Under the pieces are notes generated by a model that saw only the letters and a program-made list of their open reading frames with translations, had not been told where the DNA came from and searched no databases. The translations under genes and the position numbers were made by a program. From Lachnospiraceae bacterium (GTDB lineage: Bacteria > Bacillota > Clostridia > Lachnospirales > Lachnospiraceae), in the NCBI GenBank assembly GCA_014799465.1, contig JAAVHZ010000004.1:26131-90130 (forward strand): DNA of 64,000 bases, written 5' to 3'. Of the stretch, positions 1 to 64,000 are shown one piece after another; the first letter of the stretch is position 1; every line of letters begins with the position of its first letter.

Positions 1-194
1 TATATAAAACCATAAATAGCTTACATAAATTTTATCTATATTTTATGGAATTTTTGGTAATTATGTAGTATAATGTCTTAGTTACATTTAAACTAAGCGA
101 CAAATAGTCCGGTTGTTAAAATTACACTATAATACCTTTACCGTACAGTTTTGACACTGCGACTTAAAATCTAATTAAGAAAAGAGGCTGAATA

Positions 195-1691
195 ATGAGT
201 AGTAAAAATTCAAAAAAGAATTCTACCAATTTTCTGAAAAGCAAAAAGCTGGGATTTATCCTTGCTGCTATTCAGGGAATAGTTACTATTATATTTGCAG
301 GATTTTTAATTTATCTTAATATAGTTCCTGCAAAAATACTTATACCATTTCTATTTATACTGGTACTTTTTCTTGGGTATGATATTTTTTCACAATTTTC
401 TAAAAAATTTCGTACTTCCGGTAAAGTTATTGCGGTAATATTTATCATTATACTATTAATCGGAACTTTTCTGGTCATCAAAGCGAACCAGTTGTTCTCA
501 GGAATATCGGGTTCTAATACAAAAACAGATATTATCTGTGTTTATGTGCTTAAAGAAGACCCTGCCGCTACACTGGGCGATGTAGCTGATTACAATTTTG
601 GTATTCTTGAAACCATTGACAGAAAAAATACGGATAATACGATTTCAAAAGTCAATACAACTATTGGAAAAGAGATTGCCACTAATGCTTATGGCGATAT
701 GATATCTCTTGCTGATGCCCTTTTAAACGGAGAAGTTGGTGCCATTATCCTTAACTCCGCATTTGTTGATACAATAGCTGATGATGATGAACATCTGAAT
801 TTCGCTGAACAGATTAGAGAACTTGAATCCGTATCATTTACAACAACAATTAAGGATACAGGTGTAGGCAATATAACTACAGAGCCATTTTCAGTATATA
901 TAAGTGGTATTGATGTATATGGAGATATTTCAACCACAAGCCGAAGTGATGTAAACATTCTCGCAACTGTTAACCCTAAAACAAAACAGGTATTGCTTGT
1001 ATCCACGCCTCGTGATTATTATGTGCAGACCACTGTATCAGGCAGTTCTTATGACAAGCTTACCCACGCAGGTATCTATGGTGTAGACTGCTCTATGGGA
1101 ACACTGTCAAATCTCTATGGTGTAGATGTACAGTATTACTTCAGGGTAAACTTTACGGGATTTGAGAAAGTTATAGATGCACTGGGAGGAGTTACTGTTT
1201 ACTCCGATGAATCATTTACCACATATCACGGCGGATATTCTATAGCGCAGGGTGAAAATAACATGGACGGCAAAAAAGCTCTCTGCTTTGCAAGAGAACG
1301 TTATTCCGTATCAGGCGGCGACCGTGGACGAGGCAAAAATCAGATGAAGGTTATTAAAGCTGTTATTGACAAAGCCTGTTCACCTGCAATACTAAACGAC
1401 TTTAACGGACTTATATCCAGCCTTACCGGAAGTTTTGAAACCAATATGACTTCTGATGAAATTTCTTCTCTTGTGAAGATGGAATTATCGGATATGGCTT
1501 CATGGAACATCGTGCAGTACAGTGTTGACGGATTCGGCGATTCAAAAACCACCTATTCAACACCAAACTCACATGCATATGTAATGCAGCCTGATATGTC
1601 TACAGTAGAAACAGCAAAACAGTTACAGCAGCAGGTACTTAACGGCGAAACCATAGCCGAACCTGCTCCGGTGGCGGAACATTCAAATTAA
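195..1691 (+). CDS. LytR-CpsA-Psr (LCP) family cell-wall glycopolymer ligase
   Basis: LCP proteins transfer lipid-linked glycopolymers (teichoic acid or capsule) onto peptidoglycan on the outer face of the membrane. The 498-residue product begins with a lysine-rich cytoplasmic tail and has three hydrophobic segments at about residues 19-40, 48-65 and 72-95. A linker of about 140 residues follows, then the LCP catalytic region at about 235-420, seen in VLLVSTPRDYYVQ and in the Arg-rich CFARERYSVSGGDRGRGKNQ stretch that contacts the pyrophosphate lipid in this family. The ATG has an AAGAGG ribosome binding site. A 7-bp inverted repeat (CTTAGTT/AACTAAG, 77-97) and a TTGACA at 151-156 lie upstream, but I cannot fix the promoter. 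The gene stands alone and is convergent with the glycosyltransferase at 2018-3058. The family call is firm; the polymer attached is unknown. Confidence 0.93.
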   Translation: MSSKNSKKNSTNFLKSKKLGFILAAIQGIVTIIFAGFLIYLNIVPAKILIPFLFILVLFLGYDIFSQFSKKFRTSGKVIAVIFIIILLIGTFLVIKANQLFSGISGSNTKTDIICVYVLKEDPAATLGDVADYNFGILETIDRKNTDNTISKVNTTIGKEIATNAYGDMISLADALLNGEVGAIILNSAFVDTIADDDEHLNFAEQIRELESVSFTTTIKDTGVGNITTEPFSVYISGIDVYGDISTTSRSDVNILATVNPKTKQVLLVSTPRDYYVQTTVSGSSYDKLTHAGIYGVDCSMGTLSNLYGVDVQYYFRVNFTGFEKVIDALGGVTVYSDESFTTYHGGYSIAQGENNMDGKKALCFARERYSVSGGDRGRGKNQMKVIKAVIDKACSPAILNDFNGLISSLTGSFETNMTSDEISSLVKMELSDMASWNIVQYSVDGFGDSKTTYSTPNSHAYVMQPDMSTVETAKQLQQQVLNGETIAEPAPVAEHSN

Positions 1692-1696
1692 GGCAG

Positions 1697-1795
1697 AAAA
1701 ACTCATTTCCTCCGGTCGCAAATTCCTTTTCTGATTTTAATCAGAAAAGGAATTTTTCGCTACGCTGCAAAGGCGACCTACGGAAATGAGTTTTT
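1697..1795 (+). repeat. Structured palindromic element, copy A, with conserved core
   Basis: This is a nested inverted repeat just after the LCP stop codon. The outer arms AAAAACTCATTTCC and GGAAATGAGTTTTT pair, the inner arms GGTCGC and GCGACC pair, and an extra 14-bp hairpin (AATTCCTTTTCTGA/TCAGAAAAGGAATT) sits inside. The core at 1755-1784 (TTTCGCTACGCTGCAAA, then CTACGGA) recurs in copy B in the same orientation relative to its own gene. The outer arm runs into a short T tract, so it may also act as a terminator. Confidence 0.8.
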
Positions 1796-1946
1796 CCTTT
1801 GTTGTTGGCTGATGATTTTTTAGAATTGGCTGCGGGAAATTGATTGCTTTTCTGGTTTTTTTAAGCTGGAGAGGCAATTTTTTTGTCTTGCCATTTCCCC
1901 ATATTATATTGCACTCATAACCCTCCAACTTGAGAACTAAGTAAAT

Positions 1947-2015
1947 GGAAAATCAACATCCGTAGGCAGTCTTTGCAGCGTAGCGAAACTAACTGCTGTA
2001 GGATGTTGATTTTCC
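1947..2015 (-). repeat. Structured palindromic element, copy B
   Basis: Perfect 15-bp outer arms (GGAAAATCAACATCC and GGATGTTGATTTTCC) and inner arms GCAGT/ACTGC enclose the same conserved core as copy A (1959-1988 on the minus strand: TTTCGCTACGCTGCAAAG, then CTACGGA). The stems differ completely in sequence from copy A but keep their pairing. It begins 3 bases after the stop codon of the glycosyltransferase gene at 2018-3058, so it would form the 3' end of that transcript. Confidence 0.8.
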
Positions 2016-2017
2016 CT

Positions 2018-3058
2018 TTAGAGTTCAGTTGGCATTTTCCATTCTTGTGCCAGTTTTTTGTAGTCTTCTGCTGCCTGCTTATACTCACTGTTCTGTCTGC
2101 TTAGTATATCATAGCACTCTGCAAGGCGTGTAAGCGGCAAGTCTCCTGCTGTATGAATGTTGAGGATGCACTCTGTTTCAAATGCGGCATTATAATACCA
2201 TACTGCAGCTTCCAAATAGTCCTTTTCTTCAAAATATACCTCACCGATATCGTAGCATATTTCTGCACACGGATTTGTCAGCATGTCCTTTAATGCATAT
2301 TTGAAAAATGAAATTTTGTCACCAGTAAGGCGGTATCCTCTTGCGAGTACGCAGGATGCCTCCTTTTTTTCATCTTCTTTTGAATCCTGACTTTCAAATA
2401 TATCCTTAAAGTAGTCAAGAACAGCTTCAAAATCTTTACATTCTCCTACGTTTAAGAGTTCTCTTGCATACATATTTCTTATCCGCTTTGAAAGTGGTAT
2501 GCCTCTTCTTATCTGACGGTTAAATATTTCAAAATCCCTCCTGCTGTGTACCCCCACCGGTCTGTGAAGAATGGAAATATCACTGTCAAATACTACAGGT
2601 TCCAGTCGTATAGTCTCATGTATTGCATCAATCCATGTAAAATTTCTCAGTCTTTTAAATAACTTTGGGCGATACTCTGTTATGCTGTTCTGAAGATTAT
2701 TATCTGCCTTGTCATTTATATACTTCATCTGCACAATCTCCACTTCCGGCATCATGCACTCTTTCAAGTCAGCAAACTTTTCATAATTTGCTTTATCAAT
2801 GATTTCATCGGCATCAGCAGTATATATATAATCCATAGTTGCCTTTGAAAAACTGAAATTCCTTGCAGCACTAAAATCATCTATCCATTTAAAATCATAT
2901 ATTTGGTTTGTATATTTTGCAGCTATATCTTTTGTATTATCGGTCGAACCTGTATCAACTATAATAATTTCATCCATCAGTCCACTAATGGAATCAAGAC
3001 ACCTACCCAGAGTATCGGACTCATTTTTGACTATCATGCATAGACTTATAGTAATCAT
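2018..3058 (-). CDS. Family 2 glycosyltransferase with TPR-like C-terminus
   Basis: The 346-residue protein starts with the GT-A nucleotide-sugar fold typical of GT2 enzymes: SLCMIVKNESDTLGRCLDSI, then IIIVDTGSTDNT and a DADE metal-binding motif near residue 80. RNFSF and the region around HRPVGVHSRRDF are typical of the Firmicute GT2 subgroup that carries a C-terminal TPR-like helical region, here about residues 225-340. The donor and acceptor sugars cannot be told. GGAGG six bases upstream supports the ATG at 3058. The gene lies between the first RHS locus and repeat copy B and has no obvious operon partner. Confidence 0.9.
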   Translation of the reverse strand: MITISLCMIVKNESDTLGRCLDSISGLMDEIIIVDTGSTDNTKDIAAKYTNQIYDFKWIDDFSAARNFSFSKATMDYIYTADADEIIDKANYEKFADLKECMMPEVEIVQMKYINDKADNNLQNSITEYRPKLFKRLRNFTWIDAIHETIRLEPVVFDSDISILHRPVGVHSRRDFEIFNRQIRRGIPLSKRIRNMYARELLNVGECKDFEAVLDYFKDIFESQDSKEDEKKEASCVLARGYRLTGDKISFFKYALKDMLTNPCAEICYDIGEVYFEEKDYLEAAVWYYNAAFETECILNIHTAGDLPLTRLAECYDILSRQNSEYKQAAEDYKKLAQEWKMPTEL

Positions 3059-3262
3059 GTGTAACCTCCGTTTTAGTTTTATGCATATAGTATACGGTAA
3101 ATCTGAAAAAACCTCAACTTAATAAAATGGTTTGTCATCCATCTTCATTATACAATTTACATAACAATCCTTGTATGCTCCTCTAATGTATTGGTTTTCC
3201 ATTAGCATCCAAATTTTTATATTTACTACCATTTTAGTAACAAAAATATAGAATTATAATAT

Positions 3263-3664
3263 TCATTGCCTAAATATTTCATACTTATTTCTATCTAGCA
3301 TATTAAGATCAGTGTCTGCAAGTACTGCTACGGAGTTATCATCAAGATTAACTTCTGCTTTAAACAAAATCTCTATATCCACTGCTGGACCACCACAAAT
3401 AATTATTGACCTTTCCTGTGTTATTAAATCAACTTCAACCAATACAGGAATTCCTTTTCTCAATTCCCAATGCTGATTGGGTTTTAATTGCACCTTTGGT
3501 AACATTGATATAACAATTATCCAATTGTTATTTTGATTTCTAGTTTCACTAATTGAAATACATTTGTCCAACCATTCTGGTCTTGATTCTTTTGGGTGTT
3601 TTTCCTCAAATTTATTCCATGCAATTCTAACAACATTTTCATCCGAATTCCTATTACTATTCAT
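3263..3664 (-). CDS. Probable immunity protein of a displaced RHS toxin tip
   Basis: I do not recognise the family. The product is a soluble acidic protein of about 133 residues with no signal peptide. The track start at 3727 overlaps the upstream toxin-tip frame. I prefer the ATG at 3664 (MNSNRNSDEN), because GGAGG lies 9 bases upstream at the stop codon of that frame, which suggests translational coupling. Small soluble proteins directly after a toxin tip are usually cognate antitoxins. About 200 bases follow before the glycosyltransferase and hold only a short open tail near 3190-3240 that could be a further toxin scrap. Confidence 0.55.
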   Translation of the reverse strand: MNSNRNSDENVVRIAWNKFEEKHPKESRPEWLDKCISISETRNQNNNWIIVISMLPKVQLKPNQHWELRKGIPVLVEVDLITQERSIIICGGPAVDIEILFKAEVNLDDNSVAVLADTDLNMLDRNKYEIFRQ

Positions 3665-3668
3665 ATCT

Positions 3669-3980
3669 TTATAATCCTCCATATATTTTTGCCATCTTTT
3701 CACGTCTGACTTCTTCTCTAACCTCATTAGTTAACCAAGGCTCTTGTCCGAATATTTCCCATCCTTGGTTACTGTTTCCCCAAATTGCACTTCTTTTTTG
3801 TCCTAACAGTTTTAAAAATTTTTCATCTTCTGGTCCTGGTTCAAGTGAATAACATGGATGGGTATGTCCAGAAAACTTACCATATTTTCCATTAATTACC
3901 ATAAGCAATTTTAAACACTCATCTTCTAAACACACCATATCATTTTTGTATAAATGCTTAAATATTGTTCTGTTGCATCT
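3669..3980 (-). pseudogene. Displaced RHS toxin tip with HTHP motif
   Basis: The open frame (ATG at 3938, but open back to a stop at 3981) encodes a fragment with MVINGKYGKFSGHTHPCY and LGQKRSAIWGNSNQGWEIFG. The H-x-H-P motif followed by an acidic residue resembles JAB/MPN-like or related metal-site tips of polymorphic toxins; the exact family is uncertain. It has no RHS core in front and no good ribosome binding site. It sits 22 bases after the immunity gene at 4003-4416 and just before its own probable immunity gene. I read it as a silent tip left by a recombinational tip swap. A similar HTHPGG tip occurs at 61891-62286. Confidence 0.6.
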
Positions 3981-4002
3981 CTACTCATATATTGAGACTG
4001 TC

Positions 4003-4416
4003 TTACATATCTGCATATGGATTACTTACTGTTTCGCCATATTCAGTTTTTGATTCAATTATATTTTGTACCACTTTCTTATTAACAATCACATCTTTCT
4101 TGCTCAACACATATAAAAAAAGATTTTCAAGACCAAGTCTCGGAATAATGCATAATATTGAATCCATAATACTTTCATTCTCAAAATCAATTACTGAGAT
4201 TAAAAATTTTTCAATCTGACATTTAACCTCATTATCCAAATTTTCATATGTATTCCATTGCCTATCAGATAACTCAGATAATTCATCCAACACATAATTA
4301 ATGTTTTCTTTAGTTGTATTATTGCTATAACAAACTAAAAATTCAATAAACTTTTCTTTTAACATATCGCTTTTTATATTATCTGGTAGATTATAAAACT
4401 CTGTCATCCTACTCAC
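4003..4416 (-). CDS. Immunity protein for the RHS toxin
   Basis: This 137-residue, mostly helical acidic protein overlaps the 3' end of the RHS gene by 8 bases (ATG at 4416, RHS stop at 4409), so the two are translationally coupled. This is the standard place for the cognate immunity gene of an RHS toxin. Helical repeats are suggested by the leucine spacing in NYVLDELSELSDRQWNTYEN and in the C-terminal half. No signal peptide or membrane segment is seen, so it should act in the cytoplasm. I cannot assign an Imm family. The role is inferred from position and size. Confidence 0.7.
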   Translation of the reverse strand: MSRMTEFYNLPDNIKSDMLKEKFIEFLVCYSNNTTKENINYVLDELSELSDRQWNTYENLDNEVKCQIEKFLISVIDFENESIMDSILCIIPRLGLENLFLYVLSKKDVIVNKKVVQNIIESKTEYGETVSNPYADM

Positions 4417-7400
4417 CTCCCCTCAAAGGAATATGTGTAGCATTCTTTGGCCTTCTATAAAAATTTCCATCTTGCCCTAATAACTTCCTACCTACTTTAA
4501 TTTGAGCTGTCCATCCTGAGCCAGAATTTGAACCTGGATATCTTTCCGCCGCATTCAAATCTGCAGAATGCCATTTTATTTCAATTCTTTTACCATTGAC
4601 ACTAAAACTATATTTATAACCATCTTCAATGGTATCAGAAGGCACAAAAGTATTTGGCACATCTTTGGGAATAGTTGTTCTTAACAACTCTTCTGATGTT
4701 GTTCCACAATTCAATAGTTGTCTAGCAGCAAACTCAGGGTCATAAATAGTAAGTTCTGTTCCACTATCACTCTTAGCAATTTCAGAAACACTATTCTGGC
4801 TTTCATGTCCACTCGGGTCAACATACTTAACAGGATTATTCCTTGCATATACATACAGGTTCAGTCCGTCTCCATGGTATGTATCTGCCTTTATAAACCT
4901 TCCTGTATCAGGAGTATAGTATCTTGCCCTCAAGTAATACATATCGGTTATATTATCATACATTTCCCCTGTAAAACCATATCGGTTTGCTATAGTTTCT
5001 TCTGAATTAATGGTGTTTCCAAATGCATCATACTTATATCTGCAAAGTATTCTGCTGTTCACATTAGCATTTGCTTCTTCACTGTAAAACTCATTTCCTG
5101 CAATCACATGGGTTATACTTCCAAGGCTGTCACAGGCATAATGGTAGTATGTCCTCGCATTCTCACTATCTGATACCACAAGCCTTCCATTGCCTCTTAT
5201 ATATCTGGTAATGTTATCATCAGCTTCTTCACATACTGCATCCCTTCCGCTGTATATGAATCTTATCAGCCTTCCGTTCTCCTCCGTCTCATGCCTTAAC
5301 CCTTCCGCATCATACTTGCATATGAGTTTCCTTCCATCTTCCATTACCGCTTCCGTCATTCTGTTAAGACTGTCATATTTATATATTCCCCTTCCGTCTG
5401 ATGTCATGTTGCCGTCAGGGTCATATGTAAAGTTCCTTATCTCATTTTTACTACCTTGCTTTGTGCTGCGTTCTATGCTTAACAGTTCATTTACTTCATT
5501 GTAACTATATTTCTCTGTTGTTTCACCGTTTATGGTATGGTTTGTCCTGTTGCCTGCATGGTCATATGTATAGGTTTCAATTATACCTGCATTGTCTACC
5601 CTTGTAAGCCTTCCAATACCGTCATATTTGTATTCTGTCACTGCATTTAATCCATCTGCACCGTTTAACTTTTTTATGCAGTTCCCACTGGCATCGTATA
5701 TGTACTTTATATCAGATATGACTTTTCCACTAACTGTTACCTTTATTTTTTCTTTCCTGCCGTCGAGGTCATATCTATATTCCGTTATTATATCTCCGCA
5801 TTTAATCTTTGACACTTTTCCGCATAAGGTATAGGTATATTCTGCAAGTATCTTGTCATTCTCAATTATGGTTATAAGATGGTCTGATATATCATATTCA
5901 TATTGTGTTGTCTTTCCTGTTACGTCCGTAACCGATGTTTTATTGCCGTTTAAATCATATTCATATTTTAACAGTGTCCTGCCACAGGCTGACTTTGACT
6001 TTAACCTTCCACATATATCATATTCATATGTGTATTTTATGCCGCCTCCTGATGCACTTTTTATCCTTCCGTCTCTGTCATATTCATATGTGTATTTTTC
6101 GTTTTGCTCCCTGCTGTAAATGTCTTCTTTTAGGCATTCCTGTTCTGCCTCTATTTTTACGGGGTTTCCAAATATGTCATAACCGTATTCTTCCTTTTTT
6201 CCTGAACGGTATGTTTTTGTTACCATTCTTCCCATTGCATCATATCTGTATGTCTCCAAACTACCGTCGGCATATGTTATCCTGTCGGTGTTTCCCTGTA
6301 TGTCCCTGTGATATTCCCTTCTCCTGCCTTCCCCGTCTGTGGCTGCCGTAAGGTTTCCCATATGGTCATATTCGTATTTTTCTTTTATGTCTTCCGCTGC
6401 TTTTATTTCAAGCACGTTTCCCCACATGTCGGTCTGATAGTATACTGCTTCTTCACCAACTGACTGTGCCGTTATGTTGCCTATGGCGTCATATGTGTAT
6501 TCCCTGCGTACCCCTGCGGATGTGACAGTGTATTTTATCCTGCCTCCTGCATCATAGACATATTTTATGCTGTTTCCGTCTGCATTTTTCTGCATAAGTA
6601 TGTTGCCGCTGCTGTCATATGTGTTTTCTTCAAGTATTGCTCCGTCAGGTGATGTGGTTTTTACCGGTCTGCCGCATAAGTCATATTCTGTTGCCGTTCC
6701 CATGGCTGTGCAGGATGCTGCATTTTCTTCTGACTTCCTGTTTTCTTCGGGTGTTATGATGCATGTACATCTGCCGTTTATGTCATATCTGTATACAGTT
6801 GTCCCGCCGTCTGCATATTTTTCTTTTAGTATGTTGCCAAATGCATCATTTTCATACCTTGTTGTTATACCATTTTCAGTTTTTTCAGAAAGATATCCAT
6901 ATTCATCATATCTGTAGGTGTTTTTTCTTGCAGCTTCTTTATTTTTTCCGTCTGATGCGGTTACTGATGTTTTCCTGTCTGATTCGTCATATGTATATGT
7001 TATTGTGAGTCCGTCAGGCATTACTGCTTTTATTATGTTTCCTGACTTGTCATAACAATATCCGGTTTCCTCTATAAGCTTTTCTCTTATTTCAGGCTCT
7101 TTTGGTATTTTCCTGCTCTCTAAGAATCTGTTCCCATTCCTTCTCTGAAGTTTTTCCCTCTGCTGTGGGGCAGATTTCTGTTTTTCCATTACCCTTTGTG
7201 CTGTCAGCCTGTCACATCTGTCGTATTCATATTCCGTTATTCTGCTTTTTTCTCTGTCCTGTAATGCCGTCTCTTTTACTTTTCTTCCATGTATGTCATA
7301 TTCATATACGGCTTTTGCACCTTCACTGTCACTTATTTCCTTAAGCCTTCCGCATTCATTGTATTTTCTTTCTATTATTCTGGCTTTTCCTTTTGGGATG

Positions 7401-9712
7401 CCTGTGATGGGCTGCGGCTCTGCATATGTTTTTTCTGCTATAAGGTTTCCATCAGCATCATACCTGTAAATATTTATGCAGTATAATGTGGTGCCTTCTT
7501 TTGTTATGGTAAGGAGTTCTTTTTTTGACATCATCAGACCTGTTTCATTATAGGTGTATATGTCTCCCGGGTAGCGGTCTTCTTGTGCCATTCCTCCTGC
7601 TTCTGCCATTGCTTTTAATACTGCGGGGCTGTGGATGTGATTTTTTACATTTCCGTGCAGGTCATATATGTATGCATCAGTTATGTTCCCGTATGGGTCT
7701 TTTATCATCGTTATCCTGCCTGCACTGTCCCTTGTGTATTCGTATCCTCTGTTGTTTTCTTCATTACTGCTGTTTTCCAATACTGTTTTTCTTATGATTC
7801 TGCCGCAGTTGTCATATCCGTATGTTTCTGTGCCGTATGTGCCAACGTTCTTCTTTATTATCCTGTGGCAGCTGTCGTATTCGTATGTTATGCTTTCTTC
7901 CATGCAGTTTCTTTTTATTGCATTGCAGTCTTCTATTGCATCAGGTTCTTTTGTGCCGCATTTTCTTATAAGTATTATGTCTCCATATGCATTTCTTTTG
8001 TATATGGTCTTTCTGCCGCAGGCATCTTCCTCTGCTATGAGTCTGTCCATGCAGTCATATCCGTATTTTTCCCCTTTTTCCTGTCCCGGTCTTAGGATTT
8101 CAATAAGCCTCCAGCTTTTGTCATATTTATATTCCGTTACACCACCTTCACCATCCGTATATGTTTTTATCTTGTTATATTCAGTATATGTGTATTTTTC
8201 CGTTTTGTCTTCCGTTGTTTTTTCTGCAAGCCTTCCTGCATCATCATATCCCTTCCTTGTCTCTGTTCCGTCGGGTAATGTTACCAGCACAGGGTATGGG
8301 AATGTTCCTGAGTATTTATATTTTGTGCTTCTGGCGTTTTCATTTTTTTGTGTTGTCCTGCCGTAACAATCGTATTCATATTCCGTTACTGATTCTTTCC
8401 CTGTTTCATCAAGAAGTTTTCTTTCTTCTGTTATGTTGCCGTTTTCGTCACGTTTATATGTTGTCTGCCTTCCTGCGTTGTCCCAGGTCTTTGTACAGCC
8501 TTCCCTGCCATATTCATAACGTGTTATCAGCCCTGACGGTTCTTTTTTTACAAGGAGGTTTCCTTTTATGTCATATGTGTATGATGTGACTGCCCCGCAC
8601 CTGTCGGTGGTTTCAGATATGTTACCATATTTGTCAAGCTTTCTTGTTTCCTCACTGCCGTCAGGGTATTTTATACAGATTATGTCGTAGTTTTCATCGT
8701 ATTTATACTGTGTAACAGCCCCGTTTTCTTCTTCGGTTACGGTGTTTGTCCTGCTTTTTTCATCATATGTGCAGGTGCAGTACCTTCCGTCTGCCGTCTT
8801 CTGCCTTATTACCCTGCGGCTGTCATCATATTCATTTTCAAGGTATGTGCATCCCATGCCGTCTGTTATTGTTTTCAGGTTTTCTTTTTCGTCATAGGTG
8901 TATTTTATTTCTGTCCCGTCGCACCTTGTTACTTTTGTGAGAAGCCCTTTTTCATATTCATATCTTACGGTTCTGCCTGTGCTGTCCGTGGCTGATGATA
9001 TTTTCATGTTTTCCCGCTTAAATGTAAGGGTGTACCCTGTAGGAAGAATGATTTTTTCTATTCCGTATTCGTTGTATATATAGTCTGTGATGTTGCCGTT
9101 CCTGTCTGTTTTCTTCTCTATTTTTCCATTTTTGTCGTAGTAATATTTAACCTTTACTGTACTATCTGTGAATATGTATCCGTTTTCTGTTTTTTCCAGT
9201 GTGAATTTTTTTGTACCGCTTTTTTTGTTTATGTATCTGCTGCCGCGTTTTATGTATTCCGCAGTTTTCCCATTGGGCATGGTTACTGTTGCGACATTTT
9301 CTTCTTCGGTCACAAACGTGTCAGTGCAGAATGCCCATGCTTTTCCGAGGCTGCGGTCGGGTTTCTTTTTTGAAGGTCCGGTGTATCTCCTTGTAAGGCT
9401 GTATTCCCCGCCCATGTCGGGAAGTATGAAGTCTTTGTCTTCGCAGATGTATTCCCCTGTTGCCATGTTTACAGGGTCAATGTCTTCTGCATCGCTTTCT
9501 GTTGACTTTTTGCCTGTGACTTGTCTCTGCGGTTTATAATCAGTCTCACCTAATTTTTCTATCGGAAGTGGCTGCATATGCATTTCTTCCGTTTCTAAAG
9601 GCTGCCTGCTGCTTCCTGCTGTTGGCAGACCATTATTGCCCGTTACATTTTCACTGCTGTTTACTTTTCCTGTACCACCTAATACACTTGTCGATATTGT
9701 TTTACCTGCCAT
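4409..9712 (-). CDS. RHS/YD-repeat polymorphic toxin
   Basis: The 1767-residue protein has no signal peptide. After a low-complexity N-terminus of about 80 residues comes a DUF6531-like segment (DPVNMATGEYICEDKDFILP). More than 40 YD repeats of the type YDxxGxxxxxxxxDG follow at about residues 180-1560. The RHS core is at about 1590-1645: MYYLRARYYTPDTGRF, then LNLYVYARNNPVKYVDPSGH, the usual cleavage boundary. The last ~120 residues are the variable toxin tip, with IEIKWHSADLNAAERYPGSN and GWTAQIKVGRKLLGQDGNFY; I cannot name its activity with confidence. YD repeats form a shell around the tip. No PAAR or LXG domain is seen, so the export route is unknown. GGAGGAG lies just upstream of the ATG, and a TTGACA on the minus strand at 9891-9896 is a candidate -35. 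Confidence 0.95.
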   Translation of the reverse strand: MAGKTISTSVLGGTGKVNSSENVTGNNGLPTAGSSRQPLETEEMHMQPLPIEKLGETDYKPQRQVTGKKSTESDAEDIDPVNMATGEYICEDKDFILPDMGGEYSLTRRYTGPSKKKPDRSLGKAWAFCTDTFVTEEENVATVTMPNGKTAEYIKRGSRYINKKSGTKKFTLEKTENGYIFTDSTVKVKYYYDKNGKIEKKTDRNGNITDYIYNEYGIEKIILPTGYTLTFKRENMKISSATDSTGRTVRYEYEKGLLTKVTRCDGTEIKYTYDEKENLKTITDGMGCTYLENEYDDSRRVIRQKTADGRYCTCTYDEKSRTNTVTEEENGAVTQYKYDENYDIICIKYPDGSEETRKLDKYGNISETTDRCGAVTSYTYDIKGNLLVKKEPSGLITRYEYGREGCTKTWDNAGRQTTYKRDENGNITEERKLLDETGKESVTEYEYDCYGRTTQKNENARSTKYKYSGTFPYPVLVTLPDGTETRKGYDDAGRLAEKTTEDKTEKYTYTEYNKIKTYTDGEGGVTEYKYDKSWRLIEILRPGQEKGEKYGYDCMDRLIAEEDACGRKTIYKRNAYGDIILIRKCGTKEPDAIEDCNAIKRNCMEESITYEYDSCHRIIKKNVGTYGTETYGYDNCGRIIRKTVLENSSNEENNRGYEYTRDSAGRITMIKDPYGNITDAYIYDLHGNVKNHIHSPAVLKAMAEAGGMAQEDRYPGDIYTYNETGLMMSKKELLTITKEGTTLYCINIYRYDADGNLIAEKTYAEPQPITGIPKGKARIIERKYNECGRLKEISDSEGAKAVYEYDIHGRKVKETALQDREKSRITEYEYDRCDRLTAQRVMEKQKSAPQQREKLQRRNGNRFLESRKIPKEPEIREKLIEETGYCYDKSGNIIKAVMPDGLTITYTYDESDRKTSVTASDGKNKEAARKNTYRYDEYGYLSEKTENGITTRYENDAFGNILKEKYADGGTTVYRYDINGRCTCIITPEENRKSEENAASCTAMGTATEYDLCGRPVKTTSPDGAILEENTYDSSGNILMQKNADGNSIKYVYDAGGRIKYTVTSAGVRREYTYDAIGNITAQSVGEEAVYYQTDMWGNVLEIKAAEDIKEKYEYDHMGNLTAATDGEGRRREYHRDIQGNTDRITYADGSLETYRYDAMGRMVTKTYRSGKKEEYGYDIFGNPVKIEAEQECLKEDIYSREQNEKYTYEYDRDGRIKSASGGGIKYTYEYDICGRLKSKSACGRTLLKYEYDLNGNKTSVTDVTGKTTQYEYDISDHLITIIENDKILAEYTYTLCGKVSKIKCGDIITEYRYDLDGRKEKIKVTVSGKVISDIKYIYDASGNCIKKLNGADGLNAVTEYKYDGIGRLTRVDNAGIIETYTYDHAGNRTNHTINGETTEKYSYNEVNELLSIERSTKQGSKNEIRNFTYDPDGNMTSDGRGIYKYDSLNRMTEAVMEDGRKLICKYDAEGLRHETEENGRLIRFIYSGRDAVCEEADDNITRYIRGNGRLVVSDSENARTYYHYACDSLGSITHVIAGNEFYSEEANANVNSRILCRYKYDAFGNTINSEETIANRYGFTGEMYDNITDMYYLRARYYTPDTGRFIKADTYHGDGLNLYVYARNNPVKYVDPSGHESQNSVSEIAKSDSGTELTIYDPEFAARQLLNCGTTSEELLRTTIPKDVPNTFVPSDTIEDGYKYSFSVNGKRIEIKWHSADLNAAERYPGSNSGSGWTAQIKVGRKLLGQDGNFYRRPKNATHIPLRGGE

Positions 9713-10154
9713 TTCTATACTCCTCCTTTGTGTTTTAATTTTATCGGGATATAATTTACATAAAAAGAGATACTGCCTAGGATTTGACTTTAAAGATTTG
9801 CGTGTTAAATTTTCCCCTTCTGTTTCTCTCCATACCCCTTTTTCTATAACGTTTATAATATATATTCATTTTCTCATATAAGTATAATCATGTCAAGATT
9901 TACAACTATGCCTAAAAACGACACACGCATAAGTAACTCAAGCATTAATTTCCAATATTTTGTATATCACAATCCAAAATCAAATATAAAATTATGCGTT
10001 TTATCAAGTGATTATTGCATATTTTTGAATAAATGTTTGAGATTTGTTTACAAAATATTTATTCATACATTTATCCTGCAGTACTTGACTTTTCCATTAT
10101 AAAGTGTAAAATGAAAAAGGTTTTCAAATTCATTTTGTATGGAGGTCAGATTGA
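9713..10154. other. Divergent intergenic region between RHS and Fur-type genes
   Basis: This 442-base AT-rich stretch has no credible gene; the two track ORFs in it lack ribosome binding sites and family features. It holds the RHS ribosome binding site at 9721-9728, a possible RHS -35 box (TTGACA on the minus strand, 9891-9896), a 9-bp inverted repeat TGAATAAAT/ATTTATTCA (10026-10034 and 10057-10065) and the promoter of the Fur-type gene. Confidence 0.6.
10085..10136 (+). promoter_or_regulatory. Promoter and candidate operator of the Fur/Zur-type gene
   Basis: TTGACT (10085-10090) and TAAAAT (10107-10112) are 16 bases apart. An inverted repeat AAAATGAA (10108-10115) / TTCATTTT (10129-10136) overlaps the -10 box and transcription start, a fitting place for an autoregulatory operator. 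It does not match the Bacillus Zur or Fur box, so the regulator assignment is inference. GGAGG at 10141-10145 is the ribosome binding site. Confidence 0.6.
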
Positions 10155-10553
10155 ATGTATAATACAAAACAGCAGAAGGCTATACTTGGCTATATAGCAG
10201 AAAATACAGACAGTTACATAACTGTTAATCAAATTTCAGAACATATGAAAGAACAACACATCAAAATCGGACTTACCACCATTTACAGACATTTAGAAAA
10301 ACTCATAGAACAGGGACTTATAAGCAAGATTAAAGTTGACGGGCTTAATGGTGCATGTTTCAAATACGGTCAGCCGGAAGAAAGAGCATATTTCGGTCTT
10401 AAATGCGAAAAATGCGGTAAAATACTTAAAGTAGATTGTTCACATTTAAAATTATTTTATGAACATATTAATTCAGAACATAAATTCAGCATAAATCAGA
10501 ATAAAACCATATTTTATGGTATATGTAAAACATGTAGTGTATCTGCTCTATAG
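10155..10553 (+). CDS. Fur-family metalloregulator, probably Zur-like
   Basis: The product is a 132-residue Fur-superfamily repressor. The winged-helix DNA-binding half includes ITVNQISEHMKEQHIKIGLT and TTIYRHLEKLIEQGLISK, the most conserved Fur recognition segment. The dimerisation half carries the structural zinc cysteines CEKCGK and GICKTC. The usual His-rich regulatory site is only partly visible (DCSHLKLFYEHINSEH), so metal choice cannot be read from sequence. The next gene is a ZnuA-type lipoprotein with a His/acid-rich loop, so zinc sensing is the best guess. An inverted repeat over its promoter suggests autoregulation. Confidence 0.88.
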   Translation: MYNTKQQKAILGYIAENTDSYITVNQISEHMKEQHIKIGLTTIYRHLEKLIEQGLISKIKVDGLNGACFKYGQPEERAYFGLKCEKCGKILKVDCSHLKLFYEHINSEHKFSINQNKTIFYGICKTCSVSAL

Positions 10554-10598
10554 CAATGCTTATCCTAAAATCAAAATATAGATTGGAGACAATTATAA

Positions 10599-11600
10599 AT
10601 GAAAAAAAGAAGAACCACTATTTTTACCGCCCTGCTGATTACTGCCATACTGATATCAGGATGTGCAGGAGAAAGTAAAACAGGAAGTAACCCCGGGAAA
10701 ACCAACATGAAAGAAAACGGCAGGCTAAATGTTGTTACAACCCTTTTCCCATACTATGACTTTATAAGGCAGATAGCTGGAGATAAGATTAATCTTACTA
10801 TGATTGTACCTGCCGGAATGGATACCCACTCATTTGAACCTACAACGGAAGATATGATAAATATTCAGAATTCAGATATCTTTATATATAACGGCGGTTC
10901 GCTGGAACACTGGGTTACAAAAGTACTTGATTCAACAAACAATAAAAACCAGACAATCATGCGTATGATGGATTATACAGATATTCTGGAAGAAGAACAC
11001 AAGGAAGGCATGGAAGATGAGCATGATAATGAACACAAAAATAATTTTGACAAAAAAGATTTTGACGAAGAAGAATATGACGAACATATATGGACATCAC
11101 CTGTTATAGCCTGTACACTTGTAACTGAAATATGCAGTACACTAAAGGAAGCAGACAGCGAAAATGCAGATTTTTATCAAAATAATTGTGATAAGTATAT
11201 TGAACAGCTAAAATCATTAGATAAGGAACTTCACAATATAACAGATAATGCAAGAGTTAAAACATTAATATTTGCAGACAAATTCCCTTTGAGATACTTT
11301 ACAGAAGAATACGGACTTGACTATTTTGCAGCATTCAGCGGATGCAGTACTGATACAGAGCCAAGCGTAGATACATTAAAATTCCTGATAGATAAAGTAA
11401 AATCCGAAAAGATTAGTTATGTATACTATCTGGAACTCAGCAGCCAGAAAATAGCCGATACCATCTGTAGTTCCACTAATGCAAAAAAGAAACTGTTTTA
11501 CTCCTGCCACAATGTCTCACAAAAGCAGTTCAATGATGGAATAACATATATAGATATGATGGAAAAAAATGCAGAAACACTAAAGGAAGGACTAAAGTAA
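10599..11600 (+). CDS. znuA: Zinc ABC transporter substrate-binding lipoprotein (ZnuA/AdcA type)
   Basis: The 333-residue protein has a lipoprotein signal peptide with lipobox ISGCAG at about residues 19-24, so it is anchored on the outer membrane face. Cluster A-I binding-protein features are clear: VVTTLFPYYDFIRQIAGDK, then GMDTHSFEPTTEDM with the first metal-ligand histidine, NGGSLEHWV, and an acidic His-containing loop at about 130-160 (EHKEGMEDEHDNEHKN) as in zinc-specific members, followed by DEHIWTSP. It follows the Fur-type gene by 45 bases. No permease or ATPase gene is adjacent, so the transporter must be encoded elsewhere. The gene symbol is by family, not by proven orthology. Confidence 0.88.
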   Translation: MKKRRTTIFTALLITAILISGCAGESKTGSNPGKTNMKENGRLNVVTTLFPYYDFIRQIAGDKINLTMIVPAGMDTHSFEPTTEDMINIQNSDIFIYNGGSLEHWVTKVLDSTNNKNQTIMRMMDYTDILEEEHKEGMEDEHDNEHKNNFDKKDFDEEEYDEHIWTSPVIACTLVTEICSTLKEADSENADFYQNNCDKYIEQLKSLDKELHNITDNARVKTLIFADKFPLRYFTEEYGLDYFAAFSGCSTDTEPSVDTLKFLIDKVKSEKISYVYYLELSSQKIADTICSSTNAKKKLFYSCHNVSQKQFNDGITYIDMMEKNAETLKEGLK

Positions 11601-11601
11601 T

Positions 11602-12804
11602 ATGGCAAATACAACAGTAACATTAAAAAAAGGAGAAGGCCGCACCATAAAATCAGGCGGTCTCTGGATATATGATAATGAAATATCAGATATAAGTGGT
11701 AACTTTACAAACGGAGATATTGTAGAAGTACATGACTTTGATGGTTATCCATTGGGTAAAGGATTTATAAATACCAAATCCAAAATTACAGTCAGGCTTA
11801 TGACAAAAAATGTAAATCAGGAAATAGATTATGATTTTTTGAAGACAAGGGTACAGAATGCATGGGAATACAGAAAAAAGGTAACAAATACTGATAGCTG
11901 CAGACTTATATTTGGCGAGGCAGACTTTTTACCCGGAATTGTAGTTGACAAATTCTCGGATGTATTGGTTGTACAATCACTTGCACTTGGTATTGATTTG
12001 CTGAAAGAAAATATTATAAACGCACTAAAGGAAGTACTGGCATCAGACGGTATATCAATTCGAGGTGTTTACGAAAGAAGTGATGCAAAAGTGCGTACCA
12101 ATGAAGGTATGGACAGAATAAAAGGGTTTATAGGAAATGAATTTGATACAAACGTAACTATAACCGAAAACGGTGTAAAATATATTGTAGATATTAAAGA
12201 CGGACAGAAAACAGGTTTCTTTCTTGACCAGAAATACAACAGGCTTGCAATACAAAAACTTTGTAAGGATTCAACAGTATTAGACTGCTTTACACATACA
12301 GGCTCATTTGCACTAAACGCCGGAATAGCAGGTGCTAGAGAAGTTCTTGGTGTAGATGCATCTTTACTTGCAGTCAGGCAGGCCGAAGAAAATGCAAAAT
12401 TAAATGGTCTTGAAGATACGGTACATTTCAAATGCGAAGATGTATTTGAACTGCTCCCAAAATTTGAAAAAAGCGGTGAAAAATTTGATGTAGTCATACT
12501 TGACCCACCAGCATTTACAAAATCAAGAAACTCTATTAAAAACGCAGTAAAAGGCTACAGGGAAATTAATCTTCGTGCCATGAAACTGGTAAAAGACGGA
12601 GGTTTTCTTGCTACATGTTCATGCTCACACTTTATGTCTTATGAGATGTTTACAAAGACTATTAATCAGGCTGCACATAACGTACATAAACGTCTCAGGC
12701 AGGTGGAATACAGAACCCAGTCACCTGACCATCCTATTCTCTGGGCAGCAGATGAATCCTACTATCTTAAATTCTATATATTTCAGGTATGCAGCGAATA
12801 TTAA
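11602..12804 (+). CDS. RlmI-type 23S rRNA (cytosine-5) methyltransferase
   Basis: This 400-residue class I SAM-dependent methyltransferase has an N-terminal PUA RNA-binding domain (about 1-75; GGLWIYDNEISDISGNFTNG). The Rossmann domain has motif I LDCFTHTGSFALNAGIAGA near residue 225, the catalytic region VVILDPPAFTKSRNSI and CSCSHFM near 340. RlmI methylates 23S rRNA at C1962 in E. coli; the exact target here is inferred. The ATG starts 2 bases after the znuA stop, and the AAGGAGG ribosome binding site lies inside the end of znuA, so the two are probably translationally coupled although unrelated in function. Confidence 0.88.
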   Translation: MANTTVTLKKGEGRTIKSGGLWIYDNEISDISGNFTNGDIVEVHDFDGYPLGKGFINTKSKITVRLMTKNVNQEIDYDFLKTRVQNAWEYRKKVTNTDSCRLIFGEADFLPGIVVDKFSDVLVVQSLALGIDLLKENIINALKEVLASDGISIRGVYERSDAKVRTNEGMDRIKGFIGNEFDTNVTITENGVKYIVDIKDGQKTGFFLDQKYNRLAIQKLCKDSTVLDCFTHTGSFALNAGIAGAREVLGVDASLLAVRQAEENAKLNGLEDTVHFKCEDVFELLPKFEKSGEKFDVVILDPPAFTKSRNSIKNAVKGYREINLRAMKLVKDGGFLATCSCSHFMSYEMFTKTINQAAHNVHKRLRQVEYRTQSPDHPILWAADESYYLKFYIFQVCSEY

Positions 12805-12817
12805 CATAAAACATATG

Positions 12818-12853
12818 AGAATCATATCCTAAGACCCTTAGGATAATGATTCT
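12818..12853. terminator. Bidirectional hairpin between convergent genes
   Basis: AGAATCATATCCTAAG (12818-12833) pairs with CTTAGGATAATGATTCT (12837-12853) with one mismatch or bulge. It lies 14 bases after the RlmI-type stop and covers the last codons of the RsmF-type gene on the other strand. TTTAT follows on the plus side. A shared terminator is the likely role. Confidence 0.6.
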
Positions 12854-14180
12854 TTATCATACCGCCTGATGCCTTTCCCCATCCTATCGAAAAGCCATCC
12901 ACTGTCATCAGCGTCCATCCATTATATCCATCTTCCGAAATAACTTCTCCTCTAAGATACTTTTCCGCCAAATCTATATCCATATCTTTAACATTTACCG
13001 CATCCAAAGGAGAAAGTGCCATGGCAAGTGCATGTGCCGGCTCAAACCTGCTCTTTTTATTTATGCCCAGATGAAGCCCCGGTCTTACAACCTTTAACCC
13101 TTTTATTAAAGGCATCTCCTGCGGTATACTATATAACTGCTCCCCAAACATCACATAATCACCCTGTGTTTTAAAATTATTAAGATATTCGGCAACAAAC
13201 TTATTATACAAGGAGACTTCGCTCCTTTTATTGTAATTCTGTCCCGGCTCATAACGCATATCCTGTCCGTCCCTTTTAATAAGTTTTGCCGCAAAATGAC
13301 CTTCTCCGCCTAATCTGTGAGGCCACAGCCTGATAGTCTTTAATACATCTTCTCCGCCATACTCTTTGCGACCATGGTCAAATCCTTCATAAACTGTACA
13401 CTCACATAATTCAAATTCACTATGCTTTTTTATAAATTCTGATATTACACTCTCATTCTCTTCTGGTGAAAATGTACATGTGGAATACACCAGTACTCCT
13501 CCGGTTTTAAGCATTTCTGCGGCATTATCCAGTATCATTTTCTGCCTTTCAGCACATCTTTCAACCTGTAACTGACTCCATTCCGATACTGCATTTTCGT
13601 CTTTTCTAAACATCCCCTCTCCAGAACATGGTGCATCCACCAGTATCTTATCGAAAAAGCGTGGAAACCTTTGTGCGAGGCATTCTGAACTCTCATTTAA
13701 TACCACAGCATTTTTTATTCCCAGCCTTTCAATATTTTGTGAGAGTATTTTTACACGCTGCGGATTTATTTCATTTGAGACCAATAATCCCTGACCCTGC
13801 ATTTTCCCCGCAATCTGTGTACTCTTTCCTCCCGGTGCTGCACACAAATCAAGTACCTTGTCACCGGGTTTTGCATCCAAAAGCTCCGCTACTGCCATAG
13901 CACTGGGTTCCTGAATATAATATACTCCGGCTTCATGATAAGGATGCTTTCCCGGTCTGGAAGAAGATTCGTAATAATAACCTTCTTCTGCCCATGTAAC
14001 TTTTTTAAGTCCAAAATCCATCTGTTCAAAAACATCTCTGCATACCTTAATTGGATTCATCCTTATCCCATACAAACGTTCATTATCAAATCCTCGAATA
14101 AATGCGTTATATTCAGTACCCAGAAGTACTTCCATCTTCTTTAAAAAATCCTCAGGTAAGTTAACCACTCTAATCTCCAT
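12822..14180 (-). CDS. rsmF: RsmF-type 16S rRNA (cytosine-5) methyltransferase
   Basis: The 452-residue protein belongs to the NOL1/NOP2/Sun family. Motif I is KVLDLCAAPGGKSTQIAGKM near residue 110. The two catalytic cysteines are in VDAPCSGEGMF and STCTFSPEENE. The C-terminal ~150 residues form the RsmF/YebU-type RNA-binding extension, ending in DGFSIGWGKASGGMIKNHYP, which separates it from RsmB and short Nop2-like enzymes. The expected reaction is m5C formation in 16S rRNA. It is the last gene of a probable three-gene run with the MATE exporter (7-base gap) and the D-Ala-D-Ala carboxypeptidase. Confidence 0.9.
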   Translation of the reverse strand: MEIRVVNLPEDFLKKMEVLLGTEYNAFIRGFDNERLYGIRMNPIKVCRDVFEQMDFGLKKVTWAEEGYYYESSSRPGKHPYHEAGVYYIQEPSAMAVAELLDAKPGDKVLDLCAAPGGKSTQIAGKMQGQGLLVSNEINPQRVKILSQNIERLGIKNAVVLNESSECLAQRFPRFFDKILVDAPCSGEGMFRKDENAVSEWSQLQVERCAERQKMILDNAAEMLKTGGVLVYSTCTFSPEENESVISEFIKKHSEFELCECTVYEGFDHGRKEYGGEDVLKTIRLWPHRLGGEGHFAAKLIKRDGQDMRYEPGQNYNKRSEVSLYNKFVAEYLNNFKTQGDYVMFGEQLYSIPQEMPLIKGLKVVRPGLHLGINKKSRFEPAHALAMALSPLDAVNVKDMDIDLAEKYLRGEVISEDGYNGWTLMTVDGFSIGWGKASGGMIKNHYPKGLRI

Positions 14181-14187
14181 CCTTTGC

Positions 14188-15537
14188 TTATACTACTTTC
14201 TTACCTCTCCATTTCCCATTCATCCACCTTATATATACCATAATTCCACGAAGTATTTCATCCATTGCCATGGCAATCCATATTCCAACAAGTCCCATAT
14301 CTGATACTATTCCAAGCAAATATCCGATTAGTACAGATACTCCCCACATTGATGCCATTCCAAGGTAAGTTGGGAACTTTACATCTCCTGCTGATTTAAG
14401 ACTGTTTATTATCACAAGATTCGCTGTTCTTCCAAACTCCAGAAAAATGCATATTAACATTACCTTCTGCCCAAGTTTAATAATATCTGCACTATCCGTA
14501 AACAGCCTTAATGTAAAAGGACTTATAATAAAAGATGTAAATGCTATTCCAAAAGATATTATAACTGCCACCCATAAAGTTTTTCTCACACGCCTGAATG
14601 CAAAATCTTCCTTATTCGCACCCACCGCATGTCCTACCACTATAGCTGTTGCCATAGCTGCCGATGCTGAAAACAAATAAGCAAAATTACTTAATATACT
14701 GCAATATGCCTTTGCATTTATTGCAGCCTCTCCCATAGTATTTACAATCATCAAAATAACAAGCTGTGCTACATTATATGAAATATTCTCACCGGCAGTA
14801 GGTATTCCTATCTTAAGCAGTTTCTTTAGTATATCTGTAGGAAAGGGTTTAAGATATCTAAACGATATATTCCCTTCCACTTTTACTGCAAAATATATTA
14901 CAGCCATTAATAATGCCGAACATTTACTGAATGCACTTGATATTGCAACTCCTTTTACCCCCAGATTGAGATATGAAAGCGGACCGTATAAAAACAGATA
15001 ATTACCGGCTATATTCAGCAGATTTATTCCAATAGATATATACATACCTATCTTTGTCATTCCATTACTGCGGAATATCTGATAAAATGTGTCAAATGCT
15101 GCCTCTACAAAGACAAAACCTCCCACTATACGAAGATAACTTATGGCATCAGGCATCATACTGTGTGGTACCTGCATAATGGTAAACAACTGCTTTGTAA
15201 ATACCAGCAAAATAATACTTATAACTACACTTACAGACAAATTAAACAGAACTGATACTGTATATATCTGGCTCAGCCTTTCTTTGACTTTCGCACCGAT
15301 ATACTGTGCCACGATAATTCCCGTAGCACTGGATATTACAGAAAATGCAAGTGTCAGAAATGATAATATCTGGCTGGCATTACTTATTCCTCCAACTGCT
15401 GTCTTTGAATATCTGCTGAGCATAAATGTATCAACATACCCTATGCACATGGTCAGCAAAAGCTGTATAAACACAGGCCACCCTAATTTAAATAGTGATG
15501 TATTTTCATCTATTATAACTCCCTCTTCTGCTGCCAT
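14188..15537 (-). CDS. MATE family multidrug/sodium antiporter
   Basis: The 449-residue protein has twelve predicted membrane segments in two homologous halves and belongs to the MATE (NorM/DinF-like) branch of the MOP superfamily. GWPVFIQLLLTMCIGYVDTF at the N-terminus and GIPTAGENISYNVAQLVILM at the start of the second half are the paired MATE signatures. It should use an ion gradient to export cationic drugs or metabolites; the substrate is not predictable. It sits 24 bases downstream of the carboxypeptidase gene and 7 bases before the methyltransferase gene, so cotranscription is likely. Confidence 0.92.
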   Translation of the reverse strand: MAAEEGVIIDENTSLFKLGWPVFIQLLLTMCIGYVDTFMLSRYSKTAVGGISNASQILSFLTLAFSVISSATGIIVAQYIGAKVKERLSQIYTVSVLFNLSVSVVISIILLVFTKQLFTIMQVPHSMMPDAISYLRIVGGFVFVEAAFDTFYQIFRSNGMTKIGMYISIGINLLNIAGNYLFLYGPLSYLNLGVKGVAISSAFSKCSALLMAVIYFAVKVEGNISFRYLKPFPTDILKKLLKIGIPTAGENISYNVAQLVILMIVNTMGEAAINAKAYCSILSNFAYLFSASAAMATAIVVGHAVGANKEDFAFRRVRKTLWVAVIISFGIAFTSFIISPFTLRLFTDSADIIKLGQKVMLICIFLEFGRTANLVIINSLKSAGDVKFPTYLGMASMWGVSVLIGYLLGIVSDMGLVGIWIAMAMDEILRGIMVYIRWMNGKWRGKKVV

Positions 15538-15561
15538 ATACCAATCTCCATTCTGAAGTGC

Positions 15562-16698
15562 TTATTCACCGGTTACATCATCTGAATTGTTTACTGTTCC
15601 ATCTTTTACATAACCCGGTGCATTTGGTATATAATTGCCATATACTTCAAAATCGTCAAATACCACATTCCATCGGTTTGCCGCTCCTGATGTAACGGCA
15701 ATATATTTATCACTTCCACGCTCTGCATAACTTACAAGACAGTTGCCTGCCTCTGTGGTATATCCGGTCTTTCCCGCCTTTATGCTTACTGTATTCACTT
15801 CATTTCCATACATTCTGCTGAACATTGTACTGCTTAACAATATTCCTTCGGGATGCTGCTCTGTAGCTGTTGTTGTGTATTGATACATCGAAAGTACTTC
15901 CCTGCACACATCATTAGTCATGGCATATTCCATTATCATTGCCATTTCAACAGGTGTAGTATAATGCTGCTCATTATACAGTCCCGATGTATTCGTAAAA
16001 TGCGTATTCTTCAATCCTATTTCTTCACATTTCTTATTCATAAGATTAACAAAATTCTCTTCCGAGCCGGATATCATCGTAGCAAGCCCCACTGATGCAT
16101 CAGCCCCTGACGGAAGAATAAGACCATAAAGCATGTCTTTTGCCGTTACGGCTTCTCCCGGCTCAAATCCTGCCCTTGATGCCGACTCCCTGACAAGAGG
16201 GTCAATAATCTCTGCGGTCATTGTAAATGTTTCATCAAGATTTTCTATATTTTCCACCGCAACTATAAGTGTCATTACCTTTGTCATTGAAGCCGGAAAT
16301 ATTCTGGCATCATAAGACTTTCCTGCTATAATGCTGTGGTCATTTATATCCACCAGTGCCACATAAGGACTTAATACATTTGGAGAATCTATCTCTTTAT
16401 AATCTTTACTTAATTTAGGATATTCTACATTTTCAAAGATTAGCTCTTCTGTTTCCGGTTCCTCAGTTTCCGTTTCCTTTTCCGATGTCTGCTTTTCTAT
16501 CTGACCCTTTGAATGTATGCTCTTATTTTTTTTGTTGCTGTTCTTTCTTCCCATAAGAATAAAAGCCTCCGCAATTATCACTGCTGCCAGCATAATTAAA
16601 ATTATTGCCACTATACAAATGCGTATCAGCTTCTCTTTTTTTTGACGTTTTCTCTGGTTTTCCCTTATCCTTCTGCATACATCTTCATTATCATACAT
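15562..16698 (-). CDS. D-alanyl-D-alanine carboxypeptidase (peptidase S11)
   Basis: This 378-residue low-molecular-weight penicillin-binding protein trims the terminal D-Ala from peptidoglycan pentapeptides. It has a basic N-terminus and a membrane anchor at about residues 25-48, then a Glu/Lys-rich linker (about 60-95). The active-site serine and lysine are in FPASMTKVM. The second motif reads PSGADAS, with Ala where E. coli DacA has Asn, a variant I believe is common in Firmicutes. The KTG motif is in KAGKTGYTTEAGNC. There is no C-terminal amphipathic anchor; the N-terminal segment probably remains as the anchor. Confidence 0.9.
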   Translation of the reverse strand: MYDNEDVCRRIRENQRKRQKKEKLIRICIVAIILIMLAAVIIAEAFILMGRKNSNKKNKSIHSKGQIEKQTSEKETETEEPETEELIFENVEYPKLSKDYKEIDSPNVLSPYVALVDINDHSIIAGKSYDARIFPASMTKVMTLIVAVENIENLDETFTMTAEIIDPLVRESASRAGFEPGEAVTAKDMLYGLILPSGADASVGLATMISGSEENFVNLMNKKCEEIGLKNTHFTNTSGLYNEQHYTTPVEMAMIMEYAMTNDVCREVLSMYQYTTTATEQHPEGILLSSTMFSRMYGNEVNTVSIKAGKTGYTTEAGNCLVSYAERGSDKYIAVTSGAANRWNVVFDDFEVYGNYIPNAPGYVKDGTVNNSDDVTGE

Positions 16699-16758
16699 TT
16701 GAACCTAATTCCTCCACACGTTTATTCTCTGATTTTTTCAATCTAAAAGCACTTTTTG

Positions 16759-17784
16759 TCAACTTTCTTCAAATATTCTCAACTTTTTCACAATCTCCTC
16801 TGGTTCCGGCAACATTTCCTTCATATTTTCCGGCAAAGAATTACTCAGTTGATACGTTGCCACTCCAATCGGTGCATTAGTCTGTTTTAAAGCATATTCT
16901 ACATATGTTTTGTCTTTGGTTTTGCAAATAATAATTCCAATAGAGGGATTCTCATCCGCTAACTTTACCTGCTCATCCAATGCTGTTAAATACAACTGCA
17001 TTTTCCCTGCATACTCCGCTTCAAACTCTCCTATTTTCAATTCGATTGCCACCAAACTTCTTAATCTCCGATGAAACAATAGTAAATCAATATATAAATC
17101 TCTACTTCCTACCGTTAAATGATATTGATTACCAATAAATGTAAAGTCACCACCCATTTCAATCAAAAAAGCTCTAATATTGTTCACCAACTGCATTTCC
17201 AACTCATACTCTGAATACTCCGGTGATAATTCTGCAAAATCGAAGGTATATTCATCTTTCACTGCCAACTTCGCTTGTATTCTACGTTCTTTTGGTAATG
17301 TAATATCAAAATTTGTTTGGTTCAACATATATTTTTCATAGGTTTGTGCTTCCACAAAATTAGCTAAGATACGCTTTGTCCAACCATATCTCTTTGTCAT
17401 TTGAATATAAAATTCCCTTTGCAAGTCATCTTTGCACTTTTCCATAATAATTATATTGTTGCTCCAGCTAATTTCTCGCACCAGTGGTGCGAGTCTTTCA
17501 GAATTGCGATAACTCAAATAAAAATTTCGCATTCTCCAAAGATTTGCTGCTGAGTATCCTTTAGCACCCGGAAATTCTTTCTGCAACTCTTTTGATAATA
17601 CCTGAACAATAGATTTTCCCCATCCATTTTCTTCCTGCTGCCTATATATTTCTTCTCCAATCTCCCAGTAAAGGTTTATTGTTTCAGAGTTGATTGATTT
17701 TAACACTTTATACTGTTTTTTATGTATTAATTCTTTCACCTCGTCTACTAAAAGCTTATATTCCATGATTTCAAAATCTTTCAA
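16759..17784 (-). CDS. YhcG-like PDDEXK nuclease (DUF1016 family)
   Basis: The N-terminal DUF1016 region (about 1-155) has LYWEIGEEIYRQQEENGWGK and FPGAKGYSAANLWRMRNFYL. The C-terminal PDDEXK nuclease fold has DLYIDLLLFHRRLRSLVAIE followed by LKIGEF, giving the D...ExK active site. The track start at 17832 would translate a palindrome as the N-terminus. I prefer the TTG at 17784, six bases after GGAGGG, which puts the palindrome in the 5' leader. Family members are predicted nucleases, often mobile or linked to defence; the target is unknown. Two copies of one 19-base palindrome flank and interrupt the gene. Confidence 0.88.
   Translation of the reverse strand: MKDFEIMEYKLLVDEVKELIHKKQYKVLKSINSETINLYWEIGEEIYRQQEENGWGKSIVQVLSKELQKEFPGAKGYSAANLWRMRNFYLSYRNSERLAPLVREISWSNNIIIMEKCKDDLQREFYIQMTKRYGWTKRILANFVEAQTYEKYMLNQTNFDITLPKERRIQAKLAVKDEYTFDFAELSPEYSEYELEMQLVNNIRAFLIEMGGDFTFIGNQYHLTVGSRDLYIDLLLFHRRLRSLVAIELKIGEFEAEYAGKMQLYLTALDEQVKLADENPSIGIIICKTKDKTYVEYALKQTNAPIGVATYQLSNSLPENMKEMLPEPEEIVKKLRIFEES
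17475..17493. repeat. 19-base palindrome inside the YhcG-like gene
   Basis: CTCGCACCAGTGGTGCGAG has 9-base arms around one central base. It lies within the coding sequence and encodes part of LAPLVREIS. It is identical to the leader copy at 17801-17819. Confidence 0.9.
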
Positions 17785-17800
17785 TATATTCCCTCCAAAT

Positions 17801-17819
17801 CTCGCACCAGTGGTGCGAG
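17801..17819. repeat. Identical palindrome in the leader of the YhcG-like gene
   Basis: This second exact copy of CTCGCACCAGTGGTGCGAG lies 5 bases upstream of the GGAGGG ribosome binding site of the TTG-start nuclease gene. In RNA it would form a stable hairpin just ahead of the ribosome binding site; in DNA it could be an operator. Confidence 0.85.
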
Positions 17820-17886
17820 AAATTAATATCATATATTAGTAACTATGTTTTCACACTAACAAATTATTGTCATAAAAATCGTGTTA

Positions 17887-18573
17887 TTATAAATACTTCC
17901 ACCCTTGAGCTTTATTTATTTGTCGATGTATTGTTTTATATTCCATATAAAAATCTTCATATATAATCATCGCTGCTGCAATAACAACCGGTATTATCCC
18001 TACCCAGATACATTTCATTCCAAATTCTTTATGTGATACATAGGAAAATAGCACTCCCAAATGATAGCATATAAGCAGTCCTCCATAAAATCCTGCCTTG
18101 TGTGCATACTTGCTTTCCCTACTGTAAATATACTCTGTAGCTGCAACCGTAAACTGCCTCAGATTATTAGTTGAAAATATTGTTGAGCAGTTATAACCCG
18201 ATATTTCATTAAATGAATTCCACTGGATTGATGCCGCCAGAAATATAGGATAAAGTGCTATAACATTATTCATATGTTCCGGCATAAAACCAAGTATTAT
18301 AATTGCCGCCATATCTACCGCCACTGCAATATAACGTACACTGACTTTAGAAAACTTAGGCCACAAAACGGTAAAAGCTATGCCTGACATATATATCAGC
18401 AAACCACCAAGTCTGCATATAACATCAAACATATTCCTTCCGACTATATTCATTACTATATATATCATATTGGCTGTCTGTGCATTCCCAAATATATCAC
18501 ATCTGTTAAGAATGGCATATGCACCCATAAATCCACCTGTAAATGCCATAGCATAATATAATTTTCTTTCCAT
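17887..18573 (-). CDS. YoaK-like DUF1275 membrane protein
   Basis: The product is a 228-residue membrane protein with six predicted hydrophobic segments. The DUF1275 (YoaK) signature is visible: GGFMGAYAIL, then FGNAQTANMIYI near residue 30, and STNNLRQFTVAATEYIYSRE in the middle. The function of this family is unknown. GGAGG eight bases upstream makes the ATG at 18573 (MERKLYY) a better start than the track start at 18606. It stands alone between the nuclease gene and the phosphate operon. Confidence 0.82.
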   Translation of the reverse strand: MERKLYYAMAFTGGFMGAYAILNRCDIFGNAQTANMIYIVMNIVGRNMFDVICRLGGLLIYMSGIAFTVLWPKFSKVSVRYIAVAVDMAAIIILGFMPEHMNNVIALYPIFLAASIQWNSFNEISGYNCSTIFSTNNLRQFTVAATEYIYSRESKYAHKAGFYGGLLICYHLGVLFSYVSHKEFGMKCIWVGIIPVVIAAAMIIYEDFYMEYKTIHRQINKAQGWKYL

Positions 18574-18645
18574 AATAAACGCCTCCGTATAGATAACCAC
18601 GCTCATTATACATCATGGAAAAATAATTGTAAATAATTATACACC

Positions 18646-19950
18646 CTAAAAAATAACTTGTATTTCGGTACCTTTTCCTTCATCACTATTTAAAGACATC
18701 TCTATGCCATGCTGTGCCACTATATGTTTTACTATGGCAAGTCCGAGACCCGTTCCTCCGGTTGATTTAGACCTGCTCTTGTCTACTCTGTAAAATCTCT
18801 CAAATATTCTTTCCTGATGTTCCTTAGAAATACCTATGCCCGTATCTTTTACCGACAATACTGCTTTTTTTGTTCCTTCATCATCTGTATATTCGTCTAC
18901 TGTTACATAAACCATTCCATCTGTCTTATTATACCTTATTGCATTGTCACAAAGATTGTATACCAACTCCTCCATCATTTCCTTATCTGCAAATACGGTT
19001 TCATGTTTTCCACAAATATCTATTGAAACATTATGTCTGTCTGCACTAAGCTGCAGCATACTTACACAGTTATATGCTATTTCATACAGGTCAACCTCTT
19101 CTTTATCCACATGCTGATCCATTACATCAAGCTCGGATAGTCTTATTATGTCATTTATCAGTGTTAAAAGTCTCTTTGAACTCTTATGTATCTCGCCTGC
19201 AAATCTTATTACATCATTATCTGCTGCCATTCCGTTTTCAATCAGTTCCGCATAACCCGAGATTGCCGTAAGCGGCGTTTTAAGCTCATGTGATACATTT
19301 GCCGTAAATTCCTGCCTCACCTTTGCATTCTTCAATATATCTTCATGCTGTTTCTGAATCATGTTTACAAATGGTGTCAACTCTCTATATACATTAACCG
19401 AATTATTATCATAAAGTTCCTCTGCCATATTCTCAATAGGTCTTATCAGGCTCTTGGTAAGTAATTGTGCAAGTACCAGACTTCCTGATGCCATGACTAT
19501 TATTAAAAATATTATTACAGGTAATGCATATGATAAAATTCCTGCCGGACATCCCGACTCTTTTCCAATGCACAGTATCATTCCGTTATCAAGATGCTCT
19601 GTATAGTAAAAAATATTTTTCCCATTTGTATCAGAATGATGAACCGAATATCCCACTCCATTCTTTACCGCTTCTCCTATATCAGGCTTATTTCCTCCCA
19701 TGTTGTCATACTTTACATTTCCGTCTGAATCGATTAACGTTATATGTATTCCACTGATTTCCGGCACATCCGTATAATCATCTGATATATCAAAAACACC
19801 TGTACTACTTAATATATTAGCATAGTTCTCCAAATCATTTATCATTTCTTTGGTAAATACTTTGTAAAACACCGCTATCGTAAGTACAAGTGTTAATATA
19901 ATCGCAATTACAGCTATAGTGATATATTGTATTGTTATTCTTTTTTTCAA
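18646..19950 (-). CDS. phoR: PhoR-type sensor histidine kinase
   Basis: The 434-residue membrane kinase has membrane segments at about 6-30 and 140-165 enclosing an extracellular sensor loop of about 110 residues. The cytoplasmic part has the H-box SHELKTPLTAISGYAELIEN with the phosphorylated histidine near residue 225, the N-box YNLCDNAIRYNKTDG, the G1 box VKDTGIGIS and the G2 box STGGTGLGLAIVKHIV. It should autophosphorylate and pass phosphate to the PhoB-type regulator encoded 13 bases upstream. Its place in an operon with a Na/Pi cotransporter behind a Pho box points to phosphate sensing. The symbol follows this context. Confidence 0.88.
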   Translation of the reverse strand: MKKRITIQYITIAVIAIILTLVLTIAVFYKVFTKEMINDLENYANILSSTGVFDISDDYTDVPEISGIHITLIDSDGNVKYDNMGGNKPDIGEAVKNGVGYSVHHSDTNGKNIFYYTEHLDNGMILCIGKESGCPAGILSYALPVIIFLIIVMASGSLVLAQLLTKSLIRPIENMAEELYDNNSVNVYRELTPFVNMIQKQHEDILKNAKVRQEFTANVSHELKTPLTAISGYAELIENGMAADNDVIRFAGEIHKSSKRLLTLINDIIRLSELDVMDQHVDKEEVDLYEIAYNCVSMLQLSADRHNVSIDICGKHETVFADKEMMEELVYNLCDNAIRYNKTDGMVYVTVDEYTDDEGTKKAVLSVKDTGIGISKEHQERIFERFYRVDKSRSKSTGGTGLGLAIVKHIVAQHGIEMSLNSDEGKGTEIQVIF

Positions 19951-19963
19951 TTTATTTCTCCAT

Positions 19964-20635
19964 CTATTCTAAAACGTATCCTACATTACGGATTGTCTTA
20001 ATACGGTTACCTGAACTTCCGATTTTTTGTCTCAATGTCTTAATATGCATATCAAGGGTACGGGATTCTCCTTCATAGTCAGTTCCCCATATTTTAACCA
20101 TAATTGAATCTCTGTTCATAACTATTCCCGCATTTCTTAAAAACAGCTTGAGCAGTTGGAATTCCTTATATGTCAGCTCCACTTGTTCTCCGTCCACTTT
20201 TACAAGATGTTTTTCTGTATCCAGTACTATATTTGAGAATACCAGCAGCTTTTCATCATCAATGTCCATGGTTCTTCTAAGTAATGCTTTTACTCTGGAT
20301 ATAAGCTCCATTACACCAAATGGTTTGGTAAGATAATCATCCGCACCCATGTCAAGTCCCTTTACTTTATCCATTTCAGTAGTTTTTGCCGTAACCAGTA
20401 TTATAGGTATCTTTCTCCATGCTGCACTGCTCCGTAATTTCTTAACTATATTAAGACCATCTTCATCAGGAAGCATTAAATCCAACACGATAAGCTGTGG
20501 ATACTTTTCTTCCATCCTTTTATAAAACTCAGCAGCATTAGGAAACTCTTCAACCTCATATCCTGAATTTTTCAATGAAAAGGTTTCTATCTCACGTATA
20601 TTTTTATCATCTTCCACTATATATATAGCAGCCAT
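19964..20635 (-). CDS. phoP: PhoB/PhoP-type response regulator
   Basis: The 223-residue OmpR-family regulator has a receiver domain with acidic residues IVEDDKN, the phosphoacceptor aspartate near residue 52 in VLDLMLPDEDG, and the conserved Thr and Lys in VTAKT and YLTKPFG. The C-terminal winged helix (about 125-222) ends with RTLDMHIKTLRQKIGSSGNR and KTIRNVGYVLE. It should bind the four 11-base Pho-box repeats upstream of the cotransporter gene, so the operon would be autoregulated. The phosphate assignment comes from context. Confidence 0.88.
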   Translation of the reverse strand: MAAIYIVEDDKNIREIETFSLKNSGYEVEEFPNAAEFYKRMEEKYPQLIVLDLMLPDEDGLNIVKKLRSSAAWRKIPIILVTAKTTEMDKVKGLDMGADDYLTKPFGVMELISRVKALLRRTMDIDDEKLLVFSNIVLDTEKHLVKVDGEQVELTYKEFQLLKLFLRNAGIVMNRDSIMVKIWGTDYEGESRTLDMHIKTLRQKIGSSGNRIKTIRNVGYVLE

Positions 20636-20653
20636 ATGCAGTCCCCTTTCCTT

Positions 20654-22420
20654 TTAAGGTAATGCGTACTTCTTCTTATAATTCTTATACATCTGGTCAA
20701 ATTCAGGATTATCTGCTTTTATGTGGTCAAGATATTCATGTGTATCGAACTCATCAGCTTTAACCTCTATTATACATACAGCAATATTGGAACAGTGGTC
20801 TGCGACTCTTTCATAATTTGCCATAATATCTGAAAATGCAAATCCAAGCCCTATAGTACACTTTCCGCCCTGAAGTCTCTTTATATGGCGTTTTTTAAGT
20901 TCAACCTGAAGGTTGTCTATAACCTCCTCAAGCGGCTCTACCGAGTCTGCCAACATTGTATCTTCGTCCTCAAATACCTTAAATGATAAATCCATAATCT
21001 CATTAATCGCCTTTGTGGCTATTCTCAGCTCTTCCCATGCTTTTTCCGAGAAATTCTCCTTTTTATCATACAATTCCTTTGCAGTTCCGGCAATATTTAC
21101 CGCATGGTCTGATATTCTTTCAAAATCGCTTATGCTATGAAGCAGTATTGATACAGTCTGGCTGTCATATTCAGATAATGTCTTTGCACTAAGTTTTACC
21201 ATATAAGTACCAAGCCTGTCCTCATAATGATCAATTATATTCTCCAGTTCCATTACCTTATCTGCCTTACTCTGGTCATAGTTATCTAAAAGTGATATTG
21301 CCTGTGTCATCGCTTCTTTTGTAAGATATGCCATCTTAACTGCGGCATTTTTACACTGCGCAACCGCAAATCCCGGCTTATCAAGGAAACGTACATCTAA
21401 TGCCATAGTCCTGTCTTCTCCCTGAATATCTGCTGCATCCACATCATCATCTTTTATTGTAAGACAGGCAAGCTTAACTATTGCATTTCCAAACGGAAGA
21501 AGTACTAATGTAGCTGACACATTAAATATACTGTGTATAACTGCTACTCCTGCAACACCAATGGCATTTTCCAGAAATGAAAAATCCACAAATGCATTTA
21601 TTGAATAGAATACTGCCATAAACAGTGCCGTTCCTATAATATTAAAGTACAGATGTACCAAAGCCGCACGTCTTGCATTCTTGTTTGCTCCGATTGATGA
21701 CAGCATTGCCGTTACACATGTTCCGATATTCTGTCCCATTATAATAGGAATTGCTGCACCATAGCTTACGGCTCCTGTCATACACATTGCCTGAAGTATA
21801 CCGACTGAAGCACTTGAACTCTGGATAATTGCGGTAAGTGCTGCACCCACCAGCATACCAAGTATAGGATTCTTAAACATAATAAAAAGATTAGTAAACT
21901 CCGGTACATCGGCAAGTGGTTTAACTGCATCGCTCATCATATTCATACCAAACATGAGTATAGCAAATCCAATTAATATATTTCCAACGTCCTTCTTAAA
22001 TTCACTCTTTGAAAACAATATAAATATCACACCTATAATAGCAAGCACCGGCGAAAAAGATGTAGGTTTCAACATTTGTACGAACAGATTGCCGCCCTCA
22101 ATACCTGTAAGACTTAAGAGCCATGAAGTAACAGTTGTTCCTACATTTGCACCCATTATAATTCCTACCGCCTGAGTAAGCTTCATTATTCCCGAATTAA
22201 CGAATCCGACTACCATAACAGTCGTAGCCGAAGATGACTGAATAACCGCTGTAACTCCTATTCCCAGCAGCACCCCCCGTATCGGACTGGATGTAAGCTT
22301 TTCCAATATCTTCTCCAAACGTGAACCTGCTGTCTTTGCCAGCCCGTCTCCCATGGCATTCATTCCATACAGAAATAGTGCAAGTCCTCCAATCATATTT
22401 AAAACACTTAATAAGTCCAT
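20654..22420 (-). CDS. Na+/phosphate cotransporter with PhoU-like C-terminal domain
   Basis: The 588-residue protein has a membrane half (about 1-320) with the duplicated PNaS signature: GIGVTAVIQSSSATTVMVVG and GAALTAIIQSSSASVGILQA, each with the QSSS motif of SLC34/NptA-type phosphate transporters. The C-terminal half (about 345-560) is a helical PhoU-like domain with SISDFERISDHAVNIAGTAK and DIMANYERVADHCSNIAVCI. It is the first gene of an operon with the PhoB-type regulator (18-base gap) and PhoR-type kinase. AAGGAGAG precedes the ATG, and a Pho box lies 57 bases upstream. Confidence 0.92.
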   Translation of the reverse strand: MDLLSVLNMIGGLALFLYGMNAMGDGLAKTAGSRLEKILEKLTSSPIRGVLLGIGVTAVIQSSSATTVMVVGFVNSGIMKLTQAVGIIMGANVGTTVTSWLLSLTGIEGGNLFVQMLKPTSFSPVLAIIGVIFILFSKSEFKKDVGNILIGFAILMFGMNMMSDAVKPLADVPEFTNLFIMFKNPILGMLVGAALTAIIQSSSASVGILQAMCMTGAVSYGAAIPIIMGQNIGTCVTAMLSSIGANKNARRAALVHLYFNIIGTALFMAVFYSINAFVDFSFLENAIGVAGVAVIHSIFNVSATLVLLPFGNAIVKLACLTIKDDDVDAADIQGEDRTMALDVRFLDKPGFAVAQCKNAAVKMAYLTKEAMTQAISLLDNYDQSKADKVMELENIIDHYEDRLGTYMVKLSAKTLSEYDSQTVSILLHSISDFERISDHAVNIAGTAKELYDKKENFSEKAWEELRIATKAINEIMDLSFKVFEDEDTMLADSVEPLEEVIDNLQVELKKRHIKRLQGGKCTIGLGFAFSDIMANYERVADHCSNIAVCIIEVKADEFDTHEYLDHIKADNPEFDQMYKNYKKKYALP

Positions 22421-22465
22421 TTTTTCTCTCCTTAAAATTGTAGTAAATTGAGATGTATAAATCGT

Positions 22466-22520
22466 ATTGTATCACAGGTGTGTAAAATCCAAAGATAATC
22501 TATGTAAAATCTATGTAAAA
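22466..22520 (-). promoter_or_regulatory. Pho box and extended -10 promoter of the phosphate operon
   Basis: On the minus strand, four head-to-tail 11-base units run from 22520 to 22477: TTTTACATAGA twice, then TTATCTTTGGA and TTTTACACACC. This matches the TTAACA-like repeats with 11-base period bound by Bacillus PhoP dimers. Five bases further is the extended -10 box TGATACAAT (22474-22466), with no good -35, as expected of an activator-dependent promoter. Confidence 0.85.
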
Positions 22521-22686
22521 TTTTGCCACATATCATTTCGGATTTGTATATTCTTCTATAATATTGTGTCCTTTAATTCCTTCATATAGTCTCCAATTCA
22601 TATACAATTTAAATATACTCTATTTTGTAATATAACACTTTATCCTATTATTTGCAATGGAGTTGTATAAATCATTAACTTTATTC

Positions 22687-22715
22687 TTGTAAATTTATAA
22701 TAATACATTTATACT
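22687..22715 (+). promoter_or_regulatory. Sigma-A-type promoter of the GT-C gene
   Basis: TTGTAA (22687-22692) and TATACT (22710-22715) are separated by 17 bases and lie 42 bases before the ATG. Together with the Pho-box promoter on the other strand, this accounts for the divergent 337-base intergenic region 22421-22757, which holds no gene. Confidence 0.65.
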
Positions 22716-22757
22716 AATGTTCGAAACATATTTAAAACAGGAAGGGGCAATACCAAT

Positions 22758-24092
22758 ATGTACAAATTACTTTCTGCCACTATATTTTTTTTAGTTGTAA
22801 TGGCTGTATCTTACATTTTTGTTTTTAAGAAATTGCACAAGTCAGATTCTTCAGAAAAAAAAGATGATACATTTTATCTTATTCTGATTATAATAACAGC
22901 ATGTATAGTAAAATTTGCCGGTTCACTGTTCTACTATGAGCGTGGTGACATGGGAGCATTTATAACATGGATAAACAATCTGCAGAAAAACGGATTTGCA
23001 GGTTTCTATACAAAATACGGTCTGTGCTATCCGCCTCTTCATATTTTTATGATATACATAATTGGCATTATATGTTCGCTGTTTAATATAGGAAATTTTA
23101 CAACCATACAGATTCTGCTTATTAAAAGTCCTGCACTTATCTGTGATATACTGACCGGACTTTTACTGTATAAAATAGGCAGAAAATATATTTCGTCAAA
23201 AGCCGGATTAACCGCCTGTACCATTTACCTTTTAAACCCTGCCGTATTTTTTAATTCCGGTATCTGGGGACAGATGGACTCCATATATACATTATGCATT
23301 GTCTTAATGTGCTATCTTGTATCTGAAAAAAAATTAAAACTTGCATATTTTGCATTTGCTGCTTCTATTCTGTTTAAATATCAGGGAGTAATATTTACTC
23401 CAATTATAATATTTGCGGTTATTGACCAAGTTATACTGGATAAATGCACAGCTAAAAAGTTTTTTACCCACCTCTTTACAGGGCTTGGTGCTATAGCAGC
23501 AATGGCAGTCTGCCACCTGCCTTTTATATTCGGAAACGGTATGGCGGCTTCTAATGCAAATACCATAACAAGTGCATACGGAGAAGCACTTACCGCATAC
23601 AGATACGCTTCCGTCAATGCCTACAATTTCTGGGCAATGTTAGGGCTGAACTGGCATACGCAGGAAGATACATTTCTCTCAATTACTTATAACACATGGG
23701 GAACAATAGCCATTGTATTGCTTGTAGCAGCCGCATTTATAATATCCATGCGTGCCGGAAAGTCTGCTGAAAAATATCCTTTAACAGCAGCATTTATTAT
23801 GAGTACAATGTTCCTGTTCTCGGTGCGTATGCATGAGCGTTATCTCTTTCCTGCAATACCGCTGCTGCTTGCTGCCTTTCTAATGAAACCCGGTATTGAG
23901 TTATTCATAGCTTACTGTGGATTTACTCTTATGAACCTGTATAACTGTGCCCATGTGTTGTTTTATTATAATCCGTACAACTATAATCCAAAGGCTCCTG
24001 CTATTGTTCTTACCTCTGCCGGAACTATTCTTTTCTGGCTGGTACTGGTTTTTGGAATTATAAGACAGTATTTCATTAAAATTAAAAAATAA
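22758..24092 (+). CDS. GT-C type membrane glycosyltransferase
   Basis: The 444-residue protein has about ten membrane segments. Acidic loop motifs typical of the GT-C superfamily (GT39/GT87 and mannosyltransferase-like) are visible: YYERGDMGAFITWINNL near residue 60, NSGIWGQMDSIYTL near 170 and SVRMHERYLFPAIPLLLAAF near 355. Such enzymes use polyprenyl-phosphate sugars on the outer membrane face; donor and acceptor are unknown. It is transcribed alone from its own promoter, with GGAAGGGG before the ATG. Confidence 0.8.
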   Translation: MYKLLSATIFFLVVMAVSYIFVFKKLHKSDSSEKKDDTFYLILIIITACIVKFAGSLFYYERGDMGAFITWINNLQKNGFAGFYTKYGLCYPPLHIFMIYIIGIICSLFNIGNFTTIQILLIKSPALICDILTGLLLYKIGRKYISSKAGLTACTIYLLNPAVFFNSGIWGQMDSIYTLCIVLMCYLVSEKKLKLAYFAFAASILFKYQGVIFTPIIIFAVIDQVILDKCTAKKFFTHLFTGLGAIAAMAVCHLPFIFGNGMAASNANTITSAYGEALTAYRYASVNAYNFWAMLGLNWHTQEDTFLSITYNTWGTIAIVLLVAAAFIISMRAGKSAEKYPLTAAFIMSTMFLFSVRMHERYLFPAIPLLLAAFLMKPGIELFIAYCGFTLMNLYNCAHVLFYYNPYNYNPKAPAIVLTSAGTILFWLVLVFGIIRQYFIKIKK

Positions 24093-24118
24093 TGCAGACA
24101 TATTCTGAATTACAAAAA

Positions 24119-24157
24119 ATCTCCATATACTATTAATATATAATAGCATATGGAGAT
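24119..24157 (+). terminator. Hairpin after the GT-C gene
   Basis: AATCTCCATATACTATTA pairs imperfectly with TAATAGCATATGGAGATT. No clear T tract follows, so termination is possible but unproven. Confidence 0.5.
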
Positions 24158-24159
24158 TA

Positions 24160-24219
24160 GTGTGAAAAATACTTCTAAGGCAACAAAAAACATTGCCTAA
24201 GAAGTATTAAATTTCACAC
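24160..24219. repeat. Nested hairpin with 16-base perfect stem
   Basis: Outer arms GTGTGAAA (24160-24167) and TTTCACAC (24212-24219) enclose a perfect 16-base stem AATACTTCTAAGGCAA / TTGCCTAAGAAGTATT (24168-24183 and 24193-24208). A further hairpin using the same outer word, AATTTCACA-GTAG-TGTGAAATT, lies at 24262-24283 over the stop of the UDP-glucose dehydrogenase gene. They probably end transcription from both sides. Confidence 0.65.
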
Positions 24220-24281
24220 ATGAGAAAATTTATTTATTTTACCACATTCCGCGGTTGGAAAAATTTCACAGTAGTGTGAAA

Positions 24282-25448
24282 TTAATCCCTTAAATATAAA
24301 TCCCTTGTATATACCTTATCTTCCACATCTGCAAGGTCATCTGTAAATCTGTTTGCCACTATTACATCTGATACCTTCTTGAATTCATCCAAATCTTTGA
24401 TTACCCTTGAATTAAAGAAGGTGTCTTCTTTCATTGCAGGCTCGAAAAGCACTATTTCCACACCCTTAGCCTTAATCCTCTTCATTACACCCTGTATAGC
24501 AGACTGTCTGAAGTTGTCTGAGTCTGTCTTCATGGTAAGCCTGTATATGCCTACTACCTTAGGTTGCCTGCTTAATATCTGCTCAGCAATAAAATCCTTT
24601 CTTGTGGTGTTTGCAGCCACAATAGCCCCGATAATCTCATTCGGTACATTGTCATAATTTGCCAATAACTGTTTTGTATCTTTCGGCAGACAGTATCCGC
24701 CATATCCAAATGATGGGTTGTTGTAGAAGTTCCCAATTCTAGGGTCAAGACCGATTCCTTCTATAATCTGCTTTGTACTCAAGCCTTTAACTTCTGCATA
24801 GGTATCAAGCTCATTAAAGAATGATACTCTAAGTGCAAGATAGGTATTGGCAAAGAGTTTAATAGCCTCTGCTTCTGTAGAATCTGTAAATAGCATCGGT
24901 ATATCTTCCTTTATTGCCGCATCCGCCAGCAGGTTTGCAAATACTTTTGCACGGTCTGACTGCTCACCTACAATAATTCTTGACGGATGAAGATTATCAT
25001 AGAGTGCCTTTCCTTCACGAAGGAATTCCGGTGAGAATATAATATTTTCTGTATTATATTTTTCCTTTACCTGCTTTGTATATCCCACAGGTACTGTAGA
25101 CTTTATAATCATTACAGAATCCGGTGATATTCTGCATACCTTCTGAATAACATCTTCAACAGTACTTGTATCAAAGTAATTCTTCTTTGGGTCATAATTA
25201 GTCGGTGTAGATATAATTATATATTCTGCCCCTTTAAATGCTTCCTCCGGGTCTATGGTAGCCTTAAGGTTAAGCTCCTTTGTCTTTAAGTATTCCGATA
25301 TTTCCTTATCTACAATAGGAGATATCTTATTATTTATCATGTCAACTTTTTCCTGTACAACATCTAATGCCACTACTTCATTTTTCTGTGATAATAATAC
25401 TGCATTGGATAATCCAACGTACCCTGTTCCGGCTATTGCTATTTTCAT
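24282..25448 (-). CDS. ugd: UDP-glucose 6-dehydrogenase
   Basis: The 388-residue nucleotide-sugar dehydrogenase oxidises UDP-glucose to UDP-glucuronate in two NAD+-dependent steps. The N-terminal Rossmann motif is [15 protein letters not shown]. The substrate region has [14 protein letters not shown] and [20 protein letters not shown]. The catalytic cysteine is in [16 protein letters not shown] near residue 255. Length and motifs match the short bacterial UGD class (about 390 residues). Its own promoter lies at 25529-25557. It is 15 kb from the polysaccharide cluster, so it may supply glucuronate or precursors to more than one surface polymer. Confidence 0.93.
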
Positions 25449-25528
25449 ATATCATACCTCGTTTTTTAATAGAATTGTAATAGTATATATAAATTATTCA
25501 CTGTTTTAAGGTAAATAATTCCTTATTA

Positions 25529-25557
25529 AGATTACATTTTTTTAATGGCAATGTCAA
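25529..25557 (-). promoter_or_regulatory. Sigma-A promoter of ugd
   Basis: On the minus strand TTGACA (25557-25552) and TAATCT (25534-25529) have a 17-base spacer, about 80 bases upstream of the ugd ATG. Confidence 0.7.
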
Positions 25558-25570
25558 TAGTTTGTTATTT

Positions 25571-25607
25571 AAAAAAACAAAGACTGCCACAAATGTGACA
25601 GTCTTTG
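25571..25607 (-). terminator. Rho-independent terminator of the Ig-like protein gene
   Basis: On the minus strand CAAAGACTGTCACA and TGTGGCAGTCTTTG form a 14-base stem with one G-T type mismatch and a 4-base loop, followed by TTTTTTT. It lies 13 bases after the stop codon. Confidence 0.9.
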
Positions 25608-25619
25608 AAAATATTTTAG

Positions 25620-28600
25620 TTATTTAGTCGCAGCCTTAACTGTAACCTCCTGCGAAGCTCCATTGTAGTAAATTCTTACCGTAGAATCCTTATCTGTTGG
25701 ATTTACACTTATATAAGTTTCAGTAACAACAGAACCACTTCCTATTGTTATTCCCATTTCAGTACCATTTACTATAAATACTGAAGGGACATCTGCAACT
25801 GCTACTACTTCAGTGCCAGTAAATTGAGGCTCATCTCCATTCGTTATTGTAATCTTAATTCTCTGATTATCCTGTTCATATTCAGCAACAATCTTGTATG
25901 CTGATGGACGGACAAACTTCTGACTCTTGTATCCTGCTATAAGAGTTGTTCCATTAACATCAATAGCCTTATATTTCATTCCATCGTTCTGATCCTGAAC
26001 CTCATCAGCCACACTTACTGTTATATCTGTAGCATCCCGGAATTTACTGATTGCTCCACCATTTTTGCCAAGTGTAAGTACTACTTTTCTGGCATCTTTT
26101 GAATCAATCTCTGCTGATGTTACTTCATACACTGTTGTACCTGTTTTTACTGTAAATAGATCCTTGTTAATTACTCGAACCGGTACTGAGAATGTTGCTA
26201 CAATAACATCTACATTATCTGTTGATCTATCATCATCATATTCTGCATTTACAAGACCAAACTTAGTAGCCTTTGATTCAGAATACTGCAGTGTAACCGG
26301 ACTTGCATCAATCTGACCATCATCTGTTGATGCAGTTATAGTTGTTGTATAATCAGTAAGTGTCCAATCTGCACTTGGTGAAGGCAGTGGAATCTCAACA
26401 AGACCTTTATCATTCGTCATTGCCTTTGTTGTATCCTTTGCATTCAGACCTGTAATACTATATGTTACCTCTCTTGAACTTATTGGATTTCCATAATTGT
26501 CAGCTACCTTAATATATGCATAAGTACTTGTATTCTTATCAAGTGCAGTTCCTAATGGAGATTCAATAGAAATATTTAATCCTACTGTCTTCCATGATAC
26601 CGGAATTGTAATTGATGACTTAATAGTCGGCATACCTTCACCTACATTTGGATATTCTTTAGTTTCAATACCCTTCTTAATGGTAAATACTGCCTGTTTT
26701 GACTCATCAAATGCTTCATTTGTAATTTCACCTGTAAGTCTGGTTGTTCCAATTTTTTCTGAATAAAGCATTGCAACACCATTTTCATAGCCTTCTGTAA
26801 CCATTTCACCGATACTGTCTTTAGACATATTAACCGGAATATTTGTAATGCCTAATACTTCAGTACCAAGTATTCCGACTCTTCCAACTACTTCATATCC
26901 GAATATCCAATGGCTTCCTACACTTCTATCATCAATATCACCATTCTGAAGTTCTTCGTTTATGTTAGTCCAGCTATTCCATACCTTAGGTTCTGCCTCT
27001 TTTGAATCTGCTTCAACCTTATCAGTAAACTGTAATCCTGCATCTACCCAGTAGATGTTTGCAAGTTTTGTATCCTGTGAACCGATTATAATCTTAACAT
27101 TATATCTCTCACATGTTGCCTGAATATTTGTAATAAACTTACTGTAATCAGATGACTTAAGAATCAGTTTTGCCTGACCGTTTTCATCTGTTGTCAGTTT
27201 TGTTCCCTGAACAAGTGTTACACCTGTGTCACCTAATACTTTTCCTATATCAGTTGACTCAATCTTAGTTCCATTTTTAACTGTATTATATGTGAAGTCA
27301 ATTGTACTTCCACTTTCCTTCTTAGCATTTCCATTATCATCAAGTAACTGTGCTGTTACTGTTACATTCTGACCAAGAAGTGCATAGAATTCATCTGCTT
27401 CTAACTCTTCATTAGGAATAGGTGCCCAGTTTACGGATGTATACAATACACTTCCGTTTGTAGGGTTCAACTGATTATAAGTTAATCCGTCTACACTCAC
27501 TGTAGCCTTTAATCCAGTAATACCAGATACATATGAATTAACTATTACGTTATTACCATCTGTAGTAATATCACCTACACTCTTTACATAATTAATCTCT
27601 TCTGAACTTGCAAGAATTCCTATTGCCCCTTCATACTCATCATAATATTTTTTAGTTGTATTTTTCAGTATTTCATTAGTTGGCAATACATTTCTATTCT
27701 GATACTCTTTTACATAGTCGCCATATTCATCTTTTGAATAATCTCCACGGCTGTCAACAACATACTCATAGTCATTAACTGTCGGATACAGATAATATGC
27801 AACTACACCTTTATTCTCATCATTTACTGTAATGATTGCATCACCTGTATATGGGAATACAGGAACTTCATACTTATATGTATATTTCTCACTTAAGTAC
27901 TGACTGTCAGCCGGTATATATTGTCTTACATCATCCAATGTAATATCTACTGAATTACTATATGTAGTATCAACCTTTTCCCATGTAACGGTTCCCTCTA
28001 ACTCTTTATACACTCCCACTTTTCCTGAAGTACTTGCCCAGAGACCTGTAATATCTTTAATCGTATAACCATCATTTAAATCATCATTAACCTGACCTTC
28101 TGATACGATAGATACTACTACATCAATATCAACATCTCTCTGAATCGGCAGCTGATAACTTGCTGTTGTCTTTATGTCATTAGTATTGCTATCTTTATAC
28201 ATCTGATAAGATTCTATTAATGCTCCTGTTACAGCATTATATGTCTCAATATCAATCTTTGTATATTCAGATAACTTAACATTACTGAAGTTAAGTGTTG
28301 CATACTGAAGACCTGCCGGAACTCCTTCAATTACTGTTGTAGTGTTTTCATTGTCAATATCATTGTATACAGAATACTCTGCAGATGTAGAATTTATCTC
28401 TCTTAAATAGTAATCTGAAGAAATATCACCAGCTGTTGAAGGGATTACAAGATATGGAGCTGCTGAAATCGTTACAGCATGTTCATCTGTATCTCTTCTG
28501 CTTACCTGCTGGCTGTTTACATACTCATCCTTACGGAATCCGTTAATACAATGTGTTGTGAATATACCATCATCACCTGCTACTGCATTATCAGATGGAG

Positions 28601-30191
28601 TAATATCATTCTTTGGATCTAAATCTCTGTTATTCTCAACAACAGTACCTCTTAAGTCTATATAACCGAATGAGAGGGTAGTTGATGAATTTACACTTGA
28701 ACCCACAACAGTTGCCTTTAACAGATAGCTTTCACAATACTGATCTACTGCTGTATAACTGCTGTACTGTGGTAAAAGACCAAATACAAAAGTCACATAT
28801 CCGTCTGCATCTGTCTTTGCAACATCATCGCTTCTTATTGCGAACATACCATCGCCATTACCTAATCTCTGACATGTTGAATCTAATTTAACCTCTGTGT
28901 TACCAACCGGACTGCCGTCTTCATCTAATGCACGTACACGTACATGTGCATCTGTTCCTGTAAAGACTGCATTTTCATATCCGTCAATGTCATTTGTTAT
29001 TTCAATTTCAACCTTGCTTGCATTTTTATTGGTAGCAGCTTTTACATTAACTGTACACTCTGCACTAAATCCGCCCTCTGTTGTTGTTACTTTAACAGTA
29101 GTTGTTCCCACTGTAACACCTTTTACGTTACCATTCTGGTCAACCGTAGCAACAGCAGGGTTAGCAGAACTCCATGTAACCGCCTTGTTTACGGCATTGT
29201 CAGGTGTTACTGTTGCAGTAAGTGAAGATGTAGCGTTAACTGCAACGTCTAATGATGTCTTACTGAGAGTTACTCCTGTTACACTTATGCTGTCCTTTAC
29301 AGTTACGGTACATTCTGCACTGAATCCGCCGTCTACTGTTGTAACACTGATTTTTGCAGTTCCAGATGCAACACCTTTTACATTACCAGTATTATCTACT
29401 GTTGCAACGGAAGCATCAGATGAGCTCCATACAACTTGCTTATTTGTTGCATTATCAGGTGTTACTGTTGCCTTAAGCGGTGATGTAGCATTTACCGCAA
29501 GCACTAATTCTGACTGGCTGATTGTAACTCCTGTTACAGGAACAGAAACAGTAGTGTTATCAGTTACAACTACAGTACATTTTGCTGACTTACTTCCTGA
29601 TTTTGCAGTAATTACAGCTGTACCTGCTGCTTTAGCAGTAACTTTACCTTTGCTGTTTACAGTTGCAACACTTGTCTTGTTTGATGACCATTTTACTGTC
29701 TTAACTGTTGCATTTGATGGAGAAACAGTTGCCTTAAGTGTCTTAGATGCTCCCTTTTTCAAAGAAATCTTTGTTGCAGAAAGCTTAACACTCTTAACCG
29801 GTCTGTTCTGAACCTTTACATTTACATATGTAGATTTTTTCTTATTATCTTTTCCTTTAACTGTAACTGCTACTTTAGCAGTACCTGCCTTTTTAGCTGT
29901 AATCTTACCCTTTGAGCTGACAGTTGCTACTGAAGTTTTGTTAGATTTAAAAGTTACACTCTTTTTTGCTTTGCTTGGATTAACTGTTACTTTTATTGTA
30001 GCAGTATCCTTAACATACATTGTTGTTGTCTTCTTCGTCACATTCTTTGTGCCGATTTTCAAAGTTACTGATTTTACAGTCTTTGAACTTGATGCCGCAT
30101 ATGCTGTTGTAACATCAGATGTAAGTACTGTTGTCACAGTCAAAGCAAATACCATCATCAATGAAAGAAGACGCTTAATGCTTGCTTTCAT
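25620..30191 (-). CDS. Large secreted Ig-like (Big_2) surface protein
   Basis: The 1523-residue protein has a signal peptide (about 1-32, KRLLSLMMVFALTVTTVLTS, cleaved near AYA). Four Big_2 domains follow at about 36-128, 132-212, 216-298 and 301-385, each with the pattern V(T/S)WSS...SVATVD..G.V.A...GTA.I. Domains 3 and 4 are close duplicates in protein and DNA. At about 395-480 there is an invasin-like Ig domain (VRVRALDEDGSPVGNTEVKL), and further beta-rich regions run to the end, including another Ig-like segment near 1250-1330. No LPxTG motif, SLH domain or C-terminal membrane anchor is seen, so its attachment is unexplained. It has its own promoter and terminator. A role in surface architecture or adhesion is inference. 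Confidence 0.9.
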   Translation of the reverse strand: MKASIKRLLSLMMVFALTVTTVLTSDVTTAYAASSSKTVKSVTLKIGTKNVTKKTTTMYVKDTATIKVTVNPSKAKKSVTFKSNKTSVATVSSKGKITAKKAGTAKVAVTVKGKDNKKKSTYVNVKVQNRPVKSVKLSATKISLKKGASKTLKATVSPSNATVKTVKWSSNKTSVATVNSKGKVTAKAAGTAVITAKSGSKSAKCTVVVTDNTTVSVPVTGVTISQSELVLAVNATSPLKATVTPDNATNKQVVWSSSDASVATVDNTGNVKGVASGTAKISVTTVDGGFSAECTVTVKDSISVTGVTLSKTSLDVAVNATSSLTATVTPDNAVNKAVTWSSANPAVATVDQNGNVKGVTVGTTTVKVTTTEGGFSAECTVNVKAATNKNASKVEIEITNDIDGYENAVFTGTDAHVRVRALDEDGSPVGNTEVKLDSTCQRLGNGDGMFAIRSDDVAKTDADGYVTFVFGLLPQYSSYTAVDQYCESYLLKATVVGSSVNSSTTLSFGYIDLRGTVVENNRDLDPKNDITPSDNAVAGDDGIFTTHCINGFRKDEYVNSQQVSRRDTDEHAVTISAAPYLVIPSTAGDISSDYYLREINSTSAEYSVYNDIDNENTTTVIEGVPAGLQYATLNFSNVKLSEYTKIDIETYNAVTGALIESYQMYKDSNTNDIKTTASYQLPIQRDVDIDVVVSIVSEGQVNDDLNDGYTIKDITGLWASTSGKVGVYKELEGTVTWEKVDTTYSNSVDITLDDVRQYIPADSQYLSEKYTYKYEVPVFPYTGDAIITVNDENKGVVAYYLYPTVNDYEYVVDSRGDYSKDEYGDYVKEYQNRNVLPTNEILKNTTKKYYDEYEGAIGILASSEEINYVKSVGDITTDGNNVIVNSYVSGITGLKATVSVDGLTYNQLNPTNGSVLYTSVNWAPIPNEELEADEFYALLGQNVTVTAQLLDDNGNAKKESGSTIDFTYNTVKNGTKIESTDIGKVLGDTGVTLVQGTKLTTDENGQAKLILKSSDYSKFITNIQATCERYNVKIIIGSQDTKLANIYWVDAGLQFTDKVEADSKEAEPKVWNSWTNINEELQNGDIDDRSVGSHWIFGYEVVGRVGILGTEVLGITNIPVNMSKDSIGEMVTEGYENGVAMLYSEKIGTTRLTGEITNEAFDESKQAVFTIKKGIETKEYPNVGEGMPTIKSSITIPVSWKTVGLNISIESPLGTALDKNTSTYAYIKVADNYGNPISSREVTYSITGLNAKDTTKAMTNDKGLVEIPLPSPSADWTLTDYTTTITASTDDGQIDASPVTLQYSESKATKFGLVNAEYDDDRSTDNVDVIVATFSVPVRVINKDLFTVKTGTTVYEVTSAEIDSKDARKVVLTLGKNGGAISKFRDATDITVSVADEVQDQNDGMKYKAIDVNGTTLIAGYKSQKFVRPSAYKIVAEYEQDNQRIKITITNGDEPQFTGTEVVAVADVPSVFIVNGTEMGITIGSGSVVTETYISVNPTDKDSTVRIYYNGASQEVTVKAATK

Positions 30192-30238
30192 ATTTCTCCT
30201 CCTTTTTGTAATAAAAAATAAATTATCGAAACAACTTA

Positions 30239-30267
30239 ATTTTATACGCGAAGTAATACTGCGTCAA
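30239..30267 (-). promoter_or_regulatory. Sigma-A promoter of the Ig-like protein gene
   Basis: On the minus strand TTGACG (30267-30262) and TAAAAT (30244-30239) are 17 bases apart, 48 bases before the ATG. AAAGGAGGAG is the ribosome binding site. Confidence 0.75.
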
Positions 30268-30375
30268 GATATTTTTTTGAGTTATTGTCATTTTGTAATT
30301 TTTTGTTATTTTTACACTTAGTTTGTTAATTTTATTGTTTATTATCACAATAGGTTTATCATTTTCCATATTATT

Positions 30376-30966
30376 TTACAGTTCTATAACTTTTTTAACC
30401 GGATATAATGTTGCAACAAAATTCATGTTAAAGTTTTCAATATTTTTCCAAGTTTTAGAATTAAAATTTTCTTTGTGGATTCCAAATGGAAGATGAAATT
30501 CCATTTCTGTTCCGTTTCTCAGTGCAACTGCATATATCCCCTCTACCTTGGGATTAGCCAAATCATACAAATTAGAATCAATTCCTGCATGCACTGCCGC
30601 TCCCTGAATGTAAAAGTCCATAATATTTACGCCGGTACTTTCATCCGCCGATATATTTTTTAAAGTAATGCTCACATCATATATTTTACCCGGAGCATAT
30701 GAATAAATATCCTCTCCATTATATTTATTCAAAAACTCTTTATAAGTCATTATATCCGCACTATTTACTTTCACGCTGTAACCTTCCATTGTAAAGTCCA
30801 TCAATATATCTTTTCCAAAATCCACTTCTTCTCCAATATCATAACTTTTAACCGGAGCATCTTTTATATTCCTATTGACATAGATACATCTTTTAGCATA
30901 AAGGAATACCATCAGTGCTGATAGTACAAGCAAAAGAAATGTTTTTATAATCCTTTTATACTTCAT
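30376..30966 (-). CDS. Membrane-anchored protein of the agr-linked ABC operon (DUF5028-like)
   Basis: The product is a 196-residue protein with a basic N-terminus and one membrane segment at about residues 7-26, followed by an extracytoplasmic beta-rich domain. NISADESTGVNIMDFYIQGA and GTEMEFHLPFGIH are reminiscent of DUF5028 or DUF4352-like proteins that accompany ABC transporters in Clostridia; the family name is tentative. The ATG at 30966 is chosen because GGAGAGGAA lies upstream. The gene overlaps the ATPase gene by 11 bases, so it is in the same operon. It could be an accessory or immunity component of the transporter. Confidence 0.65.
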   Translation of the reverse strand: MKYKRIIKTFLLLVLSALMVFLYAKRCIYVNRNIKDAPVKSYDIGEEVDFGKDILMDFTMEGYSVKVNSADIMTYKEFLNKYNGEDIYSYAPGKIYDVSITLKNISADESTGVNIMDFYIQGAAVHAGIDSNLYDLANPKVEGIYAVALRNGTEMEFHLPFGIHKENFNSKTWKNIENFNMNFVATLYPVKKVIEL

Positions 30967-31612
30967 TTTTATTATTCCTCTCCTGAATATCCGTAACTTT
31001 ACCATTTTCCATTGTTAAAACCATATCAGAATACTCCCACAGCTTATTCTCATCATGGCATGATATAATAATAAGTGTTCCCCTGCTTTTCTCGGATTTT
31101 AAAATTTCATCAAGCAGCTCCACTCCCTCTTTATCAAGTGCATTAGTGGGTTCATCTAAAATCAGTATACGAGGCTTTTCCATAATTGCCGCAGCAATTC
31201 CTAATCTTTGTTTCATTCCAAGAGAATATTTTTTGTACTTACGCCTGTCATCCGGCTCTAATCCCACTCTAATCATAGCTTCTTTTATTTCACTGTCTCC
31301 AATACGATTATTCAAAGAGGCTAATAATCTTAAATTATCAATTCCGGTATATCTGTCCAGAAAAACAGGATTTTCAATTAATATTCCCATTTCATCAGGA
31401 AATGACCTTGTATCTCCTAATTTTTGTTCGTCAATACAGACATATCCTTCTGTCGGATAAATTAATCCGCTTATAATTTTCATTAACATTGTCTTTCCTG
31501 AACCATTGATTCCTTTGAGTCCATAAATCCTGCCATCCTTAAATGTTATATTAATATCTTCCAGCACCGTTTTCCTTTTTATTACTTTTCGTACATTTTC
31601 TACCTTTATCAT
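30956..31612 (-). CDS. ABC transporter ATP-binding protein
   Basis: The ATPase subunit has about 218 residues. Walker A is GINGSGKTMLMKI near residue 36, the signature is KYSLGMKQRLGIAAAIMEKP, Walker B is RILILDEPTNAL and the H-loop is IISCHDE. GGAGG seven bases upstream favours the ATG at 31612 over the track ATG at 31618, which is one base from it. With the two membrane proteins encoded just upstream it should form a BcrA/MutF-like exporter of the kind used for lantibiotic self-protection. Substrate unknown. Confidence 0.9.
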   Translation of the reverse strand: MIKVENVRKVIKRKTVLEDINITFKDGRIYGLKGINGSGKTMLMKIISGLIYPTEGYVCIDEQKLGDTRSFPDEMGILIENPVFLDRYTGIDNLRLLASLNNRIGDSEIKEAMIRVGLEPDDRRKYKKYSLGMKQRLGIAAAIMEKPRILILDEPTNALDKEGVELLDEILKSEKSRGTLIIISCHDENKLWEYSDMVLTMENGKVTDIQERNNKNEV

Positions 31613-31626
31613 TAACATACCTCCAT

Positions 31627-32475
31627 TTACATTTCGTCTTTTAAAATATCATATTTCCTAAATTTCAAAAGACCCGCCACGACAACCAGAACAACGATTA
31701 TTCCATTTATAATAAATCCCTGTTTAAACGTAACCCCATTAGAAATGCATAATATGTTCCTTTTTATCATTGCATAATTACCAACCATAATGGGTGTGTT
31801 GTAATATGTGGATACAAATAAAATAATGGCAATTATGGCAAAACAATATATTTTTTTAAAAAACATACCAAGACACAATTGTATAAGATTTATTGTAACA
31901 GCCGTAAACACCGGAAAAACAAATATGAGTAAAATTATTTCATTTTTACTGACATCCTGTACAAAATTCATTTCCAGTATTTTTTCATTAACATAGTCTG
32001 AAAACTGTAATGATATATCAATTCCAAATACCATACAAAGAACCCATAACGTCATATACAAAATGAAAAAGCACATCAAAGTACTCTCAATAACCCATAT
32101 ACATTTTGATATCCACCATTCCCGGCGGCTTGTTGTTCTGGTAATAATCTGCATACCATGTCCCGTAAGATTCCCTATGGGATATTCTAATGACAGATAT
32201 GATATAAACAAAAACAGAATTATCCACATAACAGGAAATACAAATTCACTTATTAAATCCGCCTTAAAAGGTTTTTTTCCTTCATATATGTAAAACAAAA
32301 TGTTAGTAATTGTTGCACCTTGCCGTTCCAATGCCAGATCTTCCTTTAAAATATTGACATTTAAGTAAAAATCAATAAAAAACATTATACCCAGAACCAT
32401 CATACTGGCATAACTGTAGATTCTGTAAAAAATCCCATTTATAACATCATATTTTATTAATTTAAAGAACTTCAT
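31627..32475 (-). CDS. ABC-2-type permease subunit
   Basis: The product is an integral membrane protein of about 282 residues with six hydrophobic segments and no enzymatic motifs (start MKFFKLIKYDVINGIFYRIY at the ATG 32475, with AGAGGG upstream). A large polar loop follows the first segment. It overlaps the preceding permease gene by 14 bases and is 14 bases from the ATPase gene, so it belongs to the same exporter. The topology resembles the paired EpiE/EpiG or MutE/MutG subunits of bacteriocin immunity transporters, but sequence alone does not prove this. Confidence 0.75.
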   Translation of the reverse strand: MKFFKLIKYDVINGIFYRIYSYASMMVLGIMFFIDFYLNVNILKEDLALERQGATITNILFYIYEGKKPFKADLISEFVFPVMWIILFLFISYLSLEYPIGNLTGHGMQIITRTTSRREWWISKCIWVIESTLMCFFILYMTLWVLCMVFGIDISLQFSDYVNEKILEMNFVQDVSKNEIILLIFVFPVFTAVTINLIQLCLGMFFKKIYCFAIIAIILFVSTYYNTPIMVGNYAMIKRNILCISNGVTFKQGFIINGIIVVLVVVAGLLKFRKYDILKDEM

Positions 32476-33313
32476 AATGACGCCCTCTATACAATGTGAT
32501 AACAAATGTTACCACAAACAGCAAAATGCCTTCACTGGCAATAACCACACCATATCTGTCAAATATAACCGGAAGTGTCTGAAGGAATTTTATCGGAGAA
32601 AACTCACAGTTTACTGCCACATGTGTATTAAGATAATCTAATAGTAGTAAACCAAAAAACGGAATAAGCATAACCAATATCTTTCTTTTTACAGCAAATG
32701 ATAATGCCACAGTTGTAACTGCTATCAACCCTGCAAATATTCCGTCAAGTAATATATACATTATGGTATACAGTAAAGGATGCTCATAAAACAAACCTGA
32801 CCACATACTCATCTGACCTATAGTACCATATGGATAAATACCTTCTGGTTTCAACGCCGGCAGAAACAGTGCCAGAACTAAAACATTTAATAGCAATGTA
32901 ATTATTACAATAGATGATGCTGAAATAAATACTGATATGTATTTAGATATAAAATAATTTCTGCGGTTTACTCTGCAGACTATATTTTTGATATATCCCG
33001 AATTTAATTCACTTATCAAGGACCACCCATATGGAACAACTATTATAAGTGGTAAAAGAAAATAAAACAGACCGCACTCAACAGAAGAGCCATCTGCCCC
33101 AAGCCAACGTACATAAAGTGAAATCATAGTAATCATAGGATTTCCGTTTATTTTTCCTTTATTTAGTTCATTTATAGACAAGCTGCATAATCTAATTGCT
33201 CCTGCTGAATGCATGAGAGATAAAAAAATTGTAAAAATAAAAGCGATAAATGCAGCTTTATTAAATAATGCTTTTTTTAATTCTGATTTTAAACACCTCT
33301 TAAACAACTGCAA
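32462..33313 (-). CDS. ABC-2-type permease subunit
   Basis: This 283-residue membrane protein has about six hydrophobic segments and starts MQLFKRCLKSELKKALFNKA, the typical amphipathic cytoplasmic start of ABC-2 permeases, with SGYIKNIVCRVNRRNYFISK near residue 105, a segment often conserved in BcrB-like subunits. It overlaps the 73-residue ORF upstream by 25 bases and the second permease gene downstream by 14 bases. Two unlike permeases with one ATPase is the usual layout of lantibiotic-type immunity exporters. Confidence 0.78.
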   Translation of the reverse strand: MQLFKRCLKSELKKALFNKAAFIAFIFTIFLSLMHSAGAIRLCSLSINELNKGKINGNPMITMISLYVRWLGADGSSVECGLFYFLLPLIIVVPYGWSLISELNSGYIKNIVCRVNRRNYFISKYISVFISASSIVIITLLLNVLVLALFLPALKPEGIYPYGTIGQMSMWSGLFYEHPLLYTIMYILLDGIFAGLIAVTTVALSFAVKRKILVMLIPFFGLLLLDYLNTHVAVNCEFSPIKFLQTLPVIFDRYGVVIASEGILLFVVTFVITLYRGRHYEVL

Positions 33314-33510
33314 TACTCCTCTCTTTTGTTCGCATTTTGGAATGGCACTAATTTACTATATATGTAATTTTTGAAATTATCATAACTCAGTACACCTACT
33401 AAAGTACCGGATTTGTTACATTTTAATTTAAGCTTCATTGAAGCACCATTTTCATATATTTTATAGTTTTGATTAATTAAATCATCAATACATACTATTT
33501 TATTTTTCAT
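33289..33510 (-). CDS. 73-residue protein related to the end of the secreted agr-linked protein
   Basis: I do not know this protein. The ATG at 33510 has AGGAGA upstream and is preferred to the track start at 33537. There is no signal peptide. The segment KLKLKCNKSGTLVGVLSY followed by DNFKNY aligns without gaps with the C-terminal end of the 152-residue secreted protein next door (KLRFKSSASGTIKGVWSP, then DSTRNY): about 12 identities in 24. It may be a partial paralogue, a chaperone-like partner or an immunity peptide. It overlaps the first permease gene, so it is in the operon. Confidence 0.6.
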   Translation of the reverse strand: MKNKIVCIDDLINQNYKIYENGASMKLKLKCNKSGTLVGVLSYDNFKNYIYSKLVPFQNANKREEYCSCLRGV

Positions 33511-33604
33511 TATAAAATTCTCCTCTTGTTTTATCAAAGGGACTATATAAATATATAGCCCCTGATTTTATAAAACTAATCTGTGTCTTTTTATGAAATA
33601 TATA

Positions 33605-34063
33605 TTAGTTTACTACTGTATAGTTTCTGGTACTATCAGGACTCCAAACACCTTTAATAGTACCAGAAGCAGAACTTTTAAATCTAAGTTTTGCCAAAAC
33701 ATATGTATTACTTGCTCCACGATTTTCATAAATAAAGTTTGTAATACTTGATTGTACTTTAAGTTGCACTTTTGCTGATGGATTACTTCCAGTTCCTTTA
33801 GTCTCGTTATACCATAATGACGTATTTCTACTGCCTAATGTCTGTACAGTAATATACTTAGTAGGTAATTTTGTAAAATACACATATACTTTAGTAGTAT
33901 TCTGTTTATCTCTTGGGAGAGTTTCATAACTTACATTTGCTTTTATTTCTCTCTCACCAATTGGCTGGTCAGATACATTTGCCGCCTGCACACTTACAGC
34001 CGGTGTCAACATTATCGTACATGCCATTAACATGCATACTGCCTTTTTTAGTACTTTTCTCAT
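33605..34063 (-). CDS. Small secreted protein of the agr locus, candidate effector
   Basis: The 152-residue product has a clear signal peptide (about 1-27, KKAVCMLMACTIMLTPAVSV, cleaved at VQA-AN). The mature ~125 residues are polar, Ser/Thr/Asn-rich and probably all-beta, with no cysteines and no anchor, ending in ASGTIKGVWSPDSTRNYTVV. I do not recognise a family. AAAGGAG precedes the ATG, and the gene begins 32 bases after agrD on the same strand, so it is likely quorum-controlled. The downstream ABC exporter suggests an antimicrobial or matrix role, but that is inference. Confidence 0.75.
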   Translation of the reverse strand: MRKVLKKAVCMLMACTIMLTPAVSVQAANVSDQPIGEREIKANVSYETLPRDKQNTTKVYVYFTKLPTKYITVQTLGSRNTSLWYNETKGTGSNPSAKVQLKVQSSITNFIYENRGASNTYVLAKLRFKSSASGTIKGVWSPDSTRNYTVVN

Positions 34064-34095
34064 AATCGAAATCTCCTTTTACATTTTTAGTAGTA

Positions 34096-34248
34096 TTATT
34101 TACTCAGTTTTTTAAGCTTTTTTGGCACATTAGGCTCATACATAAACCCTCTGCACGCTGTGTCTGCATTCTTTGATGCGATGTATGAAAATACTCCCAA
34201 CAAACTACCTGCACTATTTCGCAACGCCCTTCCGTCTTTTCTGTCCAT
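34096..34248 (-). CDS. agrD: AgrD-like cyclic (thio)lactone autoinducer precursor
   Basis: The 50-residue precursor has the expected AgrD layout: an N-terminal amphipathic stretch (SAGSLLGVFSYIASKN), a central peptide with the ring-forming cysteine (ADTACRGFMY), and an acidic/proline-containing then basic C-terminal tail (EPNVPKKLKKLSK) that AgrB removes. The ring is probably CRGFM or CRGFMY after the cysteine near residue 33; the cleavage point is inferred. GGAAGGGG upstream supports the ATG at 34248 rather than the track start at 34278. It is divergent from agrC-agrA-agrB instead of lying between agrB and agrC. Confidence 0.85.
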   Translation of the reverse strand: MDRKDGRALRNSAGSLLGVFSYIASKNADTACRGFMYEPNVPKKLKKLSK

Positions 34249-34314
34249 CAATTCACCCCTTCCTATGTTCTCTGACAAAATTTTATCAAAAATGTTGTTA
34301 CCATGGCACCTTTA

Positions 34315-34343
34315 TTAATATAACAATTAATTTAATTTTTCAA
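34315..34343 (-). promoter_or_regulatory. Promoter of agrD and the effector operon, with candidate LytTR boxes
   Basis: On the minus strand TTGAAA (34343-34338) and TATTAA (34320-34315) are 17 bases apart. Just upstream (34344-34376) are GTCGTTTAG and GCAGTTGAA, each matching about 7 of 9 positions of the LytTR-box pattern, and a further TGTCGG. Their spacing is not the canonical one, so this is only a candidate AgrA site. Confidence 0.6.
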
Positions 34344-34395
34344 CTGCAATTACCTAAACGACAATTTTACCGACACAAACAACATATATTGTAAC

Positions 34396-34424
34396 TTGTT
34401 GTCGATATTTTTTAATGGTACAAT
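34396..34424 (+). promoter_or_regulatory. Promoter of agrC-agrA-agrB
   Basis: TTGTTG (34396-34401) and TACAAT (34419-34424) have a 17-base spacer, 40 bases before the ATG at 34465. This makes the track start at 34396 impossible, since it lies in the -35 box. Confidence 0.7.
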
Positions 34425-34464
34425 AATATATATTAAATATATGAGTATATATTCAGGGGGTTAT

Positions 34465-35826
34465 ATGATTCAATCAATAATAAATTATTCATGGGAAATT
34501 TTCATTAATTTTTCCGAAAGTTTCTTATTCTTTATTTTTATAAATGCTAAAATGCAACCACAAAAAAACTCTTTTTCTTTTCACGGAAGGCAGATAATGT
34601 TTCTTTTTTTGCAAACTGCCCTGACATGTTTTTGCAATTTTTTTAATATTCCTACACTGATTACAGTGCTTCTTTCTTTAGTTTCAAATATAGCATTTGC
34701 GGTAATCTTTTACAGCAATACTTTTATGTTAAAGATATTTTGGGGAAGTATATATTCTGTTATCTGTATATTTGCAGAATATATAACTATGCTTATTCCA
34801 CAGACATTTTCACTTATAAAGCCTGACGAACTGCTTGCCGGAGGAAGACTCCGTATTCCAATGTCACTTCTTTACATTGCTTTAATTGCTGTATTTGTCT
34901 TTTTCTCAATAAATATAGGAAGTAAAAAAATGTTTTTAACTCCGATACAAAAGTCAGCATATGTAATCCTATGTGTTCTTGGAATTGCAGTGGCACATTA
35001 CATTTTAATAGTAACACTTAATGTATCACATTTTTATGCTATACAAAAACTGACAGACAGCCTGATTCTTACTAATATGTTCTTTTTGCTTCTGTTTATT
35101 GCACTTTTGCTGTTTATATATCAACTTGGTGTTTCAAAAAATCAGAATATGGTCCTTACAGAACAGTCCAAACAGTCTGCTTTAGAAAAGCAGCAGTATC
35201 AAAATTTATTAGAATCTACAAAGGCACTTCGTGAAATGAAGCACGATATTGAAATTCACCTTGATATAATACAATCATTAGCTGATAATAGCGACATCAC
35301 AAAACTAAAAGAGTATATAACAGCCTATCACAACAGCATAGAGCAGACACATCATTTATTATCAACAGGCAATACTGCCATTGACTGTATACTTTCTGCT
35401 AAACTTTCACAGGCAAAGAAAATGAATATAAAATTAGATTATTCCGTTCTGATTCCTAAACCATTTCCATTAGATTCAGTTAATTTATCTTCTTTACTTG
35501 GTAATCTGCTTGATAATTCATTAGAAGCCTGTCAACGCTGCTTAACTGCTAAAACAAACAGCATACCATGGATTTTATTTTATATTAAACCCTATCTTAA
35601 TATGGTTGTGATTCATATTGAAAACAGCACTCATGATATGGCAAAGATAAACAGCAAAAATACATTTGTTTCCTCAAAACACCAAAAGGGGCATGGCATG
35701 GGAATTAAACGCATTCGTTCCATTGTAAATAATGCTGATGGAATTCTCAATATTGTTCCTGAAAAGAATAAATTTACAGTACATATAATGCTTCCACTAA
35801 AGGAGGAAAATGATATTGAAAATTAA
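34465..35826 (+). CDS. agrC: AgrC-like GHKL sensor histidine kinase
   Basis: The 453-residue kinase starts at the ATG 34465 (MIQSIINYSW) with AGGGGG upstream. The N-terminal half has six hydrophobic segments (about 1-215), as in AgrC peptide sensors. The kinase half has a coiled dimerisation region with EMKHDIEIHLDIIQSLAD (His-box near residue 250), the N-box SSLLGNLLDNSLEACQRC and the G-box GHGMGIKRIRSIVNN. It should detect the AgrD-derived peptide and phosphorylate AgrA. Its 3' end overlaps agrA. Confidence 0.9.
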   Translation: MIQSIINYSWEIFINFSESFLFFIFINAKMQPQKNSFSFHGRQIMFLFLQTALTCFCNFFNIPTLITVLLSLVSNIAFAVIFYSNTFMLKIFWGSIYSVICIFAEYITMLIPQTFSLIKPDELLAGGRLRIPMSLLYIALIAVFVFFSINIGSKKMFLTPIQKSAYVILCVLGIAVAHYILIVTLNVSHFYAIQKLTDSLILTNMFFLLLFIALLLFIYQLGVSKNQNMVLTEQSKQSALEKQQYQNLLESTKALREMKHDIEIHLDIIQSLADNSDITKLKEYITAYHNSIEQTHHLLSTGNTAIDCILSAKLSQAKKMNIKLDYSVLIPKPFPLDSVNLSSLLGNLLDNSLEACQRCLTAKTNSIPWILFYIKPYLNMVVIHIENSTHDMAKINSKNTFVSSKHQKGHGMGIKRIRSIVNNADGILNIVPEKNKFTVHIMLPLKEENDIEN

Positions 35827-36532
35827 AATTACAATTATTGAAGACTGTTTAATTGAATTAAACAGATTAAGTACCGAGTTAGAAATCTGGAGCAAATGCT
35901 CCGGAATAGAAATCGAATTATACTCCTATTCTTCCGGTGAAGAATATTTTAGAAGACATCAGGAAAATGATGTCTCTGTTTTCTTTTTGGATATCCAGTT
36001 GTCAGGAATGAGTGGGATGACATTTGCAAAAAAGCTACGGGAAAGCGGTTACAAAGGGCATTTAATATTCATAACTGCTTTTCGTGAATATGTATTTGAG
36101 GGTTATCAGGTTCATGCATTGAATTATCTGCTAAAACCTATTACTGCCAATTCCCTTAAACCCTGCATGGATGAAATTGCAAAAGATTTATTAGGTAATA
36201 CCTATGTATTCCGCAATAAGCATGAAATAGTACAGATACCGTACACTGATATTCTGGTATTTTCAAGTAATATGCATTATGTTGACATATTAACTACATC
36301 AAAATCCTTTTGCCAATATACCTCGCTTAACAATATAATAAGTTATCTGCCAAAAGAATTTATACGGTGCCATCGCTCTTACATAGTTAATATGTCTCAT
36401 ATATACAAAATAAAAGGAAATACCATAGTTCTTTCAAACAACATGAAAGTTCCCATAGGACGTTCATTTTTAAATCATGTACAAATTGAATTTTCCAATT
36501 ATTCTTTTAGGTTTGACAAAGACATTTTTTAA
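35810..36532 (+). CDS. agrA: AgrA-like LytTR response regulator
   Basis: The 240-residue regulator has a receiver domain (IIEDCL, phosphoacceptor aspartate in VFFLDIQLSGMSGMTFAKKL, lysine in ALNYLLKPI) and a C-terminal LytTR DNA-binding domain (about 140-235; FIRCHRSYIVNMSHI and MKVPIGRSF). AGGAGG is only 3 bases before the ATG at 35810, so the TTG at 35816 (9 bases spacing, MKIKITIIED) is an equally good start. It overlaps agrC, and agrB follows 11 bases after it. Confidence 0.9.
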   Translation: MILKIKITIIEDCLIELNRLSTELEIWSKCSGIEIELYSYSSGEEYFRRHQENDVSVFFLDIQLSGMSGMTFAKKLRESGYKGHLIFITAFREYVFEGYQVHALNYLLKPITANSLKPCMDEIAKDLLGNTYVFRNKHEIVQIPYTDILVFSSNMHYVDILTTSKSFCQYTSLNNIISYLPKEFIRCHRSYIVNMSHIYKIKGNTIVLSNNMKVPIGRSFLNHVQIEFSNYSFRFDKDIF

Positions 36533-36543
36533 CAGGAGGACTT

Positions 36544-37095
36544 ATGATCACTAAAATATCAACATACTTTATTAACCAAATCACATCTATATCAAATATT
36601 AATTGTGATGCCGAAGATATTGAAGTATATATTTACGGCATGGAATGCTTTCTTAATACTTTCATTACAATTATAATACTGGCAATATGGGGATTGCTGT
36701 CTGATAGCTTAACAGGTACTTTTCTATGGATAGCCGTATTTTCTTCCCTTCGTCATAACACCGGAGGATACCATGCTCATACACATGCAGGGTGCATTAT
36801 CTCCAGCGTTTTACTTGGAATATCGGCTTCGTTTATTCCAATTATCAAGTATAAATACATACTTTTAATACTATTTTGCATTTTACTGCTTTTTTTAATT
36901 ATTGTCTCACCGGTGTCTTCAGCAGTCAAACCTCTTACTAAAGAAGAGAAAATAAAAAACAAAAAATATGCTGTTTTAAAGTTATGTATTATATTTTTAA
37001 TTTCATTATTACTTCCTCCCCAGCTTAGTATTTTTCCTGCCTATGCCGCAGTCTGCACATCATTATTAATGATTCCTGCTATATTCGTACAATAA
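36544..37095 (+). CDS. agrB: AgrB-like autoinducer-processing membrane peptidase
   Basis: The 183-residue membrane cysteine protease cuts the AgrD tail and helps form the ring. The catalytic histidine and cysteine are in SLRHNTGGYHAHTHAGCI, matching His77/Cys84 of S. aureus AgrB. About five membrane segments are predicted. AGGAGG lies 4 bases before the ATG. The gene closes the plus-strand agr operon and is followed by a strong terminator. Confidence 0.92.
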   Translation: MITKISTYFINQITSISNINCDAEDIEVYIYGMECFLNTFITIIILAIWGLLSDSLTGTFLWIAVFSSLRHNTGGYHAHTHAGCIISSVLLGISASFIPIIKYKYILLILFCILLLFLIIVSPVSSAVKPLTKEEKIKNKKYAVLKLCIIFLISLLLPPQLSIFPAYAAVCTSLLMIPAIFVQ

Positions 37096-37097
37096 GT

Positions 37098-37135
37098 GGA
37101 GCTGCACACTAATTATTCAGTGTGGCAGCTCCTTT
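37098..37135 (+). terminator. Terminator of the agrCAB operon
   Basis: GGAGCTGC-CACACT-type hairpin (GGAGCTGCACACT and AGTGTGGCAGCTCC around AATTATTC), followed by TTTGT, 3 bases after the agrB stop. Its loop and upper stem match the terminator at 40122-40160. Confidence 0.85.
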
Positions 37136-37142
37136 GTCCTGC

Positions 37143-38213
37143 TTAATGTACATTTAAGATATTACCATTTGACTGAAGATATCCCATTACAAAGGCACGA
37201 TGCTCCCTTGCATAAGCTTGAAAGAATGTCATTTTATGTTTTTCCCCTTCAAACTTATAATCCGGCAGATAATCATAATCAACAAAATCAGCCATTTGCC
37301 TTCTCCAGACACCGGACTGGTCTGCTTTAATGGTTTTAATCACATCATCTACGGCTATCAGCCACTGTTTTTCTTCAGGATGCTGTTCAGGAATAGTAAA
37401 TGTGTTTCCTGTACGAAAACATCTTAAAGCCCATTCCATTTGCTGAAATGCACAGGAAAAGTCTTCCGGACCATTTTTTATAATATTTTCTCCTGTAGCT
37501 TTCCAATAAGGATGATATTGATAGCTCATACATCCATAATCCGGAAAATGACCTGCACGTCCATGTCCCAGATAAGACATGGAATAGTTGCTAGGTCCAG
37601 GCGGCGTTGCCCCTGTTTCAAAATCTTCCGGCAACGGCAAAGGATCTAATCTCTTCATATCTTTTACCTCATTCACGAAATAGTTGGGCGTACCTGAAAA
37701 ATACTGATGTGCCCAGGTATCTGCCAAGACATGCATGAGAATTCCAATCATAATCAGATATTCCTTTTTTTCCTCTTGGTTACAGTGGGAAAAAACAGAA
37801 ACAGACCTTTGAATCATTTGTAAAACCAAATCGCTGTTTGGCTCACATATACATAAGAAATCACGCATATCCCGTTCACTTTCCATAGGTATAATCCCTT
37901 TATAACGGAAATGTCCGTCAATATTTCCCGGAAGAAAGTGAAAAGGCATCCAAATACTTCTAACAAGTTGTAATGTAGAACTCGTTTCATTTGACAATAG
38001 AGAAGATATCTCTTCTTTAATATTTTCTGTTACGGATTGACAGGTGAAAACAGGATCCCACCGATTCAAATAAGGGTAAAATTTATCAACATTCTCTTTG
38101 GTACATTCATCTACTGTCTGGGCAGCCCAGGCAATATCAGCAGCAGACTCAGGTGTAAAACCGGCAATAACTGCAGCAGCGTAAGTTCCTTCATAATGAA
38201 AATCTCTATTCAT
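37143..38213 (-). CDS. DUF6765-like protein, possible phospholipase C/S1-P1 nuclease fold
   Basis: This 356-residue protein is recognised as resembling DUF6765. Conserved histidine-rich motifs are spread like those of the zinc phospholipase C/S1-P1 nuclease fold: MNRDFHYEGTYAAAVIAG at the N-terminus, GILMHVLADTWAHQYFSG near 165 and YLGHGRAGHFPDYG near 225. The fold relation is inference. The ATG at 38213 follows GGAGG by 8 bases and overlaps the end of the sigma-like gene, so the two are coupled. No signal peptide. It is the second gene of a possible SOS-controlled pair. Confidence 0.72.
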   Translation of the reverse strand: MNRDFHYEGTYAAAVIAGFTPESAADIAWAAQTVDECTKENVDKFYPYLNRWDPVFTCQSVTENIKEEISSLLSNETSSTLQLVRSIWMPFHFLPGNIDGHFRYKGIIPMESERDMRDFLCICEPNSDLVLQMIQRSVSVFSHCNQEEKKEYLIMIGILMHVLADTWAHQYFSGTPNYFVNEVKDMKRLDPLPLPEDFETGATPPGPSNYSMSYLGHGRAGHFPDYGCMSYQYHPYWKATGENIIKNGPEDFSCAFQQMEWALRCFRTGNTFTIPEQHPEEKQWLIAVDDVIKTIKADQSGVWRRQMADFVDYDYLPDYKFEGEKHKMTFFQAYAREHRAFVMGYLQSNGNILNVH

Positions 38214-38634
38214 AATCCATACCTCCATGCTTTAATAAGTAATTTCTAAGTTTTAATAAAATTTTTTTGTGACGGTACTGGAGCGTAGTAACCGGAAGTT
38301 CCATCTGTCGGGCTATGGTGCGAAGCGACTCATTGTATATATAAATTCTCTGAATCAATTTACGTTCATGGGTTTCCAATTTCTTTAAGGCACACAGTAA
38401 ATTTTCCTCGTCTATGGACCGAATTACCCGGTCTTCTACAGGAAGGGCATTACTGTCTCCGAATATATCACAACCGTTCATTTCACTTGTATCTAATGCA
38501 TCATAAGAAAAAACCTTATTATGGGTGTCACTTTCTGCAAAATAACGCTCTTTTCTGACACCCTTCCAATAGGTTCGGTAAATTTCTTCCGACACGGGAA
38601 TCGGATTACCCTTAATCCATATTTTATACTCCAT
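38206..38634 (-). CDS. Sigma-70 region 4-like transcription factor
   Basis: The 142-residue protein ends in a sigma-region-4 helix-turn-helix: LCALKKLETHERKLIQRIYI followed by SLRTIARQMELPVTTLQYRH and KKILLKLRN. The N-terminal half (MEYKIWIKGNPIPVSEEIYR, then YWKGVRKERYF) resembles Tn916 Orf7-type and phage-like sigma-related regulators of Firmicutes. It has no clear region 2. AAAGGAGA precedes the ATG. Its promoter lies between two LexA-like boxes. It may activate the neighbouring genes. Confidence 0.78.
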   Translation of the reverse strand: MEYKIWIKGNPIPVSEEIYRTYWKGVRKERYFAESDTHNKVFSYDALDTSEMNGCDIFGDSNALPVEDRVIRSIDEENLLCALKKLETHERKLIQRIYIYNESLRTIARQMELPVTTLQYRHKKILLKLRNYLLKHGGMDYE

Positions 38635-38688
38635 AATGTCTCCTTTTCTTTTTCATGTAAAAATAAATTAAATTCATCTTTTAAAAAT

Positions 38689-38750
38689 CGAATATATGTT
38701 CTATAATCATCCTAGCACTATTTATTTATCATGTCAAGAACATACGTTCT
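38689..38750. promoter_or_regulatory. Divergent promoter with two LexA-like (SOS) boxes
   Basis: Box 1, AGAACATACGTTCT (38737-38750), is a perfect GAAC-N4-GTTC palindrome. Box 2, CGAATATATGTTCT (38689-38702), differs by one base in the core. The minus-strand promoter TTGACA (38737-38732) / TAGGAT (38714-38709), 17-base spacer, is framed by them: box 1 touches the -35 and box 2 covers the start region. TATAAT at 38702-38707 is a candidate -10 for the plus-strand gene, with box 1 in its leader. Confidence 0.75.
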
Positions 38751-38767
38751 AAAAAAGGAGGAGTAAA

Positions 38768-39379
38768 ATGAAAAATGACACAATTATAATTCAAATTGCA
38801 AAACAGGATTTACAAATATTAAAGGATGCAGAGTATCATCTCTGCATTGCAGGCAGAATGAATGATACGGACTTTACCGTTGTCTGGTATGCAACAGAAA
38901 AATTTGCTTTTAATAATAAAATAACAATAAATGATGAATATGAAGTTTTTGCCAGCAACGGATGCTCAAAAAAAGTATTTGTAGATTTTCCGGGCACCCC
39001 GGCAGAGATAGGAGAAAAATGCTTAATAGACAAATACGGAATTATATCACAGGCAATAACGGGACAGAATCCAAATGCTATTGTACTAGTCAATGAATAT
39101 GGAAACCTGCATCCCGGTCTTAAACGAACGGGAACCGGCATTCAGGGTGAAGAATTCAGCAATCCGCTGTTTCTTTCCCGCAATGCAATACTCCCCGGCG
39201 AGTTTGAGTATTTTCCCTCATATCAGATTAAGATATGGTTTGCACAAAATACAGAAACAGGAGAAATGATACCACAACAGAAAATGCGGTCAGCACTAAC
39301 AAATTATATTCTGGTAGATTTAGAGAAAAGAAATGCTCCGGTACTGAGCTTTTCTAACGGCACCTGGAAATTTATTTAA
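38768..39379 (+). CDS. Paralogue 1 of an unknown ~205-residue family
   Basis: I do not know a function. The 203-residue soluble protein has no signal peptide or membrane segment. It shares its layout with the next gene: an N-terminal strand (QIAKQDLQILKDAEYHLCIA), an aromatic motif VVWYATEKFAFNN, YEVFASN near residue 58, a middle segment with YGNLHPGLKRTGTGIQGEEF and a C-terminal strand ending SFSNGTWKFI. I recall similar hypothetical proteins in unrelated bacteria, but no activity. AAAAGGAGGAG precedes the ATG. The LexA-like box 1 in the leader suggests induction by DNA damage. Confidence 0.8.
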   Translation: MKNDTIIIQIAKQDLQILKDAEYHLCIAGRMNDTDFTVVWYATEKFAFNNKITINDEYEVFASNGCSKKVFVDFPGTPAEIGEKCLIDKYGIISQAITGQNPNAIVLVNEYGNLHPGLKRTGTGIQGEEFSNPLFLSRNAILPGEFEYFPSYQIKIWFAQNTETGEMIPQQKMRSALTNYILVDLEKRNAPVLSFSNGTWKFI

Positions 39380-39386
39380 TTATTTT

Positions 39387-39407
39387 CGTACATATGTTCG
39401 TGCGAAC
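39387..39407 (+). promoter_or_regulatory. LexA-like box upstream of paralogue 2
   Basis: CGTACATATGTTCG (39387-39400) differs by one base from the CGAACATATGTTCG consensus of Gram-positive LexA. It overlaps another palindrome, GTTCGTGCGAAC (39396-39407). A perfect GTGACGTCAC palindrome follows at 39426-39435. Confidence 0.65.
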
Positions 39408-39460
39408 GGATAAATAGTGTAACCAGTGACGTCACAAAACAAATTTAATCAGATTATATT

Positions 39461-40087
39461 ATGGAGGTAATTATTATGTGTCAAAAATCAATTATTGTAA
39501 CATTAGACCCTGCATCATTAAAGGGACTGAAAGAATCAAAATATTCTCTTTGCTTTGCCAAAAAGGTAAATGATGCCTATAACGTAATATGGAGATCAAG
39601 CAAAAAATATCTTGCCAGAAATATCTTTTCATGGAAGCCTAAATATGCGGTATTTGGTACCAACACCTATGAAGCATCAGTTAAGGTTACTGCAGATACT
39701 GCAGTTGTCAATGCAGAATTAGGACAGGAGTGCACTCTGGATAAAAATGGAATTATGAATGACGCTATTAGCGGAACACATCCAATGAGTGTTACGATTA
39801 ACAATAAATATGGACCAATACATCCTGGTATAAGCCAGATATGTACTATTGACGGAATTGAAGAAACTACACCAATCTATGTGTCAAAAGATTCCCGTAC
39901 AAAAGGAGAGATTATTCTGACACCAAAGGAAAAGGTTCTGATATGGTTTGAGGCAGATGTAGAAACAAGTACAATTTTCGAAGATGCAAAAACAGATGCG
40001 ATTGAAATTGACTTAACCAATAAGGAGTCACAGACCATAAGCTTTGACTTTGAATCAGGTACCTGGAAAGTATTAGAAACAAAATAA
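39461..40087 (+). CDS. Paralogue 2 of an unknown ~205-residue family
   Basis: This 208-residue soluble protein is colinear with paralogue 1: SIIVTLDPASLKGLKESKYS, NVIWRSSKKYLARN, YAVFGTN, ECTLDKNGIMNDAISG, KYGPIHPGISQICTIDG and FDFESGTWKV. The pair shares roughly a third of positions by eye. GGAGG lies ahead of the ATG. The 81-base gap to paralogue 1 carries its own LexA-like box, so it may be transcribed separately. It is followed by one more box and a strong terminator. Function unknown; a binding or structural role is as likely as an enzyme, since no catalytic motif is visible. Confidence 0.8.
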   Translation: MEVIIMCQKSIIVTLDPASLKGLKESKYSLCFAKKVNDAYNVIWRSSKKYLARNIFSWKPKYAVFGTNTYEASVKVTADTAVVNAELGQECTLDKNGIMNDAISGTHPMSVTINNKYGPIHPGISQICTIDGIEETTPIYVSKDSRTKGEIILTPKEKVLIWFEADVETSTIFEDAKTDAIEIDLTNKESQTISFDFESGTWKVLETK

Positions 40088-40098
40088 AGTTTTTAAAA

Positions 40099-40112
40099 TG
40101 AATATATGTTCT
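40099..40112 (+). promoter_or_regulatory. Fourth LexA-like word after paralogue 2
   Basis: TGAATATATGTTCT has the same core as box 2 (GAATATATGTTC). It lies 12 bases after the stop codon, just before the terminator hairpin, where no promoter is obvious. Confidence 0.4.
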
Positions 40113-40121
40113 TTATGAAAT

Positions 40122-40160
40122 ATGGCTGTCACACTAAATAATCAGTGTGCAGCCATTTTT
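40122..40160 (+). terminator. Terminator of the paralogue operon
   Basis: ATGGCTG-TCACACT pairs with AGTGTG-CAGCCAT around AAATAATC, followed by TTTTTC. Upper stem and loop are nearly the same as in the agrCAB terminator. Confidence 0.88.
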
Positions 40161-40246
40161 CATTTAAAAACACAATTGTTGCTAAATTCTCCAACTGTGG
40201 TGAATAATACGGACTAAAATTCATCACCTGTTGTATATCTTTAAAA

Positions 40247-40798
40247 CTACTCAACTCCTTCAAAAATCTCCTCCAAGGTCATCTCTATATGTGGAAATTC
40301 TTTCAATCTTATAATTGTATCCGCATTATATTCTTCATCTTCTTTATCATTTACTAAAATATAATTATATTCCAATACATATTTTCCATCTTTAAGATAA
40401 TATATCTCAACAAGTACTTGTGGTGAAACTATCCAGTATTCTTCCACACCCGCTTTCTCATAAGAATCTTTTTTTTCTGTACGGTCTCTTTTTGCAGTTG
40501 AAGGACTTAGCGTTTCAACAATGAATTTAGGTACTCCACTGTAATTTCTGCCTTTAAGCTGCCTGCGGTCACAAACAATCATAATATCCGGACAGACATA
40601 ATCGTCATTTTCATCAGGATGATATTTAAAATCCAAATTTTCCATAAATACAAGACATAAACTATCCTTCAAACTATTTTTGATAATAGCATAAATGTTA
40701 CCATTAATGATTCCGTGACGATAATTCGGTGCCGGTGACTTGTCATAAACTACACCATTCATTTTTTCCTGTTTTCTTTCATCCCTTAATGGCGGCAT
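40247..40798 (-). CDS. Uma2 family (DUF820) endonuclease-like protein
   Basis: The 183-residue protein has the Uma2 restriction-endonuclease-like fold: an N-terminal Tyr-containing segment (APNYRHGIINGNIYAIIKNS), DDYVCPDIMIVCD with the first acidic residue, and PKFIVETLSPSTAKRDRTEK carrying the Glu-x-Leu-Ser-Pro-Ser-x motif, then SYEKAGVEEYWIVSP. Uma2 proteins are abundant in cyanobacteria and occur in Firmicutes; the biological role is poorly known. It lies 49 bases downstream of glf and may be a passenger at the end of the polysaccharide operon. Confidence 0.88.
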   Translation of the reverse strand: MPPLRDERKQEKMNGVVYDKSPAPNYRHGIINGNIYAIIKNSLKDSLCLVFMENLDFKYHPDENDDYVCPDIMIVCDRRQLKGRNYSGVPKFIVETLSPSTAKRDRTEKKDSYEKAGVEEYWIVSPQVLVEIYYLKDGKYVLEYNYILVNDKEDEEYNADTIIRLKEFPHIEMTLEEIFEGVE

Positions 40799-40847
40799 AT
40801 AATCAAATCCCTTCTTTTTCAGATATTATATCACAATTCCAAAATCT

Positions 40848-41966
40848 TTAACAGATAATTGTTTTACACATATCTAACGCCGATGCAATAACTGCATCCA
40901 TATCATAATACTTATACTCTCCAAGTCTTCCACCGAATATAACTTTATCTTCTGCATCAGCAAGCTTCTTATACTCAGCATACAACTTTCCGTTTCTCTC
41001 ATCATTCACCGGATAATAAGGCTCATCCCCCGGCTTCCACTCCGAAGAATACTCCCGGCTTATAACGGTCTTCGGCAAATCATTTCCCTCTTTGTCTTTT
41101 CCGAATTCAAACCATTTATGCTCAATAATTCTTGTCCAAGGTGTTTCCCTGTCTGTATAATTTACTGCTGCGTTTCCCTGAAAGTTCGGCTGATTAAGAA
41201 TCTCTGCATCAAAACGCACTGAACGGTACTCCAATGTACCAAGCTTAAAATCAAAGTACGCATCAATGGCTCCTGTATATATTACTTTATCCGCCTGTGA
41301 ATCTAATTCTTCCTTGTTCTCCAGATAATCCACACCAAGCCTCACTTCAATGCCATCTAACATATTGGCAACCATCTTTGTATAGCCTCCAACCGGAATT
41401 CCCTGATACAAGGCATTAAAATAATTATTATCAAAGGTAAATCGAACCGGAAGCCTTTTAATTATAAATGACGGCAGTTCCGTACAAGGACGTCCCCACT
41501 GCTTTTCGGTGTATCCTTTTATAAGCTTTTCGTAAATATCTGTACCAACAAGGCTTATTGCCTGCTCTTCTAAGTTTTTGGGTTCTGTTATACCTGCTGC
41601 CTTTTTCTGCTCTTCAATTTTTTCTTCTGCTTCTTTTGGTGTTACCACACCCCACATTTTATTGAATGTGTACATATTGAAAGGTAATGAATATAATTCC
41701 CCATGATAATTTGCAACTGGAGAATTTGTAAAACGGTTAAATTCGGCAAACTGATTTACATAGTCCCAGACCTGCTTATTATTGGTGTGGAAAATGTGGG
41801 CACCGTATTTGTGTACATTGATTCCTTCAATTTCTTCGGTATATACATTTCCTGCGATATTAGGGCGTTTGTCAATTACGAGAACTGACTTGCCTCTCTT
41901 TTTTGCTTCGTGTGCAAAGACAGCTCCGTAGAGACCTGTGCCTACGATTAGATAGTCATATTTCAT
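40848..41966 (-). CDS. glf: UDP-galactopyranose mutase
   Basis: This 372-residue flavoenzyme converts UDP-galactopyranose to UDP-galactofuranose, the donor for galactofuranose-containing polymers. The N-terminal FAD-binding motif is YLIVGTGLYGAVFAHEAKKR. Further family markers are NVHKYGAHIFHTNNKQVWDY, GYTEKQWGRPCTELP, TRIIEHKWFEF and FGGRLGEYKYYDMDAVIASA. Length matches bacterial Glf. It is 4 bases downstream of the broken acyltransferase and belongs to the surface polysaccharide operon. Confidence 0.95.
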   Translation of the reverse strand: MKYDYLIVGTGLYGAVFAHEAKKRGKSVLVIDKRPNIAGNVYTEEIEGINVHKYGAHIFHTNNKQVWDYVNQFAEFNRFTNSPVANYHGELYSLPFNMYTFNKMWGVVTPKEAEEKIEEQKKAAGITEPKNLEEQAISLVGTDIYEKLIKGYTEKQWGRPCTELPSFIIKRLPVRFTFDNNYFNALYQGIPVGGYTKMVANMLDGIEVRLGVDYLENKEELDSQADKVIYTGAIDAYFDFKLGTLEYRSVRFDAEILNQPNFQGNAAVNYTDRETPWTRIIEHKWFEFGKDKEGNDLPKTVISREYSSEWKPGDEPYYPVNDERNGKLYAEYKKLADAEDKVIFGGRLGEYKYYDMDAVIASALDMCKTIIC

Positions 41967-41970
41967 TGTA

Positions 41971-43026
41971 CTATTCCTTGTCTATTTTAATTTTGTTGAA
42001 AAAATCTATTTTATCCAACTTAGAAAAAAGTGGTTTTTCCATAACTGTTATTCTTATCCTATCAATTACCAAACATACAACATATACCAATAATACTGCA
42101 AAAACAGAATGTAATACAATATATTTTGAATTATAAACTGATATATTATTAAAAACATCACACCATAAAAATCTTCTCATCGTATTACTATTTGCATGTA
42201 TTAATAAAATTCCAAACGTTGACGCTGCGGCTATATTAATAATCCTGATATTATGAATCCTAATATTCTTAAAAAATAAAAACATTGATACTGAAAAAGT
42301 AACCGCTAGAAATTTATGTGAATCATGAAAGAAAAAATAACTTTCAAGACCCATTATCCTGCCTGTTAAATCAATCACAGCTACACTTCCAACCATTAAA
42401 ACTAACGAAATTATAATTCCATACAATGCTGTTTTAGATTTTTCAAATAATCTGTTGGGATATAATCTGATATATCCTCCTATAAAGTACATTGTAATCA
42501 TCCATCCCAGAAAATCAAAAGTCTCATGCAACATAAACGTTGAAAATACTGTAAAATATATAATCAGTAATAATATTAAATACTCATATTGCTTTTTACT
42601 CATTGCCTTAATAAGCAAATTTAGATAAGGTATAAATAGAAAAAATACAACATATGTACCTACATATTGTTCACCGGCTTCATAACATATATTAAAAACT
42701 GTTTTTACTAAACCCTTTACTGAAAACGGCTCATAACCACTTATTAAAAATATGAGATAAAATAACAGATAATAAAACTTCACTTCTAAATAAATTTTTA
42801 AAAATTTTTTGAGCGTAATATTTTTATTTACCATGAAATAACCTGTAATTAATGTAAATCCATTAATTGCCGTTTTCCCAAACATACCAAATAATTATAA
42901 ATAAAACATATTAATTGTTACATTTGTATAATTATACAATCCACTCAAGCCAGAATTAACTACATAATGATGTGCAATTATTAGCAATATAAGAATTATC
43001 CTCATTAACTCAAAGTTAGAACTACG
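41971..43026 (-). pseudogene. Acyltransferase-3 family gene interrupted by an in-frame stop
   Basis: The track ORF (304 residues from 42885) lacks the N-terminus of membrane O-acyltransferases. Reading upstream in the same frame gives SSNFELMRIILILLIIAHHY and then VVNSGLSGLYNY, the canonical first membrane helix with the catalytic histidine pair, but a TAA at 42895-42897 separates it from the rest. No start codon is obvious before it (GTA at the expected place). A protein restarted at 42885 would have about eight membrane segments but no catalytic His, so the gene is probably dead unless the stop is read through or is a sequencing error. It lies between the acetyltransferase and glf. Confidence 0.8.
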
Positions 43027-43044
43027 CTCTACCCCCTATTTTCC

Positions 43045-43629
43045 TTAATTATTCCATTCATTTCCTGCCCTTTCTTCATTAAATTTCTTCTCTAATTTTT
43101 CCAAATCCCTACTTCTTTCTTTTATTCTGCGGCACGGAATTCCTGCATAAATATTCCATGATTCCAACTTTTTATTCACCATAGACATGCAGCCTACAGC
43201 TACACCTTCCGACAGCACCGAACCGGGTAAAATTACGCATGAAGAACCTACAATAACATGTTTACCTATTAATACAGGTGCACTTTCAACATTCTTATAC
43301 TGTTCAGGCACCATAGGATTAGTCATCGTCAGACCGGAATAATCATCACTGATGCTATAGACACTGATTCTCGAAGATAAATTTGCATAATCAGATATAA
43401 TGATTCCTTCTTTACCGCCATATAATGCCGTATAAGCAGCAATATGGATATAATCACCTAGTTCTATGTGCCCACTTAATATACAAAAATCATCTACCCT
43501 GACATTATTTCCAATAATTATATCAGAAACACCATAAAGGCTCGCCTTCCTGCTTATTAAAACATTGCTTCCAACTTTTTTAAACCCTATTTTTTCAAGC
43601 TCATCTGTACTATAAAAACTGTTCATCAT
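43045..43629 (-). CDS. Left-handed beta-helix (hexapeptide) sugar acetyltransferase
   Basis: The 194-residue protein has imperfect hexapeptide repeats from about residue 30 to 170 (DIIIGNNVRVDDFCILSG, VLIGKHVIVGSSCVILPGSV, VAVGCMSMVNK) and ends with AGIPCRRIKERS, the usual tail of WbbJ/VioB/FdtC-type acetyltransferases. A catalytic His is not certain; IHIAAYTALYGG is near the expected site. It directly follows the DegT aminotransferase gene, so it probably N-acetylates the amino-sugar nucleotide made by that enzyme. The start may be either of the two ATGs at 43629 and 43626. Confidence 0.85.
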   Translation of the reverse strand: MMNSFYSTDELEKIGFKKVGSNVLISRKASLYGVSDIIIGNNVRVDDFCILSGHIELGDYIHIAAYTALYGGKEGIIISDYANLSSRISVYSISDDYSGLTMTNPMVPEQYKNVESAPVLIGKHVIVGSSCVILPGSVLSEGVAVGCMSMVNKKLESWNIYAGIPCRRIKERSRDLEKLEKKFNEERAGNEWNN

Positions 43630-43661
43630 CTATACCTCATTCATCTCAGCATTTATATAAT

Positions 43662-44771
43662 TTACATTTTCATTGAAACAATAATATCACATATTCTATT
43701 AACATCTTCTAATGAAAGTTCAGCATATAAAGGCAGAGTTAGTACCCTCTTGCTTATATGCATAGCAACAGGTGTAAGATTTGCATCATATTTACCATGA
43801 AAACAGTCAAATGTATTTGTCAAAGGATAAAAATATTTTCTTGCACCTATATTATTTCCCTCCAGCTTTTCAAACACTTCATTTCGACTAAAACCAAAAA
43901 CCTTTTCATCAATTAATATTGGAAAATATGCATAATTAGGTTCTACATCCTTTTGTACAGTATTAAGCCTTATTCCATCTATACCACATAATCTTTCTCT
44001 ATAGCATTCAACAACTTTTTTCCTTTTTAGGATTTCTCCGTCAATATGTTTTAGATTACATAATCCCATTGCAGCACAAAACTCATTCATTTTGGCATTT
44101 GCTCCTATTCCATCAACAGTTTCCGTATCACGTATGCCAAAATTCTTTAACCTGTATAATTCTCTTCCAAAGTCCATATCCTTAAAACATACTGCACCAC
44201 CTTCAATAGTATTAAATACTTTTGTAGCATGAAAGCTAAAACATGATACATCTCCAAAATTGCCAATTCCTTTTCCTTTGTAACGCTCTCCAAAACCATG
44301 TGCTGCATCATAAATTACTTTTAATCCATACTTCTTAGCTATTCTCTCTATCTCCTCAATATTACATATGTTACCATATACATGAACCGGAAGTATGGCA
44401 GAAGTCCTGTCTGTTATAAGACTTTCTATCTTTGACACATCTATTGTATAATCATCTTCATTGATATCACAAAATACTGGTTCCAATTTGTTACGCACTA
44501 TCGCATGTGTTGTAGATGCAAATGTAAATGGCGTTGTAATAACTTCTCCATGCAGATTCATTGCCTGCATTGTCAGTTCAAGTGCCATATGTCCGTTTGT
44601 TAAAAGCTCAACATGCCCAACTTCAAGATATTTCACAAGTTCTTCCTGTAATCTTACATGTTTTTCACCCATATTTGTAAGCCAATGTGTATCCCATATA
44701 TCCTTTATTTCATTTACATACTCATCTAAAGACGGCATTGACGATTTGGTAACCAGTATTTTATTTCCCAT
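43662..44771 (-). CDS. DegT/DnrJ/EryC1/StrS sugar aminotransferase
   Basis: This 369-residue PLP-dependent enzyme aminates a keto-sugar nucleotide. Family features are LTNGHMALELTMQAMNLHG, TPFTFASTTHAIVRN, VIYDAAHGFGERYKGKG and the PLP lysine in SCFSFHATKVFNTIEGGAVC near residue 185. With the adjacent acetyltransferase and WecF-like transferase it fits synthesis of a 4-acetamido-4,6-dideoxyhexose (Fuc4NAc or Qui4NAc type) on dTDP. The exact sugar is inferred from the neighbours, and no dTDP-glucose synthesis genes are in the window. Confidence 0.9.
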   Translation of the reverse strand: MGNKILVTKSSMPSLDEYVNEIKDIWDTHWLTNMGEKHVRLQEELVKYLEVGHVELLTNGHMALELTMQAMNLHGEVITTPFTFASTTHAIVRNKLEPVFCDINEDDYTIDVSKIESLITDRTSAILPVHVYGNICNIEEIERIAKKYGLKVIYDAAHGFGERYKGKGIGNFGDVSCFSFHATKVFNTIEGGAVCFKDMDFGRELYRLKNFGIRDTETVDGIGANAKMNEFCAAMGLCNLKHIDGEILKRKKVVECYRERLCGIDGIRLNTVQKDVEPNYAYFPILIDEKVFGFSRNEVFEKLEGNNIGARKYFYPLTNTFDCFHGKYDANLTPVAMHISKRVLTLPLYAELSLEDVNRICDIIVSMKM

Positions 44772-44797
44772 CTTTTACCTCCTACTATTTCGGCATT

Positions 44798-45859
44798 TTA
44801 ATCAGCCAAGACTTTTTTCCATGCTGCGATATCTTTTTCATCATTATATGAATCAGCAGTTTCTAAATTATGCATTCTGTCAGACGCATCATAAAAGCAC
44901 AATTGTTCCAATGAAATTTCCTGTATATCAGCTATATCATATAACTTAAATCCTAAATCCTTAAAATGTTTCCACATAGAATTATCACTTCTGATATACA
45001 GTTTTTTACCCATACGAAGCATTATCCATATATTCCCCAATGCCTGTTGTCGGTTATTATTAAAAATGCCAATATCACATGTAGACAAAAGATTATGGTA
45101 TTTTTCTATATCCATGAACTCAGTTATTGGTATAAAATTATTTCCAAAAATATCTTTCCCTTTTCTGATAACCTCTTCCCTATAATTTTCATCTCCATAT
45201 GACAATGGACAAATAATATTTATATCTTTCTCCTCCTTAAGATAACTCAACTTTTCAAACATTTCTATATGCTGATTTTCAGGTGTAGATGAATTACCTA
45301 CAAGAATCCTTTTTTTGTTATCTTCGTGCTTCATATTTCTATACATATCATAGTTAATTTTCTTAGTAGGGTCACTCGGCATTGGTGCAACAAAATACTT
45401 TTTATCAATCTTTAATATATTACTTATTTGGATACAATCTCCATCAACAAGCATAATATTAGCTGCTATTTTCTTTATGCAGCTTTTTAAAATATGCTTC
45501 CTTAATTGAGTCATTGGCCCTTTATGATTCCTATACATATAGAAATCTCCGCCCCAAAATTGAAAATATGTCTTTTTTAATATACTATCAGGAAAACGAA
45601 TCAAATATTTTTCCATACCAAAAATACCAGTGCCAATTATTTTATATGCATCTTCAAAACTTTTCCTTATTTCACCATTTCTAATTAAACATTTATATGA
45701 TTCAATATAAATAACATTATTTATATTTAAAACATCTAACTCTTTATCAGTCTTTAATGTTATGAACAAATGACTATAATCTTTCATATAGTATTCCATA
45801 AAATTAATATATCCTGCCGTAAATTTATCACGATTTACAATGTGAACTATCTGCTTCAT
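44798..45859 (-). CDS. WecF-like (GT56) acetamidofucosyltransferase
   Basis: The 353-residue protein resembles TDP-Fuc4NAc:lipid II transferase WecF of enterobacterial common antigen synthesis: IVHIVNRDKFTAGYINFM at the N-terminus, FQFWGGDFYMYRN, ILVGNSSTPENQHIEMFEKL near 190, and NNRQQALGNIWIMLRMGKKL with YIRSDNSMW near 290. These are the best GT56 markers. It would add a 4-acetamido-4,6-dideoxysugar to a lipid-linked glycan at the cytoplasmic face. The neighbouring aminotransferase and acetyltransferase supply a fitting donor. Confidence 0.85.
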   Translation of the reverse strand: MKQIVHIVNRDKFTAGYINFMEYYMKDYSHLFITLKTDKELDVLNINNVIYIESYKCLIRNGEIRKSFEDAYKIIGTGIFGMEKYLIRFPDSILKKTYFQFWGGDFYMYRNHKGPMTQLRKHILKSCIKKIAANIMLVDGDCIQISNILKIDKKYFVAPMPSDPTKKINYDMYRNMKHEDNKKRILVGNSSTPENQHIEMFEKLSYLKEEKDINIICPLSYGDENYREEVIRKGKDIFGNNFIPITEFMDIEKYHNLLSTCDIGIFNNNRQQALGNIWIMLRMGKKLYIRSDNSMWKHFKDLGFKLYDIADIQEISLEQLCFYDASDRMHNLETADSYNDEKDIAAWKKVLAD

Positions 45860-45873
45860 ATTATTTCACCTCT

Positions 45874-47316
45874 CTATATGGCATTATCCTTCTTGCTATC
45901 CTTTAATATACTGATAATAAAATTTAACCCCGGCTGTTTTGTAAACACAGAACCTGCCAAATATACAATTCCTCCACATAAAATCTGTATAACAATACAC
46001 AGAAAATCAGGAATATCAAAGAAAGATATTGGATATATTACTATTCCCATAAAAATTGATAGCAAAAATGCAGGTAACAAGTCTTTAAGCTGCTCTGAAT
46101 ATTTGTAATTCAATAGTTTCCTATTCGGAAAGGCATTTATAATTGTACTAAGAATATCAGTAACAATGAAACTGCATGCTATTACAAAAGGTCCATGTTT
46201 TACTGAAATAATAAGTGCTGCTATACCTACTGCTTTTTTTATCACTTCTAATTTTAAATATAAATCACTTCTTCCTATAGCTTTAATTGCCTGTAGATTA
46301 GCAACATGAATCGGCCATAATCCATATGTAAAGCAAAATACCCTCATAAAAGGAACACATTCTATCCACTTTTCTGTTAGAACAAGCCTTACTAACGGCT
46401 CCGCTATTACACCAATTCCTATTAGTAAAGGCCATATGACAAACGAACTTACCATAATTGCACTACGTGTCATATTTTTTACCTTTTTACTATTATCCTG
46501 AATATTAGATATTACAGGAAAAAGTACTCCGGAAATAGCCGCATTAACATTTACAACTATTAACTTTGGATATTTATCACCTTGGTTATAATATGCCAAA
46601 TCACTTGATTTGTACAATTTACCAATTATAAGATTTCTTAATTCATTATAACCTGTATCTATAAGACCCGAAACCAATATTTTCCATCCATAACTAATAA
46701 GACCTTTTGCACGTTTCCAGGAATATGTGAAATCAGGCCTCCATTTTACAGTAAACCAAAGTACTATTGTATCAATGCACACATTCATTAAATCTTGTAT
46801 CACTAATGCCCATATGCCATATCCGGTATACGCAGCAACAATACCGACAACCCCTGAAATAACCGTACCAATTAGTGTAGACCAGAAGAAAAGCCTGAAC
46901 ATCATATGTTTCGAAACATATGCCTGTTGTACAGAATTTACCGCTGAAATTGGAATCCTTATAGCCAATACCCTTAATACAGGACATAATATAGGCATAC
47001 TATAAAACCGTGCGATATATGTGGCAGAAAAAAATAGCACCATATAAATTAACATTGACATTATAATATTAATATAGAACACTGATGAAAAGTCTACATT
47101 ATCAGCGTCTTTTTTCTGTATTAACGAATTTCCCAGTCCACTGGCAATAAACACATTGGCAATATTGATAAATACCATTACCAGTGCCACTGAACCGTAA
47201 TCTTCAGGCAATAAAAATCTTGCCAGAACTATAGAGACTATCAGACTGACTAACTGTGCCATAATACGTTCTCCAAATCTCCACATTACACCTGATAATA
47301 CTTTTTTCTTATTCAT
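45874..47316 (-). CDS. Wzx-type oligosaccharide flippase
   Basis: The 480-residue membrane protein has 12-14 hydrophobic segments and belongs to the MOP superfamily polysaccharide transporters. The N-terminus VLSGVMWRFGERIMAQLVSL is typical, followed by PEDYGSVALVMVFINIANVF and GLGNSLIQKKDADNVDFSS, strongly shared among Wzx/TuaB-like flippases. It should move undecaprenyl-linked repeat units to the outer face. It points to a Wzx/Wzy-type pathway, although no clear Wzy polymerase is seen here. Confidence 0.92.
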   Translation of the reverse strand: MNKKKVLSGVMWRFGERIMAQLVSLIVSIVLARFLLPEDYGSVALVMVFINIANVFIASGLGNSLIQKKDADNVDFSSVFYINIIMSMLIYMVLFFSATYIARFYSMPILCPVLRVLAIRIPISAVNSVQQAYVSKHMMFRLFFWSTLIGTVISGVVGIVAAYTGYGIWALVIQDLMNVCIDTIVLWFTVKWRPDFTYSWKRAKGLISYGWKILVSGLIDTGYNELRNLIIGKLYKSSDLAYYNQGDKYPKLIVVNVNAAISGVLFPVISNIQDNSKKVKNMTRSAIMVSSFVIWPLLIGIGVIAEPLVRLVLTEKWIECVPFMRVFCFTYGLWPIHVANLQAIKAIGRSDLYLKLEVIKKAVGIAALIISVKHGPFVIACSFIVTDILSTIINAFPNRKLLNYKYSEQLKDLLPAFLLSIFMGIVIYPISFFDIPDFLCIVIQILCGGIVYLAGSVFTKQPGLNFIISILKDSKKDNAI

Positions 47317-47356
47317 TTCTTATTCCCTTTTTTACTGCTATCTAAACAGTACTAAT

Positions 47357-48499
47357 TCATTTTAATATTTTTGAATATATCTCATCGATATGTTTTATAT
47401 ATTTAGTGTTATCAAAATTCTCTATTACATATTCCTGACCTTTAACAATTTTTTCTAAAGTTTCTTTCTTATTATTATATGCCTCTAATATCTTATCAGC
47501 CAGACTCTTACTATTACCTTGTTTATATATATATCCCCTGTCTTCATTTTTCCCTATAATTTCTATTGTTGCACCTGTATCTGCTCCAATAACGCACATT
47601 CCAGACAGCATTGATTCAAGTGTCACCCTGCCCAATCCTTCCATTTTTGAACACACAACAGCAACATCATTATTTTTTCTATAACTTGATAAATCAGAAG
47701 AGTGCGGGAGTACCTCGATTATATCTGTCAATTCATTATCAAATGAATATTTAGCAATACTATTAATATAATCCTTACTTCCCTTACCGACTATCTGCAA
47801 ACTAATATCTTCTCCTTTTGAGTGTAATATATTTACAGCTCTGATAATGTCAAATACTCCTTTTCCATCACTTAATGTTCCACAGAACAATACAGAAATC
47901 CTACTTTTTTTGAATTTTTCATCATTATAAGGAATATAATATTTGCCAATATCTAATCCATTATATATTCTTGTTGATTTAACATGATATTTTTTTAAAT
48001 AGTATTTGCATATAACATCTGATATAGAAATATTATATACCGATTTAACAAATAGTTCTTTCATTTGTCTTTTATTCATATATTCAAAGCCAAAGTCTAA
48101 TTCCATAAACTCCCTCAAATGCCATATGTGCTTTGTATCTGTAAGATTTGCCGCCCTTGCTCCGACATCTGTTGCTGTAGAATTAGAATGTACTATATCT
48201 ATAGATTTTTTATTAATAATTTTTGCAATTCTATGAACAGCAATAAAATTAACCACTTTTTTAATACTTTCCCTAATAAGGTGCTTTTTCCCAACTATTC
48301 TATAATCAAAAAAATAACACACTGATTTAAATTCAACATCTTCCTTTGCTAATGCTTTCCCTAAATCTCCGTTTCGAGGAATAATAACATATATTTCGTA
48401 ATTCAATTTCTTAAGAGCCTTTATTTGATCCACTAAAGAGAATGATGCTCCATTCATATCTGCTTCATGAGTTACATAAAGTATTTTAACTTTTCTCAA
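47357..48499 (-). CDS. Family 4 glycosyltransferase
   Basis: The 380-residue GT-B enzyme has an N-terminal domain starting KILYVTHEADMNGASFSLVD and a C-terminal nucleotide-sugar domain with VLFCGTLSDGKGVFDIIRAV, LQIVGKGSKDY and the E-x7-E motif region CSKMEGLGRVTLESMLSGMC, all typical of GT4 retaining transferases. Substrate unknown. It sits between the GT39-like membrane protein and the flippase gene in the polysaccharide operon. Confidence 0.92.
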   Translation of the reverse strand: MRKVKILYVTHEADMNGASFSLVDQIKALKKLNYEIYVIIPRNGDLGKALAKEDVEFKSVCYFFDYRIVGKKHLIRESIKKVVNFIAVHRIAKIINKKSIDIVHSNSTATDVGARAANLTDTKHIWHLREFMELDFGFEYMNKRQMKELFVKSVYNISISDVICKYYLKKYHVKSTRIYNGLDIGKYYIPYNDEKFKKSRISVLFCGTLSDGKGVFDIIRAVNILHSKGEDISLQIVGKGSKDYINSIAKYSFDNELTDIIEVLPHSSDLSSYRKNNDVAVVCSKMEGLGRVTLESMLSGMCVIGADTGATIEIIGKNEDRGYIYKQGNSKSLADKILEAYNNKKETLEKIVKGQEYVIENFDNTKYIKHIDEIYSKILK

Positions 48500-48537
48500 T
48501 GGTTATTCCTCCCATTATAATTAACTATCAAATTATG

Positions 48538-50460
48538 TTATTTAATTTTATATAGATTCCATTTCCAACTTATATATTGTACTGATTTTACCCAATCATA
48601 TTCTTTATCTCCTAAAAACTTAATATGATCAAAATCTTTATCAAATGGCAATGCAATATAGTATATATTTTTATATTTATCAAAAGTTTCAATATCAAGT
48701 TCATCCATATTGTTAAGAATCAGCATATTCAATTTCTGATATCTGCTGTCATTCTGCATTTCATCAATTTTATCAGCACAGTTAATATTAAGTTGTTTCG
48801 TTTTTGTGTCCCAATAATATTGATTTATCCCTGCCAGATTTACACCAAAAATGCTTGCTGTCGTACCATAAGAATCACGATATTCACATGGCATAATAAT
48901 AAGGGTATCACTGTCATAATTAATCTTTTCTAATGTTTTGTCAAAACATTTACTCAAATGTGAACATTCCATATTATACATTGCACTTGTATTAATTATA
49001 GTAGTATGATAATCATGTTTCCCATTAATAACAATATTATTATTCCTGTCTAAGGATATTGTACTTGGAATTAATATATCACTTCTGCCTGTTCCCTCTG
49101 TCATAAAAATCGATTTTGATATTGGGTCAAAAGTATAAAAATTTGATGCTAATAGTATAAAAATTATAATAACCGAAACAATTTTTCTGATATTCGATTT
49201 ATTAAAAATAACAGCTATTGATATTACTGCCCCAAAAGAAACAAAAAATGAAAAAGGCAATAAATATCTATAATGATTATAAGTTATATAAATAGAATTA
49301 TATGCCAGAAATGATAGAAATGAAATTACTATTCCTAACATTATTTCTCCCTCTATAATTATTTTTTTCTTTATAAACTTAATTCCTTTATAAATAGCAT
49401 AAAAAATAAAAGCCAATATTAATGCATACAAAATCCAATTGAAATTTATATAAATCATCTGTTTAAATTTTTGTAAAATGTAATCCTTATATATCGCAAC
49501 TGAATTTAATTTGTAGCCTGCTTTAATATTAGTATCTGCTCCGGATGATTGAGATATGCTATTTGCCCATCCTTTGTTTTCTGAAGCAAGATAATTAATT
49601 ATCCATAATATCCCTCCAACTGTCATTAAACAGAGGTCTGGTAATAATATCTTTTTAATATTTCTATTTCTAATTAGTCTAAATAATACAATACCTATAA
49701 TATAGAATCCATATAATATACATCCGGTTTCTTTAGAAAAACATAGCAATATACCACAAAACGACTGCAAGATATAACGTTTTTTAATCCCGCAGTAAAC
49801 CATCCATGTTAGGAAACAAAGCAGCGGAAAATCTGTATTTATTTCTCCGATAACGGACAGCATCATGGGCGATAAAGCAAAAAGTGAAGTGTATAAAGCT
49901 TTTTCAATTTTATCTCTATCAAGAAATATAGAATCTATTATGCCATAAAAACAGTAAATAGTAATAAGTGCCATAATACAATGTATAATTCTTACGCCAA
50001 TTACATTATTAGGTGTAAGAAATTCACCAAGCATCAAAAATATTGTATATCCTTGCGATGTATGACCTGCCAGCATTAAACTCTTAATGCTTGTAAAATC
50101 CCAGTTTTTCATTTCACGCAGATTCCTGTAATATATAAAGCCGTCCAAATTAAGCCATGAACCAAGAATGGTGCAAAAACATAAGATAAAGATTAAAAAT
50201 ATAACAAATAAATACCTTTTATCTTTAATAAATTTTATGAAATTAAATCGGTATTTTTCTACAAAAAATAGGCTGAATACAGTAAATATAAATAAACCGT
50301 TTATAAGTATGGAACCTATAGTAATTGCAGCCAAATTGGATTTATCACTATACTGTGATATTAGTGCAAAATCCCAGAATAGAACAAATAGTAATTCTAT
50401 GGGCAATAATTCAAGTAAAATATTTAAACGGTTTCTTTTAATTTTATCGATTAAGTTCAT
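48538..50460 (-). CDS. GT39-like multi-membrane-spanning glycosyltransferase
   Basis: The 640-residue protein has about 11-12 membrane segments in the first 430 residues and a soluble extracytoplasmic C-terminal domain of about 190 residues. SWLNLDGFIYYRNLREMKNW carries the acidic first-loop motif of GT-C/ArnT-PMT-like enzymes, and GEINTDFPLLCFLTWMVY a later loop. It could add a sugar on the outer face, or less likely act as the missing polymerase. It overlaps the next upstream gene (WbsX-like) by 17 bases. Confidence 0.72.
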   Translation of the reverse strand: MNLIDKIKRNRLNILLELLPIELLFVLFWDFALISQYSDKSNLAAITIGSILINGLFIFTVFSLFFVEKYRFNFIKFIKDKRYLFVIFLIFILCFCTILGSWLNLDGFIYYRNLREMKNWDFTSIKSLMLAGHTSQGYTIFLMLGEFLTPNNVIGVRIIHCIMALITIYCFYGIIDSIFLDRDKIEKALYTSLFALSPMMLSVIGEINTDFPLLCFLTWMVYCGIKKRYILQSFCGILLCFSKETGCILYGFYIIGIVLFRLIRNRNIKKILLPDLCLMTVGGILWIINYLASENKGWANSISQSSGADTNIKAGYKLNSVAIYKDYILQKFKQMIYINFNWILYALILAFIFYAIYKGIKFIKKKIIIEGEIMLGIVISFLSFLAYNSIYITYNHYRYLLPFSFFVSFGAVISIAVIFNKSNIRKIVSVIIIFILLASNFYTFDPISKSIFMTEGTGRSDILIPSTISLDRNNNIVINGKHDYHTTIINTSAMYNMECSHLSKCFDKTLEKINYDSDTLIIMPCEYRDSYGTTASIFGVNLAGINQYYWDTKTKQLNINCADKIDEMQNDSRYQKLNMLILNNMDELDIETFDKYKNIYYIALPFDKDFDHIKFLGDKEYDWVKSVQYISWKWNLYKIK

Positions 50461-51568
50461 CAGTATCCTCCAACGCTTGTCTTAATGCTTTTAAATATCC
50501 ATAACCAAATTTCTCATCAGGTTCTAAATATCCCCCTTCTGCCCATTCATTCCATGCAAATACAAAAATCATATCTTTCTTATAATCTTCTCTGGCATGC
50601 TTAATCTGCTGTTTCATATACTTATAAAACTTTTTAGGGCTTGCTCCTTGTATTACCTTACCTTTTTTTCCATACCTTGGTGTATTATCCCAGTCCACAA
50701 ATGCCCCTGGAATCCTTTTTTCATCCTCTGGTTTTCTATCCAAAATCGCATGCCATACTTTATCATAATCTATTACTGTAAGATTTTTCACTTTTCTTAT
50801 TGACCTGCCTGTATTTTTCTGTAAAAAAAGCAAAATCCATTCTTTTGTTTTATCAATCCTTCTACGAAGTTTTGACTGTATATCATACTGTGCAAAATCC
50901 GGTTGATATTCTATTTTATAACTGAATCTGGAATCATCACTATTTTTATTAAGGCAAAAATCCTTCTGCTGCGATGCAAATTCAATGCCATCAAATCCAT
51001 TCTCAGAAGCCCTTTTATTTAAATAATCAAGCATTTCATTTAAATTATCAATCTGCTCCGGTCTGTATATGACAAATAATGGTTTATTATTATTTTTTAT
51101 ATATCTGTCATCCTTAAAAAATGGCAAAAGATATTGAAAATGCTTTTCCCATGAATCCTCTTTTCCATAAGTTTGTTTCATTAATACTTTCGGATTCTTA
51201 GAATCTGTTGCCCATGCATTTGTCCATGTTTCATTTGCCCAACAAAAACAATATGGAAAATCAATACTCTTATCTTCAAGATAGTTTTCCATAGGTTTTT
51301 GAAGTAACTGTTTTCCTTCAAACCAATAATGATACACACAAAAACCATATATACCATATTTTTGTGCCATATTTGCCTGCCATTTCATATTCGATACATC
51401 TGCCAAATCATAATAATTTTGTTTTAATGGAATCCTCGGCTGATAATGATCTTCATAAAGACCTTTGGCCTGTTTCATATTGCTCCATTCCGTAAAACCT
51501 TCACCCCACCATTCGTCATTTTCTTTTGTTCTATGATATTGTGGCAAATAGAATGCAATTATTTTCAC
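50444..51568 (-). CDS. WbsX/GH99-like glycan biosynthesis protein
   Basis: The 374-residue protein is of the glycosyltransferase WbsX family (GH99-like TIM barrel): IIAFYLPQYHRTKENDEWWG, then GFTEWSNMKQAKGLYEDHYQ, GFCVYHYWFEGKQLLQKP, YCFCWANETWTNAW and FVFAWNEWAEGGYLEPDEKF near the C-terminus. These are invariant-looking family motifs. WbsX-like proteins are found in O-antigen and capsule clusters; whether they cut or transfer is not settled. The gene is coupled to its downstream neighbour by overlap. Confidence 0.92.
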   Translation of the reverse strand: MKIIAFYLPQYHRTKENDEWWGEGFTEWSNMKQAKGLYEDHYQPRIPLKQNYYDLADVSNMKWQANMAQKYGIYGFCVYHYWFEGKQLLQKPMENYLEDKSIDFPYCFCWANETWTNAWATDSKNPKVLMKQTYGKEDSWEKHFQYLLPFFKDDRYIKNNNKPLFVIYRPEQIDNLNEMLDYLNKRASENGFDGIEFASQQKDFCLNKNSDDSRFSYKIEYQPDFAQYDIQSKLRRRIDKTKEWILLFLQKNTGRSIRKVKNLTVIDYDKVWHAILDRKPEDEKRIPGAFVDWDNTPRYGKKGKVIQGASPKKFYKYMKQQIKHAREDYKKDMIFVFAWNEWAEGGYLEPDEKFGYGYLKALRQALEDTDELNR

Positions 51569-51584
51569 TTTTTATCCTCCTGAT

Positions 51585-52607
51585 TTAGACTTTCCTACCA
51601 TGAAACATATTTTTATAGTAAATCTTTGCTTTTATTCCATATACACTTTTAGCTGCAAAATAATATAAATATACAGACAATTTTTGCGGTAATTTTAACC
51701 TTAAATAATATTCTATAGTCTTTGAAAATGACATTTTCTTTTTCTTTTTTTTAAGTGTCACAGATGATATTTTGTTAAAATAAAAATCATATTTCTTACT
51801 AAATGGATGACAGTTATTCTCATCCCAAGGTCTATTGGTGAATGTATCTATAAAGTGATATATAACAACATCATCACATACATTTCTTAAATCCTGTAAA
51901 GAATAAAATTTGTCACCTGCATCCTTCCACCCGAATCTTTTAAAATATTTTTCTGTTCCAAAAATCTCAAATTGTGCAAGATAATTATATTTAGGATTTA
52001 ATCTTTCAACATCATTTCTTAGGATAATTGATATAGGATCTTCTTCTGGAAGCATATATCTTCCAAATATATTTTTTAAATGATATATGAGTTTTTCCTC
52101 TACCCGTTTTTCTCTCCATACTGATAAGTCATAAACTATCACACCAGTATTAAAATGTTCGTTATTTCCTATACCTGCATATTTTTTATACCTTGAATAT
52201 ATTCCTTCCAGACCCATTGCACAAGGGTGACCTTTCAAACTCATTTTATCTAATTCTTCAATTGAACCATCTATAACTGTATCTGCATCTATTACAATAA
52301 ATCTGTTAATATCTTTTGGCAAAAAATTGCTTAACATTAATTTTACATATGCTGTATAACTCCCATTCCAAGGCTCTACATCCATTTCTTTCAGCATTTG
52401 AATAATGTTATTTATATCTATAAATTTAACAGTTCTTCTATACTCATGTACCATTTGGAATAATTGATTTTTACTTTTATCCGAAATACCTCCATCAAAT
52501 ATATATATATTAATCTCATCAACTTCTTTGTTATTATACATTAATGAAAATATTGATACAGCACCACAAATTATATAGTTTTCATCAAATATATATCCGA
52601 TATTCAT
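51585..52607 (-). CDS. Family 8 glycosyltransferase
   Basis: The 340-residue GT-A enzyme of the lipopolysaccharide galactosyl/glucosyltransferase type has the DxD motif in RFIVIDADTVIDGSIEEL near residue 100, EHFNTGVIVYDLSVWRE near 150, LPEEDPISIIL and a late VVIYHFIDTFTNRPW with the family histidine. The C-terminus is basic and amphipathic (KKKKKKMSFSKTIEYYLRLK), probably binding the membrane. It is the first gene of the polysaccharide operon, 90 bases after a near-consensus promoter. Confidence 0.92.
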   Translation of the reverse strand: MNIGYIFDENYIICGAVSIFSLMYNNKEVDEINIYIFDGGISDKSKNQLFQMVHEYRRTVKFIDINNIIQMLKEMDVEPWNGSYTAYVKLMLSNFLPKDINRFIVIDADTVIDGSIEELDKMSLKGHPCAMGLEGIYSRYKKYAGIGNNEHFNTGVIVYDLSVWREKRVEEKLIYHLKNIFGRYMLPEEDPISIILRNDVERLNPKYNYLAQFEIFGTEKYFKRFGWKDAGDKFYSLQDLRNVCDDVVIYHFIDTFTNRPWDENNCHPFSKKYDFYFNKISSVTLKKKKKKMSFSKTIEYYLRLKLPQKLSVYLYYFAAKSVYGIKAKIYYKNMFHGRKV

Positions 52608-52641
52608 AATTCACATCCTGATTTTTGATTTAAAATCCTTA

Positions 52642-52660
52642 AGTACTTTACTAAAGTACT
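52642..52660. repeat. 19-base palindrome in the polysaccharide operon leader
   Basis: AGTACTTTACTAAAGTACT is a perfect palindrome around one central base, lying between the -10 box and the first gene, about 35 bases after the expected start. It may be an operator or a leader hairpin. Confidence 0.7.
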
Positions 52661-52696
52661 GTGTCCAAGACATTGTCCTTCTACACGAATACACTA

Positions 52697-52725
52697 ATAA
52701 TACCTATTTATAGTGTCAGTGTCAA
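52697..52725 (-). promoter_or_regulatory. Strong sigma-A promoter of the polysaccharide operon
   Basis: On the minus strand TTGACA (52725-52720) and TATTAT (52702-52697) have the ideal 17-base spacer. Nearly all genes from 52607 down to 40848 are closely spaced, so this could drive the whole cluster. The rest of the 292-base gap 52608-52899 shows nothing else. Confidence 0.85.
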
Positions 52726-52899
52726 GATATATTGATTGACTAAAATGTCAAATTTTCACAAAATTACAAACTTTATCACTTATTTGCCCATATAATATCC
52801 AGACTTATAATTATTTCTTCTATGTTTTCCGCCAGAAAAATCATTCCCTAGCCTATTATATTTAATAAATTTATTATATCTATTTTCCTTTTTAAATAT

Positions 52900-53238
52900 C
52901 TAAAAATCAAATCCCACAATTGTTCCGTAACTTATCGCTTGATTAAAAATCCATTTTAGTTTAGCCAATTCTTCACATCTGCTATTTTCCATTAATTGAT
53001 TTATTACATCTAATGCAATCGGAATTTCACTAAGTTCCAGTACTTCCTCTTCATAATCATCAATAATTATATTACACTTTTCATTTATCTTATCAAAAAC
53101 TCCTAATTTATCCAACTTACTATACTGCTCATCATTTAATATTAGTTCTTCCATCTGTTCACTACTCTGAATTCCATAATCATAATCCCGCATAGCCTGC
53201 CTGTTCTTAGGAACTCTAATATATCTTTCTCTTATCAT
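52900..53238 (-). CDS. Probable immunity-type protein, unknown family
   Basis: This 112-residue acidic soluble protein starts IRERYIRVPKNRQAMRDYDY; QMEELILNDEQYSKLDKLGV and the rest look helical. No signal peptide. It is the last gene of the second RHS locus and follows a short orphan frame, the typical place of a leftover immunity gene. I cannot name a family. Confidence 0.5.
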   Translation of the reverse strand: MIRERYIRVPKNRQAMRDYDYGIQSSEQMEELILNDEQYSKLDKLGVFDKINEKCNIIIDDYEEEVLELSEIPIALDVINQLMENSRCEELAKLKWIFNQAISYGTIVGFDF

Positions 53239-53283
53239 ATATCTCCCTGCTTAATTGCCACCTGACGCAATTCATATTTGCAA

Positions 53284-53391
53284 TTAATATCTTGTCCAAC
53301 CAAGTAAAAAGTTTTTAGAATCTTTAATATCCACAATATTCTGTATATCAAAATTATCATTTTTTAGTTCCAGTATTTTTCCATTAATCAT
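53284..53391 (-). other. Short coupled ORF, possible toxin-tip scrap
   Basis: A 35-codon frame (MINGKILELKNDNFDIQNIV, ending LGWTRY) starts in an ATGA overlap with the stop of the gene at 53388-54047. It could be a small coupled protein or the shifted tail of that gene or of a lost toxin. Confidence 0.3.
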
Positions 53392-54047
53392 ATTAACCAA
53401 TTTTTATCTTTTGAATATAACATAATATTAGAATTTGCATATAATGGCACTCTGAATATTAACAATTTAACTTGTTCTGTCAATCCCTGAATACATTTTA
53501 AATCAGCCAGATTAAATGAATATTGTTCAAATGACATTTCAATATCATTTTCATCAAGCAGGATACCGCATATATATTCTTGAATAAAATCAATTTCTTC
53601 TATATTTTCAAACTTAATAATGTAAGTGTTGTGTAATCCTATATATGAAAATAATATATTATAACTCTTCTCTATTTTTTCAATAATACTTTTATTTCCT
53701 CGGGAGTTAAATATTTTTATTACTATTTCTATTCGTTTAAATTTATCATTTAAACAATTTACTAATTGTTTTTCAAAATTATGTTGAAGATTATTTAACC
53801 CAATATCAAAATCGTAATCCATGGATGTAAAATCTGAAGTCGCATAGAATGACAAATATAATCCATAAAATTCCAACTTCTGTTTTACTAAATCAAACGG
53901 AAAATAATTATTATATTCCAATTTATTGTTTTTTGTTCTAAACAACTGTCTCCTATCATACATAAAATTCAATTTTGTCATATTAAAAAAAATTTTTTGA
54001 TAAATTGTTTCATTATTATATGTATATATCTGTATTCCTTCACTCAT
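53388..54047 (-). CDS. Hypothetical RHS-island protein, possible immunity
   Basis: I do not recognise this 219-residue soluble protein. It is rich in Asn, Ile and Tyr, with RIEIVIKIFNSRGNKSIIEK and a C-terminal LTEQVKLLIFRVPLYANSN. Its ATG at 54047 overlaps the end of a short toxin-tip frame by 8 bases, the arrangement expected for a tip and its cognate immunity gene. Size is large for an immunity protein. Confidence 0.5.
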   Translation of the reverse strand: MSEGIQIYTYNNETIYQKIFFNMTKLNFMYDRRQLFRTKNNKLEYNNYFPFDLVKQKLEFYGLYLSFYATSDFTSMDYDFDIGLNNLQHNFEKQLVNCLNDKFKRIEIVIKIFNSRGNKSIIEKIEKSYNILFSYIGLHNTYIIKFENIEEIDFIQEYICGILLDENDIEMSFEQYSFNLADLKCIQGLTEQVKLLIFRVPLYANSNIMLYSKDKNWLI

Positions 54048-54135
54048 ATAAATAATCTCCTAAATTGAAAATTCCTCCGTCACCTTCAATCAGATATTTG
54101 TCACCGTTTGAAACATTTACCATATACGCACCATC
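54040..54135 (-). pseudogene. Displaced toxin-tip C-terminus
   Basis: The open frame DGAYMVNVSNGDKYLIEGD, ending GIFNLGDYLYE, has no start of its own beyond an internal ATG and reads like the last ~30 residues of an RHS tip. It overlaps the start of the gene at 53388-54047. Confidence 0.45.
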
Positions 54136-54142
54136 CTAAGCT

Positions 54143-54661
54143 TTAGTAATCACACAATACAAACTTTTGAAATTGACTAATATATTCTTCTGGAAATATA
54201 TTTGTTAACTCAGTTATTGTATATTTACTTAATACATCATTAACTATGCTAATAAAATATTCTTTCCAACCAAAATGATTTTCCCAAAAATCAGACTCTA
54301 TAATAGTAATCTGATAAAGAACCTCTCCATGATAATGTATACCATATAAAATCGGATAGTGCACTAATACGTTAGAAAGAACGGGTACTACATATTCTAA
54401 TAATTTTTTTTGTTCCAGACATACTAACCATTCATAAAAGGAGTAATCTTTCAATTCATTTTTTACAACATTAGTATAGTATATACCTCTAATCTCAAGA
54501 AAATGAGCAACCTCCTTTTTTGTCAATAGCTCACTTCCTTTTTTACTAAAATTATCCTTTAGTTCATTGCTAAGTATTATCCCTTTGTCAGAATTTTTAT
54601 ATAATTCAAAAATTTCTTCACTTTTTTTGCAATTTTCAAAATGTTCTTCAAATAAATCCAT
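54143..54661 (-). CDS. Probable immunity protein, unknown family
   Basis: This 172-residue acidic, helical soluble protein (LFEEHFENCKKSEEIFELYK; SELLTKKEVAHFLEIRGIYY; ITIIESDFWENHFGWKEYF) has no signal peptide. It starts with AGGAGA upstream and lies between other island genes on the same strand. No family recognised; immunity is inferred from context. Confidence 0.5.
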   Translation of the reverse strand: MDLFEEHFENCKKSEEIFELYKNSDKGIILSNELKDNFSKKGSELLTKKEVAHFLEIRGIYYTNVVKNELKDYSFYEWLVCLEQKKLLEYVVPVLSNVLVHYPILYGIHYHGEVLYQITIIESDFWENHFGWKEYFISIVNDVLSKYTITELTNIFPEEYISQFQKFVLCDY

Positions 54662-54733
54662 TAGATTCTCCTTTTATAATAATGATGTTATCAATCAAGA
54701 CAGATTACTTTTTCATCATCTGCATAACAATTA

Positions 54734-54970
54734 TTATAACTCTTCTTTATATGGCGGTCGAACCATATTTAAAAAACATTCCTCAACTGCCCCGAATATT
54801 TTAAAATTTTTTCTTGCCATATTCAAAGATACCTTATTTGCTCCTATAATAACATCAGGAACATTTTGAGCTACTTCATCATATTGCCAAAAGCAAACTT
54901 CACAAATATCTGTAATTACATTATCTGAATCATCAATAGTTAAATAACCACAACAGGGACATCTTTTCAT
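54734..54970 (-). CDS. CPCC-family cysteine-rich small protein
   Basis: The 78-residue protein matches what I know of the Cys_rich_CPCC family: KRCPCCGYLTIDDSDN, then ICEVCFWQYDEVAQNVPDV and IIGANKVSLNMARKNFKIFG. The cysteine pairs CPCC and CxxC probably bind zinc. Members are frequent in polymorphic-toxin islands of Firmicutes and are suspected immunity proteins. AAGGAGAT lies before the ATG. Confidence 0.75.
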   Translation of the reverse strand: MKRCPCCGYLTIDDSDNVITDICEVCFWQYDEVAQNVPDVIIGANKVSLNMARKNFKIFGAVEECFLNMVRPPYKEEL

Positions 54971-55143
54971 AAAAATCTCCTTATAAATTTATTTTTATGC
55001 ATATTTCCCAATTTGTTCTAACCAATATGCTATTCCAGCTTCAGGTTTAAACATGTTCCTTCATTGGATAAAATTATGGAGTTGTTGAAGTCGGTTTCTT
55101 CTCTGGAAATTTTCTTGTCTTAATCCCCACATAAAAATTCTAA

Positions 55144-55410
55144 CTAGTTAGGAAGCCGCATAATATAAGCTTTTAATGCTCTTTCTCCCTTTTGTGTTTT
55201 TAATAAATCTAATGCATTTCTTCCATCAAATTTATGGAGTGGTGCATGCAACCAATTATATCCCTCATCATTTCCTAAAATAGTCAACACAACGTCAACA
55301 ATATCCTGTGGAACTTTTTCAATATATATATTTAATTTATCAAAGCACTTAACATACTTATTCCATTCATCCTCTTTATACTCTCTTGCAAAAAATTCAA
55401 GCATATCCAT
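55144..55410 (-). CDS. Small protein with DUF2384-like C-terminus
   Basis: The 88-residue protein's C-terminal half, YNWLHAPLHKFDGRNALDLL followed by KTQKGERALKAYIMRLPN, resembles the Xre/MbcA/ParS toxin-binding (DUF2384) domain pattern W-x2-P-x5-G-x-P-x-x-L-x5-G. There is no Xre helix-turn-helix and no RES-type toxin beside it, so either the domain is used here as an immunity protein or the gene is a leftover. The 170 bases upstream in transcription hold a relic of an RHS core. Confidence 0.5.
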   Translation of the reverse strand: MDMLEFFAREYKEDEWNKYVKCFDKLNIYIEKVPQDIVDVVLTILGNDEGYNWLHAPLHKFDGRNALDLLKTQKGERALKAYIMRLPN

Positions 55411-55483
55411 AATTATATCACCCTCTTTGCGTTGAAAAGAATAATATTAACTCCTCCCTCTGTCCTTGTAGAGGGTGCAATTA

Positions 55484-55556
55484 AACCTCTTTATCTCCGT
55501 ATTATAGTACCTCTGACACATGTAGTAAAGTTCGTTTTCTGCTGTTCCTTGACAAA
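55484..55556 (-). pseudogene. Degenerate RHS core fragment
   Basis: The minus strand reads AENELYYMCQRYYNTEIKRF, a decayed form of the RHS hyperconserved YYLRARYY-x-P-x-x-GRF motif. No start or continuing frame. A sister copy is at 58807-58925. Confidence 0.7.
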
Positions 55557-55631
55557 TTTTATATATTTCCCGACATAAAAGTCAAACATTCATACAATCT
55601 ATAACTTTTATACCATATTTTATCCTATAAA

Positions 55632-55925
55632 TTAATCAACATAAAGAAACTCTCTTGTATATTCTGTTTCCTCAATTTTTAATTTCCCTTCCTCTAATCT
55701 AATAATCAAAGTAACTTTAGGCATTGTTTCTTTATCATTAATCAGCCCTTGTGGCTTTACACTACTTGGCTGTGCAAATGCACATTCATTACATGATAAA
55801 AGAAATTTTTGCATTTTCAATTTATCTACTGATATTTTATTTTGTTTATAGTTGTTTCTCACATATTCTATTGCTAATGCCTTTTGTAATTGTTTTTCCA
55901 TCATTCTTTGGCTTATTTTTTCCAT
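55632..55925 (-). CDS. Hypothetical small protein of the RHS island
   Basis: The 97-residue product has a basic helical N-terminus (EKISQRMMEKQLQKALAIEY) and a beta-like C-terminus (KVTLIIRLEEGKLKIEETEY). The middle has a Cys pair in LLSCNECAF. No family recognised. It may be an immunity gene; there is no adjacent tip to pair it with. Confidence 0.45.
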   Translation of the reverse strand: MEKISQRMMEKQLQKALAIEYVRNNYKQNKISVDKLKMQKFLLSCNECAFAQPSSVKPQGLINDKETMPKVTLIIRLEEGKLKIEETEYTREFLYVD

Positions 55926-56004
55926 GTTACTAATCTCCTATTTCAAAAATATTATATTTTCTGATTGATAAACCTATTTAAAAAGATTTATGGAGTTGGA
56001 AGTC

Positions 56005-56463
56005 CTAAAATATAACCCTAGTAAAAAAATTCTTCCACTCATTAAATATCTTGCACTTCCATTTTTTTTGAAACGGCTTCACAAAATTTTTCCAATATTG
56101 TTTCAATCCTTTATTATTATCTATGACAATTTCCGGCAAGACATGTAACATATCCGCTATATCATATGCGATATCATACTCTTGAGCTAATATGTGTGTT
56201 TTCATGAGTTCTAACGCTCTAATAAAAAATTCTTTTATTTGCTTATCAGGTATCATTTCTTGCAATTCAGCTTCTTCGACTATTAATTGCCCTTTCCATT
56301 TTGGCATTAAACAATATATCATTTTGCACATTTCATCATTTCTAATATTACTATTTATAGCATTAATAATAATATCAATAACTTGAGAATTATTTTTATC
56401 TTTTATGTCAAAACGTATAAAAACAAATATTCTGTGCAAATTTTTCCACATACTTACTGTCAT
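56005..56463 (-). CDS. Hypothetical helical protein of the RHS island
   Basis: This 152-residue protein seems helical throughout (IIINAINSNIRNDEMCKMIY; IKEFFIRALELMKTHILAQE; YDIAYDIADMLHVLPEIVID). No signal peptide. It resembles in style the helical immunity proteins that track lengths of remaining chain, but I cannot name a family. Confidence 0.5.
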   Translation of the reverse strand: MTVSMWKNLHRIFVFIRFDIKDKNNSQVIDIIINAINSNIRNDEMCKMIYCLMPKWKGQLIVEEAELQEMIPDKQIKEFFIRALELMKTHILAQEYDIAYDIADMLHVLPEIVIDNNKGLKQYWKNFVKPFQKKWKCKIFNEWKNFFTRVIF

Positions 56464-56511
56464 TCAGATTCCTTCTTTTATAATAATTTTTATAAATATA
56501 ATATCAATAAA

Positions 56512-57198
56512 TTATTTAGTTTCCTTACTAACGTTTTTCAAAATATCACTCATAATTCTTACAGCATTTTTGGGATATCCAATATCATCATATGGTATAG
56601 AATAGATTTCCTTTCCTTCAAGTATAAATTTTAGAATATACTTATTTAGACTTTTTTCTATATGATTGTATATTCTTCTGCTTTTGCGTATAAATCTATC
56701 AATCACTTTATTTCTTGGAATTATCCATTTAGAATCAAAATGCTCTATAATTAATGTATCAAACTCCTTTGGAAAACTTGGTTCAAACGTTTCACTAATT
56801 GGTATGGAAAAATAATATAAGTCATATTTTTGATACATCTCACCATTTAAAACAGCTTGTTCACATTCTTCTTCAATCCGTTTACTATCATAATATTCAA
56901 CATGAGCATCTTTATTACGCTCCAGCATACTTGCTAATATCCATGGATTAATTCCACACCACCTGCTTCCATAACCAAAATCCCAGTCTATAAACATTTC
57001 ATCATTAGTAGCAATACAACCTTTTCCATGAAGTATATATTTAATACCATTTACTTCAAATTCTGTTCCCCAATGTGTTTCCTTGTATTTCCAAAATTCC
57101 TCCTTTGATTTTAAATTTAGTCCCTTTAATAAATTGATACATACATAATTAACATTTTCTATGTATTCATTTATAATTATCCTTAATTTTTCTTCCAT
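56512..57198 (-). CDS. DUF6896-like immunity protein
   Basis: The product has about 228 residues from the ATG at 57198 (MEEKLRIIINEYIENVNY). It contains KYILHGKGCIATNDEMFIDW, the DFGYGSRWCGINPWILASML block and PISETFEPSFPKEFDTLIIE, which I associate with DUF6896, a family found in toxin islands. Its paralogue lies immediately upstream at 57232-57753. It is probably the intact immunity copy. Confidence 0.65.
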   Translation of the reverse strand: MEEKLRIIINEYIENVNYVCINLLKGLNLKSKEEFWKYKETHWGTEFEVNGIKYILHGKGCIATNDEMFIDWDFGYGSRWCGINPWILASMLERNKDAHVEYYDSKRIEEECEQAVLNGEMYQKYDLYYFSIPISETFEPSFPKEFDTLIIEHFDSKWIIPRNKVIDRFIRKSRRIYNHIEKSLNKYILKFILEGKEIYSIPYDDIGYPKNAVRIMSDILKNVSKETK

Positions 57199-57231
57199 AA
57201 ATACCAACCCTGTTGACCTAATTTTAGTTTG

Positions 57232-57753
57232 TCAGCCTACCATCCAACAATTAACCTCCTTATTTCTTAACAGTTTCCACTTATCATTAAAATGTTCTAT
57301 TATAATAGAATCAAATTGCTCCGGAAATTGTGGTTTAAATGTTTCTTCTAATGGAATCGTATAGTAATATCGCCCATTAGAACAATACATTTCACCTTTA
57401 ATAACCGCTTCTTCACATTTTGACTTAATGAAATCTCCATCATAGAACTGAATATATTCACTTCTATTTGTTTTAAGTGTATTTGCAATAAACCAAGGGT
57501 CTATACAACACCAATGACTTCTTCGTCCAAAATCCCATTGTATGTATTTATTCTCATAATAAGCATCACACCCGGCACCATGAAATTTATAGTTAACTCC
57601 ATTTATATTTAATTCCCATACTCTTTGTTTACCCATATATAGGTATTTAGTAAGTTCAGTTTTATCTTTTAATTGTAAATTTTCAAGTAAATCAGTGCAT
57701 AATACAGCCACTTGTTCAATAACTTTTTGAAATTTGCCAAACCATCTTTTCAA
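57232..57753 (-). pseudogene. DUF6896-like paralogue fused to a pretoxin scrap
   Basis: The frame matches the neighbour at 56512-57198 over its whole core (NGVNYKFHGAGCDAYYENKY; DFGRRSHWCCIDPWFIANTL; PLEETFKPQFPEQFDSIIIE) but ends early at NKEVNCWMVG. It has no credible own start (the track uses TTG). The same frame runs upstream through HKSIKESGVTREIAGKETAI, a segment of the RHS pretoxin linker found in the copies at 62310-62894 and 63341-64000. I read it as an immunity gene joined to a linker scrap by recombination. Confidence 0.55.
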
Positions 57754-57860
57754 TTTACCATTTGGTATTTTTATTATCGCAGTCTCCTTACCAGCAATCT
57801 CCCTCGTAACTCCACTTTCTTTAATAGACTTATGCCAGCAAGAAATTCTCCAGTGTTTAT

Positions 57861-58166
57861 TTAAATTATTTTTTCTAACGCAGGATTAAAAATCTGCATA
57901 ATTATTGCATAACCAATCATCTTAATTCCCTCATACATTTCTATTTCTTTTCCAACCCATAAACAATTAGGATAATCTTCTGGAGATATAAAGGTTATCA
58001 TTCCTTTTATTCCATCTGCACTATCCTCTATATTATAATAATGGTGCACACCTGTTGTTAAATATCCCTCTTGAATCATATGAGCTGGTCTATAACCCTC
58101 ATAAATATTATTTTTCCTATCACCAGTAAAGTGAAACATTGCTTCAACATCATACTCAAACTGCAT
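57861..58166 (-). CDS. Small immunity-type protein, EF-Tu-domain-like
   Basis: The 101-residue protein MQFEYDVEAMFHFTGDRKNN, with YEGYRPAHMIQEGYLTTGVH and GMITFISPEDYPNCLWVGKE, has the strand pattern and GYRPAH motif of EF-Tu C-terminal barrels. I recall such single-domain proteins as hypothetical neighbours of toxins. Role inferred from context. AGGTGG precedes the ATG. Confidence 0.55.
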   Translation of the reverse strand: MQFEYDVEAMFHFTGDRKNNIYEGYRPAHMIQEGYLTTGVHHYYNIEDSADGIKGMITFISPEDYPNCLWVGKEIEMYEGIKMIGYAIIMQIFNPALEKII

Positions 58167-58337
58167 TAATATCTACCACCTTATTATAAAGTAGTAGTGT
58201 TTATAGTCCCTCTCCAAGGACTTATTCTATACCATTAAAAAATCTAACATATACGGTTCAACAACTGATGTACCTGACTTATACTTCAATTTGTATATTG
58301 GGACAAGATTAATTTTATTTAAACCGAACTGCTTATT

Positions 58338-58745
58338 TTAATTACTTTTCCCCGTTATTAAAAAATTGAATCCTTCACATACAATAAAATATATGAAATC
58401 ATAGGTTTTTAAAATTAAAAATCTATATTTTTGTTTTGATAAACCATACTCATCCAACCATCCGGTATCTAGCACCTCTACAAAATTACTCTCTAAATCC
58501 CATTCTTTCCAATTAAATATTTCATACTCTTCGCAGCGATAAAGTTTTACCCCATAGAAATTAAGTGAAACAAAATACCATTTATAATTCTGCAGTCCCT
58601 CTTTACAATACCGGCTACTTATATGAGCATTTATTGTTATATTGCCCAGTGATTGTGTAAATTCGTCTACAATTATAGAATCTCTATATTTTAATATCCC
58701 CAATTCTATTTCTAATGATTTGTTTCTAATATTCAAATTATACAC
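58338..58745 (-). CDS. Hypothetical beta-rich protein of the RHS island
   Basis: This 135-residue soluble protein is rich in aromatic residues (NYKWYFVSLNFYGVKLYRCE; YRFLILKTYDFIYFIVCEGF). AAGGAGGAG gives a firm start. No family recognised. It lies directly downstream (in transcription) of a decayed RHS core, a position common for immunity genes. Confidence 0.5.
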   Translation of the reverse strand: MYNLNIRNKSLEIELGILKYRDSIIVDEFTQSLGNITINAHISSRYCKEGLQNYKWYFVSLNFYGVKLYRCEEYEIFNWKEWDLESNFVEVLDTGWLDEYGLSKQKYRFLILKTYDFIYFIVCEGFNFLITGKSN

Positions 58746-58806
58746 TCCTCCTTATAATGTCAATCTCTCTATTTGAAATCAATACCCTTGGCTGCCGTAA
58801 CAGTGT

Positions 58807-58925
58807 AAAACCTCTTTATCTCCGTATTATAGTATTTCTGACGTATGTAGTAAAGACTATTTACAAGGCGGACGCAGAAAACGGACATATTGACACTGGT
58901 TTGTTCCTGCTGTTCCTTGGCAAAC
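58807..58925 (-). pseudogene. Degenerate RHS core fragment
   Basis: The minus strand reads KFAKEQQ, an interrupting stretch, then LYYIRQKYYNTEIKRF, a decayed RHS core equivalent to the copy at 55484-55556. A third copy of the leading AAATTTGCCAAAGAACAGCAG-like stretch lies at 61485-61525. The rest of the 58746-59007 gap shows nothing. Confidence 0.65.
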
Positions 58926-59007
58926 TTTTGAAAAAAATTTTATACTATTTCCCGTTTTAATTAAAAAACTTCATCTTTTAAAACTCATTTAATCTTTTAT
59001 ATAAATT

Positions 59008-59325
59008 TTATTTATTTTTATAACTTTTTATCAAATTAATAATTATTATTAAATGAATCAAAAATGAAGATATAGCACTTAATGTATTTGAGAAACAGGA
59101 TATTAGCACAAATAAAACTGAAAGTATGATTGGTGGTATAAAAAACAAATACCATTCACCAGGATGAATAATTATGTCAATGATAATTATTATAATCCAA
59201 AATATCCATGTTATAGCTAATGATAAAATCACTTTCTTCCCCCATTCTAATAAGTACGTCTTCTTGTATAGAAACGTATTGCTCAATAATATGTTGTACT
59301 TTCCCAAATATTTTCTTTTTACCAT
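59008..59325 (-). CDS. Small membrane protein of the RHS island
   Basis: The 105-residue protein has three hydrophobic segments (KVILSLAITWIFWIIIIIID; FIPPIILSVLFVLISCF; SSFLIHLIIIINLI). No family recognised. Membrane immunity proteins exist for membrane-acting tips, but this could equally be unrelated. No good ribosome binding site is seen close to the ATG. Confidence 0.45.
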   Translation of the reverse strand: MVKRKYLGKYNILLSNTFLYKKTYLLEWGKKVILSLAITWIFWIIIIIIDIIIHPGEWYLFFIPPIILSVLFVLISCFSNTLSAISSFLIHLIIIINLIKSYKNK

Positions 59326-59376
59326 TTGTTTTTTTAACAGGTTTGAAGAAACTTTAAATGTTATGGGCTACTTCTT

Positions 59377-59685
59377 TTATGGTTTACCATATCTAAACAA
59401 AGAAAATATTTTATAATACCATTTCTTTCTCCTTTGAATCTCATGATAAAAATTTCCACTTGTAACCTTCAATTGGACATCTCCATATTGCTTTTTAAAT
59501 ATCTTTATTTTTTCTGAATACATATAGCAGATAGTTTGATATAAATCATTTTCATTCTCAATCTTAATCATTTGATTTAAAACAAAAACATTTAACGGAA
59601 TTATATCTTTCCAAAATTTATAAAATTCATAACATGTCTTTATTCCTATAATATTTTTGTTTTTTAAAATAGAAACCTGTACCAC
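59377..59685 (-). CDS. Hypothetical protein coupled to Imm7-like gene
   Basis: The 102-residue basic soluble protein (FYKFWKDIIPLNVFVLNQMI; YMYSEKIKIFKKQYGDVQLK) starts with GTG two bases after the stop of the Imm7-like gene, so it is probably coupled. No family recognised. Only a weak ribosome binding site. Confidence 0.45.
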   Translation of the reverse strand: MVQVSILKNKNIIGIKTCYEFYKFWKDIIPLNVFVLNQMIKIENENDLYQTICYMYSEKIKIFKKQYGDVQLKVTSGNFYHEIQRRKKWYYKIFSLFRYGKP

Positions 59686-59687
59686 TC

Positions 59688-60083
59688 TTAACTAAAATCC
59701 TCGTCCTCTATAATAGGAACTATTGGAGACAACAAATTATCTCGATATATTTCTACCCTACCTCTTGCTAACCTATATACCATGAAATCATTATAACTGT
59801 CTTTATCCTCATCATTGTGTACATAAAGTAAACCATAACTTCCTTTAGCCACCTTACCAACTATTTCATAGAAAGAAATCACTTCCTTAACATCTGGTGA
59901 CATATGGTTTGTAAATAATAAAATTTCAATAAAACACTCTCCATTTACCCTTTTAATCTGCAGATTAGAATATTTCAATTTTTCTATCTCATCATTAATC
60001 TGCCTTAATATCATTTCTAAATTTTCTTCATCAGTTACTTCATAAGTTTCTCTTAATGTTATCCAACCATGAACTTCAACCAT
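59688..60083 (-). CDS. Imm7-like immunity protein
   Basis: The 131-residue protein MVEVHGWITLRETYEVTDEE, with RQINDEIEKL, VNGECFIEILLFTNHM and GKVAKGSYGLLYVHNDEDKD, fits the immunity protein 7 family of polymorphic toxin systems. GGAGGTA lies upstream of the ATG. It directly follows the displaced toxin tip at 60141-60330, which may be its cognate toxin. Confidence 0.75.
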   Translation of the reverse strand: MVEVHGWITLRETYEVTDEENLEMILRQINDEIEKLKYSNLQIKRVNGECFIEILLFTNHMSPDVKEVISFYEIVGKVAKGSYGLLYVHNDEDKDSYNDFMVYRLARGRVEIYRDNLLSPIVPIIEDEDFS

Positions 60084-60140
60084 ACATTTATGTACCTCCT
60101 ACTACCAACCGAAGCCCCCCAATCGGGACAATCCCTGTTG

Positions 60141-60330
60141 TTATTCCAAGCACTCTTCGCTGCCTTCGCAAGTTTCAATAGTTTTTTCACCTGCTACTGT
60201 TGAGAATCTCTTTGATAAATTAATCTTTTTCAAATCTTCTTGCGTAGTCCACACAGAATTAAATTTTGCTCCAACTTGTTTTGCCGCATATAGTCTTCTG
60301 TTACCCAGATGCAAAAATGTTACATCTGTT
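60141..60330 (-). pseudogene. Displaced toxin tip (GNRRLYAA type)
   Basis: The minus-strand frame reads RTDVTFLHLGNRRLYAAKQV, then GAKFNSVWTTQEDLKKINLS and KRFSTVAGEKTIE, and ends ECLE. It looks like the C-terminal end of a ParB/Srx-like or related nuclease tip. It has no start codon or core and lies between two immunity genes. Not in the ORF track. It fills most of the gap 60084-60342. Confidence 0.6.
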
Positions 60331-60342
60331 CTTTAGCAGAAT

Positions 60343-60687
60343 TTAAATTCTTTTTTCCAGCAATTGCCTTAAATGTTTATCTACCATTTTTACTTTTCGT
60401 TCTAAAAATATAGGATGTGAAGTAAGTTCCGAATTATCTATAAAATCAGCATTTTCCCACCATTCTGGTAATTTCATTCTACTTCCATGTGTACACGATT
60501 TGCAATTACTACACCATGTCCATATTGTACCTCTGACAATTTCAAAACGATACATATATATATGGGCATTATTAGTATTACAAATTGGACACTTTATGGG
60601 AATTTGCAGCTCTTTATTGTCTTCTATCACTTCAATGATATCCATAATTTCGTATCTGCTATCATCCCACTTAATACTTTCTTCCAT
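60343..60687 (-). CDS. Zinc-ribbon immunity-type protein
   Basis: The product has 114 residues from the ATG at 60687 (MEESIKWDDSRYEIMDIIEV), which has GGAGG 9 bases upstream. The track start at 60780 adds a piece of RHS pretoxin linker that reads through by chance. Two cysteine pairs, IKCPICNTNNAH and WCSNCKSCTHGSR, suggest a zinc ribbon. No family recognised. Confidence 0.6.
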   Translation of the reverse strand: MEESIKWDDSRYEIMDIIEVIEDNKELQIPIKCPICNTNNAHIYMYRFEIVRGTIWTWCSNCKSCTHGSRMKLPEWWENADFIDNSELTSHPIFLERKVKMVDKHLRQLLEKRI

Positions 60688-60703
60688 ATTACCTACCTCC
60701 ATA

Positions 60704-60934
60704 TTAACTTCGAGCGTCAGGAATTCCATTACAGAACCTCCGTCCAGTGACTTGCCTTCCACATAATACTTCTGCCACATCCAGCAGTCCGTGAACCGCT
60801 CCCACTATTATATTTTTAGTCGATGGCGACTGTCCCAACGGGTCTGTAAGCGTAACTGGATTTATCTGTGCATAACTGTACCCGTTAAGGCTTTGGCTGT
60901 TATCAATGTTAGTTACATCCTTATATGTAGGCAT
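60704..60934 (-). pseudogene. RHS core end with internally deleted pretoxin linker
   Basis: The frame reads NIDNSQSLNGYSYAQINPVT then LTDPLGQSPSTKNIIVGAVH, the end of an RHS core, and then jumps from HGLLDVA straight to sequence matching MWQKYYVEGKSLDG (in another frame), losing about 95 residues present in the 62310-62894 copy. A clear recombination scar. Confidence 0.8.
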
Positions 60935-60945
60935 GATTAAAGCAG

Positions 60946-61272
60946 TTATGACATATCATAAGAGGTATATCCATAACGATTTAATAACACTTGCATTTCG
61001 CTAAATTTATCTCTACTTTTTTTCTTTTTTAAAATCCCTTTAAACCTAAAATACAACTTTACTTTTTCCTTAGAATAAAATATAAAGTGTCTATCATCCC
61101 CTTCTGAAAAACGCAATGCAACACACACTGTATCTGTAACAATAATATTATTTTCTTTCGCCCATTCACATTTACATTCTTCAAACTCGACAAACTCTGC
61201 ATCAGAAAATAAAATCCCTGCTTTTTCAAAGCTTACTATATCTGAATAATTATATTCTTTCACATTAATCAC
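60946..61272 (-). CDS. Probable immunity protein, unknown family
   Basis: The 108-residue soluble protein FEKAGILFSDAEFVEFEECK, with VALRFSEGDDRHFIFYSKEK, begins with GTG at 61272 three bases from the stop of a displaced ParB-like tip; AAGG is only a weak ribosome binding site. The position indicates an immunity role for that tip. No family recognised. Confidence 0.55.
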   Translation of the reverse strand: MINVKEYNYSDIVSFEKAGILFSDAEFVEFEECKCEWAKENNIIVTDTVCVALRFSEGDDRHFIFYSKEKVKLYFRFKGILKKKKSRDKFSEMQVLLNRYGYTSYDMS

Positions 61273-61274
61273 CT

Positions 61275-61400
61275 TTAGATATTATAATTTTTTATACATA
61301 TTGGTATATTTTCCATCCCTACTTTTTGTGCTGCTAACCATTTATGATGTCCATTTACAATTTCATATCCATCTTTGCAATTAACTTGTTTTGACAAGTT
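61275..61400 (-). pseudogene. Displaced ParB-like toxin tip
   Basis: The minus-strand frame reads NLSKQVNCKDGYEIVNGHHK, then WLAAQKVGMENIPICIKNYN. The NGHHxWLAAxKxG motif is that of ParB/Srx-fold nuclease domains used as RHS tips. No start codon. Just upstream lies a perfect inverted repeat ATTAACTTGT-TTTG-ACAAGTTAAT (61380-61403) and at 61485-61525 an RHS core scrap; the rest of the gap to 61655 shows nothing. Confidence 0.65.
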
Positions 61401-61655
61401 AATTTACATCCATGTTGGAAATAGCTGTTCTTCTAACAGAACACTAAGAACCTTCTGTCTTTTTACGCATGTCACAAACCATGTGACCCTGTGTCCGCTT
61501 TCTGCTGTTCTTTGGCAAATTATTATAATGATATTATTACTCTACTAGAATTTTAAGTTTATTATTTTTCTTATATACTCTGTTATATTTCAGCACTCTT
61601 TAACTAAAGTACCATAAATTTATATCCAAATTATATATTTGTACGAAAACATAAC

Positions 61656-61886
61656 TCATCTTATGTCAATATCTACTTGTAATTCATCAATACTATTATA
61701 TACTTTATTTCCACTTTCCAACATTTTAGCAATAATTGAATCGGATAATTCATCATCTTCAATTAAAAAGAACATAACTTCTTTTTCATTTAAATATAAG
61801 ATACTAATATCTAATTCATCATTAAGCAAAGCATACTTATCCTTATCTGATTCCCATATATAAGAGTATTCATTCAATGCATCCAT
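61656..61886 (-). CDS. Probable immunity protein for the HTHPGG tip
   Basis: This small acidic protein has 76 residues from the ATG at 61886 (MDALNEYSYIWESDKDKYAL), with GGAGAT 8 bases upstream inside the end of the tip frame. The track start at 61901 is less well placed. Position right after a toxin tip and strong acidity (IEDDELSD) suit an immunity protein. No family recognised. Confidence 0.6.
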   Translation of the reverse strand: MDALNEYSYIWESDKDKYALLNDELDISILYLNEKEVMFFLIEDDELSDSIIAKMLESGNKVYNSIDELQVDIDIR

Positions 61887-61890
61887 ATAC

Positions 61891-62345
61891 TTAATCTCCA
61901 ATCAAACCATTTGTATTAAATCTAATATTTTCTTTTCCTATAGGTATAATTTCAGAGGTACGTTGTGGCAAACCAAATTCCTGATATCTTCTTAGCAATA
62001 TCTTATCTTTTCTACTAGGGTATGCTGTTCCACCTGGATGTGTATGATTAATCAACATAATATCGTTTGCTACAGGTACTTGAACAGAATTAATTGTACC
62101 AGAATATAAATAATACTGTCCCCCGCTACCATTAACTCCATTACCATATTTGTATACTTGTGCAAATTCAACACAATATTCCTGAGTTAAAAATGTCATT
62201 TCATCCTTTGTTAATCTTCTGGATATCTTAATACCAGCACTCTCTGGAATATTTGTAACATCTGTAACGCACCTCCCATCAGCCATATATCTGGTAAATG
62301 TTCCCTCTTTTAATGAACCACTACCACTCTTACCACCAACCAGAG
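61891..62345 (-). pseudogene. HTHPGG toxin tip, cut off from its RHS linker by a frameshift
   Basis: The tip frame is open from a one-base frameshift near 62346-62350 down to the stop (track ORF from ATG 62286). It reads GALVGGKSGSGSLKEGTFTR, then YCVEFAQVYKYGNGVNGSGG and INHTHPGGTAYPSRKDKILL, ending IRFNTNGLIGD. The HTHPGG...SxxD pattern resembles JAB/MPN-like metal sites, as in the tip at 3669-3980. Restoring one G in the G tract would join it to the pretoxin linker at 62310-62894. Confidence 0.7.
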
Positions 62346-62894
62346 CCCCCAGTTGTTATGCCGGATACTCTTCACCCCAGACTTAACTTTACCAGAAACC
62401 TTGTTTGTAACCCCACTCTCCTTAATCGACTTACAAATCTTATTCCCACTCTCGACCATGCCCTTACCTGACATCGCCATTCCAGCCATGTTAAGTCCAA
62501 GCATCAGGAATTCCATTGCAGAACTACCATCCAGTGACTTGCCTTCCACATAATACTTCTGCCACATCTCAGACCCGATATCTACTTCTTGCGATGTACA
62601 TATCGCAAAGCTCACCACATTCGACACAAACTTACCAGCCGTCTCAACTGCCTTCACTGCCTTTGCAAGTTTGCCTCCCATTACAACAACTTTAGTCGCA
62701 CCAAGCGTAACTCCTGCCAGCAGCGACAGTGATGCCATTCCATAATCATGGTTCACAAACGCATACAACGCCGCATTCAGCAGATTTGCTGCTATTCCTA
62801 TTCCTTCCGGTGAGCAGCCCACCACATCCAACAGTCCATGAACGGCTACCATTATTATGTCTTTAGCCGACGGTGACAGAATTCCCCTGCACAC
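62310..62894 (-). pseudogene. RHS pretoxin linker, frameshifted at both ends
   Basis: The frame SPSAKDIIMVAVHGLLDVVG, ANLLNAALYAFVNHDYGMAS, LAGVTLGATKVVVMGGKLAK, EMWQKYYVEGKSLDGSSAME and ESGNKICKSIKESGVTNKVS is the hydrophobic pretoxin/linker domain that sits between RHS core and tip. Upstream the core is cut short (NNQSLNRYSCVQGN in another frame), and downstream the frame ends in WLVVRVVVVH because of a one-base loss in a G tract. Matching pieces occur at 57780-57830, 60704-60790 and 63760-64000. Confidence 0.8.
62509..62568. repeat. Pretoxin-linker DNA repeat (copies also at 60719-60778 and 63923-63982)
   Basis: About 60 bases encoding MWQKYYVEGKSLDGSSAMEF are nearly identical in three places, far more alike than the surrounding tips. 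Such direct repeats are the sites at which RHS tips recombine. Confidence 0.85.
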
Positions 62895-62970
62895 AACTGT
62901 ACCTGTTAAGGCTCTGGTTATTACTTATAATTCAAGCACTTTTTTCTTATTATATATCTATTATACAATT

Positions 62971-63366
62971 CTATATTGTATATGGATATATTAATATATC
63001 ATTACATTTTGACGAAAACATCACATAATCTCCCACCTTTATTTTTGTACTATTTTCTGGAATTTCAACCATTTCAAGCCAATCTGTATCAAATCGTATA
63101 TAATATACTTCTTCATCAATATCTTCACAGACTCCAATAAATAATACTGTATCATCTTTCAATATTACCTTAGTTGAAATATCTTCACCAGTAAGGTATG
63201 ATATTTCTTGATTAAAATCATTGATAGTCAATTCAACAAAATATTCATCACCTTTACTCGGTTTTACATTGCTTTTCCATATACCTTTTATTTCACCAAT
63301 TTCTATATCCGCATTTACAGTTATTATATTTTTTTCACAACTAATTGTACTTATAATTATTCTCAT
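62971..63366 (-). CDS. Probable immunity protein for the RHS tip at 63341-64000
   Basis: This beta-rich soluble protein has about 131 residues from the ATG at 63366 (MRIIISTISCEKNIITVNAD), with AAAGGA upstream. The start lies within the last codons of the RHS tip (26-base overlap), so it is translationally coupled to it, the classical place of cognate immunity. Segments such as EYFVELTINDFNQEISYLTG and VYYIRFDTDWLEMVEI are not from a family I can name. Confidence 0.65.
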   Translation of the reverse strand: MRIIISTISCEKNIITVNADIEIGEIKGIWKSNVKPSKGDEYFVELTINDFNQEISYLTGEDISTKVILKDDTVLFIGVCEDIDEEVYYIRFDTDWLEMVEIPENSTKIKVGDYVMFSSKCNDILIYPYTI

Positions 63367-64000
63367 TTTTTTGTATCCTTTGCAATTCATTTATTACATA
63401 ATCATCATACCAAGTTTCTTTATGATAGTGAAAATTCCTTGTACCCATGCTATTCATTTCATGTTCTCCAAATCTAATACTCCTTTTACCATCTTCAGAC
63501 CATATTCTATCCACTGACTTCTCACCTGTAAATGGATTAATATTCGTCTGATTTGAACCCAAAAATTCATCCCAATCATCAACTGCATTTTGAGGACGAA
63601 CAGATTTACCAGATTTGATTTCTATTTCAAGTCTATCATATTGACTATAACTTTTAACTTTATTAGCAGATATAACAGTTTTGTCTTTTGTAACATAAAA
63701 ATCTGTTTTGATAGAACTACTGCCACTATATCCACCAATCGGAGCACTAAAGTCCACAAAACCCCTGTTATCATACCAGAAACTCTTAACCCCAGACTTA
63801 ACCTTACCGGAAATCTTCCTTGTAACCCCGCTCTCCTTAATCGACTTACAAATCTTATTCCCACTCTCAACCATGCCCTTACCGGACATAGCCATTCCAG
63901 CCATATTAAGCCCAAGCGTCAGGAATTCCATTGCAGAACTACCATCCAGTGACTTGCCTTCCACATAATACTTCTGCCACATATCAGACCCGACATCTAC
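63341..64000 (-). CDS. C-terminal part of an RHS polymorphic toxin (runs off the window)
   Basis: The frame stays open to the window edge and reads VDVGSDMWQKYYVEGKSLDG, so the track ATG at 63982 is internal and the full gene lies beyond 64000. In the window are the end of the pretoxin linker (NKICKSIKESGVTRKISGKV) and a complete toxin tip of about 140 residues: DRLEIEIKSGKSVRPQNAVD, then DGKRSIRFGEHEMNSMGTRN and FHYHKETWYDDYVINELQRI. The HEM...HYHxETW motif suggests a metal- or nucleic-acid-directed enzyme, but I cannot name the family. Its immunity gene overlaps the 3' end. Confidence 0.85.
   Translation of the reverse strand, partial: VDVGSDMWQKYYVEGKSLDGSSAMEFLTLGLNMAGMAMSGKGMVESGNKICKSIKESGVTRKISGKVKSGVKSFWYDNRGFVDFSAPIGGYSGSSSIKTDFYVTKDKTVISANKVKSYSQYDRLEIEIKSGKSVRPQNAVDDWDEFLGSNQTNINPFTGEKSVDRIWSEDGKRSIRFGEHEMNSMGTRNFHYHKETWYDDYVINELQRIQKNENNYKYN

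What the first reader, a model, noticed from the sequence alone, without database searches (positions are those of the whole stretch)
17475..17819. Identical 19-base palindrome in the leader and inside a PDDEXK nuclease gene
CTCGCACCAGTGGTGCGAG occurs twice, 327 bases apart: just ahead of the ribosome binding site and within the coding sequence. Chance recurrence of a 19-mer is very unlikely. It could be an autoregulatory operator, a translation-controlling hairpin pair, a small mobile palindrome, or the nuclease's own recognition site.
Basis: seen in the sequence. Interest (0 to 1): 0.55.

Follow-up and report, generated by a model that had tools for sequence, protein, structure and literature searches.

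The report
Nuclease gene carrying its own palindrome
A widespread bacterial and archaeal nuclease gene family (YhcG/DUF1016) turns out to carry, inside the gene at a fixed codon position, a perfect DNA palindrome whose sequence is private to each gene and is often repeated right beside it, most likely the site that the gene's own product recognises, which gives a first handle on a common protein of unknown function.

Summary
CTCGCACCAGTGGTGCGAG lies at 17475-17493 (inside the gene) and 17801-17819 (leader, 4 nt before the Shine-Dalgarno sequence), and nowhere else in the 3.6-Mb genome at up to 3 mismatches. The gene is a YhcG/DUF1016 nuclease, a PADLOC defence candidate (PDC-S02).

The in-gene palindrome is a family trait. 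In 171 relatives from many bacterial phyla and archaea, base complementarity peaks at one place only, a centre 18 nt before a conserved Trp codon (0.82 versus about 0.25 elsewhere). Shuffling synonymous codons destroys it (77% versus 2.2% with at least 7 of 8 pairs), so selection acts on the nucleic acid. The sequence differs between subfamilies and between paralogues in one genome, but extra copies in the leader, just after the stop codon or in tandem inside the gene match their own gene's copy. G-T and A-C mismatches are equally rare, which argues for DNA rather than an RNA hairpin.

The N-terminal domain weakly but consistently resembles the ParB/Noc DNA-binding domain. Best reading: a self-encoded, parS-like binding site for the protein itself, probably used for autoregulation (inferred). 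Unexplained: copies in one locus often differ by symmetric double changes, which also fits a DNA-hairpin or cruciform substrate.

The parts
17475..17493 (.). In-gene palindrome, coding strand CTCGCACCACTGGTGCGAG, encoding L-A-P-L-V-R-E; centre (17484) exactly 18 nt before the conserved Trp codon
   Evidence: same position in relatives
17800..17820 (.). Leader palindrome (21 bp; 19-bp core 17801-17819 identical to the in-gene copy), ending 4 nt before the Shine-Dalgarno sequence
17791..17796 (-). Shine-Dalgarno sequence GGAGGG
   Evidence: read directly
16759..17784 (-). YhcG/DUF1016 nuclease gene, probable TTG start at 17784-17782 (mechanical ORF from ATG 17832)
17332..17742 (-). DUF1016_N domain (PF17761, E 2.8e-43); ParB/Noc-like helix-turn-helix domain by weak fold and profile matches
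17509..17550 (-). Predicted helix 79-92 (SAANLWRMRNFY...), candidate DNA-reading helix of the helix-turn-helix
   Evidence: model m2a3484a3a32a; role inferred
17464..17466 (-). Conserved Trp codon (W107 counted from the TTG start) that anchors the palindrome position in the family
16807..17265 (-). YhcG_C PD-(D/E)XK nuclease domain (PF06250, E 5.9e-58), catalytic D...ELK intact; nearest solved folds EndoMS/NucS and XisH

Best explanation
The palindrome is the private DNA recognition site of the YhcG/DUF1016 protein itself, carried inside its own gene and therefore travelling with it. The N-terminal domain, a ParB/Noc-like helix-turn-helix, is inferred to bind it as a dimer, one subunit per half-site, as ParB binds parS. 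Each YhcG lineage has diverged to its own half-site, and the in-gene site and any extra copies (leader, 3' end, tandem) changed with it. In this gene the second copy lies just upstream of the Shine-Dalgarno sequence, so binding to both sites would let the nuclease shut down its own transcription (operator plus roadblock, possibly by looping). Shown: the palindromes, their fixed position, DNA-level conservation, matching of extra copies to the in-gene copy, and privacy within the genome. Weakly supported: the ParB/Noc-like domain. Inferred: binding by the protein, dimerisation and autoregulation.
For: Unique in the genome apart from these two copies. Relatives carry a palindrome at the same codon position with many different sequences: 57 distinct half-sites among 137. 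Complementarity 0.82 at centre -18 versus about 0.25 at other centres. Not caused by the amino acids: 6.56 of 8 pairs observed versus 3.70 after synonymous shuffling; among 23 representatives under 50% identical, 17 have at least 7 of 8 versus 2.3% expected. Extra copies match the own gene: a 19-mer match of 18 or more in 22/171 own flanks versus 20/4275 swapped flanks. Three paralogues in this genome have three different palindromes, each with its own second copy. The site follows the protein across phyla, and half-site identity rises with DUF1016_N identity. No G-T excess over A-C. In seven relatives checked, the single in-gene site is unique in the genome. The N-domain model (pLDDT 95) has ParB, Noc and SopB DNA-binding domains as its leading Foldseek matches; hhalign to ParB scores 27.7 versus a maximum of 18.2 in 100 decoys. 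ParB/Noc dimers bind palindromes and change specificity through few residues (PMC7383237).
Against: Foldseek E-values are 0.5 or worse and hhalign probability is only 33%. Copies within one locus often differ by symmetric double changes, for example outer arms in E. coli CGC/GCG, TGG/CCA, CTG/CAG; a protein with one fixed specificity would not require symmetry at positions that vary. Close proteins (92% identical N-domain) can have different outer arms. Extra copies sit at translation landmarks, just before the Shine-Dalgarno sequence or at the stop codon, which a transcriptional operator need not do. Most relatives have only the in-gene copy, which is unusual for an operator. The promoter scan of the region is not above chance. 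No binding data exist.
Confidence: 0.55

Rival explanations
1. The palindrome is a DNA hairpin or cruciform substrate: the nuclease recognises a loop-proximal core plus a sequence-independent stem and nicks or cuts it, so copies recombine and gain or lose the gene or parts of it.
For: Outer arms vary in sequence yet stay symmetric within one locus and between E. coli strains. In close relatives the core is constant while outer arms differ. Earlier work places YhcG_C near YraN-like Holliday-junction resolvases (PMC1189080). E. coli strains without yhcG keep one perfect palindrome between gltD and nanQ, and the K-12 island gltF-yhcADEFG is bracketed by copies. L005 starts at the palindrome and lacks the N-terminal part.
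Against: Half-sites in some clades keep an asymmetric W position (GTGACAC paired with GTGACAC), as expected for double-stranded recognition and not for pairing. A nuclease cutting its own gene would be costly. Nearest folds are EndoMS/NucS rather than resolvases.
Confidence: 0.22
2. RNA hairpins in the gene's own mRNA (leader, coding, 3' end) bound or cut by the protein to control translation or mRNA stability.
For: Most extra copies could be in the transcript, just before the Shine-Dalgarno sequence, in the frame, or at the stop codon. Both window copies fold strongly as RNA, -13.6 and -15.2 kcal/mol.
Against: G-T is not favoured over A-C: 9 versus 12 in-gene, 13 versus 9 external and 10 versus 10 extra in-gene. 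No Rfam family. An E. coli copy lies 7 kb from yhcG, after gltD.
Confidence: 0.1
3. A small selfish palindromic element (like RPE or REP) that settles in and around yhcG genes, its symmetry kept by template-switch correction rather than by selection.
For: Tandem in-gene copies and variable placement; symmetric double changes between copies.
Against: Fixed codon position in distant phyla. Copies do not disperse: unique in the genome or confined to the locus. Such correction alone would preserve palindromes everywhere, not only here.
Confidence: 0.08

Closest known systems
ParB/Noc and their parS/NBS palindromes
   Same: Palindromic site private to the DNA-binding protein; weak fold and profile match of DUF1016_N to the ParB DNA-binding domain, including the SxGHAR and SVRxxE stretches; specificity known to diversify (PMC7383237). 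From memory, one B. subtilis parS lies inside spo0J itself.
   Different: No ParB N-terminal CTPase domain; a PD-(D/E)XK nuclease is fused instead; half-sites are separated by about 3 bp; sequences diversify far more; the in-gene site is family-wide.
YhcG/DUF1016 family (PF17761 + PF06250; PADLOC PDC-S02)
   Same: The gene is a full member by both domains.
   Different: No paper found describes a palindrome in these genes.
lac-type intragenic auxiliary operators (O2 inside lacZ; from memory)
   Same: Two copies of one palindrome, one in the leader and one inside the gene, a few hundred bp apart.
   Different: Here the site lies in the gene of the presumed binder itself and is conserved across phyla.
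REP sequences with RAYT, and Rickettsia palindromic elements
   Same: Short palindromes linked with a nuclease-like gene, or inserted in frame in genes.
   Different: No HUH transposase; not dispersed through the genome.
EndoMS/NucS (C-terminal fold)
   Same: Best Foldseek match of the full model, E 3.9e-4; YhcG-DUF91 link noted earlier in PMC1189080.
   Different: Different N-terminal domain; mismatch activity not known for YhcG.

Membership tests
YhcG/DUF1016 (PDC-S02) | DUF1016_N and YhcG_C domains above the curated cut-offs | tested here: met
   147.8 and 195.6 bits against cut-offs near 33; PDC-S02 E 2.8e-134
YhcG/DUF1016 (PDC-S02) | Intact PD-(D/E)XK motif | tested here: met
   D233, E248 and K250 are invariant in A2 and present in the window protein
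YhcG/DUF1016 (PDC-S02) | Anti-phage activity | not testable with these tools
   candidate only; no experiment found
ParB/Noc | ParB-type helix-turn-helix DNA-binding domain | tested here: inconclusive
   Foldseek leading matches are ParB/Noc but E is 0.5 or worse; hhalign P 4.5e-4, above 100 of 100 decoys
ParB/Noc | N-terminal CTPase domain (GERR motif) | tested here: not met
   the first part of the protein is a long helix with no ParB match in Pfam; so it is not filed as a ParB
ParB/Noc | Dimer binds the palindrome as double-stranded DNA | not testable with these tools
   needs a binding assay; equal G-T and A-C counts are consistent with it
RNA hairpin regulator | Tolerance of G-U pairs on the transcribed strand | tested here: not met
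   G-T about equal to A-C
REP/RAYT or RPE element | Many copies dispersed over the genome | tested here: not met
   2 copies in this genome; 1 in each of seven relatives
Homing endonuclease | Target site disrupted in the occupied allele | tested here: not met
   intact sites lie inside and beside the gene

The most novel reading that the evidence does not exclude
YhcG/DUF1016 proteins are fusions of a ParB-like DNA-binding domain and a nuclease whose loading site is encoded inside their own gene, so that gene and address move together by horizontal transfer. The family forms a large set of orthogonal protein-palindrome pairs, with site symmetry maintained by DNA pairing itself (hairpin or cruciform) as well as by protein contacts.
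Probability: 0.25. Interest if true: 0.85.

Novelty: new variant of a known kind. Interest (0 to 1): 0.73.

Why it matters
YhcG/DUF1016 is a very common protein family of unknown function, found in E. coli K-12, on plasmids, in prophages and in archaea, and listed as a defence candidate. A palindrome fixed in the coding sequence, private to each gene and copied next to it, gives an immediate candidate substrate for nearly every member. It would turn an orphan family into one whose DNA target can be read from the gene itself, and would supply many naturally orthogonal protein-site pairs for studying how DNA-binding specificity evolves.

Tried and rejected
Generic genomic repeat: rejected. Amino-acid constraint as the cause of the palindrome: rejected by synonymous shuffling. 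RNA hairpin: disfavoured by the mismatch spectrum; no Rfam match. Intrinsic terminator: none found by the scan. Sequence search of the PDB for the whole protein or for the N-domain profile: no usable hit. Whole-length ParB against DUF1016_N by hhalign gave nothing; only the DNA-binding regions aligned. Empty-site comparison for the window's own insertion in its genus: neighbours too diverged. Helical phasing of the leader to in-gene distance: the distances taken vary without a clear 10.5-bp phase, so looping is not supported by spacing. An E. coli-centred relatives search was not possible with the tool.

Full report
OBSERVATION. CTCGCACCAGTGGTGCGAG occurs at 17475-17493 and 17801-17819 of the + strand, exactly, with no expected chance matches in shuffled windows. 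A search of the whole 3.6-Mb assembly with up to 3 mismatches finds only these two places. The gene runs on the minus strand. On its coding strand both copies read CTCGCACCACTGGTGCGAG. The leader copy ends 4 nt before GGAGGG, and a TTG start lies 6 nt further on; the mechanical ORF begins at an upstream ATG.

THE GENE. The protein has DUF1016_N and YhcG_C, a PD-(D/E)XK nuclease domain. PADLOC lists the family as phage-defence candidate PDC-S02. The catalytic residues are invariant in an alignment of 59 relatives. The genome holds two further YhcG genes. No paper found links YhcG or DUF1016 to palindromes in the gene; PMC1189080 predicted the nuclease domain and noted similarity to YraN-like resolvases and DUF91.

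A FAMILY TRAIT. Relatives were gathered from 397 genomes of the same family (loci), from bacterial and archaeal genomes of many phyla and from viral contigs. In 171 of them the Trp codon corresponding to W107 of the window protein could be placed. Scanning all possible centres, complementarity of the eight flanking pairs is 0.82 at exactly -18 nt and about 0.25 elsewhere. Loci with palindromes at other distances (-48, -51, -60, -84 and others) have a longer loop there. Replacing codons by synonymous ones from the same gene drops the mean from 6.56 to 3.70 of 8, and the share with 7 or more from 77% to 2.2%. With one representative per 50% identity cluster, 17 of 23 have 7 or 8 pairs, against 2.3% expected; five of the other six have a palindrome elsewhere in a longer loop by inspection. 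The palindrome is therefore under selection at the nucleic-acid level, or is maintained by a process acting on it, and is not a by-product of the protein sequence.

PRIVATE AND PAIRED. The sequences differ widely: 57 distinct half-sites among 137. A second copy of a gene's own palindrome is often present: in the leader, ending 4-9 nt before the Shine-Dalgarno sequence in most cases; at or within a few bases of the stop codon; or in tandem inside the frame. The best 19-mer match between the in-gene region and the gene's own flanks is 18 or more in 22 of 171, against 20 of 4275 for swapped flanks; 16 or more in 43 of 171 against 130 of 4275. Many relatives, including most of the cross-phylum set, show only the in-gene copy; in seven such genomes searched, it is the only match. 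The three YhcG genes of this genome have three different palindromes, each with its own second copy. The same half-site can recur in distant phyla, CTCGCACC for example in Lachnospiraceae, Thermodesulfovibrionales, Sedimentisphaerales, proteobacterial and Hymenobacter genes, and half-site identity rises with DUF1016_N identity. So the site follows the gene, not the host.

DNA OR RNA. In paired positions, G-T and A-C mismatches are about equal: 9 and 12 (in-gene), 13 and 9 (external) and 10 and 10 (extra in-gene). RNA stems should favour G-U. This argues for a double-strand-symmetric DNA feature, even though the RNA would fold well. Some clades keep an asymmetric W position in the half-site (GTGWCA), as protein-bound duplex sites do. 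On the other hand, copies within one locus often differ by symmetric double changes. E. coli K-12 yhcG has three in-gene copies at 39-nt spacing and one after the stop codon, all with core CAGACNNNGTCTG but different, largely symmetric outer arms; other strains show further symmetric variants. That is not explained by one fixed protein specificity, and keeps a hairpin or cruciform role open.

E. COLI LOCUS. K-12 also has a copy directly after gltD, 7 kb from yhcG. Strains without yhcG have a single perfect palindrome between gltD and nanQ. A stretch with the palindrome next to gltD matches in 2239 of 5426 genomes. Copies therefore bracket the island and persist without the gene in those strains. 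Either recombination between copies removes the gene and leaves one, or the gene arrived beside an existing site; this was not resolved.

THE PROTEIN. The N-domain model is confident (pLDDT 95): helices 59-70, 79-92, 98-104 (encoded by the palindrome) and 107-116. Its leading Foldseek matches are ParB, Noc and SopB DNA-binding domains, with weak E-values. Independently, hhalign of the DUF1016 region against the ParB DNA-binding region aligns the LxxLxxxISWxH...GWSxRxLExQI stretch with ParB VQxMIxxExxSxGHARALL...LSVRxxEKLI, score 27.7 against a maximum of 18.2 in 100 column-shuffled decoys. In ParB/Noc that stretch includes DNA-contacting and specificity residues (G/R201, R204; PMC7383237). The ParB CTPase domain is absent, so the protein is not filed as a ParB.

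MECHANISM. Best reading (0.55): the palindrome is the site bound by the YhcG protein itself through a ParB-like domain, carried in the gene so that it travels with it; in the window, the leader plus in-gene pair would allow the nuclease to limit its own expression. Binding, dimerisation and autoregulation are inferred. Main rival (0.22): a hairpin or cruciform substrate of the nuclease that also serves recombination around the gene.

LIMITS. Relatives come from one bacterial family and from a motif-based scan, so counts are not a census. Second-copy detection within loci includes a few chance matches, and architecture counts are approximate. Gene starts are inferred. No binding or expression data were available.

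Noticed in passing
L198, L202-L205 (E. coli, gltD-nanQ) and L206:2139: E. coli strains lacking yhcG keep one perfect palindrome between gltD and nanQ; in K-12 the island gltF-yhcADEFG is bracketed by copies of it.
   Followed up: partly
L050, L054, L055, L058, L063, L064, L066, L068, L072, L074, L080, L166: Two copies of the palindrome in tandem inside a lengthened loop of DUF1016_N, encoding near-repeated peptides such as ITPQAVAQ...ITPQAVAQ.
   Followed up: partly
L005: YhcG gene truncated at its 5' end, the open frame starting just before the palindrome, as if leader and in-gene copies had recombined.
   Followed up: partly
L020, open-frame positions 30-69: Two diverged tandem palindromes in the leader that, read in frame, also encode EKLxxVxREL-like peptides.
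   Followed up: no
L186 (E. coli ET791): IS1 insertion with a partial yhcG, palindromes on both sides.
   Followed up: no
G000:C6:99247-100254 (L033) and G000:C6:244658-245602 (L035): Two more YhcG paralogues in the same genome with unrelated palindromes, one with its second copy at the stop codon, the other in the leader.
   Followed up: yes
L015 and L016, upstream of yhcG: The intergenic gap after a small upstream gene consists of little more than the palindrome plus the Shine-Dalgarno sequence.
   Followed up: no
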